From: Anaerolineales bacterium
GTDB taxonomy: Bacteria; Chloroflexota; Anaerolineae; Anaerolineales; UBA11579
DNA: 48,111 bases
Direction of reading: 5' to 3'
Assembly (NCBI GenBank): GCA_024710875.1
Contig: JANJTX010000005.1
Coordinates: 1 to 48,111, forward strand
Shown: piece after piece, positions 1-48,111 of the stretch
Layout: each line of letters begins with the position of its first letter
How positions within the stretch are numbered: the first letter of the stretch is position 1
The notes under the pieces: generated by a model
The model's database searches: none
What the model saw: only the letters and a program-made list of their open reading frames with translations
Told to the model about the DNA's origin: nothing
Translations under genes and position numbers: made by a program

Positions 1-24
1 AAAAAGTTTAAAAGCACGAATCAT
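1..24 (-). CDS. ABC-2 permease, second subunit (5' end only)
   Basis: Only the first eight codons lie in the window; they read MIRAFKLF on the minus strand. The ATG sits two bases after the stop of the permease at 27-842, and a strong AGGAGG-type ribosome binding site lies inside the end of that gene. Operons of this type usually carry an ATPase followed by two related ABC-2 permeases, so a second permease is the likely identity, but this rests on context because too little coding sequence is visible. Confidence 0.5.
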
Positions 25-26
25 GT

Positions 27-842
27 TCAGCCTCCTACCGCGGTAAAGCGTTTTAAGCCCTGTTTCCAAACCAGGTTCACAATCGTAAAGCTGGCAAGAA
101 TCCACAGCAATTGAGCGCCAAAGCCCTGCCAGATTTGCTCGGTGGTCAGGCGGCCAATCAGCACCTCAATCGGGAAACCAAAGGCCCACTGGAAAGGCAG
201 CCAGTTGGCGATACCCTGCGCCCATTCCGGCATCAGGCTCAAGGGTACCAGGCGGCCGGAGAGCAGGAGTTCCAGCGTGAAGAACAGCTCAAAGATGGCG
301 CTGACGCGGGTGGTCCAGAAGGTAATCAACCCCAGCGCCCACATGATACTGAAGCGCACCACAAAACCGAGCATGAGGGCCACCGGAAAGGCCGCCAACT
401 GGCCCCAGGTCGGCTGGATATCCGGGCGGAACACCAGCCACAGGAGGATGCCGGCCGGCAGCCAGTAGGCCACATACGGCACCTTGATGCCGAGGAAGAA
501 GCCGAGGTCATAGTGAATGGGGTGGATTGGTCGCAGGAGCTCACCGCCCAGGCGCCCATTCTTGATGCGCCATTCAAACGAAAAGGGCGAGAGCGAGAGG
601 TTGAACTGGCGCACCAGCGTCCACACGATGTAGTAGGCGGCGAAAGCCGAGGCGGTATAGCCGCCGACCTCACCGCCCTGCGACTCGGCCACATTCGTCC
701 ACACGATGAGGTAAATCAGCGGCTCGATGATCAGGTGAATCAGGAACATGACATTCGCCAGCCGGTACTGGAAATGCTCAATGATGGCGGTCTTGGCAGT
801 GACCAGATAGAAGTCGGTATAGTCGCGAGCACGGGCAAACAT
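27..842 (-). CDS. ABC-2 type transporter permease
   Basis: A 271-residue integral membrane protein with about six hydrophobic segments, consistent with the ABC-2 permeases that pair with a 330-residue ATPase and a second permease (COG4587/COG3694-type exporters). The N-terminal stretch before the first helix is short and cytoplasmic. Its ATG overlaps the TGA of the ATPase gene by one base, so the two are almost certainly translationally coupled. The complex would be an exporter in the cytoplasmic membrane. The substrate cannot be read from sequence; drugs, lipids or polysaccharide have all been suggested for relatives. The operon leader upstream (see 2084-2146) suggests translation-linked control. 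Confidence 0.85.
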   Translation of the reverse strand: MFARARDYTDFYLVTAKTAIIEHFQYRLANVMFLIHLIIEPLIYLIVWTNVAESQGGEVGGYTASAFAAYYIVWTLVRQFNLSLSPFSFEWRIKNGRLGGELLRPIHPIHYDLGFFLGIKVPYVAYWLPAGILLWLVFRPDIQPTWGQLAAFPVALMLGFVVRFSIMWALGLITFWTTRVSAIFELFFTLELLLSGRLVPLSLMPEWAQGIANWLPFQWAFGFPIEVLIGRLTTEQIWQGFGAQLLWILASFTIVNLVWKQGLKRFTAVGG

Positions 843-1855
843 CAGGCATTCTCCTTCTCAACCGCGGCTTCTTCCTTGGGCTGGTCAAAGACATGCTCAA
901 TCACTTCTTCAATCGGCGGGTCTTCGACCGTCAGGTCAGTGATGGGCAGGTCGGCCAGCATACGGGCGGTGACATGCGGCGTTTCGGCTTTGCCCACCCG
1001 CAGGGTGACGCGGTTGGGTTCCTGGCTGATGACCGTGCCAAAGGTGGCGAAGTCCGGCGTGTGGCCGTTCAGGTCACTGAAAGTCACCGAAAGCGTTTTC
1101 ATGGCCGAGAAGCGTTCCACCAGCCCGGCCAGGTCGCCATCATACAGAATCTGGCCGTGGTGGATGACGATGACGCGTTTGCACAAGGCCTGGACATCCG
1201 CCATGTAGTGACTGGTGAGCAACACGGTGGCGTTGTGCTTCTCGTTGTACTGCTGGATGAACCGCCGGATGCGGCGTTGCATGGTGACATCCAGGCCGAT
1301 GGTCGGCTCATCCAGAAAGAGCACCTGCGGGCGGTGCAGCAAGGCACCCACCGCCTCAACCTTCATGCGCTCGCCGAGGCTCAAGTTGCGCACCGGCTTG
1401 TTCACCAAATCGCCGAGCAGCATGAGTTCGATGAGTTCGTCGCGGGTTTCTTCGTATTCTTTGCGCGGGATGCTGTAGATGGCGCGGTTGAGCTCAAACG
1501 AATCGATGGCCGGGATGTCCCAGTTGAGCTGGCTGCGCTGACCCATTACGAGGGTGATCTGGCGCAGAAACTCCTTTTGGCGCTTCTCTGGCAGGTAGCC
1601 GAGGACGTCCAGTTCGCCGCTGCTGGGGTAGAGCAGGCCGGCCAGCATCTTGAGGGTGGTGGTTTTGCCGGCCCCGTTCGGGCCAAGGAAGCCGACCACC
1701 TCGCCGGGCTGGATATCAAACTCGATTGAGTCCACCGCCCGCACTTCCTTGTGCTTGCGGTTGAACAGGCTGACAACCGCGGCCTTGAGGCCGGCATCGC
1801 GTTCCGGCACTTTGAATATCTTGGTCAGGTTACGGACATGAATTGCAGGTTTCAC
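842..1855 (-). CDS. ABC transporter ATP-binding protein
   Basis: A 337-residue ATPase. Walker A (GPNGAGKTT) lies at about residues 58-66, the signature reads LSLGER, Walker B reads VLFLDEPTIGLD, and the switch histidine follows in LLTSHYM. A C-terminal extension of about 90 residues after the nucleotide-binding domain is usual for ATPases of ABC-2 exporters. It is the first gene of the operon and overlaps the following permease by one base. The start is supported by an AAGGAGA-type site a few bases upstream. About 500 bases of leader with two possible promoters, an upstream ORF and a terminator precede it. The substrate is unknown. Confidence 0.92.
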   Translation of the reverse strand: MKPAIHVRNLTKIFKVPERDAGLKAAVVSLFNRKHKEVRAVDSIEFDIQPGEVVGFLGPNGAGKTTTLKMLAGLLYPSSGELDVLGYLPEKRQKEFLRQITLVMGQRSQLNWDIPAIDSFELNRAIYSIPRKEYEETRDELIELMLLGDLVNKPVRNLSLGERMKVEAVGALLHRPQVLFLDEPTIGLDVTMQRRIRRFIQQYNEKHNATVLLTSHYMADVQALCKRVIVIHHGQILYDGDLAGLVERFSAMKTLSVTFSDLNGHTPDFATFGTVISQEPNRVTLRVGKAETPHVTARMLADLPITDLTVEDPPIEEVIEHVFDQPKEEAAVEKENA

Positions 1856-1942
1856 CAGCTTCTCCTTGTGGGTCTTGCAAAAAATTCAATTTCCTGAACT
1901 GTTTTTGCTATTTTTGTAATAATCAATCAATATATTTGATAG

Positions 1943-1968
1943 ATTATACAAAATATTTGTTTTGTCAA
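1943..1968 (-). promoter_or_regulatory. possible second promoter of ABC operon
   Basis: On the minus strand TTGACA (1968-1963) and TATAAT (1948-1943) are both perfect, but they are only 14 bases apart, shorter than the usual 16-18. The region is very AT-rich. Just downstream, ATCAA-N5-TTGAT forms a small inverted repeat that could be an operator. If active, this promoter would bypass the terminator at 2028-2058. Confidence 0.35.
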
Positions 1969-2027
1969 GTTGGTCTTCCAATTTTCTAAGGCTTTCCTAA
2001 GATTCAAGCGCTCAGCACCCAGGCAAC

Positions 2028-2058
2028 AAAAAACCGCAGGGCGAGTACGCACCTGCGG
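2028..2058 (-). terminator. intrinsic terminator in ABC operon leader
   Basis: On the minus strand CCGCAGG (2058-2052) pairs perfectly with CCTGCGG (2040-2034) across an 11-base loop and is followed by six T. It lies after the upstream ORF and about 170 bases before the ATPase start, so it would stop transcripts from the promoter at 2192-2221 unless it is overridden. A competing pairing, GGCTGGG (2098-2092) with CCCGGCC (2063-2057), overlaps its 5' arm by two bases. Confidence 0.75.
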
Positions 2059-2083
2059 CCGGGTCAGCAAAGAAATGGGGGCG

Positions 2084-2146
2084 TTAAATAGCCCAGCCGG
2101 GAGATGCGCAACAAGTGAACAAAATTGTGGTGTGGATGCCTGCCAT
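2084..2146 (-). CDS. 20-residue leader peptide (uORF)
   Basis: A short ORF on the minus strand starts at ATG 2146 and ends at TAA 2084. It begins MAGIHTTILFT and contains a CC pair and a late Trp. An excellent Shine-Dalgarno (AAAGGAGG) sits six bases before the ATG, far better than chance. It lies between a consensus promoter and an intrinsic terminator, the arrangement of a ribosome-mediated attenuator. No run of one amino acid codon points to an amino-acid attenuator, so stalling by a drug or by the nascent peptide is an alternative. Its identity as a leader is an inference from layout. Confidence 0.6.
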   Translation of the reverse strand: MAGIHTTILFTCCASPGWAI

Positions 2147-2191
2147 AGCGCACCTCCTTTCGCGATGTCACTGGCGAACCAGCGCAGGTAC

Positions 2192-2221
2192 AGAATACAC
2201 CCGCATGGGGCCATTTGTCAA
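2192..2221 (-). promoter_or_regulatory. sigma-70-type promoter of ABC leader
   Basis: TTGACA (2221-2216), an 18-base spacer, and TATTCT (2197-2192) on the minus strand. Transcription would begin near 2185 and run through the upstream ORF and terminator into the ABC operon. Confidence 0.65.
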
Positions 2222-2325
2222 CCGGCAAAATTCTAGCGAGTGGCTACCTGTGTGGGCACGGTGGGCTTTAGTACCCACCTGAATTTGCCAGGCGCATTGG
2301 TTTCAGGACTCCTGATTTAAAGATA

Positions 2326-2354
2326 AAAGCCGCACACGGCGGCTTTCTGTGGAT
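2326..2354 (-). terminator. terminator after small Cys protein
   Basis: AAAGCCGC (2326-2333) and GCGGCTTT (2339-2346) form a perfect 8-base-pair stem with a 5-base loop. Read on the minus strand it is followed by a T-rich run and lies 25 bases past the stop at 2371. Confidence 0.65.
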
Positions 2355-2370
2355 CGTAATATTGTCCGAA

Positions 2371-2607
2371 CTAGGGGTAAATCTCGTCCAGAATCGGGTC
2401 GTAAGTACAGATGCAACCGCCGGGGCGCGAGCAGCCTTCCAGCGGCAGGGCCGGGGCATCACCCAGGGCATAGACGCCCTGCACCATCTGCCCGACGGTG
2501 CAATTCTGGGGGGCGGCCACCCGCACGGCGGTAACGCGCGGGTTGGCCCGCATCTTTTTCAGGTATTCCGCCTGTTGTTCGGCTTTGTATTTGGTATCGG
2601 GTTGCAT
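2371..2607 (-). CDS. small Cys-containing hypothetical protein
   Basis: A 78-residue protein starting MQPDTKYKAEQQ. I chose ATG 2607 because GGAG lies six bases upstream; an open frame continues to 2736, but that extension has no ribosome binding site and a low-complexity composition. The N-terminal third is charged and probably helical. The C-terminal half holds a Cys near QNCTVG and a CSRPGGCIC cluster just before a conserved-looking YDPILDEIYP end. The cysteines could bind metal or form disulfides. There is no signal peptide. I do not recognise the family. A terminator follows, so it is probably monocistronic. Confidence 0.6.
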   Translation of the reverse strand: MQPDTKYKAEQQAEYLKKMRANPRVTAVRVAAPQNCTVGQMVQGVYALGDAPALPLEGCSRPGGCICTYDPILDEIYP

Positions 2608-2767
2608 GGTGTACTCCAAAGTGTAATTGTGCATTCTGGCGCAACTTTGTAATGATAAGCGATTTTGAAACAGAGGGGAAGGGGGCGGGTTAGAGAAAGT
2701 AGTGGTTTTTCTTGTATCGCAGTTGGCTGTCTGCACTTACCAGCCTCATCTGGTCGAGCACGCCCGT

Positions 2768-4546
2768 TTAGAACGGCGGCCAGAAAATCGGCAGGAAGAT
2801 GAGCGTGGCAATCAGGATGACGACATTCAGCGGCGCACCAACCCGGGTGAAGTCGGTGAACTTGTAGCCGCCCGGGCCAAAGACCAGCACATTGGCCTGA
2901 TGCCCTACCGGGGTGAGGAAACTGGTGGAAGCGCCAATCACACAGGCCAGCACAAAGGTGCGCGGGTCGGCGCCCAATTCCAGGGCAATATCAATCCCAA
3001 TCGGCACAATTAATACGGTAGCAGCGGCATTGGACATCGGCTCGGTAATCAGCCCGGCCAGGATATAAATGCCAGCCAACACGCCCATCACCCCAAAGCC
3101 GCCCAGCAGGCTCACGAGCGTATCTGCCAGAAAACGGGCCGTGCCACTACTTTCCATCGCCAGCCCCAACGGGAGCATGCCGGCAATCAGAAACACGCTG
3201 CGCCACTCAATGCTCTGGTAGGCCTCATCCATGTCCAGACAGCCGGTCAGCACCATCAGCACCGAGCCCAGCACCATCGCCAGGGAGACATGCAATCCGC
3301 CAATTGTGGTCAAACCCAGCACCAGAAGCATGATGGCGACGGTAAGCGGGGCCTTGTGCCAACGCCGCTGTTCAATTCTCACCGGTTCAAGCACCAGAAA
3401 TTCACCGCCCTCCTGCAGGGCCGGCAGGTTGCGCGGGGCACCCTGCAAGAGCAATGTATCGCCAAATTGCAGACGGACATCTTTCAGGCGATGGGTGATG
3501 ATTTCGCCCTGCCGCCAGATGGCCAGGGCGGTGAACTGGTAGCGGTCGCGAAAGCGGATATCGCGCAGTGTTTTTCCGGCAATCGCCGCCCGAGGGGCTA
3601 ACGTAGCCTCCACAATCTGCAGGTTGGCATCGCCTTCCTGCTGCAATCCCAGCGTGCGCTCAGCCTCAATTTCCAATCTGAGGTCCTGCTTGGCCCGCAG
3701 CAGGTTTTCCACCGTGCCCTCTACTATCAGCAAATCTCCAGCCCGGATGTTGATGCTCGGCAAAGGCATCACGCTGGTCTCTTCGGCCCGCAAAATCCTA
3801 ACCACCGAGAGGTCATAATCGGCGCCGAGGCCGGACTGGTACAGGCTCTTGCCAGCCAGCGGGCTTTCGGCGCTTATGCGCACTTCGCTTACATATTCAC
3901 GCAGTGAGTTGAGCTGTTCGGTTTCTACTGGCGGGTGGGTGGGGAGAAGAAACCGCCCGGCCAATACCATGTACAGGATGCCGCTGGAAAAAACAACAAT
4001 ACCCATGGGTAGAAAATCAAAAAAGCCCAGGGTCGCCAGACCGCGCTCGGAGAGGATGCTGGCGGCCAGCACATTGGGTGGGGTGCCGATGAGGGTCATG
4101 TTGCCGCCCATCAGGGAGGCAAACGAAAGCGGGATGAGCAGCCGCGAGAGCGGCACACCACTTTGGCGCGAAACCCCGGCCACCGCTGGCAGCAGCACCG
4201 CCGCAGCGCCAATGTTGTTCATGAATGCCGAAAGGATGCCGGAAGCGAGCATGATGACAAAGATGAGCCGCGCCTCGCTGTTGCCGGCCAGGGCCATAAT
4301 GCGCGCCCCGAGGACATCCGCCGCGCCACTGCGGAACAACCCACCCGACACGATATACACCGCCCAGACGGTAATGACCGCCGGGCTGGAAAAACCGCTG
4401 AAAGCCTCCTCCGGAGAGACCAGCCCCACCAGGGTGAGGGTGAGCAACACCAGCAGGGCGATGACATCCACCCGCAGTTTTTCAGTAGCGAACAGCACCA
4501 CGGCGGCCAGCACAATCCCCAAGGTGAGCAGAATGTCAGGAGTCAC
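2768..4546 (-). CDS. SLC13/DASS-type permease with two RCK_C domains
   Basis: A 592-residue transporter. About six helices (residues 1-205) carry the helical-hairpin motif FMNNIGAA near 108 and GTPPN near 154. Two TrkA-C/RCK_C-like regulatory modules follow at about 218-290 and 310-385, and a second membrane half repeats the hairpin motifs (PMSNAAATVL, then TPVGHQANVLV). The family moves dicarboxylates, sulfate or related anions, usually with sodium. The RCK_C insertion is typical of a large bacterial subgroup whose substrate is rarely known. The stop lies close to 2768 and the gene starts four bases from the end of the VWA gene, so the two may be co-transcribed. Confidence 0.88.
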   Translation of the reverse strand: MTPDILLTLGIVLAAVVLFATEKLRVDVIALLVLLTLTLVGLVSPEEAFSGFSSPAVITVWAVYIVSGGLFRSGAADVLGARIMALAGNSEARLIFVIMLASGILSAFMNNIGAAAVLLPAVAGVSRQSGVPLSRLLIPLSFASLMGGNMTLIGTPPNVLAASILSERGLATLGFFDFLPMGIVVFSSGILYMVLAGRFLLPTHPPVETEQLNSLREYVSEVRISAESPLAGKSLYQSGLGADYDLSVVRILRAEETSVMPLPSINIRAGDLLIVEGTVENLLRAKQDLRLEIEAERTLGLQQEGDANLQIVEATLAPRAAIAGKTLRDIRFRDRYQFTALAIWRQGEIITHRLKDVRLQFGDTLLLQGAPRNLPALQEGGEFLVLEPVRIEQRRWHKAPLTVAIMLLVLGLTTIGGLHVSLAMVLGSVLMVLTGCLDMDEAYQSIEWRSVFLIAGMLPLGLAMESSGTARFLADTLVSLLGGFGVMGVLAGIYILAGLITEPMSNAAATVLIVPIGIDIALELGADPRTFVLACVIGASTSFLTPVGHQANVLVFGPGGYKFTDFTRVGAPLNVVILIATLIFLPIFWPPF

Positions 4547-4549
4547 GGC

Positions 4550-5514
4550 TTAACTCCCGACCATCTCGGACCGCACGGCGTGATAGAGGTTTTCAGCTTT
4601 GAGCTCACTCAAGGTGTAGCACGGGCCTTTGAGGTGTTCGGCCAGGGTCTGGGCCAAACCCTGGTCAAAGGCAGCATGCTCCATATTGATGACCACGCTG
4701 CGGATTTTATCCTGGGCAATCTGGTCGGCCAGGCGGTGGGCTTCTTCGGCGGGGGGCATATCGGTCAGAGCGACATTACCGGCGCCATCCGTGAGGAGGA
4801 TGATGAGTGGCAGCACATCCGGGTGGGCCAACTGCTCGCGCCGGATGACCTCATGCGCCAGAAACAGCCCGGCCGAAAGCGGGGTCTTGCCACCCACCGG
4901 GATATCGTTGAGGGCGCGCTGGGCCAGCTGCACCGAGTTGGTCGGTGGGAGTACCAGGTTGGCGCGGTCCTTCTGGAACACCACCAACCCCACCCGGTCA
5001 CGGCGCTGGTAAGCATCCGTGAGCAGCGAGACGATGGCGCCCTTGGTGGCGGCCATGCGTTCGGCCACAGCCATACTCCACGAAGCATCCACCACAAACA
5101 TCACCAGGTTGGCGGTCAGGCGAACGCGCACCTTCTCCTGCATGTCAGAACGCTCAATGGCGAAAGCGGTCTGGCGTTCGGCGCGCACATCGGCGCGCTG
5201 GAGCTGGAACGGGGCGGCGGCCCGCAGGGTGGCATCAAAGGCCACATCGCGCGGTTTGCCGCGCGCCGGGCGGGCCTGAATATAGCGGCCGCGCTTGCGG
5301 TCGGTGCGGGTACGCGAGCGACGGCCGCCCTGTTTGCGGCTGATCTTGTCAAGCTGGTTATCGAGGCGGCGAGGGGTGAAGGTTTCGCCAGAATGTACTT
5401 TCTGGCCGCCATCCCACCAGTAGGCATTGCCGGAGTCAAAGACCTCCTGCGGGCCGGGTTCGGCCGGGGCCTGGTCAGGCGTGCCTTCGGTGATGCGCTT
5501 ATCTACGCTTTTTT
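4550..5514 (-). CDS. chlD: chelatase VWA part, reached by -1 frameshift
   Basis: This frame is open from just after a TAA at 5519-5517 down to the TAA at 4550 and has no convincing start of its own; the first usable codon is a GTG at 5245 deep inside conserved sequence. Upstream of that GTG the translation still looks like ChlD, with an acidic/proline linker, then a very basic GRRSRTRTDRKRGRY patch and RGKPRDVAFDATLRAAAP. The VWA domain follows with MIDAS motif DASWS and LLTDGAGN. The preceding AAA+ gene ends in this region at GAT AAA AAA AAA GCG TAG. Slipping back one base in the A9 tract (5509-5517) enters this frame and gives one protein of about 686 residues, the usual ChlD length. Function: medium subunit of a Mg- or Co-chelatase-type complex. 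Confidence 0.8.
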
Positions 5515-6609
5515 TTTATCAGCGGCCTGTTCTTCGCTGTTCTCGCCCTGGCTCTCTTCCGGTTTGCCTTCGCCCTCGCGTTCGCCCACCAGGTTTTGAA
5601 TGCGCTCACCGAGTTCTTCGGTGGTCATTTCGGCCTGGTGGAAAGGCCCGCGTCGGATGCGGTGCGGCAGGGCCAGCTCGGCCGCCACCGCGATATCCAA
5701 ATCCGTGATACGGTCACGGCCTTCATAGGCGGCGTGGGCGCGGGCGGCTTTGAGAATGACCAGGTCGGCCCGGTGGCCATCCACATTCAGGGAAGCCGTC
5801 AGCGAGGCAATCGCAATCAGGTCACGGCTGGTGTAGCCCACCAGTGGCAGGTGGTCGCGGGCGGCGATGATTTTTTCGGCCAGTTCTTTTTCTTTGGGCT
5901 GCCACTCGGTCCGGAATTTCTCCGGGTTGGCTTCAATGCCCAGGTTTCGTTCCATGATGGAGACCCGGTCACGGGCTTCGCGGATGCCGCGAATATCCAC
6001 CGAGAGCGCAAAACGGTCCAATAGTTGCGGGCGCAGGTCGCCTTCTTCCGGGTTCATGGTGCCAACCAGGATGAAGCGCGCCGGGTGAGTAAAGGAGATG
6101 CCTTCGCGCTCCACAATGTTTACACCCATGGCGGCCGAGTCGAGCAACACGTCCACGACGTGGTCATCCAGCAAGTTAACTTCATCAATGTACAGGATGC
6201 CGCGATTGGCAGCCGCCAGCACCCCGGGTTCAAAATTGCGCTCACCCTTTTTGATGGCGGCTTCGATATCCAACGTACCGACCACGCGGTCTTCGGTGGC
6301 GCTGACCGGCAGGTCAATAAACGGGATGGTGCGCTGGCTGGTTTCCATCTTTTCGCCGCGCGACTGGCGATCACGCGCCCAGTCAGACCAGGTATCCGGG
6401 GCGGCGGGGTCATCATTAAAGGGTGAGTGGGCAAAGACCGTAATCTCTGGCAGCAGGGCGGCCATGGCTCGCGCCGCGGTGGACTTGGCGGTGCCGCGCT
6501 CGCCGCGGATCAACACCCCGCCGATGCGCGAATCAATCGCATTCAGGATCAGGGCGCGCTTCATGCGCTCCTGGCCAACAATTGCAGTAAAGGGAAACGT
6601 AGGTCGCAT
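5503..6609 (-). CDS. chlI: ChlI-type AAA+ chelatase subunit
   Basis: A 368-residue AAA+ ATPase of the magnesium/cobalt chelatase family. It opens with YPFTAIVGQE-like sequence (here FPFTAIVGQE), Walker A is GERGTAKST at about 36-44, Walker B is GILYIDEVNLLDD near 137-149, and GTMNPEEGDLRPQLLDRF follows. The last 40 residues are an acidic Glu/Lys/Gln linker ending DKKKA. This linker is what normally connects the AAA+ and VWA parts of ChlD, so the stop at 5503 makes a short, ChlI-like product from a chlD-like gene. ATP hydrolysis by the hexamer drives metal insertion into a tetrapyrrole. No CobN/ChlH large subunit is in the window. GGAG lies about 13 bases before the ATG, rather far. Confidence 0.85.
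   Translation of the reverse strand: MRPTFPFTAIVGQERMKRALILNAIDSRIGGVLIRGERGTAKSTAARAMAALLPEITVFAHSPFNDDPAAPDTWSDWARDRQSRGEKMETSQRTIPFIDLPVSATEDRVVGTLDIEAAIKKGERNFEPGVLAAANRGILYIDEVNLLDDHVVDVLLDSAAMGVNIVEREGISFTHPARFILVGTMNPEEGDLRPQLLDRFALSVDIRGIREARDRVSIMERNLGIEANPEKFRTEWQPKEKELAEKIIAARDHLPLVGYTSRDLIAIASLTASLNVDGHRADLVILKAARAHAAYEGRDRITDLDIAVAAELALPHRIRRGPFHQAEMTTEELGERIQNLVGEREGEGKPEESQGENSEEQAADKKKA
5509..5517 (-). other. A9 slippery tract, putative -1 frameshift site
   Basis: Nine A residues on the minus strand, read as AAA AAA AAA in the ChlI frame and directly followed by GCG TAG. Backing up one base gives AAA AAA AGC GTA, which opens the VWA frame. Nine A allow both ribosomal slippage and transcriptional slippage. 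A small GC-rich hairpin (GGCCG-AACC-CGGCC) lies some 40 bases downstream; I see no strong Shine-Dalgarno-like stimulator at the usual spacing. Confidence 0.7.
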
Positions 6610-6761
6610 ACGGGGGTTCGGTCTCCTTAAGGGTTCAACCCGCCAAGTTTATCATAACCCGTTCGGGCTGAATTTAACCGGCAGAGACCCAGAATACCAG
6701 CCTTTTGGGCTGGAATCAGGGGCAATCATCTTGCTTTAACCCGCGATTCGCCTTCCAGGTG

Positions 6762-6790
6762 TTGCCAAAGGGCTTTTAACCCTTTATAAT
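6762..6790 (+). promoter_or_regulatory. promoter of the S1-domain gene
   Basis: TTGCCA (6762-6767), a 17-base spacer and TATAAT (6785-6790). The spacer contains AAAGGG-N7-CCCTTT, an inverted repeat lying between the two hexamers where a repressor could block polymerase. Transcription from about 6797 leaves a leader of roughly 160 bases, and it excludes the earlier TTG-initiated reading of this ORF at 6790. Confidence 0.7.
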
Positions 6791-6957
6791 TGCGGCCGGA
6801 AGCTTCCCAAACTCTTTCTTTACTGGCGCAGTGTTTGATAAACCGGAACTGCCCCGACTTTGAAAGTTCAGGGCGGGTAGCTTTCAACGACTGGCTACTG
6901 ACAGAGAAGCGTCAGGCGCCGGTTGATGTATCTTATCCGACTGGAGAAATCACACAC

Positions 6958-8355
6958 ATGAGTCAAGAAGATGCCCGCGACGGGCAGTCACAGAGCCAAG
7001 AGGAGGCGAACGACGCCAACGAAGAAATGTCGATGGAAGCCTTGCTGGAACAGGAAGGGGTTACCTTTGACCTGCCCCGCCCGGGAGATATCCGCACGGG
7101 TGTAATCGCCAGCGTGGCCAACGATGAAATTCTGGTGAGTATTGGCGCCAAGTCTGAAGGCGTCATTCCCAACCGCGAACTCGCCCAGTTGAGCGCCGAA
7201 GAACGCGCCAAGCTGACGGTGGGCAGCGAAATTACCGTCTATGTCATCAGCCCGGAAAGCCGCCAGGGAACCTTGCTGCTCTCCTATACCCGCGCCATGG
7301 AAGAAGATGATTGGCTCCAGGCGGAAGAAATGATGAAGAAGAAGGACGCCCACGAAAGCACGATTGAAGGCTTCAACAAGGGCGGCCTGATTGTCAACGT
7401 CCAGCGCCTGCGCGGCTTTGTGCCGGCTTCGCAAATTGGCAACGCCCGCCGCATGTCTTACCAGGGCGACACCCCCGAAGCGCGCTGGGGCAAAATGGTT
7501 GGCGAGCCGATTGTCGTGCGCATCATTGAAGTGGACCGCGAACGCCGCCGCCTGATCCTCTCTGAAAAAGCCGCCTCCTCCGAATCCCGTGAAGCCCTCA
7601 AAGAGCGCTTGCTGGACGAATTGGAAGTGGGCGAAACCCGCACCGGCCGGGTGACCAGCCTGGCCACCTTTGGCGCATTCGTCAACATCAATGGCGCCGA
7701 TGGCCTGGTGCATCTCTCTGAAATCTCCTGGGAACACATCAACCATCCCAGCGAAGCCCTGGAAGTGGGCCAGGAAGTGAACGTCAAAATCATCAGCCTC
7801 GACAAAGAGCGCAAGCGCATTGGCCTGTCCATCCGGCAGTTGGCCAACGACCCGTGGGACAAGCACGTGGAAGCCTACCAGGTCGGCCAGCTTGTGGAAG
7901 GCAACATCACCCGCCTGACCAAGTTTGGCGCCTTTGCCCGCATTGACGACAACCTCGAAGGCCTGATACACGTTTCTGAATTGAGCGAACGCCGGGTGGA
8001 ACACCCCAAGGAAGTCGTGAAGGAAGGCGACACCCTCACCCTGCGCATCATCAAGATTGACAACGAGAACCGCCGCATTGGTTTGAGCCTGCGCAAGGTC
8101 GAATCGCTGGAATACAGCGACACCGACTGGGAAATGGTGTTGGCCGAAATCGATGTAGAAGATGATGGCGCCGAAGCTGTAGCCGAGACCGTGACTGAAG
8201 AAACCGAGGACAGCATGGCGACCGAGATGGACGCCGTGGTGGCCGAAGCGGAACCGGAAATCGAAGCGGCCAGCGCAGACGAGCCGGAGATTGAGCCGGA
8301 AGCCGAGGCTGAACCAGAGGCCGAAGCCGCCAGCGAAGACGAACCGGAAGCCTGA
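6958..8355 (+). CDS. rpsA: 30S ribosomal protein S1-like, four S1 domains
   Basis: A 465-residue RNA-binding protein with four S1 (OB-fold) repeats at about residues 41-108, 125-195, 215-285 and 300-372; the third and fourth carry the canonical FGAFVNI and GLVHLSEIS / GLIHVSELS signatures. An acidic Glu/Ala/Pro-rich tail with imperfect EPEAEAE repeats closes the protein. S1 brings mRNA to the 30S subunit. Four-domain forms are usual outside proteobacteria, where the protein may bind the ribosome more loosely. I chose ATG 6958, with GGAG 11 bases upstream, because the promoter at 6762-6790 overlaps the longer frame. The leader can fold (see findings). A strong terminator follows. Confidence 0.85.
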   Translation: MSQEDARDGQSQSQEEANDANEEMSMEALLEQEGVTFDLPRPGDIRTGVIASVANDEILVSIGAKSEGVIPNRELAQLSAEERAKLTVGSEITVYVISPESRQGTLLLSYTRAMEEDDWLQAEEMMKKKDAHESTIEGFNKGGLIVNVQRLRGFVPASQIGNARRMSYQGDTPEARWGKMVGEPIVVRIIEVDRERRRLILSEKAASSESREALKERLLDELEVGETRTGRVTSLATFGAFVNINGADGLVHLSEISWEHINHPSEALEVGQEVNVKIISLDKERKRIGLSIRQLANDPWDKHVEAYQVGQLVEGNITRLTKFGAFARIDDNLEGLIHVSELSERRVEHPKEVVKEGDTLTLRIIKIDNENRRIGLSLRKVESLEYSDTDWEMVLAEIDVEDDGAEAVAETVTEETEDSMATEMDAVVAEAEPEIEAASADEPEIEPEAEAEPEAEAASEDEPEA

Positions 8356-8375
8356 CCCACAGCATTTTGAAACCC

Positions 8376-8411
8376 AAAAGACGCTCCCTTACCCGGAGCG
8401 TCTTTTCTTTT
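8376..8411 (+). terminator. terminator after S1 gene
   Basis: AAAAGACGCTCC (8376-8387) and GGAGCGTCTTTT (8395-8406) form a perfect 12-base-pair stem with a 7-base loop, followed by C and four T. Confidence 0.9.
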
Positions 8412-8490
8412 GCCAACCCCGAATGGTACAGATGGCTTATCTTAGAGTTTTGTAAATCATTCCTATGGAGGGCGGCGGCCGGGCAAGTTC

Positions 8491-8499
8491 TGGTAGAAT
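8491..8499 (+). promoter_or_regulatory. extended -10 promoter of clpC
   Basis: TGGTAGAAT is an extended -10 element; no good -35 box is seen at 17 bases. Transcription would start near 8506, about 60 bases before the clpC start. No CIRCE or CtsR-like operator is visible. Confidence 0.45.
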
Positions 8500-8566
8500 C
8501 AAACCCAATCTTGACCGAATTACTGGTAGTGAAGTACGGAACGGCTAACGACTCAGGAGGCCCGCG

Positions 8567-11089
<2,523 letters not shown>

Positions 11090-11100
11090 ACGAAACAGCA

Positions 11101-11134
11101 AAGAACTCTCGCCAGATGGCGGGAGTTCTTTTTT
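11101..11134 (+). terminator. terminator after clpC
   Basis: A 13-base arm starting AAGAACTCTC pairs perfectly with an arm ending AGTTCTT across the loop AGAT, and a run of T follows the stem. Confidence 0.9.
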
Positions 11135-11168
11135 ATCAGGGCAGCGTGGCGATGCTCCCAGTGAAGAC

Positions 11169-11267
11169 GACTGAAATATTTACTCAGTCGGGATTCCTCC
11201 CTTCGACTACGCTCAGGGCAAGCGCTGGCCGAGCGCTGCTTCGCAGCGTCGGCTTCTAGGAATGACA
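11169..11267. repeat. PERSR-type intergenic repeat
   Basis: The stretch contains the widely dispersed sequence CTTCGACTACGCTCAGGGC. Its reverse translation CPERSRRE is familiar from spurious ORFs in many genomes. It is bounded by GGATTCCT and AGGAATGACA in inverted orientation and holds CGCTGC-TTC-GCAGCG and other palindromes. A separate hairpin, GACTGA-N9-TCAGTC, lies at its left end. The right end supplies a possible -35 box for radA. Confidence 0.65.
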
Positions 11268-11289
11268 AGCGGGCGTTTTCCTGTATAAT
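11262..11289 (+). promoter_or_regulatory. promoter of radA
   Basis: ATGACA (11262-11267), a 16-base spacer and TATAAT (11284-11289). The -35 half lies in the conserved end of the intergenic repeat. Transcription would start near 11296, about 33 bases before the radA ATG. Confidence 0.6.
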
Positions 11290-11328
11290 ATCCGAACAAA
11301 TGTACAGTAATCTTTGGGAGTGAGCGTC

Positions 11329-12729
11329 ATGGCAAAAACCCGTTCGGTCTTCGTGTGCCAGAGCTGCGGCAAAACCTCGCCGCGCCAGATGGGCAAATGC
11401 ACCGCCTGTGGCGAATACAACACCTATGTGGAAGAAATCATCGCCGCGCCCTCGGCCAAGGCCGCCCCGCGCGGTCTGGGGGCGCGCAGCGCGCCGCGCA
11501 AATTGTCTGAAATCCAGAGCGATGGCGAAGACCGCCTGCCGCTTTCGATTGGCGAGTTCGCCCGCGTGCTGGGCGGCGGCGTGGTGCCCGGCTCGATTGT
11601 GCTGATTGGCGGCGACCCGGGCATCGGCAAGTCCACCCTGCTGTTACAGGCCGCCATGGAAATGGCGCGTGACCATACTACCCTGTACGTCAGCGGCGAA
11701 GAGTCCGAGCACCAAATCAAGATGCGCGCCACCCGCCTGCTGCGCCAGCAGGAACGCCCGGAAACCGACCTGCCGGATGCGCTCTATCTGGTAACTGAAA
11801 CCAACCTGGAGGTGATTCTGGAGCATGTGCAGGCCACCGCCCCGACCCTGCTGATTGTCGACTCGATTCAAACGACCTACACCACCGAAGTCGAATCCAG
11901 CGCCGGCTCGGTGACCCAGGTGCGCGAATGTTCCTCACGCCTGCGCGAGCTGGCCAAGAACAACGGCGTGGCGGTCTTCCTCATCGGGCATGTCACCAAG
12001 GAAGGCACCATCGCCGGGCCACGCGTGCTGGAGCACATCGTGGATACGGTGCTGTACCTGGAGGGCGACCGCTTTGGCGCTTACCGCCTGTTGCGCTCAG
12101 TGAAGAACCGCTTTGGCCCCACCAGCGAGGTGGGCGTGTTTGAGATGCAGGAACGCGGTATGGTGGAAGTCAGCAACCCCTCGGAGGCCTTCCTCGCCGA
12201 GCGCATGGTGAACGCCCCCGGCTCGGCGATTGCGGTCACGATGGAAGGCACCCGCCCGCTGCTGGTGGAAGTGCAGGGCCTGACCAGCGCCACCCAGTTC
12301 GGCAATGCCCGCCGCACCGCCAACGGGGTGGACTTCAACCGCCTGCTGCTCACCACCGCCGTGCTCACCCGCCGTATGGGGCTGGGGCTGGGCGAGCAGG
12401 ATGTGTTCGTGAATGTCATCGGCGGGCTGAAAATCGGCGAGCCGGCCGCCGACCTGGCGGTGGCGGCCGCGATCGCGTCCTCGCTGAAAGACCAGCCGGT
12501 CAAGGCCGATACGGTGCTGATTGGCGAAGTGGGGCTTTCCGGCGAGTTGCGGCAGGTCAGCCAGATGCCGGCCCGCCTGCGCGAGGCCAGCAAGCTGGGC
12601 TTCAAGCGCGCTGTGGTGCCCAAGCGCATCCGCAAGGGCGAGGCGTGGCCGGAGGGGATTGAGGTGGTGGAAGTGCGCACGCTGCGCCAGGCGCTGGAAG
12701 AGGGCCTGGTGGCGGGGACGTCTAAATAA
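11329..12729 (+). CDS. radA: DNA repair protein RadA
   Basis: A 466-residue RecA-like ATPase that helps process recombination intermediates. An N-terminal C4 zinc finger has Cys at 10, 13, 24 and 27. Next comes Walker A GGDPGIGKST, then the RadA-specific KNRFGPTSEVGVFEM segment, and the C-terminal third is Lon-protease-like with VNVIGGLKIGEPAADLAVAAA; such domains lack protease activity in RadA. The frame stays open upstream to a TTG at 11314, but ATG 11329 has GGGAG eight bases before it and the zinc finger starts correctly from there. Its own promoter precedes it. No terminator with a T-run is seen after it. Confidence 0.95.
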   Translation: MAKTRSVFVCQSCGKTSPRQMGKCTACGEYNTYVEEIIAAPSAKAAPRGLGARSAPRKLSEIQSDGEDRLPLSIGEFARVLGGGVVPGSIVLIGGDPGIGKSTLLLQAAMEMARDHTTLYVSGEESEHQIKMRATRLLRQQERPETDLPDALYLVTETNLEVILEHVQATAPTLLIVDSIQTTYTTEVESSAGSVTQVRECSSRLRELAKNNGVAVFLIGHVTKEGTIAGPRVLEHIVDTVLYLEGDRFGAYRLLRSVKNRFGPTSEVGVFEMQERGMVEVSNPSEAFLAERMVNAPGSAIAVTMEGTRPLLVEVQGLTSATQFGNARRTANGVDFNRLLLTTAVLTRRMGLGLGEQDVFVNVIGGLKIGEPAADLAVAAAIASSLKDQPVKADTVLIGEVGLSGELRQVSQMPARLREASKLGFKRAVVPKRIRKGEAWPEGIEVVEVRTLRQALEEGLVAGTSK

Positions 12730-12785
12730 TCTCCTGTCAAGTAAGACTACTCAAGCGTCCAGGGGCGGAAGATACGCAGTAGCGT

Positions 12786-12824
12786 GGGGCGGGTTTAAGG
12801 ATGCGTAGCATCCCAACCTGCCCC
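12786..12824. repeat. imperfect palindrome after radA
   Basis: GGGGCGGGTT pairs with AACCTGCCCC (one G-T wobble), enclosing a second perfect stem, GGATGC-GTA-GCATCC. No T-run follows. It resembles the palindrome at 29003-29031 in its outer arms, so it may be a dispersed repeat. The rest of the 200-base gap holds nothing I recognise. Confidence 0.5.
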
Positions 12825-12931
12825 TACTGTTCAGGTACAAAACTCTCACCCGCCAAACCCCGCCCCGAATTCGCACAAATGGGGTAAATTAACGCCATTG
12901 GCCTGATTCACCACACACAAGGAGAGTAGAG

Positions 12932-13813
12932 ATGCAGGAGAGTTTCATCCAGAGCGTGCTGTTGCCGCTCGCCATTGTCTTCATCATGGTCGCCCTGGGC
13001 ATGACCCTCACCCTGGCCGACTTCCGGCGGGTGCTGTCGCAGCCCAAACAGGTCACCATTGGCCTGCTGTGCCAGATGGTACTGCTGCCGATCCTCGGCT
13101 TTGGGGTCGCCAGCCTGTTCGGCCTGCCGCCGGTGTACGCCGTCAGCATCATTCTGCTGGCGGCCGCACCGGGGGGTACGACCTCCAACATGATTGTGCA
13201 CGCCGCAGAAGGCGACCGGGCGCTTTCCGTCACCCTGACGGCCCTTTCCAATTCGCTGGCGTGGCTCACCATGCCCTTCCTGCTCAGCCTTGGCATCCGC
13301 CAGTTTGGCGGCAGCGGCGAACTCTCCGATTTCCCGGTCGGTGACCTGATGGTACAGGTGGCGGCGCTCACGATTGTGCCAGTATTGCTGGGCATGGGCA
13401 TCCGCAAATGGAAGCCGGACTTTGCCGAGAACAGCAAGCGCATCACCAAGATCCTGGCAGCCGCCTTCCTGTTCCTCATCATCATCGCCCTCGTCGTCCA
13501 GAACTGGGACACCATCGTCACCGACGGGCCGCGCTTCGCCCCGGCCTTCATCGTGCTCAATCTGGCCGCCCTGGCGATGGGCTATTTTGTGCCGCGCGCC
13601 CTGGGCATTAATGAGGTGCAATCCAGCACCATCAGCATTGAGGCCGGCATGCAGAACGGCACCATCGCCATCACCATCGCGCTGGCCGTCCTCGGCAACA
13701 GCGAGATGTCGGTCATCCCCGGCCTGTATTCCATCTGGATGTTCATAACCGGCTTCGGGCTGGCCGCCTGGCTGGCGCGCCGCAACACCGCCAACCAAAC
13801 CGCTACAGCCTGA
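12932..13813 (+). CDS. bile acid:sodium symporter family protein
   Basis: A 293-residue membrane protein with about nine or ten helices of the BASS/arsenite-permease fold. Recognisable family segments are the early MALGMTLTLADFRRVL, the AAAPGGTTSNMIVHAAEGD crossover-type motif near residues 83-100, and STISIEAGMQNGTIAI late in the protein. Members move sodium with organic anions such as bile acids or pyruvate; the substrate here cannot be told. The start is supported by AAGGAGAG seven or eight bases upstream. It is transcribed alone, with a strong terminator after it. Confidence 0.88.
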   Translation: MQESFIQSVLLPLAIVFIMVALGMTLTLADFRRVLSQPKQVTIGLLCQMVLLPILGFGVASLFGLPPVYAVSIILLAAAPGGTTSNMIVHAAEGDRALSVTLTALSNSLAWLTMPFLLSLGIRQFGGSGELSDFPVGDLMVQVAALTIVPVLLGMGIRKWKPDFAENSKRITKILAAAFLFLIIIALVVQNWDTIVTDGPRFAPAFIVLNLAALAMGYFVPRALGINEVQSSTISIEAGMQNGTIAITIALAVLGNSEMSVIPGLYSIWMFITGFGLAAWLARRNTANQTATA

Positions 13814-13832
13814 TTCCAGAAACATTTTCCGC

Positions 13833-13863
13833 AAACAGCCGTCCTCTGGGCGGCTGTTTTTTT
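13833..13863 (+). terminator. terminator after BASS gene
   Basis: AAACAGCCG and CGGCTGTTT form a 9-base-pair stem around a 9-base loop, continuing into seven T. Confidence 0.9.
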
Positions 13864-13968
13864 GTTCGGAGAGTATCCAGCCCCGCCTATCGAAACTGGA
13901 AACTCCTTTTACCCCGGTTTGCTTGACCGCACCGCAATAAGCGATTACAAACAAGGGCGGATTTGACC

Positions 13969-15288
13969 ATGCGTACCTCAACCCTCACCCCCCTCCAAAA
14001 ACACAACTTCCACCACCTGTATTGGGATGTATTCTACTGGGGCGTACTGGCTGGCAGTACGCTGGCCTTTCTGCCGGTGTTCCTGGCGCGCCTGGAAGCC
14101 ACTACCTTTGAAGTCGGTCTGCTGACGGCCGGGCCGGCGGTGGTCAGTATCCTGCTCGCCACCCTCGCCGGGCGCTTCATGCGCGGCCGCGACATGGTGC
14201 GCCTGACCTGGATTACTGCCATCATCCATCGCCTCGGCTATCTGGTGCTCATCCCGTTGCCGTGGCTGCTGGGCCAGAGCGGGCAGGTATGGGCCGCCCT
14301 CGGCCTGACGCTGATTTTCTCGCTGCCGGGCACCGTGATTTCGATTTCCTTCAACGCCATGTTCGCCGATTTGGTCGCCGCCGAGTGGCGGCCGCATGTG
14401 GTCGGGCGGCGCAACGCCCTCTTGAGTTTGAGTATGACCCTCGGCACGCTCGGTTGCGGCTGGCTGCTGGATAGCCTGCCCTTCGCCCTCAACTACCAGG
14501 TGGTCTTCGCCATCGGCGCTGTAGGCGCGGCTTTGAGTACCTATCACCTGCTACGGCTCAAGCCGGTGAATGACACCCCGGTCCGGTTTGGCATCCCGCT
14601 GCGCGATTTCGCCCGCCAGGGCTGGGTGCTGATGGGGGACGCGGTGCGCACGCCCACTGGCCTGCGCTACCTGCTGCGCCAGAGCGGACAAACCCTGATT
14701 CGGTTTGACCTGCTCAAAACCCCGTTTGGGCCGTTCATGCTGGCCTACCTGATTTTCTATACCTTCCAGTACATCTCAGTACCCATCTTTCCCTTATTTT
14801 TCGTAGAAACCCTCCACCTCACGGATGGCGTCATCAGCCTGGGGTATGCGGTCTTTCACCTGGCGATGATGGCCAGTTCCATGGCGCTCGGCTGGGTGAA
14901 TGCGCGCGTGAACAGCCACCGCGTGCTGACCATCAGTGTGGTGCTGTATTGTGTGTATCCGCTGTTTATGGGGTTTGCTCAAGATACTTTTATGGTCATT
15001 CTGGCTTCCCTGCTGGGCGGGTTGGTGTGGGGAATTGCCAATGGCCAGATGGTCAGCGCCCTGATGGACCGCGTGCCGGAAGATGACCGCCCGGCCCACA
15101 TGGCCCTGCATCATCTCGTATTGAATGTCGGCATTCTGGGGGGATCGTTTATTGGCCCGTTTGTGGGGCAATTCTTCGGCCTGCGCGGCGCTGTACTGAC
15201 CGGAGCCGCCCTGCGCGTGGTGGCCGGGCTGGTGCTGGGTGTGCTGGCGCGGCCACACAAAGCGGCTGACCCAGCCCCCTCGGTTTAG
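13969..15288 (+). CDS. MFS transporter
   Basis: A 439-residue protein with the twelve hydrophobic segments of the major facilitator superfamily. After helix 2 a polar loop RFMRGRDMVRLTWI stands where the family's GxxxDRxGRR-type loop is expected. A long central cytoplasmic loop (roughly 205-245) separates the halves. The N-terminus KHNFHHLYWDVFYWGVL and the conserved placement suggest a subgroup common in Chloroflexota, with substrate unknown. ATG 13969 is used; a TTG two codons earlier is closer to the weak AAGGGCGG site and remains possible. Its stop overlaps the stop of the convergent gene at 15285, leaving no room for a separate terminator. Confidence 0.85.
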   Translation: MRTSTLTPLQKHNFHHLYWDVFYWGVLAGSTLAFLPVFLARLEATTFEVGLLTAGPAVVSILLATLAGRFMRGRDMVRLTWITAIIHRLGYLVLIPLPWLLGQSGQVWAALGLTLIFSLPGTVISISFNAMFADLVAAEWRPHVVGRRNALLSLSMTLGTLGCGWLLDSLPFALNYQVVFAIGAVGAALSTYHLLRLKPVNDTPVRFGIPLRDFARQGWVLMGDAVRTPTGLRYLLRQSGQTLIRFDLLKTPFGPFMLAYLIFYTFQYISVPIFPLFFVETLHLTDGVISLGYAVFHLAMMASSMALGWVNARVNSHRVLTISVVLYCVYPLFMGFAQDTFMVILASLLGGLVWGIANGQMVSALMDRVPEDDRPAHMALHHLVLNVGILGGSFIGPFVGQFFGLRGAVLTGAALRVVAGLVLGVLARPHKAADPAPSV

Positions 15289-16568
15289 CCGAGGCGCGCC
15301 GCCAGCAGCGGCACGAACATCTCCTCGGGGTGCAGGCCACCATGCCGCCCCACCAGCCAATCTTCACGCGCATGCCACCAGAGGAACGCATCCCCGCGCG
15401 GCAGCAACACCAAATCGCCAATGCGGGTGAGGATGTCTTCATGAAAGGGCGGCGGGCCAAAGAGCCCGGCATGCAGGGCGTTGACCGATTCCAGCACAAT
15501 AAACTGATTGGGCCAGGTTTTTTCGATGTACTCGCGCACGGCTTCCAACTGCCCGGGCCGCACATACAAAAACGGCAGGCGGTTCTCGCCCGCCCACAGC
15601 AAGACGCGCCGCGCCAGGGCAGGGTGATTGCGCAGCATGTAGTGCGGGTCGCCGGTGCGGGTCAGCAGGCCGCCGTGATCGGCAGTGAGGATGAAGAGCG
15701 TGTCCTTGCGGGCGGCCGGGCTTAAATCATTGAAGAGGTAGCGGTCCAGCGCCTGGCTGAAGTGAGCGAACTCGGCGCGCGGCTGGGCGGCATCCGGCCC
15801 GTAGAAATGCGAAAGCGTGTCCACCTCGCTCCAGTAGGCCCAGATATACATCGGCGCGCCGGGGGCAGCTTCCAAGCGCTGGCGCAGGGCGAGGCTGAAC
15901 TCGGCCGGGGTGAAAAACGATTGCCGCTCGGCGGCCGGAAACAACATCCGCGACAGGCTGGAATAGGCGATGCTGTGATGGTGGTAGGTATAGGTCGGGA
16001 TGCCGTGCGCGGCCAGATGCGCATCCAGCGTGGGCAGCGGCAGAAATGTCGCCGGGTCAAAACCGGCCTCGGTGGTCAGGTCACCATGCTGGCCGCGAAA
16101 CGCAATCGGGTGAAAGCTGATCATGTTCGCCACCAGGTTGTAGTCGCGCAACCACATCTCGTAGCCGGTAATGCCGTGGGCGGCCGGGGCGGCGCCGCTC
16201 CACAGGGCGGTAAGGGCCGCGGCGGTGGTGCTGGGGGCGATGGAAGTCAGCGGAGCCAGCATACCCTCGGCCTGCAACCGCTGCCACAGGGGGCTGTCCG
16301 GCAGCCACTCCTGAAAACGATGCAGGGCGAGCGAATCCATCACCAGGAGCACCACCCGCCGGGCGCCAGCCGCCAATTCGGCCAGGCCGGGCGTGGTCAG
16401 CGGCCCGCTACCAAAGGGTGGCGCGCCGAGAGCGGCGGCCACCGAACCGGGCAGGTTGACAATCGAGCCGCCGGCATAGGCGGGGGCCTGCAAATCATCC
16501 GGCAACGGCAACTCCGGCAGACGGGTCTGGCGCAGGGCGGGCAACAGGTCAGGGGAGTGGTCAGGCAT
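15285..16568 (-). CDS. alkaline phosphatase/phosphodiesterase-superfamily enzyme
   Basis: A 427-residue protein of the type I phosphodiesterase/nucleotide pyrophosphatase group. The first metal site is in VVLLVMDSL (about residues 70-80), a Thr nucleophile is likely in SIAPSTTAAALTALWSG, and a late metal site is seen in LTADHGGL. EVDTLSHFYGPD supplies the typical Asp/His pair. No signal peptide is evident, so the enzyme is probably cytoplasmic. It hydrolyses a phosphodiester or phosphate monoester that cannot be specified. It lies downstream of menA on the same strand with a 34-base gap and runs into the convergent MFS gene with overlapping stop codons. Confidence 0.82.
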   Translation of the reverse strand: MPDHSPDLLPALRQTRLPELPLPDDLQAPAYAGGSIVNLPGSVAAALGAPPFGSGPLTTPGLAELAAGARRVVLLVMDSLALHRFQEWLPDSPLWQRLQAEGMLAPLTSIAPSTTAAALTALWSGAAPAAHGITGYEMWLRDYNLVANMISFHPIAFRGQHGDLTTEAGFDPATFLPLPTLDAHLAAHGIPTYTYHHHSIAYSSLSRMLFPAAERQSFFTPAEFSLALRQRLEAAPGAPMYIWAYWSEVDTLSHFYGPDAAQPRAEFAHFSQALDRYLFNDLSPAARKDTLFILTADHGGLLTRTGDPHYMLRNHPALARRVLLWAGENRLPFLYVRPGQLEAVREYIEKTWPNQFIVLESVNALHAGLFGPPPFHEDILTRIGDLVLLPRGDAFLWWHAREDWLVGRHGGLHPEEMFVPLLAARLG

Positions 16569-16602
16569 GGGTGGGTTCTCGTTTATTGAGGATTGGGGGG
16601 AG

Positions 16603-17505
16603 TTATAGCACCAGCCCGAGGGCCAGCAGCAGGCTGTAGCGCAAAGCCAGCGTAGCAGTCTGACCCAGCACGGCGTTCAGCGGCGGCCCCGCCAGCCCGC
16701 CGCGCAACGTGCGCAGCAGTTTCAGCCCGCCGGGCAGGGACAGCCAGGCCAGCAACGCCCAGCGGCTACCCCAGCCCAGGCCGGCAATTGCCAGCGGTGC
16801 AAAAAAGGCCAGCGCCAGCATCAGGGCATATTCGGCTTCGGCCGCGCCGCGGCCAAAGCGCACCGCAATGTTCGTGCGGCCTCCCGCCCGGTCAGTCTCC
16901 ACATCCCGGATGTTATTGACCACCAGGATATTGACAATCAGCCCACCGACCGCTGCGCCGGCCAGCCAGGCCGCCGCTGGCAGATGACCGCCAGCGACAT
17001 AAGCCGTGCCGCCCACCGCCACCAGCCCGAAAAAGATGAACACGAAAATATCGCCCAACCCATTATAGGCCAGCGGGTACGGCCCGGCGGTATAGGCAAT
17101 GCCCGCCAGAATGGAAAGCAACCCGATGACCAGCAGCGACCAGCCGCCCACAAAAATCAGGTACACACCGGCCAACGCCGCCAGCCCAAAAGCCAGCGCC
17201 GCCCCGGCCCAAACCTGGCGCGGGGTGAGCAGGCCAGCCTGGGTGACGCGGGTCGGGCCGAGGCGCCGCTCGTTGTCCGTGCCGCGCTTGAAATCTGCCA
17301 CATCATTGACGAGGTTGGTGCCAATTTGTATCAACAGAGCCCCAAGCAGGGCGGCCAGCGCCGCCAGCGGCCGGAAACTGCCGCCAGCAAACGCCAGCGC
17401 CGCTCCTACCAGCACCGGAGCCAGGGCCGCGGGCAAGGTGCGCGGCCGAATCGCCAGCCACCAGCGCGCCACCGGGCCGGGTGGCGATAAAATCGTCTCA
17501 GTCAT
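16603..17505 (-). CDS. menA: 1,4-dihydroxy-2-naphthoate polyprenyltransferase MenA
   Basis: A 300-residue UbiA-family membrane prenyltransferase. The first Asp-rich motif, NLVNDVADFKRGTD, followed by GPTRVTQAGLLT, is diagnostic of MenA rather than UbiA or chlorophyll synthase. The second, NNIRDVETDRAGGRTN, comes at about residue 195. It joins the polyprenyl tail to DHNA to give demethylmenaquinone in the cytoplasmic membrane, so the organism probably respires with menaquinone. No other men genes are adjacent. It starts about 590 bases from dnaA, divergently, across the putative replication origin. Confidence 0.9.
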   Translation of the reverse strand: MTETILSPPGPVARWWLAIRPRTLPAALAPVLVGAALAFAGGSFRPLAALAALLGALLIQIGTNLVNDVADFKRGTDNERRLGPTRVTQAGLLTPRQVWAGAALAFGLAALAGVYLIFVGGWSLLVIGLLSILAGIAYTAGPYPLAYNGLGDIFVFIFFGLVAVGGTAYVAGGHLPAAAWLAGAAVGGLIVNILVVNNIRDVETDRAGGRTNIAVRFGRGAAEAEYALMLALAFFAPLAIAGLGWGSRWALLAWLSLPGGLKLLRTLRGGLAGPPLNAVLGQTATLALRYSLLLALGLVL

Positions 17506-17683
17506 TAAACACTCCCATTGGTGAAGATGGGGGGATTATAACGGCTGGTCGCGCCGGCCGCGACTGTGCATTTCGGCGGCATTCCCGCCACCCGCGAACT
17601 GCAAACCCCGCCGGAACTGAATCATTCGCCAGATGAGCGGTGGATTAAAACATGCCGCGCCAGCGCGGATTTCTTTAAGCCTG

Positions 17684-17773
17684 TACCCCCATCGCTGGCA
17701 CTATACCCCCTACTGGCGAGATTCACCGCCATATATGGCCTGTGGATAACTTTCACCCCCTATGGCTGGCGAG
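17684..17773. repeat. iteron-like direct repeats by DnaA box
   Basis: Three copies begin at 17684, 17704 and 17754, each with ACCCCC and then a variable few bases and CTGGC(GAG). Their spacings of 20 and 50 bases are near whole helical turns, and the perfect DnaA box falls between the second and third. Further GGCTGGC cores occur at about 17779 and 17863. Confidence 0.5.
17741..17749 (-). other. consensus DnaA box
   Basis: TGTGGATAA on the plus strand is the exact complement of TTATCCACA, the consensus DnaA-binding 9-mer. It lies about 350 bases upstream of the dnaA start. Confidence 0.7.
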
Positions 17774-17884
17774 CAGTTGGCTGGCCGGCAGCAGCCAGCG
17801 CGACCGGGGTACGCGCGCTCAAAGTTTTAACATTCGCCAATCTTAAAATTTTTGATTCTTTTAGGCTGGCGTAGGCTGGGCGTA

Positions 17885-17913
17885 TTGCTGATTCAAAATC
17901 CGTCTGCTACAAT
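17885..17913 (+). promoter_or_regulatory. promoter of dnaA
   Basis: TTGCTG (17885-17890), a 17-base spacer and TACAAT (17908-17913) with an extended TGC just before it. Transcription would start near 17920, giving a dnaA leader of about 178 bases. Confidence 0.55.
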
Positions 17914-18097
17914 TTGGTTCCCAAGACACACACCGAGCTATGCACGGCCCCAGTTTCACACCACGGGGCCGCCCGCCGGAAACCTCACAATTCAGCATCC
18001 ACAGCCCCTTTTCCCAACGCGTGAGGCGCGCGTCCGGCTTGTTTGATGTTGCAATTTACCGGCGCATAGCAGGACGTTTTGAGGAGGAGCGCAGGAT

Positions 18098-19462
18098 ATG
18101 GACCCCAAGCAAGCATGGCAGGCAGTATTGGGTCAGCTCCAAATGGAGATGGCCAAAGCGACGTACGACACCTGGGTACGCGAAACCCATTTTATCGCCT
18201 TCGAAGATGGGATGTATCTGGTCGGCGTGCAGAACGCCTACGCCCGTGACTGGCTGGAAAGCCGCCTCACCAGCACGGTCACCCGTCACCTCACCGGCAT
18301 TTTAAACCGTAGCGTGGAAGTGCAGTTCAAAGTGTGGCACGAGGCCCCCGGCCCTACCGGCCAACCGGTGGTGGAAGCCGCCAGCGAGCCGGAAGAAGAC
18401 GGCCTGCCGGTCACCATCACCAGCAACACCCTTAACCCGCGTTATACCTTCGTCAATTTCGTGGTTGGCGCCAGCAACCGGTTGGCGCACGCCGCTTCAC
18501 AGGCCGTGGCCGAAAGCCCGGCGCGGGCCTACAACCCGCTGTTCCTGTATGGGGGCGTGGGGCTGGGCAAGACCCACTTGCTGCACGCCATCGGCAATGC
18601 CGCCACCCAGCAGGGCTTGCAGGTGCTGTACGTCTCCTCCGAGGAATTTACCAACGATCTCATCAACGCCATCCGCAGCCACAAGACCCAGGCTTTCCGT
18701 GAAAAGTACCGCCGCATTGATGTGCTGCTGATTGACGACATTCAATTTATTGCGGGCAAGGAATCAACCCAGGAAGAATTCTTCCATACCTTCAACACCC
18801 TGCACGGCCAGAACAAACAGATTGTAATTTCATCTGACCGGCCGCCGAAGGCGATGAACACCCTGGAAGAACGCCTGCGTTCGCGCTTTGAGTGGGGCCT
18901 GACGGCCGATATCCAGCCGCCGGATTTTGAAACCCGCCTCGCCATCCTGCGGGCCAAAGCCGAACGCAGTGGCCGCCCGGTGCCGGCCGAAATCCTCGAA
19001 ACCATCGCCCAGCGCATGCAGTCCAACATCCGCGAACTGGAAGGCGGCCTCAACCGCATTCTGGCCTACGCCGATTTGCGCGGCATGCCACTCTCGACCC
19101 AACTGGTGGAAACCGCCCTGGCCGATATGCTGCCCCAACGGCGCGAACTGGACCCCGAGCGGGTGGTGGAAGCCGTTGCCCAGGTCTTTGGCGTGAGCGT
19201 GGGCGAACTGCGCGAGCGCAACCGGGCGCGCCAGATTGCCCTGCCACGCCAGGTGGCTATGTACCTGCTGCGCGAAGAAGCCCAGATCAGCCTGCCCCAG
19301 ATTGGCGAAGTGCTGGGTGGCCGCGACCACACCACCGTGATGTACGGTTGCGACAAAGTGGCCGATATGCTGGAACAGGACGACCGCTTCCGCCGCCAGG
19401 TAGTGGATGCTCGTGACCTGATTTACGGAAAGGCCGCCGTGCAGGCCCAGCCCAGTTGGTAA
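18098..19462 (+). CDS. dnaA: chromosomal replication initiator DnaA
   Basis: A 454-residue initiator. Domain I covers about residues 1-85, a short linker follows, and the AAA+ domain III has Walker A GGVGLGKTH at about 152-160, Walker B LLIDDIQFIAGK, and an arginine-finger region near LRSRFEWGL. Domain IV ends with the DNA-binding signature GGRDHTTVMYGCDKV. It binds DnaA boxes as ATP-DnaA and opens the origin, presumably the region just upstream. GGAGGAG lies eight bases before the ATG. Unlike the usual arrangement, dnaN, recF and gyrB do not follow; a terminator and a TIR gene do. Confidence 0.96.
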   Translation: MDPKQAWQAVLGQLQMEMAKATYDTWVRETHFIAFEDGMYLVGVQNAYARDWLESRLTSTVTRHLTGILNRSVEVQFKVWHEAPGPTGQPVVEAASEPEEDGLPVTITSNTLNPRYTFVNFVVGASNRLAHAASQAVAESPARAYNPLFLYGGVGLGKTHLLHAIGNAATQQGLQVLYVSSEEFTNDLINAIRSHKTQAFREKYRRIDVLLIDDIQFIAGKESTQEEFFHTFNTLHGQNKQIVISSDRPPKAMNTLEERLRSRFEWGLTADIQPPDFETRLAILRAKAERSGRPVPAEILETIAQRMQSNIRELEGGLNRILAYADLRGMPLSTQLVETALADMLPQRRELDPERVVEAVAQVFGVSVGELRERNRARQIALPRQVAMYLLREEAQISLPQIGEVLGGRDHTTVMYGCDKVADMLEQDDRFRRQVVDARDLIYGKAAVQAQPSW

Positions 19463-19472
19463 ACCCCAATTG

Positions 19473-19515
19473 AAAAAACGCCTCCGCCTAATTGGCCGGG
19501 GGCGTTTTTCTTTTT
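19473..19515 (+). terminator. terminator after dnaA
   Basis: AAAAACGCC pairs with GGCGTTTTT around an internal GC-rich stem, followed by C and five T. Confidence 0.85.
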
Positions 19516-19541
19516 AGGAGTCGGGGTGTACAATCAAGTCT

Positions 19542-20969
19542 ATGCAAGGTCGCGCCCTCTGGCTGCTCCCTCTTTGTGCTCTATTGCTGGCCGCCTGTGG
19601 CGCGCTGGCCTATCCCGCCAGCGCGCCGTATGAGGACGCGCAGGCCACCGCGGTCGCGTCTACCCCGGCCTACGAACCCAGCCCGCTACCGGAGCAACCT
19701 GCCAGCCCCACGCCCGCGTCAGCCCGACCCAGCGCTACTGCCCTGCCGCCCACGCCCCAACCGGCGGCCACCCAAACTCTGGCCTTTTTTATACTGCCTT
19801 CGCCCACCGCATCCGGCGGCACGCCTTTCCCCATCATCACGATTGCTCCAATTTTTCTCAGCCCCCTGCCTGATACCGGCGGTGGCGAGGAGCCTACGCC
19901 GCCCATTTTTATCCCCGTAACTGGCAATGAAACACCGGAGCCAGTTGCCACGCCGGATGTGGTTTCACAGGTTGAGAACCAGCTCAAAGACATCAATGAC
20001 CAGCTGACCAGCGGCCGCCTCGCCTATGACCCGCCCGAACAACTGGCGGTGGGTGAAACCACCATCCTGCGGGTCGGGCTGGTGCCGCTGCTGGGCCAGA
20101 GCGAACCCAGCGTGGATGCCACCCTGGCGGTTGACCTGAACACCGAAGTGGAAGACCTGGAAACCGCCACTATCGCCACCTCGCTGGTGATGGAAGCCAG
20201 CCTCTCCGGCGACCCGGGGGCGTTTGCCATCCGCCAGTTGCACCAAAACCCGCGCCAACTGATTGCCGCCGATGAATCAACCCAATGGGCCTGGGAAGTG
20301 ACCGCCCTGCGCCCCGGCACGCATAATCTGACCCTGACCATCTCGGTCGTGCTGGATGTGGGCGGTGTGAGCGAAACCCGCAGTAAAACCTACTCCAATG
20401 ATATTGAGGTCAGAGTCAACCCGGCCATCACCGGCGGTTACCTGCTGGGGTTGTACTGGCTGCCGCTGCTGGTGCTGGCAGCCATCGGCGCCGGGCTGAC
20501 CATCCGCCAGTTGCGCTTCCGCGCTACCAAGCGTAGTTTGCTGGCCGCCCTGGCCGCCGCCCCGCCGGAAGAAGGCCAGCGTTATATCTTCGTTTCTTAC
20601 TCCCACCGCGACGAGCGTTTTGTCATCCCGCTGGCGCGCGACCTGATGGGCCGCGGCATCCGCATCTGGCTGGACCAGCGCGAAATCATCGCTGGCGAAG
20701 ATTGGATGCAACAACTGGAAGAAGGCTTGAAAGAAACAGATGCCCTGCTGGTGGTGCTCAGCCCCCGCTCAGTCGCCTCTAAGTATGTGATGCAGGAAGT
20801 CGCCGCGGCCCAGGCCGCCAAAAAACCGGTCTTCCCCATCATGTACAAGACCTGCGACCTGCCGCCCAACTTAAGCCCGATTCATTTTGTGGATTTCCGC
20901 AGCGATGTACCCAGCGCGCTGGATACCCTGGTGGGCAACCTCACCCAGGCCGGTTACCGCCAACCCTGA
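19542..20969 (+). CDS. membrane lipoprotein with cytoplasmic TIR domain
   Basis: A 475-residue protein of mosaic design. A signal peptide ends in the lipobox LLAAC (Cys 19). A Pro/Thr/Ala-rich spacer runs to about 135, and an extracytoplasmic beta-rich domain covers about 165-292, with WEVTALRPGTHNLTL typical of an Ig-like sandwich. One transmembrane helix (about 300-320) follows and then a TIR_2-type domain at about 348-470, starting FVSYSHRDERF. The alpha-C motif SPRSVASKYVMQEV keeps the Glu (residue 419) that is catalytic in NAD-cleaving TIRs, with Tyr where Trp is common. A TACAAT box ends seven bases before the ATG and no Shine-Dalgarno is near, suggesting a leaderless mRNA. Function is unproven: signalling receptor, or NADase-based defence. 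Confidence 0.8.
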   Translation: MQGRALWLLPLCALLLAACGALAYPASAPYEDAQATAVASTPAYEPSPLPEQPASPTPASARPSATALPPTPQPAATQTLAFFILPSPTASGGTPFPIITIAPIFLSPLPDTGGGEEPTPPIFIPVTGNETPEPVATPDVVSQVENQLKDINDQLTSGRLAYDPPEQLAVGETTILRVGLVPLLGQSEPSVDATLAVDLNTEVEDLETATIATSLVMEASLSGDPGAFAIRQLHQNPRQLIAADESTQWAWEVTALRPGTHNLTLTISVVLDVGGVSETRSKTYSNDIEVRVNPAITGGYLLGLYWLPLLVLAAIGAGLTIRQLRFRATKRSLLAALAAAPPEEGQRYIFVSYSHRDERFVIPLARDLMGRGIRIWLDQREIIAGEDWMQQLEEGLKETDALLVVLSPRSVASKYVMQEVAAAQAAKKPVFPIMYKTCDLPPNLSPIHFVDFRSDVPSALDTLVGNLTQAGYRQP

Positions 20970-20993
20970 CAAGCCCGGTTACAATTGGCGCTT

Positions 20994-21683
20994 ATGGGTC
21001 GCCGCATACTTTTCATTCTGATTAGGTTTCTTTTTCAGGTTCTCACCCGTTTTGAAATCCACGGCCAGCACAACCTGCCTGCAACCGGCGGGGCGCTGGT
21101 GGTCATCAACCATCTCGGGCGGCTGGATGCCGGCATTCTGTTCGTCAGTCTGCCGCGCCATGACACCACCGGCTGGGTTGCCGAGAAGTACCAGCGCTCG
21201 GCCATCATGCGCCTGATTGTCTGGCTGCTGGATGGCATCTGGATAAACCGCTTTGAGACCGACCGCAAAGCCCTCAAAACCGGCGTGGACTGGCTGAAAA
21301 ACGGCCACATACTGGGCATTGCCCCAGAGGGCACCCGCACCGCCACCGGGGCGCTGATGGAAGGCAAGCCCGGGGCGGCCTATGTGGCCGATATGGCTGG
21401 CGTACCGGTCATCCCGGCCGGCATCGTCACCCCACCGGATGTCGTCCGCAAGGCGCTGACCTTCCGGCGGCCGCCCGTCTCCATCACCTACGGCGAGCCG
21501 TTCCAATTGCCGCCGCTGGAGCGCAGCCGCCGCGAAGCGATGCTGGCCGAGCACACCCTTGAAATCATGTGTCGGATTGCGGTCCTGCTGCCGCCGGAAC
21601 TGCACGGCGTGTACGCCGACCACCCACGCCTGCAGGCGTTGCAGGCAGAAAACCAACCCTATACAGGGCAGGAAATAGATTAA
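20994..21683 (+). CDS. 1-acyl-glycerol-3-phosphate acyltransferase family (PlsC-like)
   Basis: A 229-residue acyltransferase. The catalytic HX4D motif is NHLGRLDAG near residue 33, and the phosphate-binding PEGTRT motif follows near residue 105. A hydrophobic N-terminal segment anchors it to the membrane. Family members transfer an acyl chain to lysophosphatidic acid or a related acceptor. I chose ATG 20994 over a TTG three codons earlier. TACAAT ends eight bases upstream and there is no ribosome binding site, so the message may be leaderless. It follows the TIR gene by 24 bases but probably has its own promoter. Confidence 0.8.
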   Translation: MGRRILFILIRFLFQVLTRFEIHGQHNLPATGGALVVINHLGRLDAGILFVSLPRHDTTGWVAEKYQRSAIMRLIVWLLDGIWINRFETDRKALKTGVDWLKNGHILGIAPEGTRTATGALMEGKPGAAYVADMAGVPVIPAGIVTPPDVVRKALTFRRPPVSITYGEPFQLPPLERSRREAMLAEHTLEIMCRIAVLLPPELHGVYADHPRLQALQAENQPYTGQEID

Positions 21684-21690
21684 AAGCCTG

Positions 21691-21696
21691 TATAAT
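21691..21696 (+). promoter_or_regulatory. -10 box of GAF gene
   Basis: A perfect TATAAT follows the stop of the acyltransferase by seven bases. No good -35 box is seen at 17 bases. CAATTG and related palindromic sequence follow immediately. Confidence 0.4.
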
Positions 21697-21739
21697 TGAA
21701 CAATTGTAAGGTTTTTGCAAGGCCGAGGAGAAGCCCGGT

Positions 21740-22345
21740 ATGACCGCTGATACCAATACCATCCGCCACCTGCAGCAGGAGAACATCCGCCTGCGGGCCG
21801 ATAACAACTCCCTCAAGGATTATGTCACGCGCCTGCAGAACGCCATCCGCGCCCTCACCGCCCTGCAACACCAGCTGGACCACATCCGGCCCGACACCAA
21901 CGTCTTTGAACTTATTCAGAACATCCTCAAAGCCGCCCTGGCGGCCGTAGATTCGGAAGATGGCTCGCTGGCTCTGCTGGACGAAGAGAGCAAGCAACTG
22001 GTGTTTGTCGAGGTCATCGGCACCTCGCGCGATAAACTGCTCAATTTCCGCATGCCCGCCAACCAGGGCATTGCCGGCTGGACGGTGATGAACCGCAAGC
22101 CGCGTATGGTGGAAGACAGCCGCAAGGAACAGGCCTTCTCACCCCAGGTGGATAAAATGACCGGCCTGCAAACCAACTCACTCATCTGCGTCCCTTTGCT
22201 GGATGGCCAACGCCCGCTCGGCACACTGGAAGTGGTCAATACCCGCAGCGGCCGGCCGTTTAACCAGTCTGACCTGGAACTGATGATGCTGGTCAGCAAG
22301 CTGGCTTCGTTGGCCATCCTCGGCGCTGAAAAAGCGCAGGGCTAA
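21740..22345 (+). CDS. GAF-domain protein with N-terminal coiled coil
   Basis: A 201-residue protein. Residues 1-45 form a Gln/Leu-rich heptad pattern (RHLQQENIRLRADNNSLK) typical of a dimerising coiled coil. A single GAF domain fills about 55-195, with the recognisable GIAGWTVMNRKPRMVEDS and SLICVPLLDGQRPLGTLEVVN segments. There is no output domain, so it probably senses a small ligand and passes the signal to a partner. GAGGAG lies seven to nine bases before the ATG. It may be co-transcribed with the methyltransferase 10 bases downstream. Confidence 0.8.
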   Translation: MTADTNTIRHLQQENIRLRADNNSLKDYVTRLQNAIRALTALQHQLDHIRPDTNVFELIQNILKAALAAVDSEDGSLALLDEESKQLVFVEVIGTSRDKLLNFRMPANQGIAGWTVMNRKPRMVEDSRKEQAFSPQVDKMTGLQTNSLICVPLLDGQRPLGTLEVVNTRSGRPFNQSDLELMMLVSKLASLAILGAEKAQG

Positions 22346-22355
22346 CAGCCCGGCA

Positions 22356-23054
22356 ATGCCCCTCACCCGCGCCCTGGCGCAAAAAATTTCCGACTACAAC
22401 AACCCGAATTCCCTCGGCTCCCGCTGGCGTGCCCGGCGGGTCGCGCCGCTGCTGGAGTTGATTCAGGCCGCGCATGCCAAACACGGCGGCGTCCGGCTGG
22501 CCGATATCGGCGGCACACCCGGCTACTGGAAGATCCTCCCGCCCGGGTTTCTGACGCAACACAACGTCCACATCACCCTCATCAACCTGCCGGGCAGCCA
22601 GCCGCCCGCCCTGCCAGGCTCTTTTGAATTTGTGGCCGCAGATGCCTGCGACCTCTCGCAGTTCCCGGACCACGCCTTCCACATTGCCCATTCGAATTCG
22701 GTACTGGAGCATGTGGGCGATTGGGGGCGCATGCAGCAGTTTGCCAGCGAAGCCCGGCGGGTCGCGCCGGCTTACTTCGTCCAGACGCCCAACTACTGGT
22801 TTCCAGTCGAACCGCACGCCATGACGCCCTTCTTCCACTGGCTGCCCCGGCCGGCCCGGGTGTGGCTGGTGCAACGCGCCGCCCTCGGCCACTGGCGCAA
22901 AGCGGGGGATGCGGCCGAGGCGCAGCAGATTGTTGACAGCGCCCGCCTGCTGAAGCGTGCCCAATTGGCGACCCTCTTTCCGGATGCCACACTGCTGACT
23001 GAACGCCTGCTGGGGCTGGCGAAATCCTTCGTGGCGTTGCGCCGCGCGGTTTAG
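22356..23054 (+). CDS. class I SAM-dependent methyltransferase
   Basis: A 232-residue enzyme with a Rossmann-type SAM-binding start LADIGGTPGYW near residue 50, an acidic residue at the end of beta-2-like sequence, ADACDLSQFPDHAFHIAHSNSVLEHV (motifs II-III of methyltransf_11/23-type enzymes) and a Tyr/Trp-rich FVQTPNYWFPVEPH segment. The latter form is common in methyltransferases acting on glycans or lipids, but the substrate is not identifiable. It begins 10 bases after the GAF gene stop with no strong ribosome binding site of its own, so coupling is likely. Confidence 0.75.
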   Translation: MPLTRALAQKISDYNNPNSLGSRWRARRVAPLLELIQAAHAKHGGVRLADIGGTPGYWKILPPGFLTQHNVHITLINLPGSQPPALPGSFEFVAADACDLSQFPDHAFHIAHSNSVLEHVGDWGRMQQFASEARRVAPAYFVQTPNYWFPVEPHAMTPFFHWLPRPARVWLVQRAALGHWRKAGDAAEAQQIVDSARLLKRAQLATLFPDATLLTERLLGLAKSFVALRRAV

Positions 23055-23160
23055 AACCAGTGCCTTAAACTTCCCAGCCCGCCTGGGAAGGATTTCCTTG
23101 TTGCTTCCACCCCGAAGTGCAATAATCCAATTGCACCGCACTACGGGAAAGGAGCACGAG

Positions 23161-24141
23161 ATGAACGAGCAGGAATTCACGGTTACGTTTTGGGGCGTGC
23201 GCGGCAGTTACCCGGCCCCCGGCCCGGACACCACCCACATCGGCGGCAATACCACCAGCGTTGAAGTCCGCGCCAGTGGCCGCACGCTGATACTGGATGC
23301 GGGAACCGGAATCATCGGCCTGGGACGGCAACTCAACCAGCGGGCGGCCACCAGCGGCCAGGCCCCGCAGGCGACCCTGCTCTTCACCCACATGCATCAC
23401 GACCACACCCAGGGCTTCCCTTTCTTCTCGACCGCCTACCACCCGGCCGCCCGGCTGCACATTTTTGGGCCAGCGGCCTTTGACCGCAGTCTGGCAGAGG
23501 TGCTGGGGCAAACGATGGTGCCGCCGAACTTTCCGCTGACTCTCAAGGACATGAATGCCAGCATGGATATTCATGAACTGGGGCAAACCGATGTGCTGCG
23601 GTTCGAGGCCGGAGAAAGCGCGCCGCGGGCGCTGCACTTCAGCGATGCCCTGCAGCCCGCCAGCCCGGAAAGTGTGCAGGTGCGCCTGATGCGCTCCTAC
23701 GCGCACCCCGGCACGGTGCTGCTCTACCGGATTGAGCATCTGGGCAAGGCGTTTGTGTTCGCCAGCGATACCGAAGGCTACGTTCACACCGACCGCCGCC
23801 TGGCGACCTTCGCCCTGAAGGCCGACCTGCTAGTGCACGATGCCCAGTACAGTGAAGCGCATTACCTGGGGTTGGTGCGCGGCCTGCCAGCCACCCAGGG
23901 CTACGGCCACTCCACCCCGCGCATGGCCGCCGAGGTGGCGCTTGCGGCCGAGGCTAAACTGCTGGCGCTCACCCACTACGACCCGACTTACACGGATGAA
24001 CAGGTGGACGAATTGGTAACCTGTGCCCGGCGCGACTTCCCGAACAGCATCGCCGCCCGCGAGGGGCTCACGCTGGACCTGCTGCAGCCGGAAGCAGACC
24101 CCGTCTTGCTACAGCAACCAGCCACAATCGCGGCCGAATGA
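23161..24141 (+). CDS. MBL-fold metallo-hydrolase
   Basis: A 326-residue metallo-beta-lactamase-fold enzyme. It opens with TFWGVRGSYPAPGPDTTHIGGNT, a start shared by PhnP/AtsA-like phosphodiesterases. The metal motif THMHHDHTQGFPFF lies near residue 77-90, with later ligands in FVFASDTEGY and LTHYDPTY. The reaction is probably hydrolysis of a phosphodiester, perhaps a cyclic nucleotide, but this is not settled by sequence. I chose ATG 23161, with AAAGGAG seven bases upstream, rather than an open extension to 23098. A Crp/Fnr regulator starts 82 bases downstream. Confidence 0.82.
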   Translation: MNEQEFTVTFWGVRGSYPAPGPDTTHIGGNTTSVEVRASGRTLILDAGTGIIGLGRQLNQRAATSGQAPQATLLFTHMHHDHTQGFPFFSTAYHPAARLHIFGPAAFDRSLAEVLGQTMVPPNFPLTLKDMNASMDIHELGQTDVLRFEAGESAPRALHFSDALQPASPESVQVRLMRSYAHPGTVLLYRIEHLGKAFVFASDTEGYVHTDRRLATFALKADLLVHDAQYSEAHYLGLVRGLPATQGYGHSTPRMAAEVALAAEAKLLALTHYDPTYTDEQVDELVTCARRDFPNSIAAREGLTLDLLQPEADPVLLQQPATIAAE

Positions 24142-24144
24142 TGA

Positions 24145-24173
24145 TTGACCCAACCGCGCGACCCCGGTAAGAT
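24145..24173 (+). promoter_or_regulatory. promoter of Crp/Fnr gene
   Basis: TTGACC (24145-24150), a 17-base spacer and TAAGAT (24168-24173). This places the start of transcription near 24181 and rules out the TTG at 24145 as a translation start. Confidence 0.6.
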
Positions 24174-24222
24174 TGGAGTCGCCGGTTGGGTCACCCGGCT
24201 GAATGGAAAGTGGGAACTGCTG

Positions 24223-24912
24223 ATGTTGAACACACCGCACATCGATTTAAGCCGCGTGGATTTGTTCAAAGGACTGGACGATGCCGCGCTGGAATGGGTG
24301 CAGGCGCGCCTGACCAGCAAAACCTTTGCCACCCATTCCATGATTCTCACGCAAGGCCAACCCGGCGAAGTGGTGTACCTGATTGTCTCCGGCACAGTGA
24401 AAGTCTTCAGCACCGCCCGCGATGGCGCAGAAGTCATCATCTCGGTGCTGGGCGCCGGCGACACGGTAGGCGAAATGAGTATGATTGACAGCACCGGCCG
24501 TTCAGCCAGCGCCATCACGCTCGAAACCAGCGAAATCCTGTGGATGAATCGCAGCGATTTTCAGGAAGCGCTGGAACGTTTTCCGCGGGTGAGCCGGAAT
24601 CTGAACATGATTATGAGCTGGCGGCTGCGCTTCAGTACCGACTTAATCCAGTCGCTGGCAACGCTGGATGTGAACGGGCGGGTGGCGCGCCAGATCCTGG
24701 CCTTCGCCCAGAAATACGGCCAGCCCGACGCCGGCGGCCACACCCTCATCCCCATTCGCCTCAATCAGAGCGAAATCGCCGACCTGGTAGGCGCCTCGCG
24801 CAAACGCGTGAACCAGGTGATGGTGCATTTCAAACGCCAGAATCTGATTGCCGTGGACGCAGACCATCGCATTACCGTGCTGGATGCGGAAAATCTGAAA
24901 CAGTATTGCTGA
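24223..24912 (+). CDS. Crp/Fnr family transcriptional regulator
   Basis: A 229-residue regulator. The cyclic-nucleotide-binding beta-roll occupies about residues 10-125, with GQPGEVVYLIVSGTVKVF and GAGDTVGEMSMID at the ligand pocket; the canonical RS-T of cAMP-binding CRP appears only as STGRSASA, so cAMP binding is possible but not certain. A dimerisation helix follows, then a C-terminal winged helix with LNQSEIADLVGASRKRVNQV (about 175-195). There are no Fnr-type N-terminal Cys residues. ATG 24223 is supported by the promoter position. The neighbouring MBL-fold phosphodiesterase-like gene raises the idea of a shared ligand pathway. Confidence 0.88.
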   Translation: MLNTPHIDLSRVDLFKGLDDAALEWVQARLTSKTFATHSMILTQGQPGEVVYLIVSGTVKVFSTARDGAEVIISVLGAGDTVGEMSMIDSTGRSASAITLETSEILWMNRSDFQEALERFPRVSRNLNMIMSWRLRFSTDLIQSLATLDVNGRVARQILAFAQKYGQPDAGGHTLIPIRLNQSEIADLVGASRKRVNQVMVHFKRQNLIAVDADHRITVLDAENLKQYC

Positions 24913-24958
24913 TTGGGAGTGGATAAATAAATAGACTTCCAGGGTTGGCAGTCAGCAG

Positions 24959-25023
24959 CAGCGGGCTAAAGCCCGCTGTCTGGTGTATCTAGATCGGGTC
25001 AGGCAGTGGGCTGAAGCCCACTG
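24959..25023. repeat. paired covarying palindromes
   Basis: Two hairpins, CAGCGGGCT-AA-AGCCCGCTG (24959-24978) and CAGTGGGCT-GA-AGCCCACTG (25004-25023), have perfect 9-base-pair stems and are 45 bases apart. They differ by one compensated pair (C-G to T-A). No T-run follows either one. Elements of this shape are dispersed in many genomes. A related GTGGG...CCCAC hairpin lies at 2260-2279. Confidence 0.65.
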
Positions 25024-25061
25024 TGGCCCACAAACTTAGCCATTCCCTGCTGATTCGCCCC

Positions 25062-25090
25062 TTGACAACCGGCGTGCTTTTTCACATAAT
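25062..25090 (+). promoter_or_regulatory. promoter of pheST T-box transcript
   Basis: TTGACA (25062-25067), a 17-base spacer and CATAAT (25085-25090). Transcription would start near 25097, just before Stem I of the T-box. Confidence 0.75.
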
Positions 25091-25096
25091 AGAGCG

Positions 25097-25380
25097 CAAT
25101 ACATTCATCGGCAATGACCGAGGAAAGTAAGCGGGCAGAAACTGCCAGAGAAGCCGGGGCACAGGCTGCAACCCCGGCCCAGCCGACCCCCGCCGAAGTT
25201 CCCTCGTGAGCCGCTCTTGTAAACGGGCCAGCCCCTGGTAGCGAGAGCCGTGACCCGCCCGTTAGCGCGGGGGTCAATCGCCGGAGGTTCCGGCCGCTGG
25301 CACAAAGTGAACGGCGCAGCCGTTAATGTGGGTGGTACCGCGGGAATTCCCTCCCGTCCCAGAGTGGACGGGAGTTTTTG
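25097..25380 (+). promoter_or_regulatory. T-box riboswitch, phenylalanine specific
   Basis: The invariant T-box core (AATGTGGGTGGTACCGCG, 25325-25342) is followed by a 9-base-pair terminator stem, CTCCCGTCC (25351-25359) with GGACGGGAG (25366-25374), and five T. Upstream, GAGGAAAGTAAG, CCAGAGAAGCCGGGG and GAAGTTCCCTCGTGAGC match the conserved Stem I landmarks, placing the specifier codon at 25199-25201 as TTC (Phe). The bulge TGGT would pair with tRNA-Phe ending ACCA. Uncharged tRNA-Phe should stabilise the antiterminator and allow pheS-pheT transcription. The attenuation form with a terminator is shown by the T-run. Confidence 0.93.
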
Positions 25381-25412
25381 TTTAACCTGCATCCAAACCT
25401 GCTGGAGGAAGT

Positions 25413-26444
25413 ATGGACACGTTGAAGCAACTCGACCAGATAGAGAAAGACGGGCTGGCCGCCCTGGCCGCCGCCAGCGATGAAGAGGCGCTGGCCGCCT
25501 GGCGCACCGCCCACCTGGGGCGCAAGTCTGGCCTGATGGCCGCCTTTGACGGCATGAAAGACCTGACCAAAGAAGAGCGCCCACTGGTGGGCCGGCGCGC
25601 CAATGAAGTCAAGCAGGCGCTGGAAAGCGCGCTGGAGAAAAAGCAAAGCGCCCTGCGGATGGCGGCGCTGGAAGCCTCGCTTTCCGGCGAGCATCTGGAT
25701 GTCAGCCTGCCCGGCCGCGCCCAGCCGCTGGGGCGGCTGCACCCGGTGAACCAGACCTTGCGGCGCATCTATGCCATTTTTGCCGAGATGGGTTTTCAGG
25801 TCTACCGCTCGCGGGAAGTAGAAAGCGATGACTACAACTTCACCTTTCTGAACATCCCTGCCCACCACCCGGCGCGCGACATGTGGGATACCTTCCATAC
25901 CGACCGCGAAGGCGTCATCCTGCGCACGCATACCTCGCCGGGCCAAATTCATGCCATGCGCGAGTACTGCCCGGAGACGATCCGAGTCATCCTGCCCGGC
26001 ATGGTGTACCGCTACGAGCAGGTGACCACCCGCTCCGAGATGCAGTTCAACCAGGTCGAGGGGCTGGCGGTCGGGCCGAACATCACCTTCGGCGACCTCA
26101 AAGGCACGCTCACAGACTTCGCCCGCCGCCTGTTCAACCCGCAGGTGCGCACCCGTTTCCGGGCCTCGCACTTCCCGTTCACTGAGCCAAGTGCCGAAAT
26201 GGATGTGGAATGTTTCGTGTGCATGGGCGACGGCTGTTCGGTGTGCAAGGGTACTGGCTGGCTGGAAATTCTCGGCTCCGGCATGGTGCACCCGACCGTA
26301 TTGCGCGCCGGCGGCTACGATCCGGAGCAGGTTTCCGGTTTCGCCTTTGGCATGGGGCCGGAGCGCATCACGATGCTGCTCCACCGGATCACCGATATCC
26401 GTCACTTCTGGCGCAATGATGTGCGCTTTCTGGAACAGTTCTAG
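25413..26444 (+). CDS. pheS: phenylalanyl-tRNA synthetase alpha subunit
   Basis: A 343-residue class II synthetase subunit. An N-terminal coiled-coil arm (about 1-85) is followed by the catalytic core with motif 2, LRTHTSPGQIHAMRE, and motif 3, GFAFGMGPERITMLLHRI, near the C-terminus. A Cys cluster, VECFVCMGDGCSVCKGTGW, near residue 265-285 is seen in some bacterial PheS and may bind zinc. It forms the alpha2-beta2 enzyme with PheT, encoded 9 bases downstream. AAGTATGG-type context with GGAGG before the ATG fixes the start. Expression is controlled by the T-box upstream. Confidence 0.96.
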   Translation: MDTLKQLDQIEKDGLAALAAASDEEALAAWRTAHLGRKSGLMAAFDGMKDLTKEERPLVGRRANEVKQALESALEKKQSALRMAALEASLSGEHLDVSLPGRAQPLGRLHPVNQTLRRIYAIFAEMGFQVYRSREVESDDYNFTFLNIPAHHPARDMWDTFHTDREGVILRTHTSPGQIHAMREYCPETIRVILPGMVYRYEQVTTRSEMQFNQVEGLAVGPNITFGDLKGTLTDFARRLFNPQVRTRFRASHFPFTEPSAEMDVECFVCMGDGCSVCKGTGWLEILGSGMVHPTVLRAGGYDPEQVSGFAFGMGPERITMLLHRITDIRHFWRNDVRFLEQF

Positions 26445-26453
26445 GAGAACAAG

Positions 26454-28991
26454 ATGAGAGCCCCCCTATCCTGGATTAAAGACTACGTAGACCTCGATGG
26501 CATCTCGATTGAGGAACTGGCCCACCGCCTGACGATGGCCGGCCTGGAAATTGAAGAAATCACTTTCGTGGGCCTGCCGCTGCCACCCGGCGACAAACAC
26601 GACTTCAAGGTTGAAGGTATTGAGTGGGCGCGCGACAAAATCGTGGTGGCCGAGGTTCGCGAGGTCGGCCCGCACCCCAACGCCGATCGATTGACCCTGT
26701 GCCGCCTGCACGATGGCGATGGCGAACATACCGTCCTGACCGGCGCGCCGAACCTCTTTCCCTACAAGGGGCAGGGGCCGCTTGACCCGCCGCTGAAAGT
26801 AGCCTATGCCCGCGAAGGCACGACCCTGTACGACGGCCATGCCGAAGGCTGGCAGCTAATGACCCTCAAGAAAGCCCTCATCCGGGGAGTCGAGTCCTAT
26901 TCGATGGTGTGCTCAGAGAAGGAACTTGGCATATCGGAGGAACACGAAGGCATCCTGTTCCTGCCGGAAGACGCGCCCACCGGTATCCCGCTGGCAGACT
27001 ACATGGGCGATGCCGTGCTGGATATCGCCATCACGCCCAACATCGCCCGCAACGCCAACATCCTGGGTGTGGCGCGCGAAATCGCGGCCCTGTTTGAGCG
27101 CGAGTTGAAGCAGCCCGACACGGCCTTCAAAGCCGAGGGCAGCCCGGTGGCGGGTCAGTTCAAAATCCAAATCGAGAATCCGGAGCTCAACCCGCGCTTT
27201 GTCGCCGGCCTGATACGGGATGTCAAAATCCAGCCCAGCCCGGGCTGGGTGCAACGCCGCCTGCGCCTGGCCGGCCAGCGGCCGATTAACAACATCGTGG
27301 ATGTGACCAACTACGTGATGCTGGATATCGGCCAGCCGCTGCACGCTTTCGATTACGACGAACTGATGCGCCGGGCGGGCGGCAAGCCCCCGACCCTCAT
27401 CACCCGCACCGCCAAAAAAGGCGAGAAGCTCACGACCCTCGATGAGGTCGAACATCCATTGCAGGACTTCACCGTGCTGGTGGCGGACACGAAAGGCTCG
27501 CACTCCATCGCCGGCATCATGGGTGGGCTGGACACCGAGGTCACCGAGAAAACGACCAACGTGCTGCTGGAAGGCGCCAACTGGAACTTCATCAACATCC
27601 GCCAGACGCTCGGCTACCTGAAGATGAACTCCGAGGCCTCCTACCGCTTCAGCCGCGGCGTGCACCCGGCCCTGGCCCCGCGCGGCGTGGGCCGCGGGCT
27701 GGAACTGATGCGCCAGTGGGCCGGCGGCACGGTTTGTGAAGGGCTGGTGGATGAATACCCGCAACCCTACGCCGACCCGACCACCGAACTGACCGCCGAG
27801 GATGTGCGCCGCTGGCTGGGGATTGACCTGGCTGCCAAGGACATCGCTGCCATTCTGGCGCGGCTGGGTTTCGCCACGCGCGTGAAGGGCGAGGTCGTTT
27901 CGGCCACCGCCCCTGACCACCGGGTGGATATCTCGGCCGACCCGGTCATCGGCAAGGCCGACCTGCTGGAAGAAATCGCCCGTATCTACGGCTATGACAA
28001 CATCCCCGAAACGCGCCTGGCCGATGTGCTGCCGCCGCAGCGCAACAACGCCGCCCTCGAATTTGAGGAAGGGGTGCGCGACCTGCTGGTACGGCAGGGA
28101 CTGCAGGAAATCATCACCTACCGCCTGACCAGCCCGGAGCGCGAGGACAAACGCCTGCCGCCCGGCGTGGCGCCCGACCCCAAGCCGTATGTGACCCTCA
28201 AGAACCCGATTTCGCCTGACCGCTTCGCCATGCGCAAGAGCATGCTCGCCAGCATGCTGGAGATACTGGAGCGCAATGCCCGCCTGCGGGCGCGGCTGGC
28301 CTTCTTCGAAATTGGTTTCGTGTATCACGACTCGGAAAGCGGGCCGCTGCCGGATGAAAAGCCGCGCCTCGTCATCGCCATCACCGGCCCGCGTGACCTG
28401 CCCAACTGGCAGAGCGCCGAACCGGAACTGCTGGACTACTACGACCTCAAGGGCATCGCCGAGGCTCTGCTGGAGGGCCTGCACCTGACTGGCATCCGCT
28501 ACGAGCCCGGCCAGCACCCTTCCTTCCACCCCGGCAAGCAGGCGCGAGTACTGGCGGGCGAGCGCCAGCTCGGCACGCTGGGCGAACTGCACCCGGCGGT
28601 ACACGGCCAGCACGACCTCGGCCCGGCCCCGGTGCTGGTGGCGACCTTCGCGCTGGATGCGCTGATGGCCGCCGCCCCGCCGCGCCATGAAATGCGCGAG
28701 GTGCCCGCCTTCCCGCCCGTGCTGGAAGACCTGGCTTTCATCGTGGATGAAGCCCTGCCCGCCGGGCAGGTGCAGGCGCTCATCGAGCAGACCGGCGGCA
28801 GCACGCTGGCCGGGGTGCGCCTGTTTGATGTCTATCGCGGCGAGCAGTTGGGCAAAGGCAAGAAGAGTCTGGCCTACGCCCTCACCTACCAGGCCGCCGA
28901 CCGCACCCTGACGGATGATGAGGTCGCCAAGTTGCGCAAGAAAATCATCGGGCGGCTGGAACGCGAGCTGGGCGCCGCCCTGCGGGCGTAA
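26454..28991 (+). CDS. pheT: phenylalanyl-tRNA synthetase beta subunit
   Basis: An 845-residue subunit with the full bacterial domain order: MRAPLSWIKDYVDL at the N-terminus, an EMAP-like tRNA-binding domain (about 45-155), the B3/B4 editing domain (about 215-395), B5 (about 420-490), the catalytic-like core, and a C-terminal ferredoxin-fold anticodon-binding domain (about 750-845) containing PAFPPVLEDLAFIV. B3/B4 clears mis-charged Tyr-tRNA-Phe. An AGGAG site precedes the ATG and overlaps the end of pheS, so the two are coupled. Confidence 0.96.
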   Translation: MRAPLSWIKDYVDLDGISIEELAHRLTMAGLEIEEITFVGLPLPPGDKHDFKVEGIEWARDKIVVAEVREVGPHPNADRLTLCRLHDGDGEHTVLTGAPNLFPYKGQGPLDPPLKVAYAREGTTLYDGHAEGWQLMTLKKALIRGVESYSMVCSEKELGISEEHEGILFLPEDAPTGIPLADYMGDAVLDIAITPNIARNANILGVAREIAALFERELKQPDTAFKAEGSPVAGQFKIQIENPELNPRFVAGLIRDVKIQPSPGWVQRRLRLAGQRPINNIVDVTNYVMLDIGQPLHAFDYDELMRRAGGKPPTLITRTAKKGEKLTTLDEVEHPLQDFTVLVADTKGSHSIAGIMGGLDTEVTEKTTNVLLEGANWNFINIRQTLGYLKMNSEASYRFSRGVHPALAPRGVGRGLELMRQWAGGTVCEGLVDEYPQPYADPTTELTAEDVRRWLGIDLAAKDIAAILARLGFATRVKGEVVSATAPDHRVDISADPVIGKADLLEEIARIYGYDNIPETRLADVLPPQRNNAALEFEEGVRDLLVRQGLQEIITYRLTSPEREDKRLPPGVAPDPKPYVTLKNPISPDRFAMRKSMLASMLEILERNARLRARLAFFEIGFVYHDSESGPLPDEKPRLVIAITGPRDLPNWQSAEPELLDYYDLKGIAEALLEGLHLTGIRYEPGQHPSFHPGKQARVLAGERQLGTLGELHPAVHGQHDLGPAPVLVATFALDALMAAAPPRHEMREVPAFPPVLEDLAFIVDEALPAGQVQALIEQTGGSTLAGVRLFDVYRGEQLGKGKKSLAYALTYQAADRTLTDDEVAKLRKKIIGRLERELGAALRA

Positions 28992-29002
28992 AGAAAACCA
29001 GC

Positions 29003-29031
29003 GGTAGGGGCGGGGCAGCCCCGCCCCTACC
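29003..29031. repeat. GC-rich perfect palindrome after pheT
   Basis: A 13-base arm (GGTAGGGGCGGGG, 29003-29015) and its exact complement (29019-29031) flank a 3-base loop. A weak T-rich stretch follows seven bases later, so it may serve as a terminator of pheST, or it may be a dispersed palindrome related to 12786-12824. Confidence 0.6.
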
Positions 29032-29081
29032 TGTAACTTTTCTCATTGGCATTTCTCCACGGTGAACAAAGCCGCCCGGGC

Positions 29082-29087
29082 TATAAT
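29082..29087 (+). promoter_or_regulatory. -10 box of DNA methyltransferase gene
   Basis: A perfect TATAAT lies 29 bases before the methyltransferase ATG. No convincing -35 box is seen at the right distance. Confidence 0.4.
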
Positions 29088-29116
29088 CATTCAAAGGCTA
29101 TTCCGCTGGATTTTTC

Positions 29117-30043
29117 ATGACCTCTGACAAAAAAACGCCCGCCGCACGCAAAAAGAAGCCCACCGCCACTTCGGCCTTTGGCGTGGGCAAACGCGAGGCG
29201 CATGACAGCTCGGCGTTTTACAACGGCCGCATGTATAGCGGCCTGTTCGCTGAACCGCTGGACGAAAAGACCCTCAAAGAAATAGAAGTGCCGCCGCCCG
29301 GCGCATGGGCGAACCAGATTTACTGCCACACCGCTGAAGACATGCGCCACATCCCCGATAACAGCATCGGCCTGGCGGTCACCTCACCGCCGTATAACGC
29401 CAACAAAGAGTATGACGATGACCTCTCGCTGAACGAGTATCTGGGTCTGATTTCACGCGTCGGAGCCGAGGTCTACCGGACGCTGCGGCCGGGCGGGCGC
29501 TATGCGGTCAATATCGCCAACCTGGGCCGCAAGCCGTACATTCCCCTGCATGCCTTTTTCTACCAGGTACATATCGCCCTCGGGTTTTTGCCGATGGGTG
29601 AAATCATCTGGCAGAAGGCCAAGGGCGCCAGCGGCTCTACGGCGTGGGGCAGTTGGATGAACGCCAAGGCCCCGCGCCTGCGCGACCTGCACGAGTATGT
29701 GCTGGTGTTCGCCAAGCAGTCGTTTTCGCGGCCAGACAAAGGCGAGAGCGACATATCCCAGGAAGAATTCATGGCCGCCACGCTTTCGGTGTGGGAAATC
29801 GCGCCTGAATCGGCCAAACGCATCGGTCACCCGGCTCCCTTTCCGGTGGCGCTGGCCGAACGCCTGATTCGCCTCTACTCCTACCGCGGCGACGTGGTGC
29901 TTGACCCGTTCATGGGCTCCGGCACCACCGCGGTGGCGGCGGCAGGCAACGGCCGGGGGTATGTGGGCTATGAGGTCAATGAGGAATATGTACAGTTGGC
30001 GCAGGCGAGAGTTAGTAGTTCTGGAGTCTCGAATGAATCTTGA
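29117..30043 (+). CDS. site-specific DNA methyltransferase (N4/N6, beta-like order)
   Basis: A 308-residue amino-methyltransferase. The catalytic motif TSPPY (about 89-93) comes before the SAM-binding motif DPFMGSGTT near residue 270, the beta-class order; TSPPY is more frequent in N4-cytosine enzymes, but N6-adenine is not excluded. A Lys-rich N-terminal tail precedes [15 protein letters not shown], a start seen in many orphan-like methyltransferases. Base composition is like the neighbours. Its last 11 bases overlap the start of the AT-rich gene at 30033, which looks like a nuclease, so the two may form a restriction-modification pair. Recognition sequence unknown. Confidence 0.88.
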
Positions 30044-30590
30044 AGAACTTCTCAGCTACTTCGGTGAAGCAATAAAGGATTTAGATGCTTCCGGGATACC
30101 TCATAAGGAATTCAAACCAGGTGCTGGTCCTTATGGGGAGCCTCAATTGGTAAGAGCTTGTGTGCGATTTCTATCAGAAAAATATCCCCTAATATTTGGA
30201 CAAATGCAAACAAAGAGATCTCCGGATATTTTGATTCCTGACAAATGGGGTATAGAGCTAAAAATTGTCAGGCCTTTTGGAGATAATGCCAAAGAGGCAG
30301 AGCACTGGTCTCAAAACCTTCTTCATCCATACCCCGGTAATACGAGTTCTATCGGCGATGTATTCAAGTTGGCACAATCAGACATCAAGGAAAGAAAAGC
30401 TGTCATTGTAGTAGCCTTTGAACAAGAACCCCCGAGCATTGATCTTGAAATTTTAGTCAGCTGTTTCGAGGAAATTACGCGCAATGTACTTCAGCTACCT
30501 ATAAGTCAACGAGCAACTGTTGAAATAGGGAACCTTATTCATCCCGTTCACAACAGATGCGTGCTTTACGGATGGGAAGTTCATCCATAG
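30033..30590 (+). CDS. putative PD-(D/E)XK restriction endonuclease
   Basis: A 185-residue protein starting [10 protein letters not shown] at ATG 30033, which overlaps the methyltransferase stop in another frame; GGAG lies seven bases upstream. [17 protein letters not shown] gives D65 followed by E75-x-K77, the spacing of a PD-(D/E)XK active site. A preceding Glu-containing helix and a following beta-strand ([10 protein letters not shown], about 122-131) fit the core fold. I do not recognise the family. The gene is clearly AT-rich (ATA, AGA and TTA-type codons) while the genes on both sides are GC-rich, pointing to recent acquisition. Partnership with the methyltransferase is inferred from overlap. 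Confidence 0.65.
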
Positions 30591-30600
30591 GAGAAATAAC

Positions 30601-32526
30601 ATGCCCAACCCAACCCCCTTCGGCTCCTGGCCTTCGCCCATCTCGGCGGATATGATCGCCTCGGCTTCGCTGCGTCTGGGCGAGCCGCGCCTGGATGGCG
30701 AGGACGTCTATTTCCTCGAAGGCCGCCCAAGCGAGAAGGGCCGCGTCGTCATCGTGCGGCGCACGCCGGATGGGGAACTCGCCGACATACTGCCCGCCCC
30801 CTACGATGCCCGCAGCCGCGCCCATGAGTACGGCGGCGGGGCGTACACCGTCCATCAGGGCGTCGTTTACTTTGTCAACTTCGCTGACCAGCGCATCTAC
30901 ACCCTTACGCCCGGCGCGGAGCCGCGCCCACTCACGCCCGAAGGCTCCCTGCGCTACGCCGACCTCGTGGTCGACGCGCGGCGCAACCGCCTGCTGTGCA
31001 TCGTGGAAGACCACAGCCAGTCTGACCAACAGGCCGAGAACTCACTGGTCGCCATTGACCTTGAAAGCGGTGAAATCGCCCTCACGCTGGCCGAAGGCGA
31101 TGACTTCTACTCCAACCCGGCGTTAAGCCCGGACGGCACACAACTCGCCTGGACGGCCTGGAACCATCCGAACATGCCCTGGGATGGCACCGAACTCTGG
31201 GTCGCCGACCTGGACGAACGCGGCCGGCCGCAGGGTCGCTGGCAGGTGGCCGGCGGTGAGAACGAAAGCGCCGTGCAGCCGCAATGGTCGCCGGATGGCA
31301 GGCTGTATTACATTTCAGACCAGTACAACTGGTGGAACCTGCACCGATCTGATGGCGGCGAAGGCGCGCCTGTGCTGGAAATGGAGGCCGAATTCTGCCA
31401 CCCGCAGTGGGTCTTTGGCCGCTTTTCGTACGGCTTCCTCTCGCCCCAGACGATACTGACAATTTACACCCAGCACGGCGAGTGGTTCCTCGGCATGCTG
31501 GATACCGAAACAGGAAAACTACGCCCAATCCAGACGCCTTACACTTATTTTGATTACCTGATGGTCAGCGAAGAACGGCTGGTGTGCCTGGCGGGCTCCG
31601 CAACCGAACCCAACAGCGTGCGCCTGCTCGACCTGCTGGCGGATGAGTGGCACACCCTCCAGCGCGCCAGTGATGTAACGGTGGACCCCGGCTACCTGGC
31701 AACCCCGCAGGCCGTCGAGTTCCCGACCGCCAATAACCTGACCGCCCACGGCCTGTACTACCCGCCCCACAACAAGGACATTACGCCGCCCAGCGATGAA
31801 GCCCCGCCCCTGATTGTGATGAGCCACGGCGGCCCCACCAGCGCTACCCCCAGCCTGTTCGACCTGCGCATCTCGTACTGGACCAGCCGCGGCTTTGCCG
31901 TGCTGGACGTGAACTACGGCGGCAGCAGCGGCTACGGCCGCGACTACCGCCAGCGGCTCAACCTGCAATGGGGCATCGTGGATGTGCAGGACTGCGAGAA
32001 CGGGGCCAAGTACCTCGCCCAGCAGGGCCTGGCCGACCCGGCACGCCTCATCATCCGCGGCGGCAGCGCTGGCGGCTACACTACCCTGTGCGCCCTGACC
32101 TTTGGCAAGACTTTCCGGGCGGGCGCCTCACACTATGGCATTGGCGACCTCGAAACCCTGGCCAGCGACACCCACAAGTTCGAGAGCCGCTACCTGGATA
32201 CGCTGATTGGCCGCTACCCGCAGGACAAAGACACCTACATCGCCCGCTCGCCAATTCACCATTACCGCCAGATCAGCGCCCCGGTCATCTTCTTTCAGGG
32301 GTCGGAAGACCGGGTCGTGCCGCCCAACCAGAGCGAAACGATGTTCAACGCCGTGCGCGCCAAGGAAATCCCGACCGCCTATGTACTGTTCGAAGGCGAG
32401 GGGCACGGCTTCCGGCAGGCGGCCAATATCCAGCGCGCCCTCGAAGCCGAGTTGAGTTTCTACGGGCAGGTGTTCGGCTTTGCGGTCGATGAGCGCATCC
32501 CGCCGGTGGAAATCGAAAACCTGTAA
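30601..32526 (+). CDS. S9 family prolyl oligopeptidase-like peptidase
   Basis: A 641-residue serine peptidase. The N-terminal half (about 1-370) is a beta-propeller with repeated WSPDG-like strands (SPDGTQLAWTAW, WSPDGRLYYISD). The C-terminal alpha/beta-hydrolase domain has the nucleophile in GGSAGGYTT (about residue 485), the Asp in QGSEDRVVPP and the His in EGEGHGF. No signal peptide is seen, so it is probably cytoplasmic and cuts short peptides, perhaps as a dipeptidyl- or acylaminoacyl-peptidase. A GAGAAAT-type site precedes the ATG, 10 bases after the AT-rich nuclease gene, marking the return to normal composition. Confidence 0.92.
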   Translation: MPNPTPFGSWPSPISADMIASASLRLGEPRLDGEDVYFLEGRPSEKGRVVIVRRTPDGELADILPAPYDARSRAHEYGGGAYTVHQGVVYFVNFADQRIYTLTPGAEPRPLTPEGSLRYADLVVDARRNRLLCIVEDHSQSDQQAENSLVAIDLESGEIALTLAEGDDFYSNPALSPDGTQLAWTAWNHPNMPWDGTELWVADLDERGRPQGRWQVAGGENESAVQPQWSPDGRLYYISDQYNWWNLHRSDGGEGAPVLEMEAEFCHPQWVFGRFSYGFLSPQTILTIYTQHGEWFLGMLDTETGKLRPIQTPYTYFDYLMVSEERLVCLAGSATEPNSVRLLDLLADEWHTLQRASDVTVDPGYLATPQAVEFPTANNLTAHGLYYPPHNKDITPPSDEAPPLIVMSHGGPTSATPSLFDLRISYWTSRGFAVLDVNYGGSSGYGRDYRQRLNLQWGIVDVQDCENGAKYLAQQGLADPARLIIRGGSAGGYTTLCALTFGKTFRAGASHYGIGDLETLASDTHKFESRYLDTLIGRYPQDKDTYIARSPIHHYRQISAPVIFFQGSEDRVVPPNQSETMFNAVRAKEIPTAYVLFEGEGHGFRQAANIQRALEAELSFYGQVFGFAVDERIPPVEIENL

Positions 32527-32537
32527 GCGCCGCCAGT

Positions 32538-32543
32538 TATAAT
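32538..32543 (+). promoter_or_regulatory. -10 box of SDR gene
   Basis: A perfect TATAAT 12 bases after the peptidase stop, 32 bases before the next ATG. No clear -35 box is seen. Confidence 0.4.
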
Positions 32544-32575
32544 CAGGGGCGACACCACCGCCACGGAGCCGCCCC

Positions 32576-33358
32576 ATGACCCAACCTTTGATTCGGGATG
32601 AATCCCCCCTGCAACCGCGCCGCCGCGTGGTGATTGTCGGCGCTTCGGCCGGCATCGGCGCGGCGTTAGCGCGCCAGTTGGCCAAAGAAGGCGCGGCCCT
32701 GGCCCTGCTGGCCCGCCGGGCGGATGTGCTGACCGCCCTGTGCAAGGAAATCAACGCCGCCGCCGGCGAGACTCGCGCTCTGGCCTACGCCCATGATGTG
32801 ACGGATACTGGCAGCGTGCCCGGCCTGTTCCAAAAAATCCTGGCTGACCTCGGCACAATTGATTCGATTGTGTACTGCGCCGGGGTGATGCCCAGCGTGA
32901 TCTTTACCGAATACAACTATGAAAAAGATGCCGCCATGACCGCCGCCCACCTGCTGGGAGCCTTTGCCTGGCTCGGGCCAGCGGCGACCCTGTTTGAACG
33001 CATGGGCGCCGGGCAGATTGTAGGCATCTCCTCAGTGGCAGGCGACCGCGGCCGGGTGATTAACCCCGGCTACCATGCCTCCAAGGCCGGCTTCACCACC
33101 TACCTTGAATCGCTGCGCAACCGCCTGACGCGGCGCGGCGTGAACGTGCTGACCATCAAGCCCGGCCGGGTGGATACCGAGATGACCCGCGGGGCGGGCA
33201 TCACCAAAGGGCTGTACCCGGTCGAGAAGACCGCCGCCGCCATCGCCCGCGCCATGCGCCAGCGAAAACAGGTGGTCTACATCCCCGGCTGGTACCGCTG
33301 GATGATGCTGGTCATCATCCACCTGCCGTCCTTCCTCTTCCGGAGACTGAAGTTTTGA
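32576..33358 (+). CDS. SDR oxidoreductase, DprE2-like
   Basis: A 260-residue short-chain dehydrogenase. The cofactor motif is VGASAGIG near residue 24, the catalytic pair is YHASK with Ser in ISSVAG, and the C-terminus YRWMMLVIIHLPSFLFRRL closely resembles the membrane-associated end of mycobacterial DprE2. The overlapping downstream gene encodes a DprE1-like flavoprotein, which strengthens the match. DprE1 and DprE2 together epimerise decaprenyl-phosphoryl ribose to arabinose by oxidation and reduction; here the sugar and lipid are unknown. ACGGAG precedes the ATG by nine or ten bases. Confidence 0.82.
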   Translation: MTQPLIRDESPLQPRRRVVIVGASAGIGAALARQLAKEGAALALLARRADVLTALCKEINAAAGETRALAYAHDVTDTGSVPGLFQKILADLGTIDSIVYCAGVMPSVIFTEYNYEKDAAMTAAHLLGAFAWLGPAATLFERMGAGQIVGISSVAGDRGRVINPGYHASKAGFTTYLESLRNRLTRRGVNVLTIKPGRVDTEMTRGAGITKGLYPVEKTAAAIARAMRQRKQVVYIPGWYRWMMLVIIHLPSFLFRRLKF

Positions 33359-34794
33359 GCACACTCAACGGCAAATCGCCGGCCCTGCCCGCCGATCGGC
33401 TGGCGCGGCTGGAGAACTTCGGCCACTCGCTGGCGGCCCCCGGCTACCTGTTCCGCCCGACCCACACTGAGCAGATTGCGGAGTTATTCCGCGCCGCCCG
33501 CCAGCAGGGCTTCACCATCGGCCTGCGCGGGGCCGGCCGCAGTTACGGTGATGCCGCCCTGAACCGCGGCCAGGCCGTGCTGGATTTAAGCCGCATGCGC
33601 CGCCTGCTGGCCTGGGACCCGGCCAAAGGAATCCTGAAAGCCGAGCCGGGCTTCACCATTCAGAATCTGTGGCAGACCACGCTGGAAGATGGCTGGTGGG
33701 GGCCAGTGATGCCCGGTACGATGTTCCCGACCCTCGGCGGCTGCCTGTCTTCCAACATTCACGGCAAAAACAACTGGCGAGTCGGGCCGATTGGCGAGCA
33801 TGTGCTGGAATTCACCGCCCTGCTACCCAATGGCAAAGAAATCACCTGCACGCCCAAAAAGAACGCCGACCTGTTCCATGCCATGATTGGCGGCATGGGC
33901 TTGCTGGGCGTGTTCACCTCCATCACCCTCCAACTTAAGAAGGTCTACTCCGGCTACCTGGATGTGGCCGCCTGGGCCGAACCCAACCTGGCGCGCATGC
34001 TGGCCGCCACCGATGAAGGCAAGGAGCATGATTACATCGTCGGGTGGGTGGATTGCACCGCCGGCGGGCGCGGCCTGGGGCGCGGCCAGATGCACAGCGC
34101 CGACTACCTGCCGCCCGGCACCGACCCGAACCCGGCCCAATCGCTGCGGGTGGAACATCAGGCCCTTTCACCCAACCTGTTCGGCATTCTGCCGCGCTCC
34201 GTCATTCACCAGTTTATGAAACTGGGCTTCCATAACCCCGGCATTTGGGCGGTCAATACCGCCAAGTACACCCTCAACCGCACACTGGGGCATGACAAAC
34301 GCTACTGGCAGACTTTTGTGGCCTTCAACTTCCTGCTGGACTATGTGCCCGACTGGGAGCGGGCCTACGGCCGCGGCGGCCTGATTCAATACCAGACCTT
34401 CCTGCCCAAAGAATCCGCTGCGGATGTGTGGAGCGAAATGCTGCGCCTGTGCCAGCGGCGCGGCCTGCCCTCTTACCTCGGGGTGGTCAAGCGCCACCGC
34501 CCGGACGACTTCCTGTTCAGCCACGCCCTTGACGGGTTCTCGCTGGCACTGGACTTCAAGGTCAGCGACCGCAACCGCCATAAATTGCAGGCCCTCACGC
34601 GTGACCTCACCCGGATTGCGCTGCAGGGTGGCGGACGCTTTTACTTCGCCAAGGACAGCGCCCTGACGGCCGAGGAAACCCGGGACTACCTCGGGGCGCA
34701 AACCCTCGCCAAATTCCAAGCCCTCAAGCATAAAACCGACCCGCACGGCATCCTCCAAACCGACCTCTACCGCCGCTGCCTTCTTAGCGAGTAA
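33355..34794 (+). CDS. FAD-dependent oxidoreductase, DprE1-like
   Basis: A 479-residue flavoprotein of the VAO/FAD_binding_4 family. GRSYGDAAL (near residue 62) and CLSSNIHGKNN (near residue 128) match the FAD-binding region of DprE1, and a GLIQYQTFLP-type segment follows in the substrate domain, with a D-arabinono-lactone-oxidase-like C-terminus ending LYRRCLL. It starts at TTG 33355, overlapping the SDR stop by four bases, with GGAG nine bases upstream. The overlap implies tight co-expression of the pair. I infer a sugar-2-epimerase on a lipid-linked pentose or related substrate; the exact substrate is unknown. lipB follows after three bases. Confidence 0.82.
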   Translation: MSTLNGKSPALPADRLARLENFGHSLAAPGYLFRPTHTEQIAELFRAARQQGFTIGLRGAGRSYGDAALNRGQAVLDLSRMRRLLAWDPAKGILKAEPGFTIQNLWQTTLEDGWWGPVMPGTMFPTLGGCLSSNIHGKNNWRVGPIGEHVLEFTALLPNGKEITCTPKKNADLFHAMIGGMGLLGVFTSITLQLKKVYSGYLDVAAWAEPNLARMLAATDEGKEHDYIVGWVDCTAGGRGLGRGQMHSADYLPPGTDPNPAQSLRVEHQALSPNLFGILPRSVIHQFMKLGFHNPGIWAVNTAKYTLNRTLGHDKRYWQTFVAFNFLLDYVPDWERAYGRGGLIQYQTFLPKESAADVWSEMLRLCQRRGLPSYLGVVKRHRPDDFLFSHALDGFSLALDFKVSDRNRHKLQALTRDLTRIALQGGGRFYFAKDSALTAEETRDYLGAQTLAKFQALKHKTDPHGILQTDLYRRCLLSE

Positions 34795-34797
34795 CAG

Positions 34798-35583
34798 ATG
34801 AATTGCGACCTGTACCGCCTGCCCGGCCGGACCGACTACGCAACCGCCCGCGACCTCCAGAACCGGATTGCGGCTGAAATCGCCGCCGGGGCGCGCCGCC
34901 CAACCCTGCTGCTGCTGGAACACCCGCCGGTCTACACCTTTGGCGGGCAGGGCAAACCCGAAAACCTGCTCTGGGACGCGGCCGAGTGCGCCCGGCGCGG
35001 CATCGCCCTGCACCCCACCGACCGCGGCGGGGATGTCACCTACCACGGCCCCGGCCAACTGGTCGGTTACCCGATTCTGCCACTGGCGACCGGCGAGTTA
35101 ACGCCTGACCCGGCCACCGGCCAGCCGCGCCTGCCGCAAGCCGACTACACCGGCTACCTGCGCAACCTGGAAAAAAGTCTGATACTGGCGCTGATGAAAC
35201 TGGGCATTGGCGCCGGCCAGATTCCGGGCCTGACCGGGGTGTGGGTGCAGCCGGAGGTGCTCTCGCGCTGCCGCCATTGCCCGCCGGCCCTCAAACAGAG
35301 CCCGGCCAAAATCGCCAGCATCGGCGTGAAGGTGGATGCGCGCGGCATCACCCGCCACGGCTTCGCCCTCAATGTCGCCCCGGACATGCGCCACTGGGAG
35401 GGCATTCTGGCCTGCGGGCTGGAGAATCAGAACAAAGTCAGCCTGGAAATGCTGCTGGAACCGCCGCCAGAGATGGAAGCGGTAATGGACGCCGTGAGCG
35501 CCGCCTTTGGCACCGTGTTCGGCTTTGAAATGGTCGCCCAACCAGCCGAAGAACTGGCCGCCAGCAGCGAACCCCAACCCTGA
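34798..35583 (+). CDS. lipB: octanoyltransferase LipB
   Basis: A 261-residue enzyme that moves octanoate from acyl carrier protein to lipoyl domains. RGGDVTYHGPGQLVGYPIL is the family signature, the catalytic Lys lies in AKIASIGVKV, and the Cys in ILACGLENQNKVS stands in the usual place. Between these, about 20 extra residues containing CRHCPP enlarge a loop before the Lys; a C-x-x-C pair there is not part of the standard enzyme. It begins three bases after the DprE1-like gene, so the three genes are probably one operon. No lipA is in the window. Confidence 0.92.
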   Translation: MNCDLYRLPGRTDYATARDLQNRIAAEIAAGARRPTLLLLEHPPVYTFGGQGKPENLLWDAAECARRGIALHPTDRGGDVTYHGPGQLVGYPILPLATGELTPDPATGQPRLPQADYTGYLRNLEKSLILALMKLGIGAGQIPGLTGVWVQPEVLSRCRHCPPALKQSPAKIASIGVKVDARGITRHGFALNVAPDMRHWEGILACGLENQNKVSLEMLLEPPPEMEAVMDAVSAAFGTVFGFEMVAQPAEELAASSEPQP

Positions 35584-35584
35584 A

Positions 35585-35593
35585 TGGTATAAT
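35585..35593 (+). promoter_or_regulatory. extended -10 promoter of prfA
   Basis: TGGTATAAT is a perfect extended -10 box, two bases after the lipB stop. Transcription would start near 35600, about 46 bases before the prfA ATG. Confidence 0.6.
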
Positions 35594-35645
35594 CCATCCG
35601 TTAAATTGACGGACCGAATTTCACGCACAAGAGAGCAAGCACCCC

Positions 35646-36713
35646 ATGCTGGACAAAGTACAGGCCATCCTCGGCCGCAATGCCGAAATTGAGCGCGAAT
35701 TGCTGGATGTAGGCGATAACTACCAGCGCGCCACCGAATTGAACAAGGAACGCGCTGAACTGGAAGAACTGGTGGAAGTAGGGCGCGAATACCAGGATGT
35801 CATGACCCGGTTGGAAGAAGCCCGCGGTCTGGTGTATGGCAACGACCCCGACCTGGCCGAACTGGCCGCCGCCGAAATTGAAGAACTTGAGCCCAAAGTC
35901 GAGCCGCTGGAAAAACAACTCAAGACCCTGCTGCTGCCCAAGGACCCGCGCGATGCCCGCAATGTCATCGTGGAAATCCGGGCCGGCACCGGCGGCGATG
36001 AAGCCGGGCTGTTCGCGGCTGACCTCTTCCGCATGTACAGCCGCTATACCGAACGCCGCGGCTGGAAGCCCGAAATCCTCTCGATGAGTGAAACCGGCGT
36101 GGGCGGACTGAAGGAAATCATTTTTGAAATCAAGGGCAAAGGCGCTTACTCGCGGCTCAAGTTTGAATCGGGCGTGCACCGTGTCCAGCGCGTGCCGGAT
36201 ACCGAAAGCCAGGGGCGCATCCACACCTCCACCGTGACCGTGGCGGTGATGGCCGAAGTGGACGAAGTGGAAATCGACATCCCGGAAAAAGATATCGAAG
36301 TGGAAGTGTATAAGTCGGCCGGGGCCGGCGGCCAGAACGTGCAGAAGAACGCCACCGCCGTGCGCATCCGCCACCTGCCGAGCGGCCTGGTGGTGGCCTG
36401 CCAGGACGAGCGCAGCCAGCTCCAGAACCGCATGCGGGCGATGAGCATCCTGCGCGCCCGCCTGTACGAAGCCGCCGAAGAAAAGCGCAACGCCGAAGAA
36501 GCCGCCGACCGCCGCTCCCAGATTGGCAGCGGCGAACGCTCAGAAAAAATTCGCACCTACAACTATCCCCAGTCGCGCGTGACCGACCACCGCATCAATT
36601 ATTCTTCCCACAATTTACCGGTGGTCATGGATGGCGAAATCGACCCGTTTATTGACGAACTGCTCGCCACCGATGAAGCCGAACGACTGGCCGCGGCCGG
36701 ATTTGACCGCTGA
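35646..36713 (+). CDS. prfA: peptide chain release factor 1
   Basis: A 355-residue class I release factor that ends translation at UAA and UAG. Domain 1 is helical (about 1-105), the peptidyl-hydrolysis motif GAGGQNVQKN lies near residue 225, and PDTESQGRIHTSTVTVAVM includes the region before it. RSEKIRTYNYPQSRVTDHRI is the RF1-type C-terminal segment. The decoding tripeptide lies in RRGWKPEILS-to-GVHRVQRVPDT surroundings as expected for RF1. prmC, whose product methylates the GGQ glutamine, overlaps its 3' end. Confidence 0.95.
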   Translation: MLDKVQAILGRNAEIERELLDVGDNYQRATELNKERAELEELVEVGREYQDVMTRLEEARGLVYGNDPDLAELAAAEIEELEPKVEPLEKQLKTLLLPKDPRDARNVIVEIRAGTGGDEAGLFAADLFRMYSRYTERRGWKPEILSMSETGVGGLKEIIFEIKGKGAYSRLKFESGVHRVQRVPDTESQGRIHTSTVTVAVMAEVDEVEIDIPEKDIEVEVYKSAGAGGQNVQKNATAVRIRHLPSGLVVACQDERSQLQNRMRAMSILRARLYEAAEEKRNAEEAADRRSQIGSGERSEKIRTYNYPQSRVTDHRINYSSHNLPVVMDGEIDPFIDELLATDEAERLAAAGFDR

Positions 36714-37557
36714 CCTGCCCGCCAGCCTCGGCGCAGCCCTGACCGAAGGCCGCGCCGCCCTCGCCGAACACAGCGAATCGCCCGGCCGCGAAGCCCAGAT
36801 TTTGCTGGCGCACCTCACCGGCCAGCCGCGCGCCTGGGTGCTGGCCCACCCCGAAGCCCCGCTGAACGCATTACTGGCGACCGCCTACCGGGCGGCCCTG
36901 CGCCGCCGCGCCCTGGGCGAACCGCTGCCGTATCTGGTGGGCGAGTGGGAGTTCTACGCCCGGCCTTTCTTCCTTGACCCCAATGTCCTCATTTTCCGGC
37001 CCGAAACCGAGTTGCTGGTCGAAACCGGCCTGAACTGGCTCAAGGCCCACCCCGCCCGCCGGACAGCGGCCGACATCGGCACCGGCTCAGGCGTGATCGC
37101 GATTGCGCTCGCCATTCAGATTGAAGATTTGTCCGTGACCGCCATTGACATTTCCGAGGCGGCGCTGGCGCTGGCGCGCCGCAACGCCGAACGGCACGCC
37201 GTCGAACAACAGGTGGCGTTTGCGCAGGGCGACCTGCTTGCAGCCCTGCCCACCCCGGTGGATCTGCTGTGCGCCAACCTGCCTTACATCCCGACCGCCA
37301 CACTGGACACGCTGCCGGTGGCGCAGTTTGAGCCGCGCCTGGCGCTGGATGGCGGGCCGGACGGCCTGCGCCTGATTGAACGCCTGCTGGCGGATGCGCC
37401 CGCCAAACTCAACCCCGGCGGGCTGGCCCTGCTGGAAATTGAGGCAGGCCAGGGCGAAAGCGCCCCGGCCATCGCCCGCCAGTATTTTCCGCAGGCGGCG
37501 GTTGAGGTGCTGCCAGACCTGGCCGGCCACCCGCGCCTGCTGGTGGTGCAAATTTGA
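36673..37557 (+). CDS. prmC: release factor glutamine methyltransferase PrmC
   Basis: A 294-residue SAM-dependent enzyme that methylates the GGQ glutamine of release factors. The N-terminal helical domain carries EAQILLAHLTGQPRAW, then GEPLPYLVGEWEFYARPF, FRPETELLVETGL and the SAM site ADIGTGSGVIAIALA. The catalytic NPPY is here NLPY (CANLPYIPTATL), a change seen in some relatives. I chose ATG 36673, giving a 41-base overlap with prfA; the frame remains open to 36631, and a TTG at 36703 is also possible. Its stop overlaps the next gene's ATG by one base. Confidence 0.88.
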   Translation: MKPNDWPRPDLTADLPASLGAALTEGRAALAEHSESPGREAQILLAHLTGQPRAWVLAHPEAPLNALLATAYRAALRRRALGEPLPYLVGEWEFYARPFFLDPNVLIFRPETELLVETGLNWLKAHPARRTAADIGTGSGVIAIALAIQIEDLSVTAIDISEAALALARRNAERHAVEQQVAFAQGDLLAALPTPVDLLCANLPYIPTATLDTLPVAQFEPRLALDGGPDGLRLIERLLADAPAKLNPGGLALLEIEAGQGESAPAIARQYFPQAAVEVLPDLAGHPRLLVVQI

Positions 37558-38177
37558 TGGAAACCCGCACCTTGCCGGCCCATGACCCGGCTGCATTGAA
37601 CGAAGCCCTGCGCATTTTGGCGGCTGGCGGCGTGGTGGCCTTCCCAACCGATACAGTGTATGGTGTGGGTGCGTTGGTGACGGATGCAGCCGCCATCGCC
37701 GGGTTGTATGAGGTCAAGGCGCGCCCACCGGATAAAGCCATCCCGGTGCTGTTGGCGGATAGCGAGCAGTTGCCGCAGGTCGCGAGCGAAGTGAATGCCA
37801 TTGCCCAACGGCTGGCGGCACGCTTCTGGCCGGGGGCGCTCACGCTCATCGTGCTGCGCCGGGCCGGCCTGCCGGAAATCCTCGCCTCCAACCAGACGGT
37901 GGGCGTGCGCGTGCCGGACCACCCGGCGGCGCGTGCCCTGCTGGCGGCGGCCGGGCCGCTGGCGGTCACCTCGGCCAATCTCTCCGGCGGTCCGGACTGC
38001 CGCACCGCCGCCGAAGTAGAAGCCCAACTGGGCGGGCGGCTGGCCCTGATACTGGATGGCGGCGAAACGCCCGGTGGCGTGCCCAGCACGGTGGTGGATA
38101 CCACTGGCGAAGAACTATATATTTTGCGGGCCGGGCCAATTTCAGACGCCGAGTTACAAGCCGCGCTGGACGAATAA
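37557..38177 (+). CDS. L-threonylcarbamoyladenylate synthase (Sua5/YrdC)
   Basis: A 206-residue single-domain YrdC protein. GGVVAFPTDTVYGVGAL, KARPPDKAIPVLLAD, FWPGALTLIV and the nucleotide-contacting RVPDHPAARALL / TSANLSGGPDCR segments are all present. It makes threonylcarbamoyl-AMP for the t6A37 modification of ANN-decoding tRNAs; TsaD, which transfers the group, is encoded nearby at 39066 on the other strand. It lacks the C-terminal Sua5 domain. ATG 37557 overlaps the prmC stop, so translation is coupled. A strong terminator follows. Confidence 0.92.
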   Translation: METRTLPAHDPAALNEALRILAAGGVVAFPTDTVYGVGALVTDAAAIAGLYEVKARPPDKAIPVLLADSEQLPQVASEVNAIAQRLAARFWPGALTLIVLRRAGLPEILASNQTVGVRVPDHPAARALLAAAGPLAVTSANLSGGPDCRTAAEVEAQLGGRLALILDGGETPGGVPSTVVDTTGEELYILRAGPISDAELQAALDE

Positions 38178-38277
38178 TCTACAACGGCTCTCATCCAACA
38201 CTTAGCCGATTCTCAGCCCTGTCTTAACTCCATGCATATACTTAGGCGTTGGGTAAAGTATTCTCCTCCTCAATAGA

Positions 38278-38311
38278 CCGCCGCCGAGTGCAATCACTCG
38301 GCGGCGGTTTT
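38278..38311 (+). terminator. terminator after Sua5/YrdC gene
   Basis: A perfect 13-base-pair stem (38278-38290 with 38295-38307) around CAAT, followed by four T. It separates the plus-strand translation operon from the convergent AT-rich gene. Confidence 0.9.
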
Positions 38312-38315
38312 GCTT

Positions 38316-39062
38316 TCAGAGAGAGGTTTCTGACAATGCCAATTCTTCCAATTGTTCGTCCTTTTCTATTTCATATTCTCTTTGAAGAAAATAGACCATG
38401 ATTATCCCGGTGATCCCCCCAATGATTAGCGAACTTTCATTACGATTCAAAAGCAACCCGCTAAATATCGTGAATGGCTCCAAAAAAGCCAGCGGAAGCG
38501 CTGTTAGCATCCACAAATAGGAATTGTAGAACCATACTCGAAGTTCAAGAGACTGTATTGCAGCGACAATAACAAAACAAATCAAATTGCCTAAGAAGTC
38601 TTCAAATTGATGGATCTGTTGTGCATTCCAGCCCAGATTGTCTTTCAACCACCACTCTCTAGCCAAAGTCAGCTCGGAAGCATAGCTCCAATGTTTGGTG
38701 CCATTAAACAATTCTCCAGCCGTATTACCAAATGCATAGCCGAGGGCAGTTATAAGAATCCACCGCTTCGATTGGATGATATGTTTTCGAAGTAGTACCC
38801 ACTGAAACACACCAATATAAGCCCCTTCAAAGAGACCTACAACAAATAATTGCGATGCAGTTTTTGAGAACCATTCGATTCCCATACCAATCGGAAAAAC
38901 TGGCAAGAACATAACGAACGAACCAAATATCAAGAAGAAGTAACCATAGCTAAAAACTGCGAGTAATACCCAAGGAATGAGAAACTGGATCCAATACTTC
39001 CAGACAGACTTATCTACTCCCTGCTCGTAAATTAATACTTCCCCATCAAACACCCTGCCCAT
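38316..39062 (-). CDS. AT-rich multi-helix membrane protein
   Basis: A 248-residue protein with about six hydrophobic helices. The segment GVFQWVLLRKHIIQSKRWILITALGYAFGN resembles an unnamed family of cyanobacterial and chloroflexotal membrane proteins with an FQWLVLRR-like loop. Residues 115-145 form a polar loop rich in Trp. No enzyme motif is seen. The ATG lies four bases past the tsaD stop with GGTGGGA upstream, so it sits directly behind tsaD. Composition is much lower in GC than tsaD, suggesting later insertion here. Function unknown. Confidence 0.7.
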   Translation of the reverse strand: MGRVFDGEVLIYEQGVDKSVWKYWIQFLIPWVLLAVFSYGYFFLIFGSFVMFLPVFPIGMGIEWFSKTASQLFVVGLFEGAYIGVFQWVLLRKHIIQSKRWILITALGYAFGNTAGELFNGTKHWSYASELTLAREWWLKDNLGWNAQQIHQFEDFLGNLICFVIVAAIQSLELRVWFYNSYLWMLTALPLAFLEPFTIFSGLLLNRNESSLIIGGITGIIMVYFLQREYEIEKDEQLEELALSETSL

Positions 39063-39065
39063 TGC

Positions 39066-40148
39066 TTATCCCACCGGCCAGTTTGGGCGGGCGTCCAGCG
39101 CCAGCGCGCCCTCGGCCACCTGCCCCAGCGTGTAGCGGTAATAGCCCGCCGCCGCAATCATGGCGGCGTTGTCGGTACAGTATTTCAGCGCCGGGATGTG
39201 CACCCGCCCGGGCGTGTCTTTGGTGACCAGCGTCCGCAAAGCGGCATTGGCCGAAACACCACCCGCCACAACAATCTCTCTGGCGCCGTGCTGCTGGGCC
39301 GCCAGACGGGCTTTGGTCGCCAGCACCTCGGCCACTGCCTGCTGGAACGAAGCCGCCAGGTCGGCCACCGGTAACCGGGTCTCGACCGTGTTCCAATCCT
39401 TAATCACCGCCGCGGCTTCGGGCGTGAGCGATTGCCGCTTGAGGTCGCGCACCTGGTGCAGCATGGCGGTTTTTAACCCGCTGAAGGAAAAATCCCAACT
39501 CCCTTCGAGCCAGGCGCGCGGCAGCGCAAACGCCGCCGGGTTGCCACCCTCGGCCGCCGCCTGAATCGCCGGGCCGCCCGGGTAGGCCAGCCCCAGCAGG
39601 CGCGCCACCTTGTCAAAGGCTTCGCCGGCGGCATCGTCCAGCGTGCCACCCAGCCGTTCATAGGTCAGGTGGCCGGTCATCAGAATCAGTTCGCTGTGTC
39701 CACCGGAAACCAGCAAGGCTACCAGCGGGAAAGCCGGTTCGGGTTCGTCGGCCTGCGGGTCCAGCCAGGCGGAGTAGATATGGCCTTCCAGGTGGTTAAT
39801 CCCAATCAATGGTTTGCCGCTGCCCAGCGCCAGCCCCTTGGCGAAGTTCAGCCCCACCACCAGGCTGCCCGGCAGGCCCGGCCCCTGCGTCACGGCAATG
39901 GCATCCACATCGTCCAGACTCAAATGCGCCTGGGCGAGGGCTTCTTCCACCACCGTGTGAATAGTGCGGATGTGCTGGCGCGAGGCCACTTCGGGGAAGA
40001 CGCCGCCGTATTTGGCGTGCATCTCGGCCTGCGAGGCCACCACGTTGGAGACCACCCGGCGGCCATCTTCGACCACCGCCGCGGCGGTTTCATCGCACGA
40101 AGTTTCAATGCCCAGTATGCGGGCGGAGGCAAGCGGAGACTCAGTCAT
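39066..40148 (-). CDS. tsaD: tRNA threonylcarbamoyladenosine transferase TsaD
   Basis: A 360-residue ASKHA-fold protein. ILGIETSCDETAAAVV at the start, the metal-binding HIRTIH pair (about residues 58-63), QGPGLPGSLVVG, INHLEGHIYSA and LLVSGGHSEL are the family landmarks, and the late KYCTDNAAMIAAAG completes the active site. With TsaB and TsaE it moves the threonylcarbamoyl group from the YrdC product to A37 of tRNA. tsaB and tsaE are not in this window. It is first in a two-gene run with the AT-rich membrane protein. Confidence 0.95.
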   Translation of the reverse strand: MTESPLASARILGIETSCDETAAAVVEDGRRVVSNVVASQAEMHAKYGGVFPEVASRQHIRTIHTVVEEALAQAHLSLDDVDAIAVTQGPGLPGSLVVGLNFAKGLALGSGKPLIGINHLEGHIYSAWLDPQADEPEPAFPLVALLVSGGHSELILMTGHLTYERLGGTLDDAAGEAFDKVARLLGLAYPGGPAIQAAAEGGNPAAFALPRAWLEGSWDFSFSGLKTAMLHQVRDLKRQSLTPEAAAVIKDWNTVETRLPVADLAASFQQAVAEVLATKARLAAQQHGAREIVVAGGVSANAALRTLVTKDTPGRVHIPALKYCTDNAAMIAAAGYYRYTLGQVAEGALALDARPNWPVG

Positions 40149-40163
40149 TTCAAATCATTAAAC

Positions 40164-40186
40164 CACAGAGGCACAGAGACACAGAG
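40164..40186. repeat. CACAGAG short tandem repeat
   Basis: Three copies of CACAGAG at 8-base intervals between tsaD and the M24 peptidase. The same phrase (ACCACAGAGGCACAGAG...) recurs between genes in unrelated genomes and gives the spurious translation HRGTETQR. A small hairpin, CTCACA-TGCC-TGTGAG, follows at 40208-40223. Confidence 0.6.
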
Positions 40187-40233
40187 AAAAACAAATGCTA
40201 CGGATTTCTCACATGCCTGTGAGTGGTGCTTCA

Positions 40234-41463
40234 TCAAGCATTTTGAATCGGGATGACGAGGTCATGCGGGAAGTCGGCCAGCACTTCAATCTCACCGTTT
40301 GGCCGCACATAGACTGTGTCTTCAATCCGCACGCCCATGCCTTTGTTCGGGTAGTACAAGCCGGGTTCAATCGTCACCACCACGCCCGGCCGCAACGTCA
40401 CCGAGGCATCGCGTGAAAACGGTTGCTCATGGATGTTCAGACCGAGGCCGTGCCCCACGCTGTGAACATAGCCCTCCTGCACCGCCGGGTCCTGGCGGAT
40501 GGTGGGGTGGCCCTGGGCTTCAAACAGGTCGCAGGTGCGTTCCTGCAACAGGCTGAACGGGGCGTTGGCTTCCAACCCGCCCATCAGGTCATCGAAAACG
40601 GTTTTGACATCGTCATACAGTTTCTGGGCTTCGGGCGTGGCATAGCCGAGAGACCAGGTACGGGTGAAGTCATAGTGATAGCCGCCGCCCGGCTCCTGCA
40701 GAAAGATGTCAAAGACGATGGTTTTGCCGAGTTCCAGCGCGTCATCGGGATTACCGGTGCTGTGCGGTACGCCCGCATCCCGCCCGATGGCGAAAATCGT
40801 GCCGTGCGGGTTCTCGACCCCCAGTTCAAGTGCGCTGGCATTGATGAGGGTTTTGACATCGCCCACCGTCACCGGCGTGCCATCGGCTTTTACCAGCACG
40901 CCGTCTTTGGCTTTGTGGCTTTGCAGGTAGGCCTGCACCCGCCCGACGACTTCGGCGGTGATGCGCCCCATGCGGCGCATGCGCTCGGCCTCGGCTTCGT
41001 CCTTGGTTTCCATCGCTTCAGCCAGTACGCTGCGGCCGGTCTGACCCACCAGTTCGTATTGGGGAGCCAGGGCCATCAGGGTATTGAAAACCACAAAAGG
41101 CGCGCCGATTTCCACTTTGCCAAACAAGGCCACCCGGCCCTGCTCCAGCCCGCAATCGGCCAGCATACGGGCATAGCGCGCCGCCAGCCCTTTGGCGGCA
41201 TCGCCGCCGGGTTCTTTGGTGAGGGCTGGCAGGTTGTACTCAATCAGGTTGCGGGTGTCCAGCCCGGTGCGGGCGGCTTCGTCGCGTTCCATCGGGTTGT
41301 AGAACAACACCGGCTGCTTTCCGCGCACTTTAATCAGGGCGCCATCGCCCATATGTACGTCGCCAGTGAAGTAGTGCATCATCGGGTTGTGGGTGGCGGC
41401 GCCGATCACCAGCAGGGCATCCAGGTTGTGTTTTTCCATCAGAGCATCAAGGTCAGATTTCAT
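40234..41463 (-). CDS. M24 family metallopeptidase (Xaa-Pro dipeptidase-like)
   Basis: A 409-residue pita-bread enzyme. A creatinase-type N-terminal domain (about 1-165) precedes the catalytic domain with the five metal ligands expected in VFDIFLQEPGGGYHYDFTRTW (two Asp), VHSVGHGLGLNIHE (His), VTIEPGLY (Glu) and GVRIEDTVYV (Glu). It probably removes N-terminal residues before proline. The frame is open to 41562, but ATG 41463 gives the conserved start MKSDLDALMEKHNLDALLV with GGAG nine bases upstream. It overlaps nothing and follows the geranylgeranyl-reductase-family gene by 22 bases. Confidence 0.9.
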   Translation of the reverse strand: MKSDLDALMEKHNLDALLVIGAATHNPMMHYFTGDVHMGDGALIKVRGKQPVLFYNPMERDEAARTGLDTRNLIEYNLPALTKEPGGDAAKGLAARYARMLADCGLEQGRVALFGKVEIGAPFVVFNTLMALAPQYELVGQTGRSVLAEAMETKDEAEAERMRRMGRITAEVVGRVQAYLQSHKAKDGVLVKADGTPVTVGDVKTLINASALELGVENPHGTIFAIGRDAGVPHSTGNPDDALELGKTIVFDIFLQEPGGGYHYDFTRTWSLGYATPEAQKLYDDVKTVFDDLMGGLEANAPFSLLQERTCDLFEAQGHPTIRQDPAVQEGYVHSVGHGLGLNIHEQPFSRDASVTLRPGVVVTIEPGLYYPNKGMGVRIEDTVYVRPNGEIEVLADFPHDLVIPIQNA

Positions 41464-41485
41464 CGCGTCCGTCTCCAGAAAGGGG

Positions 41486-42700
41486 TTAGGTATTCCGCGC
41501 CAGCCGCCACAGGAAGCGCGGGGCAAGGATTTTGGCCGGGTCGAGAATACCGAGGGCGGCATTCAGCAGGTGTTCCATAAAGGCCGGGTCGCGCTCGGCC
41601 AGCGCCAGCGCCCGGTTGAGCAACTCGGGGTAGGTGAAAAGAGTATCACGGAAAAAGGCATGGTAACGAAAACTGTGAGCAAAGTGTTTTTGCAAGGCGC
41701 GGGCATAGCCGTTGCGCCGCCGCGCCCCAAAGTCGCCCGCCGCCAGCATGCCCGTCGCCCACTCGGCCGCCAGCGCCCCGGATTCGAGGGCGTAGTCAAT
41801 GCCTTCGCCGGTCAGCGGGTTCACCAGCCCGGCGGCCTCGCCCACAATCAGGGCGCCGGGGGCGGTTTTGGGCGCTTTCAGGAAATCCACCCGCAGCGGG
41901 TAGCTTTTGACTTCATCCAGGTCGGTCTGGCCGCCCAGAGCCGCCTCCACCAGCGGGTTGTGCAGGTAGTCCGCCAGGGACTGGCGGGCGGTGGCGGGCA
42001 TCTGGCGGCGGCGCGGCCCGACCCGGTAAAAGCCAGCCCCCACGTTGGCACGGCCCGCCGGGAGCGGGAACACCCAGCCATAGGCGGGCAGGGCCATGCG
42101 GTCATAATTGAACAGGATTTCATGCGGGTCAGCCTGCAAGTGGCGGGCGTAGCCGCGCGCCGCCAGCATCGTCAGTGGCAGTTTAGGCAAAATGCCCTGC
42201 CGCTTGAGCAGGGCGGTATTGGCCCCGGTGGCAAGGATAACCAGCCGGGCACGCAGTCGCTCCCCGCCCGCCAATGTGACCTGCACCCCATCCGCGCCGG
42301 GTGTATAGCTTTCTACGGCGGCGTTTTCACGCAGGCTAGTCCCGGCCTGCTCGGCGGCCTGCTTGAGCAGATCATCCAATTGCAGACGCGGCGCAACCAG
42401 AATAGAGTCGTAGCGGGCATGCGGCGGCAACGGACGGCTGACCTGCCGCCCATCCGGCGCCACGAAACGCACGTGGGTGATGGGCTGGGCAACAGCCCGC
42501 ACGGCATCCAGCGCCCCCATGTCTTCAATCACCTGCATGGCGCGGTAACTGATAGCATCGCCACAGGTCTTGTCGCGCGGAAAAGTTGTTTTATCCAGTA
42601 ACAGGGTGCGCACCCCGCGCCGCGCCAGAAAACAGGCCGCGGCCGAGCCGGCCGGGCCGGCCCCAATCACAATGACATCAAAGCCTGCATGAGTGTCCAT
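41486..42700 (-). CDS. geranylgeranyl reductase family FAD oxidoreductase
   Basis: A 404-residue flavoprotein. The FAD Rossmann motif VIVIGAGPAGSAAACFLARRG is at the N-terminus, followed by DKTTFPRDKTCGDAIS, the family's DK-FPRDK-CGD signature. The GEAAGLVNPLTGEGIDYALESG segment, near residue 285, holds the second FAD contact. Members saturate isoprenoid chains of chlorophyll, archaeal lipids or menaquinone. Given menA in this window, menaquinone side-chain reduction is a reasonable guess, not shown. The squalene/phytoene synthase relative at 43805 is another isoprenoid gene close by. Confidence 0.88.
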   Translation of the reverse strand: MDTHAGFDVIVIGAGPAGSAAACFLARRGVRTLLLDKTTFPRDKTCGDAISYRAMQVIEDMGALDAVRAVAQPITHVRFVAPDGRQVSRPLPPHARYDSILVAPRLQLDDLLKQAAEQAGTSLRENAAVESYTPGADGVQVTLAGGERLRARLVILATGANTALLKRQGILPKLPLTMLAARGYARHLQADPHEILFNYDRMALPAYGWVFPLPAGRANVGAGFYRVGPRRRQMPATARQSLADYLHNPLVEAALGGQTDLDEVKSYPLRVDFLKAPKTAPGALIVGEAAGLVNPLTGEGIDYALESGALAAEWATGMLAAGDFGARRRNGYARALQKHFAHSFRYHAFFRDTLFTYPELLNRALALAERDPAFMEHLLNAALGILDPAKILAPRFLWRLARNT

Positions 42701-42731
42701 CCAGCCAAATTAAACCACAGCCGCCCCGAAG

Positions 42732-42762
42732 AAAAGAGACTCCCTTCTGGGGAGTCTCTTTT
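42732..42762 (-). terminator. terminator after SH3 lipoprotein gene
   Basis: AAAAGAGACTCCC pairs with GGGAGTCTCTTTT with a short loop, ending in T on both strands. On the minus strand it follows the stop at 42794. Confidence 0.85.
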
Positions 42763-42793
42763 GTTTCCTTGTTTCCTTGTCTACCTGTTTATC

Positions 42794-43651
42794 TTATGGC
42801 GCCAGACACGGCGAAGGTACCGCCGCGCCGCCGCGATAACCGCACCACTGGAAAGCGCCGCTATTGGCATTGCCGGTGAACTGGTTGCCGTTGTCCTGCA
42901 GGAACCAGGTGAAGTTGCCGCCCGGGCCACCGGTGTCCGTCCAGGTGCCGCTGGCGGTTTTGCCATCTGCGCTCAACGTGCCAGTGTAGGTCACTGTGCC
43001 GCCGGAATAGGTAATGGTGCCGGAAATCGTATTACCGGTCTGGCTGATGGTGGAGGTGTACGTATCTGTCCCGGCGACCATCGTCCAGGTGCCCGGCCAC
43101 AGCGGGGTTGGGGTGGGGGTAAAGGTCGGGGTGGGGGTCGGTGGCGGGGTGAAGACCGGTAGCGCGCCGACATTACCCACTGTGGTGGCGTACTGGCCCC
43201 ACAACCAGCAGTTTGAGCCGCCAGAGGGGTTGCGGATAAAGAAATAGGTGCTGTCATTGTTGCGGCCCAGCACTTCGGCGGTCTGGCCCACATTCAGAGC
43301 GCCCAGCAGGGGGTAAGCCTGGCCGGGGCCGGTACGGCAGTTGGTGTTCACGCTCACGCTCACCGTCGGTACGCTGGGCGTATCGGTGGCGGCGGGCGGC
43401 GCGGGGGTATCCGTAACCACCGGGGCCGATGAAGATGGCGTGTCGCTCGCCACCACGGCCGGGTCGCCGCCACCGCCAGCCGGCTGGCCGCCCGCTGCGG
43501 CGGTTTCGCGCTGGATGGCTTCCAGCGTGGTTTGTACCGAAAGGGCCTGCAAGGTGGCTTCGGCGCCGGTGCTGGAACCCAGGCCCGGCACACTACAGGC
43601 CAGGCTGACAATCGTGAAAAAGATAAAGATACTGGTCAGGCTTTTACGCAT
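42794..43651 (-). CDS. SH3-domain lipoprotein
   Basis: A 285-residue exported protein. The signal peptide ends in the lipobox VSLAC, so it should be lipid-anchored outside the membrane. After an Ala/Gly/Thr/Pro-rich linker comes a bacterial SH3b domain (about 100-165) with VNTNCRTGPGQAYPLLGALNVG and NCWLWGQYAT. A second TPTPT linker follows, and then a beta-rich C-terminal domain with repeated TxTGxxSxDG-like strands that resembles small barrel domains. SH3b domains often bind cell-wall peptides. ATG 43651 with AAGGAG seven bases upstream is the real start; the open frame upstream to 43732 lacks a signal peptide. Confidence 0.82.
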   Translation of the reverse strand: MRKSLTSIFIFFTIVSLACSVPGLGSSTGAEATLQALSVQTTLEAIQRETAAAGGQPAGGGGDPAVVASDTPSSSAPVVTDTPAPPAATDTPSVPTVSVSVNTNCRTGPGQAYPLLGALNVGQTAEVLGRNNDSTYFFIRNPSGGSNCWLWGQYATTVGNVGALPVFTPPPTPTPTFTPTPTPLWPGTWTMVAGTDTYTSTISQTGNTISGTITYSGGTVTYTGTLSADGKTASGTWTDTGGPGGNFTWFLQDNGNQFTGNANSGAFQWCGYRGGAAVPSPCLAP

Positions 43652-43804
43652 ACTGTTTCTCCTTCTCCATACGGCCCGGCCATCCAACCGGGTTGGTATT
43701 GTACACTCTGGTGGGTTAACGAATATGGGCAAACGCTGTGACGCGCAGCGAACAGGACAAAATGAGAACTGCCAGCGGACAAAAGCCGGGTTGGCCGAAA
43801 AAAA

Positions 43805-44638
43805 TCAGCCGCGCGGCTCCAGACCCTGCACGATCTCTACCACTTCCGTGCGGGAGAGTTTTTCGCGGCCTTCGCGCAACGCATCCAGAGTGGCCCAGGC
43901 CAGCGCTCGCGGGATGCCCACAAACTGCATAAACGAAGTGGGCGGCAGGGTAGCGGCGTACTTGTCAAAAGCGGTCAGGTTGTGGCGGGCATAGGCCTGC
44001 ATGTCTTCATCCGCCCAGCCCTGCGGGTAAAAATTCACCCCGCGTTCCAGGTCTTCGGCCCGGTTACGGAGGATGTTGGTGAGTTGCAGGCCGCGGCCAA
44101 ACTGAATGCCGTGGCTGCGGTGGATCTGCACTTTTTCAAACCAGCCCCACAGGTCGCACAGCATCAGGCCCACCGCTCCGGCCACGCCGTAAGTGTAGCG
44201 GTCGAGGTCGGCCTGAGTAATGACCTTGAAGCCGTTCACGGCCCAATGGGCCATGCGGTCGGCCATGCCGCTGGTGGCCTCCCAGATGCGCGGGGCGATG
44301 AAGCGCGGCGCCAGGCAGGCCCATTCGCCCACCCGCAGAGTGACTTCCGGCAGGTCCAGGTTGAAGCGCTGGAACAACTCGGCAAACTGGTCATGAGCGA
44401 AGTCTTCGACCGTGGTCTGGGCCTGTAAGAGCAGGCTCATGGCATTCAGCAGCGCGCCTTTGTCGGCCGCGGCGATGTCCGGGTGATCTTCAACTTCATC
44501 TATGGCGCGCATGCACAGGTAGCCGGAGGCTACTGCAGTTTGCAGTTCTTCCGGCAGTTGTACGATTGGCAGGAAAAACGTGCGGCTGGTATCTTCCAAC
44601 ACCCGCAATGCATCCTGATAAGCAGCCGTACCCAGCAT
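43805..44638 (-). CDS. squalene/phytoene synthase family protein
   Basis: A 277-residue all-helical prenyl synthase. The first Asp-rich motif is DEVED in CMRAIDEVEDHPD (about residues 46-50). The second site reads LTNILRNRAEDLERG, so the usual DxxED is NxxED, with Asn in place of the first Asp. Head-to-head condensation of two prenyl diphosphates is the family reaction; whether it makes squalene, phytoene or something else, or works with another subunit, cannot be told. A GAGGAG site lies a few bases before the ATG. It lies in a minus-strand run after selA, 79 bases away. Confidence 0.8.
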   Translation of the reverse strand: MLGTAAYQDALRVLEDTSRTFFLPIVQLPEELQTAVASGYLCMRAIDEVEDHPDIAAADKGALLNAMSLLLQAQTTVEDFAHDQFAELFQRFNLDLPEVTLRVGEWACLAPRFIAPRIWEATSGMADRMAHWAVNGFKVITQADLDRYTYGVAGAVGLMLCDLWGWFEKVQIHRSHGIQFGRGLQLTNILRNRAEDLERGVNFYPQGWADEDMQAYARHNLTAFDKYAATLPPTSFMQFVGIPRALAWATLDALREGREKLSRTEVVEIVQGLEPRG

Positions 44639-44717
44639 CTCTTACTCCTCTATCTTTAAAGCGGCGTTGGCGCGCCGATCAATACAATTGTAACCCCACC
44701 GTTTACAATAAGTTTTG

Positions 44718-46085
44718 TCAGCGCAGGCTTTGGAGCGCTTTCTGGACGCCCAGCAACAGCGCGCCTTCTTCCTGTGGCAATACGGTACGCGGGTCCAGCG
44801 CTACCCGGCCATCCTGCAGGCGGGCAATAATCGGGGGGCGCTGGGCGCGCAGGGCCGCCAGCAGGCGCTCCGGGTGCGGACTGTCCAGCGCCAGGTACCA
44901 GGTCGGCAGGGTTTCGCCCGGCAAACTACCGCCGCCCACCGCCGATTCACCGGCGATGACTTCGCCCGTCCCCAATGCGCTGGCCCAGCCCTTGGCCCGG
45001 CCACGGATGATTTTCGCATCCGTCGCCAGCATCTGCCAGATGGGGATTTCGCGTTCGGCCTCATCTTTGAGGTAATGCAGCAACGTAGCCGAGAGCCCGG
45101 CCAGGGTCAGTTTGTCGGCGCGTACGGCGCGCGCCACCGGGTGCTTGCGCAGTCTGGCAATCAGGTCCGCCCGCCCCACCAGGATACCGACCTGCGGCCC
45201 GCCCAGTAATTTATCGCCTGAAAACGTAACGATATCAGCCCCGTCCGCCAGCGCTTCAGAGACTGTGGGTTCGTGCTTCAGGCCATAAGCGGCGGTATCT
45301 AGCAGGGTGCCGGAGCCGAGGTCATCCACCAGCGGCAGGCCGTGGTGGTGGGCCAGCCCGGCCAGTTCAGCCCGGCTGGGTTCGCTGTGAAAGCCAACGA
45401 TTTGAAAATTTGACCGATGGGCCTGCAACACCAGCCGGATGCCACCTTCGGCCAGGGCCTCTTCGTAGTCAGCCAGATGCACCCGGTTGGTGGCGCCCAC
45501 TTCCACCAGGCGCGCGCCGCTTTGTTTTAGAACATCCGGGATGCGAAAGCCACCGCCGATTTCAATCAGCTGGGTGCGGCCAATCAGCACTTTGCCGCGC
45601 CGCGCCAGCCCACTTAAGGCCAGCAGCAGGGCAGCGGCATTGTTATTGACCACCAGAGCCGCCTCGGCCCCGGTCAGGCGCTGGAGCAATTCTTCGGCGT
45701 GGGTATGGCGCGAGCCGCGTTCGCCCTTTTGCAGGTCGTATTCCAGGGTGCTGTAACCCTGGGCCGCGCCCTGTATGGCCTGCACGGCCGCGCTACTTAA
45801 AGGGGCGCGCCCCAGATTGGTGTGCAAAATCACGCCCGTGGCATTGACCACCGGCACCAGCGTTGGCCGGGTCCAACCCGCCAGCAGGGCTTCGGCGCGT
45901 TCCATCAGGCCTTCAGCGGCCGGCATGGTCGCCTCCGAATCGCGGCGGGCGCGCACTTCTTCCTGTGCGGCGCGGATGGCCTCCAGCGTGAGCGGGCGGC
46001 CAAAGCGCGCAATCAGCTCAGCGGCTTCGGTTGTGTGCAGCAATTTATCAACGGCCGGGATGGCACGTAAATCCAGGCTGGGCAT
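44718..46085 (-). CDS. selA: L-seryl-tRNA(Sec) selenium transferase SelA
   Basis: A 455-residue PLP enzyme that turns Ser-tRNA(Sec) into selenocysteinyl-tRNA. LRAIPAVDKLL at the N-terminus, VVNATGVILHTNLGRAPLS and AALVVNNNAAALLLAL are family landmarks, and the PLP lysine is in TFSGDKLLGGPQVGI. Full length matches bacterial SelA. This implies a selenocysteine pathway, although selB, selC and selD are not in the window. I chose ATG 46085, which gives the normal N-terminus; the open frame continues to 46547 only because it runs antisense-free through the small membrane gene at 46088 in another frame. Confidence 0.93.
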   Translation of the reverse strand: MPSLDLRAIPAVDKLLHTTEAAELIARFGRPLTLEAIRAAQEEVRARRDSEATMPAAEGLMERAEALLAGWTRPTLVPVVNATGVILHTNLGRAPLSSAAVQAIQGAAQGYSTLEYDLQKGERGSRHTHAEELLQRLTGAEAALVVNNNAAALLLALSGLARRGKVLIGRTQLIEIGGGFRIPDVLKQSGARLVEVGATNRVHLADYEEALAEGGIRLVLQAHRSNFQIVGFHSEPSRAELAGLAHHHGLPLVDDLGSGTLLDTAAYGLKHEPTVSEALADGADIVTFSGDKLLGGPQVGILVGRADLIARLRKHPVARAVRADKLTLAGLSATLLHYLKDEAEREIPIWQMLATDAKIIRGRAKGWASALGTGEVIAGESAVGGGSLPGETLPTWYLALDSPHPERLLAALRAQRPPIIARLQDGRVALDPRTVLPQEEGALLLGVQKALQSLR

Positions 46086-46087
46086 GC

Positions 46088-46477
46088 TTAATCCGGCCGC
46101 CAGCGGCTGCGTTCCCACATGCGAATCAGCACTTCCAGAGTGATGAAACCCACCAGCCACAACAGCGCCCCGCTGGGAGTGAAGACCCGGCCAATTTGCA
46201 GCCAGGCCAGCACCGCCAGGTACACGCCGCCGAGTAAAGCCTGGCGGGTGATGATACTGGTATTGGCCGGTGAATCGCCCGGGAAGCGATAATTCAGGAA
46301 TGCGACCAGCGGCAGCAGGGTACCGCTGGTGGCCATCACAATCAGGAAAAACAACAACCAGCGCGGCCACAGGGTCGGCTGGGTGTAGAGCAACAGCAGA
46401 GCCAGCCCGCCATAACCTGCCAGCGCCATAAACAGGCTGACAGGCAAAAATGCAGTGGGGCGCGGCATCCGGTTCAT
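46088..46477 (-). CDS. four-helix hypothetical membrane protein
   Basis: A 129-residue protein with four hydrophobic helices and short polar loops; PRW after helix 1-2 and FPGDSPANTSIITRQALLGG between helices 2 and 3 are the most distinctive parts. I do not recognise the family. Its TAG/TAA lies two bases before the selA start, so the pair is translationally linked. A TATAAT box eight bases before the ATG, with no ribosome binding site, suggests a leaderless message. No link to selenium is shown. Confidence 0.65.
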   Translation of the reverse strand: MNRMPRPTAFLPVSLFMALAGYGGLALLLLYTQPTLWPRWLLFFLIVMATSGTLLPLVAFLNYRFPGDSPANTSIITRQALLGGVYLAVLAWLQIGRVFTPSGALLWLVGFITLEVLIRMWERSRWRPD

Positions 46478-46609
46478 TAACCTTAATTATACCCGCCGCG
46501 CCTGTACCATCGGACAGAACAAATCCGGCCCAATGGCCGCTGTGCAAAGGCCGCGACGCGGGGATAATGAAGGGGAGAATAACCCACCAACAATTTCGGG
46601 AGAGCGAAG

Positions 46610-47653
46610 ATGCGTTACAAATTACTGGGCCGCAGCGGCCTGCGGGTGTCTGAACTGGCGCTTGGCACGATGACCTTCGGCGAAGACTGGGGCTGGGGCG
46701 CCTCCAAAGCCGAAAGCCGCAAAATTTTTGAGGCCTTTGCCGAAGCGGGCGGCAATTTTGTGGATACGGCGGTGAACTACACCAATGGCAGCGCCGAAGC
46801 CTTTGTGGGCGAATTCATTCAGTCTGACCGCGATTATTTTGTGGTCGCCACCAAGTACACCCTGCGCGACAACCACAACAACAAGCAGGACCCCAACGCC
46901 GGCGGAAACCACCGCAAGCATATGCTCAAACAGGTGGAAACCAGCCTCAAACGCCTGCAAACTGACTACATTGACCTGTATTACCTCCATATGTGGGATT
47001 ACCTGACGCCCATCGAGGAAGTGCTGCGCACAATGGATGACCTGGTGCGGGCTGGCAAAATCCGCCATCTGGGCATCTCGGATACGCCGGCCTGGGTCAT
47101 CAGCAAAGCCAACGCGATTGCGGATGCGCGCGGCTGGGAGCCGTTTGTCGCCAATCAGTTCCCGTATTCGCTGGCCAGCCGCGACCCGGAGCGCGACATC
47201 ATCCCGATGTCACGCACGGAGGATCTGGCCATGTGCGTGTGGGGCATCCTCGGCGGCGGCACCCTGACCGGCAAATACCGGGATGCGGATGCCACCAAGC
47301 GCTATGACAGCGCCAGCGAGGCGCGCCTGCAACTGGCCGATAAACTGGTGGCGCTGGCCGGAGAGTATGGCGGCAGCCCGGCCCAGGTGGCGATTAACTG
47401 GACCCGCCAGCGCCCGGGCCTCGGCGCCCCCATCATTCCCATCCTCGGGGCGCGCAGCCTGGCCCAACTGGAAGACAATCTGGGCGCGCTGAACTTCGCC
47501 CTCACGCCGGAACAGGTCGCCGAACTGGATGCGCTGGCGCCAATTTCGCTGGGTTTTCCGCATGACTTTCTGCGCAGCGAGAATGTGGAAGACCTGATTT
47601 TTGGGCAGACCCTCAAAACCACCGACAACCACCGCGATGTGGTCTGGCGGTAG
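46610..47653 (+). CDS. aldo/keto reductase
   Basis: A 347-residue NAD(P)H-dependent oxidoreductase with the TIM-barrel fold. The catalytic Asp and Tyr are in FVDTAVNYTNG (about residues 45-55), Lys in VVATKYT and His in LYYLHMWDY. The cofactor-binding end contains IPILGARSLAQLEDNLGAL. The subfamily is the YajO/Tas-like group acting on a range of carbonyl substrates. CGGGAGAG lies eight bases before the ATG. The PPOX gene follows after three bases, so they are probably co-transcribed. Confidence 0.92.
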   Translation: MRYKLLGRSGLRVSELALGTMTFGEDWGWGASKAESRKIFEAFAEAGGNFVDTAVNYTNGSAEAFVGEFIQSDRDYFVVATKYTLRDNHNNKQDPNAGGNHRKHMLKQVETSLKRLQTDYIDLYYLHMWDYLTPIEEVLRTMDDLVRAGKIRHLGISDTPAWVISKANAIADARGWEPFVANQFPYSLASRDPERDIIPMSRTEDLAMCVWGILGGGTLTGKYRDADATKRYDSASEARLQLADKLVALAGEYGGSPAQVAINWTRQRPGLGAPIIPILGARSLAQLEDNLGALNFALTPEQVAELDALAPISLGFPHDFLRSENVEDLIFGQTLKTTDNHRDVVWR

Positions 47654-47656
47654 ACG

Positions 47657-48052
47657 ATGGGGTTGGACCTCGTACCCGCCAATATGGCCTACCTGCTGGC
47701 TGACCGCACGCGGGCCTACCTGACCTTGAGCACCCTGATGGCGGATGGCGCGCCCCAGGCTACCGTATTGTGGTTCGATACGGATGAAGAAGCCCTGCGC
47801 GTCAATATCCGGGTCAATTCGGTCAAGGCCCGCAACCTGCGGCGCGACTCGCGCTGGGCGGCCGTCATCCCGGACCCGCGCAACGCCAACACCTACCTGC
47901 TGCTGCGCGGCACAACCATCGCCTGGGAAGAGCACGGCGCAACCGAACACTTGGCTGGGCTGGGCATCAAATATGAGGGCGCGCCATACGCTGACCCCGG
48001 CCAACCGCACATCATCCTGCGGCTGATTCCGGAGCGGGTATACGTAAACTGA
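47657..48052 (+). CDS. PPOX-class flavin/F420-binding protein
   Basis: A 131-residue split-barrel protein of the pyridoxamine-5'-phosphate oxidase-like group. LADRTRAYLTLSTLMADGAPQATVLWF is the typical first half, and VNSVKARNLRRDSRWAAVIPDP is the cofactor-binding strand-turn with the Lys/Arg that contacts phosphate. Short members use FMN or F420; which one is not decided by sequence. It begins three bases after the aldo/keto reductase stop, in the same operon. Confidence 0.85.
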   Translation: MGLDLVPANMAYLLADRTRAYLTLSTLMADGAPQATVLWFDTDEEALRVNIRVNSVKARNLRRDSRWAAVIPDPRNANTYLLLRGTTIAWEEHGATEHLAGLGIKYEGAPYADPGQPHIILRLIPERVYVN

Positions 48053-48053
48053 C

Positions 48054-48111
48054 CTATGGCCCTTCCCACTCCGCCGACCAGACCGTAAGTTCTTCCGGCA
48101 GGTACATGGTC
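48054..48111 (-). CDS. 3' end of a minus-strand gene
   Basis: On the minus strand the last 57 bases read TMYLPEELTVWSAEWEGP and stop at TAG 48056-48054, convergent with the PPOX gene and one base from its stop. Codon use resembles the neighbours. The identity cannot be told from 18 residues. Confidence 0.4.
   Translation of the reverse strand, partial: TMYLPEELTVWSAEWEGP

Follow-up and report, generated by a model that had tools for sequence, protein, structure and literature searches.

The systems closest to the one described here are the leaders of vmlR and of bmrCD (bmrB) in Bacillus subtilis, and the rli80 leader of hflXr in Listeria. The bmrB leader is induced by translation inhibitors (PMC4191407), and in rli80-hflXr read-through is induced by drugs (PMC6310831). 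Induction of both the vmlR and rli80 leaders is abolished by start-codon or Shine-Dalgarno (SD) mutants (PMC9226507, PMC6310831), and leaders of the vmlR type do not need an arrest motif in the peptide. In the window (the whole 48,111-nucleotide stretch of Anaerolineales DNA that was analyzed), a leader containing a short upstream open reading frame (uORF) lies on the minus strand ahead of an ABC exporter operon. From covariation and folding, we think it probable that this leader is a ribosome-controlled transcription attenuator in which arrest close to the start codon would give read-through, making it a codon-independent sensor of stalled translation. Comparison of related loci further indicates that it belongs to an RNA family of the class Anaerolineae that has more than 100 copies.

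The leader in the window and its relatives

A sequence-only reading of the locus had described a promoter, an SD, a 20-codon uORF, and a terminator before the ATPase gene. All are present on the minus strand (Table 1), and the layout is kept in relatives. The leader promoter is the sole match in a promoter scan of positions 1-5000, although shuffled sequences give as many matches. The terminator stem (about 2058-2034, with 7-bp arms and an 11-nt loop) is followed by six T residues; a simple terminator scan of the window region did not detect it, probably because the loop exceeds the limit of the scan. The leader folds modestly better than its shuffles (z about -1.9). Taken alone, this single sequence is insufficient to establish the leader, and it is conservation among the compared sequences that lifts it above chance.

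Table 1. Features of the leader and the operon behind it in the window
Feature	Position	Strand	Basis
Leader promoter, TTGACA 2221-2216 and TATTCT 2197-2192	2192-2221	-	18-nt spacer; promoter scan
Small 5' hairpin at predicted transcript start	2166-2186	-	fold; both congeners
Full SD of uORF, AAAGGAGG	2160-2153	-	sequence
Segment 1, uORF SD and following bases, GGAGGTGCGC	2148-2157	-	fold with segment 2; 1:2 covariation, 100 copies
uORF, 20 codons, ATG 2146 to TAA 2084, MAGIHTTILFTCCASPGWAI	2084-2146	-	sequence; frame conservation
Segment 2, anti-SD within uORF, GCGCATCTCC	2100-2109	-	fold; covariation
Segment 3, SD-like terminator 5' arm, CCGCAGGTGCGTA	2046-2058	-	2:3 covariation; three-way covariation
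Segment 4, terminator 3' arm CCTGCGG 2040-2034 and U tract 2033-2028	2028-2040	-	fold; covariation
Second promoter-like site, between terminator and ATPase	1941-1968	-	sequence; congeners
ABC exporter ATPase, putative regulated gene, GTG at 1855	842-1855	-	Pfam ABC_tran
ABC-2 permease (ABC2_membrane_6), second operon gene	27-842	-	Pfam

Upstream of the leader, a gene for a small cysteine-containing protein (2625-2371, minus strand) ends and is followed by a terminator-like hairpin of its own (AAAGCCGCCGTGTGCGGCTTTT, near 2343-2324), so that the leader probably receives no transcription from upstream.

We compared the regions upstream of orthologous ATPases in two congeners (95% and 92% identity to the window ATPase), in eight genomes of genus g9 (74-80%), and in genome G033, from another family (65%). 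The uORF and terminator were found upstream of orthologous ABC operons across these genera and in the other family, as had been proposed as a check, and every one of these regions has the promoter, the SD, an ATG-initiated ORF of 16-20 codons, and a CCGCAGG..TGCGG terminator. Further copies turned up in genus g19 when 400 genomes of the order were searched with a pattern; those that look genuine precede the same ABC ATPase. A promoter of the leader type lies directly upstream of 111 of 120 copies, and in 8 of 351 control windows. Judged from these comparisons, the leader is real and conserved. The 5' hairpin is probably accessory, since it is missing from several g9 leaders; in both congeners its stems carry altered bases with pairing preserved.

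Alternative pairing and the upstream reading frame

The anti-SD (mostly xCCUCC) lies in the last third of the uORF and is complementary both to the uORF SD and to the terminator 5' arm. Segment 2 can thus pair in the window either with segment 1 (helix 1:2, ten pairs, 2109-2100 with 2157-2148) or, as 2110-2102, with segment 3 (helix 2:3, nine pairs, with 2054-2046). The first of these pairings, between the uORF SD and the uORF's own anti-SD, had been overlooked. The antiterminator originally proposed, GGCTGGG with CCCGGCC, does exist (2098-2092 with 2063-2057), but it is shared with only one congener (L004), and the conserved antiterminator is instead helix 2:3.

A covariance model (R1) was built with helices 1:2 and 3:4 only; the window sequence is part of the model, so that its own score is not independent, and E-values are rough because calibration was short. 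Helix 2:3, which is absent from R1, is paired in 92.9% of cells over 100 aligned copies, with 31 double changes compared to 12 in shuffles, while slid controls give 17-70% paired. Helices 1:2 and 3:4, to both of which the alignment was fitted, are 98.1% paired with 44 double changes compared to 13 in shuffles, and helix 3:4 alone is 99.9% paired across copies; covariation counts throughout are inflated by the relatedness of the sequences. For 98% of leaders, segment 3 finds its best partner in the anti-SD. Three bases vary together, those after GGAGG, before CCUCC, and after GCAGG, in the combinations C-G-C (49 copies), U-A-U (15), C-G-U (9), and U-G-C (7); a further 11 copies have A at the third position and no pair there, some being pairable by eye in a shifted register (CAGGAG with CUCCUG). 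No other evidence argues as strongly for mutually exclusive pairing as this agreement among three positions, and covariation and folding together indicate that the predicted antiterminator and the intrinsic terminator are mutually exclusive.

Two variations on this plan were seen. In seven RsgA-linked or distant-family copies (L150, L171, L175, L196, L203, L205, and L013), CCUCC is lost and pairing runs through bases after the SD, as GGCGCAC/GUGCGCC and similar; R1 and a second model, R2, therefore underestimate the family. Five RIO leaders (L098, L110, L128, L129, and L215) have a second terminator-like hairpin within about 100 nt of the first, in a tandem-like arrangement, as exemplified by L098 (CCGCAGGAATGTCGTTTCCTGTGGTTTTTG).

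The uORF is probably translated, to judge from its frame: of 122 scorable leaders, 117 have the anti-SD in frame with the ATG, and in 109 the stop codon lies 18, 21, or 24 nt past it. Peptide conservation, also proposed as a check, did not materialize, by contrast with conservation of the layout. Differences between close pairs number 83, 63, and 59 at codon positions 1, 2, and 3, and codon changes comprise 45 synonymous and 114 nonsynonymous; although this test is rough, as pairs share sequences, the counts do not suggest that purifying selection acts on the peptide. Comparison of the copies thus places conservation in the start, the frame, the stop distance, and the RNA pairing, and not in the peptide.

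The same data bear on two readings in which the codons or peptide would matter. An amino-acid-specific attenuator of the trp or ilv type, with the ribosome stalled on regulatory codons by scarce charged tRNA, would share the general logic of helices 1:2, 2:3, and 3:4, and Ser occurs in 83% of uORFs and Cys in many of the ABC-linked ones. Nonetheless, among the uORFs of the leader copies we found no residue common to all and no codon run for any one amino acid; the codons before the anti-SD are without purifying selection; and the targets are exporters, kinases, and RsgA rather than a biosynthetic pathway. We consider this reading highly improbable. The lack of a codon run had already been pointed out, and it makes the sensing of stalls or drugs plausible. 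Alternatively, a specific nascent chain, for example Pro-Pro near the C-terminus, could stall the ribosome upon drug exposure or low EF-P. Pro-Pro is encoded in 96 of 117 leaders, but CCUCC encodes Pro-Pro in the uORF frame, and the window uORF itself has Ser-Pro. Moreover, the remainder of the peptide is unconserved, no known arrest motif (e.g., RLR) is common to the peptides of the leader copies, and a stall at Pro-Pro covers segment 2 and would favor termination, all of which leaves arrest by a particular nascent chain very unlikely.

Proposed mechanism

We propose that the attenuator operates as follows. If translation does not initiate, segments 1 and 2 would pair, helix 1:2 would block the antiterminator, and helix 3:4 would terminate transcription. 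In normal translation, the ribosome would cross segment 2 and be released a few codons later at the stop, and helix 3:4 would again terminate. A ribosome sitting on the SD and start codon, and halted within roughly the first four codons, would mask segment 1 and leave segment 2 free; helix 2:3 would then form before segment 4 is made, giving read-through to the operon genes. The identity of the codons and of the peptide would not matter in this scheme, since it is enough that the ribosome is held close to the start codon.

To model these states, 93 leaders were folded with a ribosome footprint masked at each codon. In transcripts not yet extended to segment 4, placing the ribosome on the first codons yields an antiterminator probability of 0.93-0.98 with little helix 1:2, and a ribosome over the anti-SD reduces the antiterminator to about 0, consistent with read-through depending on ribosome position. 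In the ribosome-free prefix, helices 1:2 (mean, 0.53) and 2:3 (mean, 0.70) compete, and because so much of helix 2:3 forms, the model resolves the untranslated off state less clearly than the other two states. At full-length equilibrium the terminator prevails in every state (0.97 without a ribosome; lowest, 0.72 at well-sampled positions), so antitermination must be kinetic, acting during transcription, as it does in other attenuators. Termination and read-through in cells, and the direction of the response, are what the covariation and folding would predict. Covariation, frame conservation, and folding thus all lend support to the original suggestion of a uORF-dependent transcription attenuator before the ABC operon.

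The signal should be translation inhibitors or a general slow-down of translation (translation stress); we infer this from the codon independence, the target genes, and the precedents of vmlR, bmrB, and rli80 (PMC9226507, PMC4191407, PMC6310831). A somewhat different possibility is that the leader senses 30S supply or initiation and not stalled elongation, with a 30S subunit at the SD alone freeing segment 2. Segment 1 being the SD itself would suit such a sensor, as would the presence of RsgA and RIO kinases among the targets, but drug exporters are a poor fit, and a sensor of initiation alone would have no need of the uORF, its frame, or its stop distance, all of which are strictly kept. We regard an initiation sensor as unlikely.

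Target genes, distribution, and known systems

The first gene downstream of the 120 copies in the order is most often a RIO-type kinase (69 copies) or an ABC ATPase of the window's kind (35); the others are MFS (4), ABC_membrane exporter (4), RsgA (3), M24 peptidase (2), and one each of alpha/beta hydrolase, GNAT, and an unassigned gene. These assignments are by Pfam on representatives and otherwise by similarity to them, except that a motif was the sole basis for two RIO-like kinases (behind L110 and L122) and the beginning of a truncated contig the basis for the ATPase behind L068. These two kinases form a second RIO-like group (about 280 aa) and are followed by an M24 peptidase or alpha/beta hydrolase; as a counterpart, the same leader lies immediately before the peptidase or hydrolase at L114, L137, and L143. 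The two main target groups are tied together in genome G052, where a divergent leader (L013, G052:C39, 3671-3525, minus strand; 23 bits) precedes a RIO kinase whose immediate downstream neighbor, read in the same orientation, is the ABC ATPase, both under one leader copy. A search of the window's own genome, which is incomplete, found no RIO kinase. For the window ATPase, the nearest NCBIfam model is drrA, at a score under its cut-off.

A second AT-rich promoter-like sequence had been reported past the terminator. The sequence is indeed present, as TTGACA (1968-1963) followed by TATAAT (1948-1943, 14-nt spacer) or TAATCT (1946-1941, 16-nt spacer), but the promoter scan of 1-5000 gives it no score. 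In a comparison of the window with L003, L004, L005, and L006, it is recognizable in both congeners, its form among members of the window's genus being TTGACA with GATAAT/TAATCT; some g9 leaders have TTGACT with TATGAT/TATTAT at 17-nt spacing. The window operon could therefore bypass the leader, and owing to this site operons in the window's genus may be only partly leader dependent. In g19 copies, the spacer between terminator and ATPase is short and a second promoter is not obvious, so the leader is probably the sole entry to the ATPase; family f11 likewise has short spacers with no obvious equivalent of the second promoter.

Another reading is that the leader is simply a stand-alone small RNA or small-protein gene with its own promoter and terminator, the ABC operon being driven only by the second promoter, which does lie past the terminator in the window's genus and some g9 leaders. 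However, a same-strand gene immediately follows 119 of 120 copies, and these genes belong to few families. In addition, the peptide is unconserved, the f11 spacers are short and without an obvious promoter, and a stand-alone RNA would not need the alternative 2:3 pairing. A stand-alone gene is hardly credible on this evidence.

R1 matches occur in 104 of 400 genomes of the order. In the class as a whole, R2 finds matches in 55 of 396 genomes, among them members of about ten families that lie outside the order, and RIO, ABC exporter, or GNAT genes follow most of the R2 loci inspected; the confirmed R2 loci leave out L204, L207, and L210. A search of 301 genomes across the phylum found nothing convincing beyond the class, its one extra match (G960, L210) being left out of the confirmed elements. 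When 84,980 species were scanned with a pattern, 75 matches came up, of which 62, at 49 bits or more, are in records named Chloroflexi, Anaerolineae/Anaerolineales/Anaerolinea or relatives, or Herpetosiphon (one metagenome-assembled genome). The remaining 13, none above 22 bits, have the look of chance matches.

Neither the window nor 20 related loci score above the gathering cut-off of any Rfam family, and keyword searches in the main text of the open-licence papers PMC2965389, PMC2864571, and PMC11109978 found no such motif. What emerges is an RNA regulatory family that Rfam lacks, strict in its layout and present in more than 100 copies. To our knowledge, little RNA regulation has been described in the phylum Chloroflexota. 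RIO kinases take part in small-subunit maturation in archaea and eukaryotes, and RsgA is a 30S-assembly GTPase; a search of the open-licence literature for RIO kinase, Chloroflexi, and antibiotic returned no papers. The targets hint, in a testable way, at what bacterial RIO kinases and an uncharacterized ABC exporter family do. Tentatively, one switch of SD, anti-SD, and SD mimic may couple stalled ribosomes to exporters, RsgA, and RIO kinases in a class-wide Anaerolineae translation-stress regulon, although we would put this at slightly less than an even chance; such a regulon would imply a part for bacterial RIO kinases in ribosome maintenance or rescue.

By analogy, the Anaerolineae leader appears to work like those of vmlR, bmrB, and rli80, with no testable family-level sequence in common. 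The vmlR leader also has uORF-dependent attenuation with an anti-antiterminator, antiterminator, and terminator, is induced by ribosome arrest at the start with the SD and start codon essential, as we propose here, and has uORF sequence variants among species (PMC9226507). It differs in having a 3-codon uORF in the bulge of the first stem with a single-stranded SD, a pause hairpin, an SD-sequestering hairpin, and an ABC-F target (PMC9226507). The bmrB leader similarly has a leader ORF and three alternative hairpins controlling ABC exporter transcription, but its ORF has 54 codons and contains the terminator, the role of its first hairpin is unproven, and the exporter family is different (PMC4191407). 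In rli80-hflXr, a short ORF likewise lies over an anti-antiterminator and the target is a ribosome factor, but the peptide has an RLR macrolide-arrest motif, whereas the Anaerolineae peptide is unconserved (PMC6310831). The toiL-topAI leader of Escherichia coli has a uORF that answers several classes of ribosome-targeting drugs, including by start-codon arrest, but it acts through translation and Rho-dependent termination rather than an intrinsic terminator (PMC12121999). Attenuators of the trp type share the mutually exclusive 1:2, 2:3, and 3:4 helices and differ in their amino-acid-specific codons and biosynthetic targets. The Anaerolineae leader differs from vmlR, bmrB, and rli80 in using the SD of the uORF itself as the first pairing segment and in having a terminator arm that imitates this SD, a design that would read ribosome arrest near the start codon independently of the codons.
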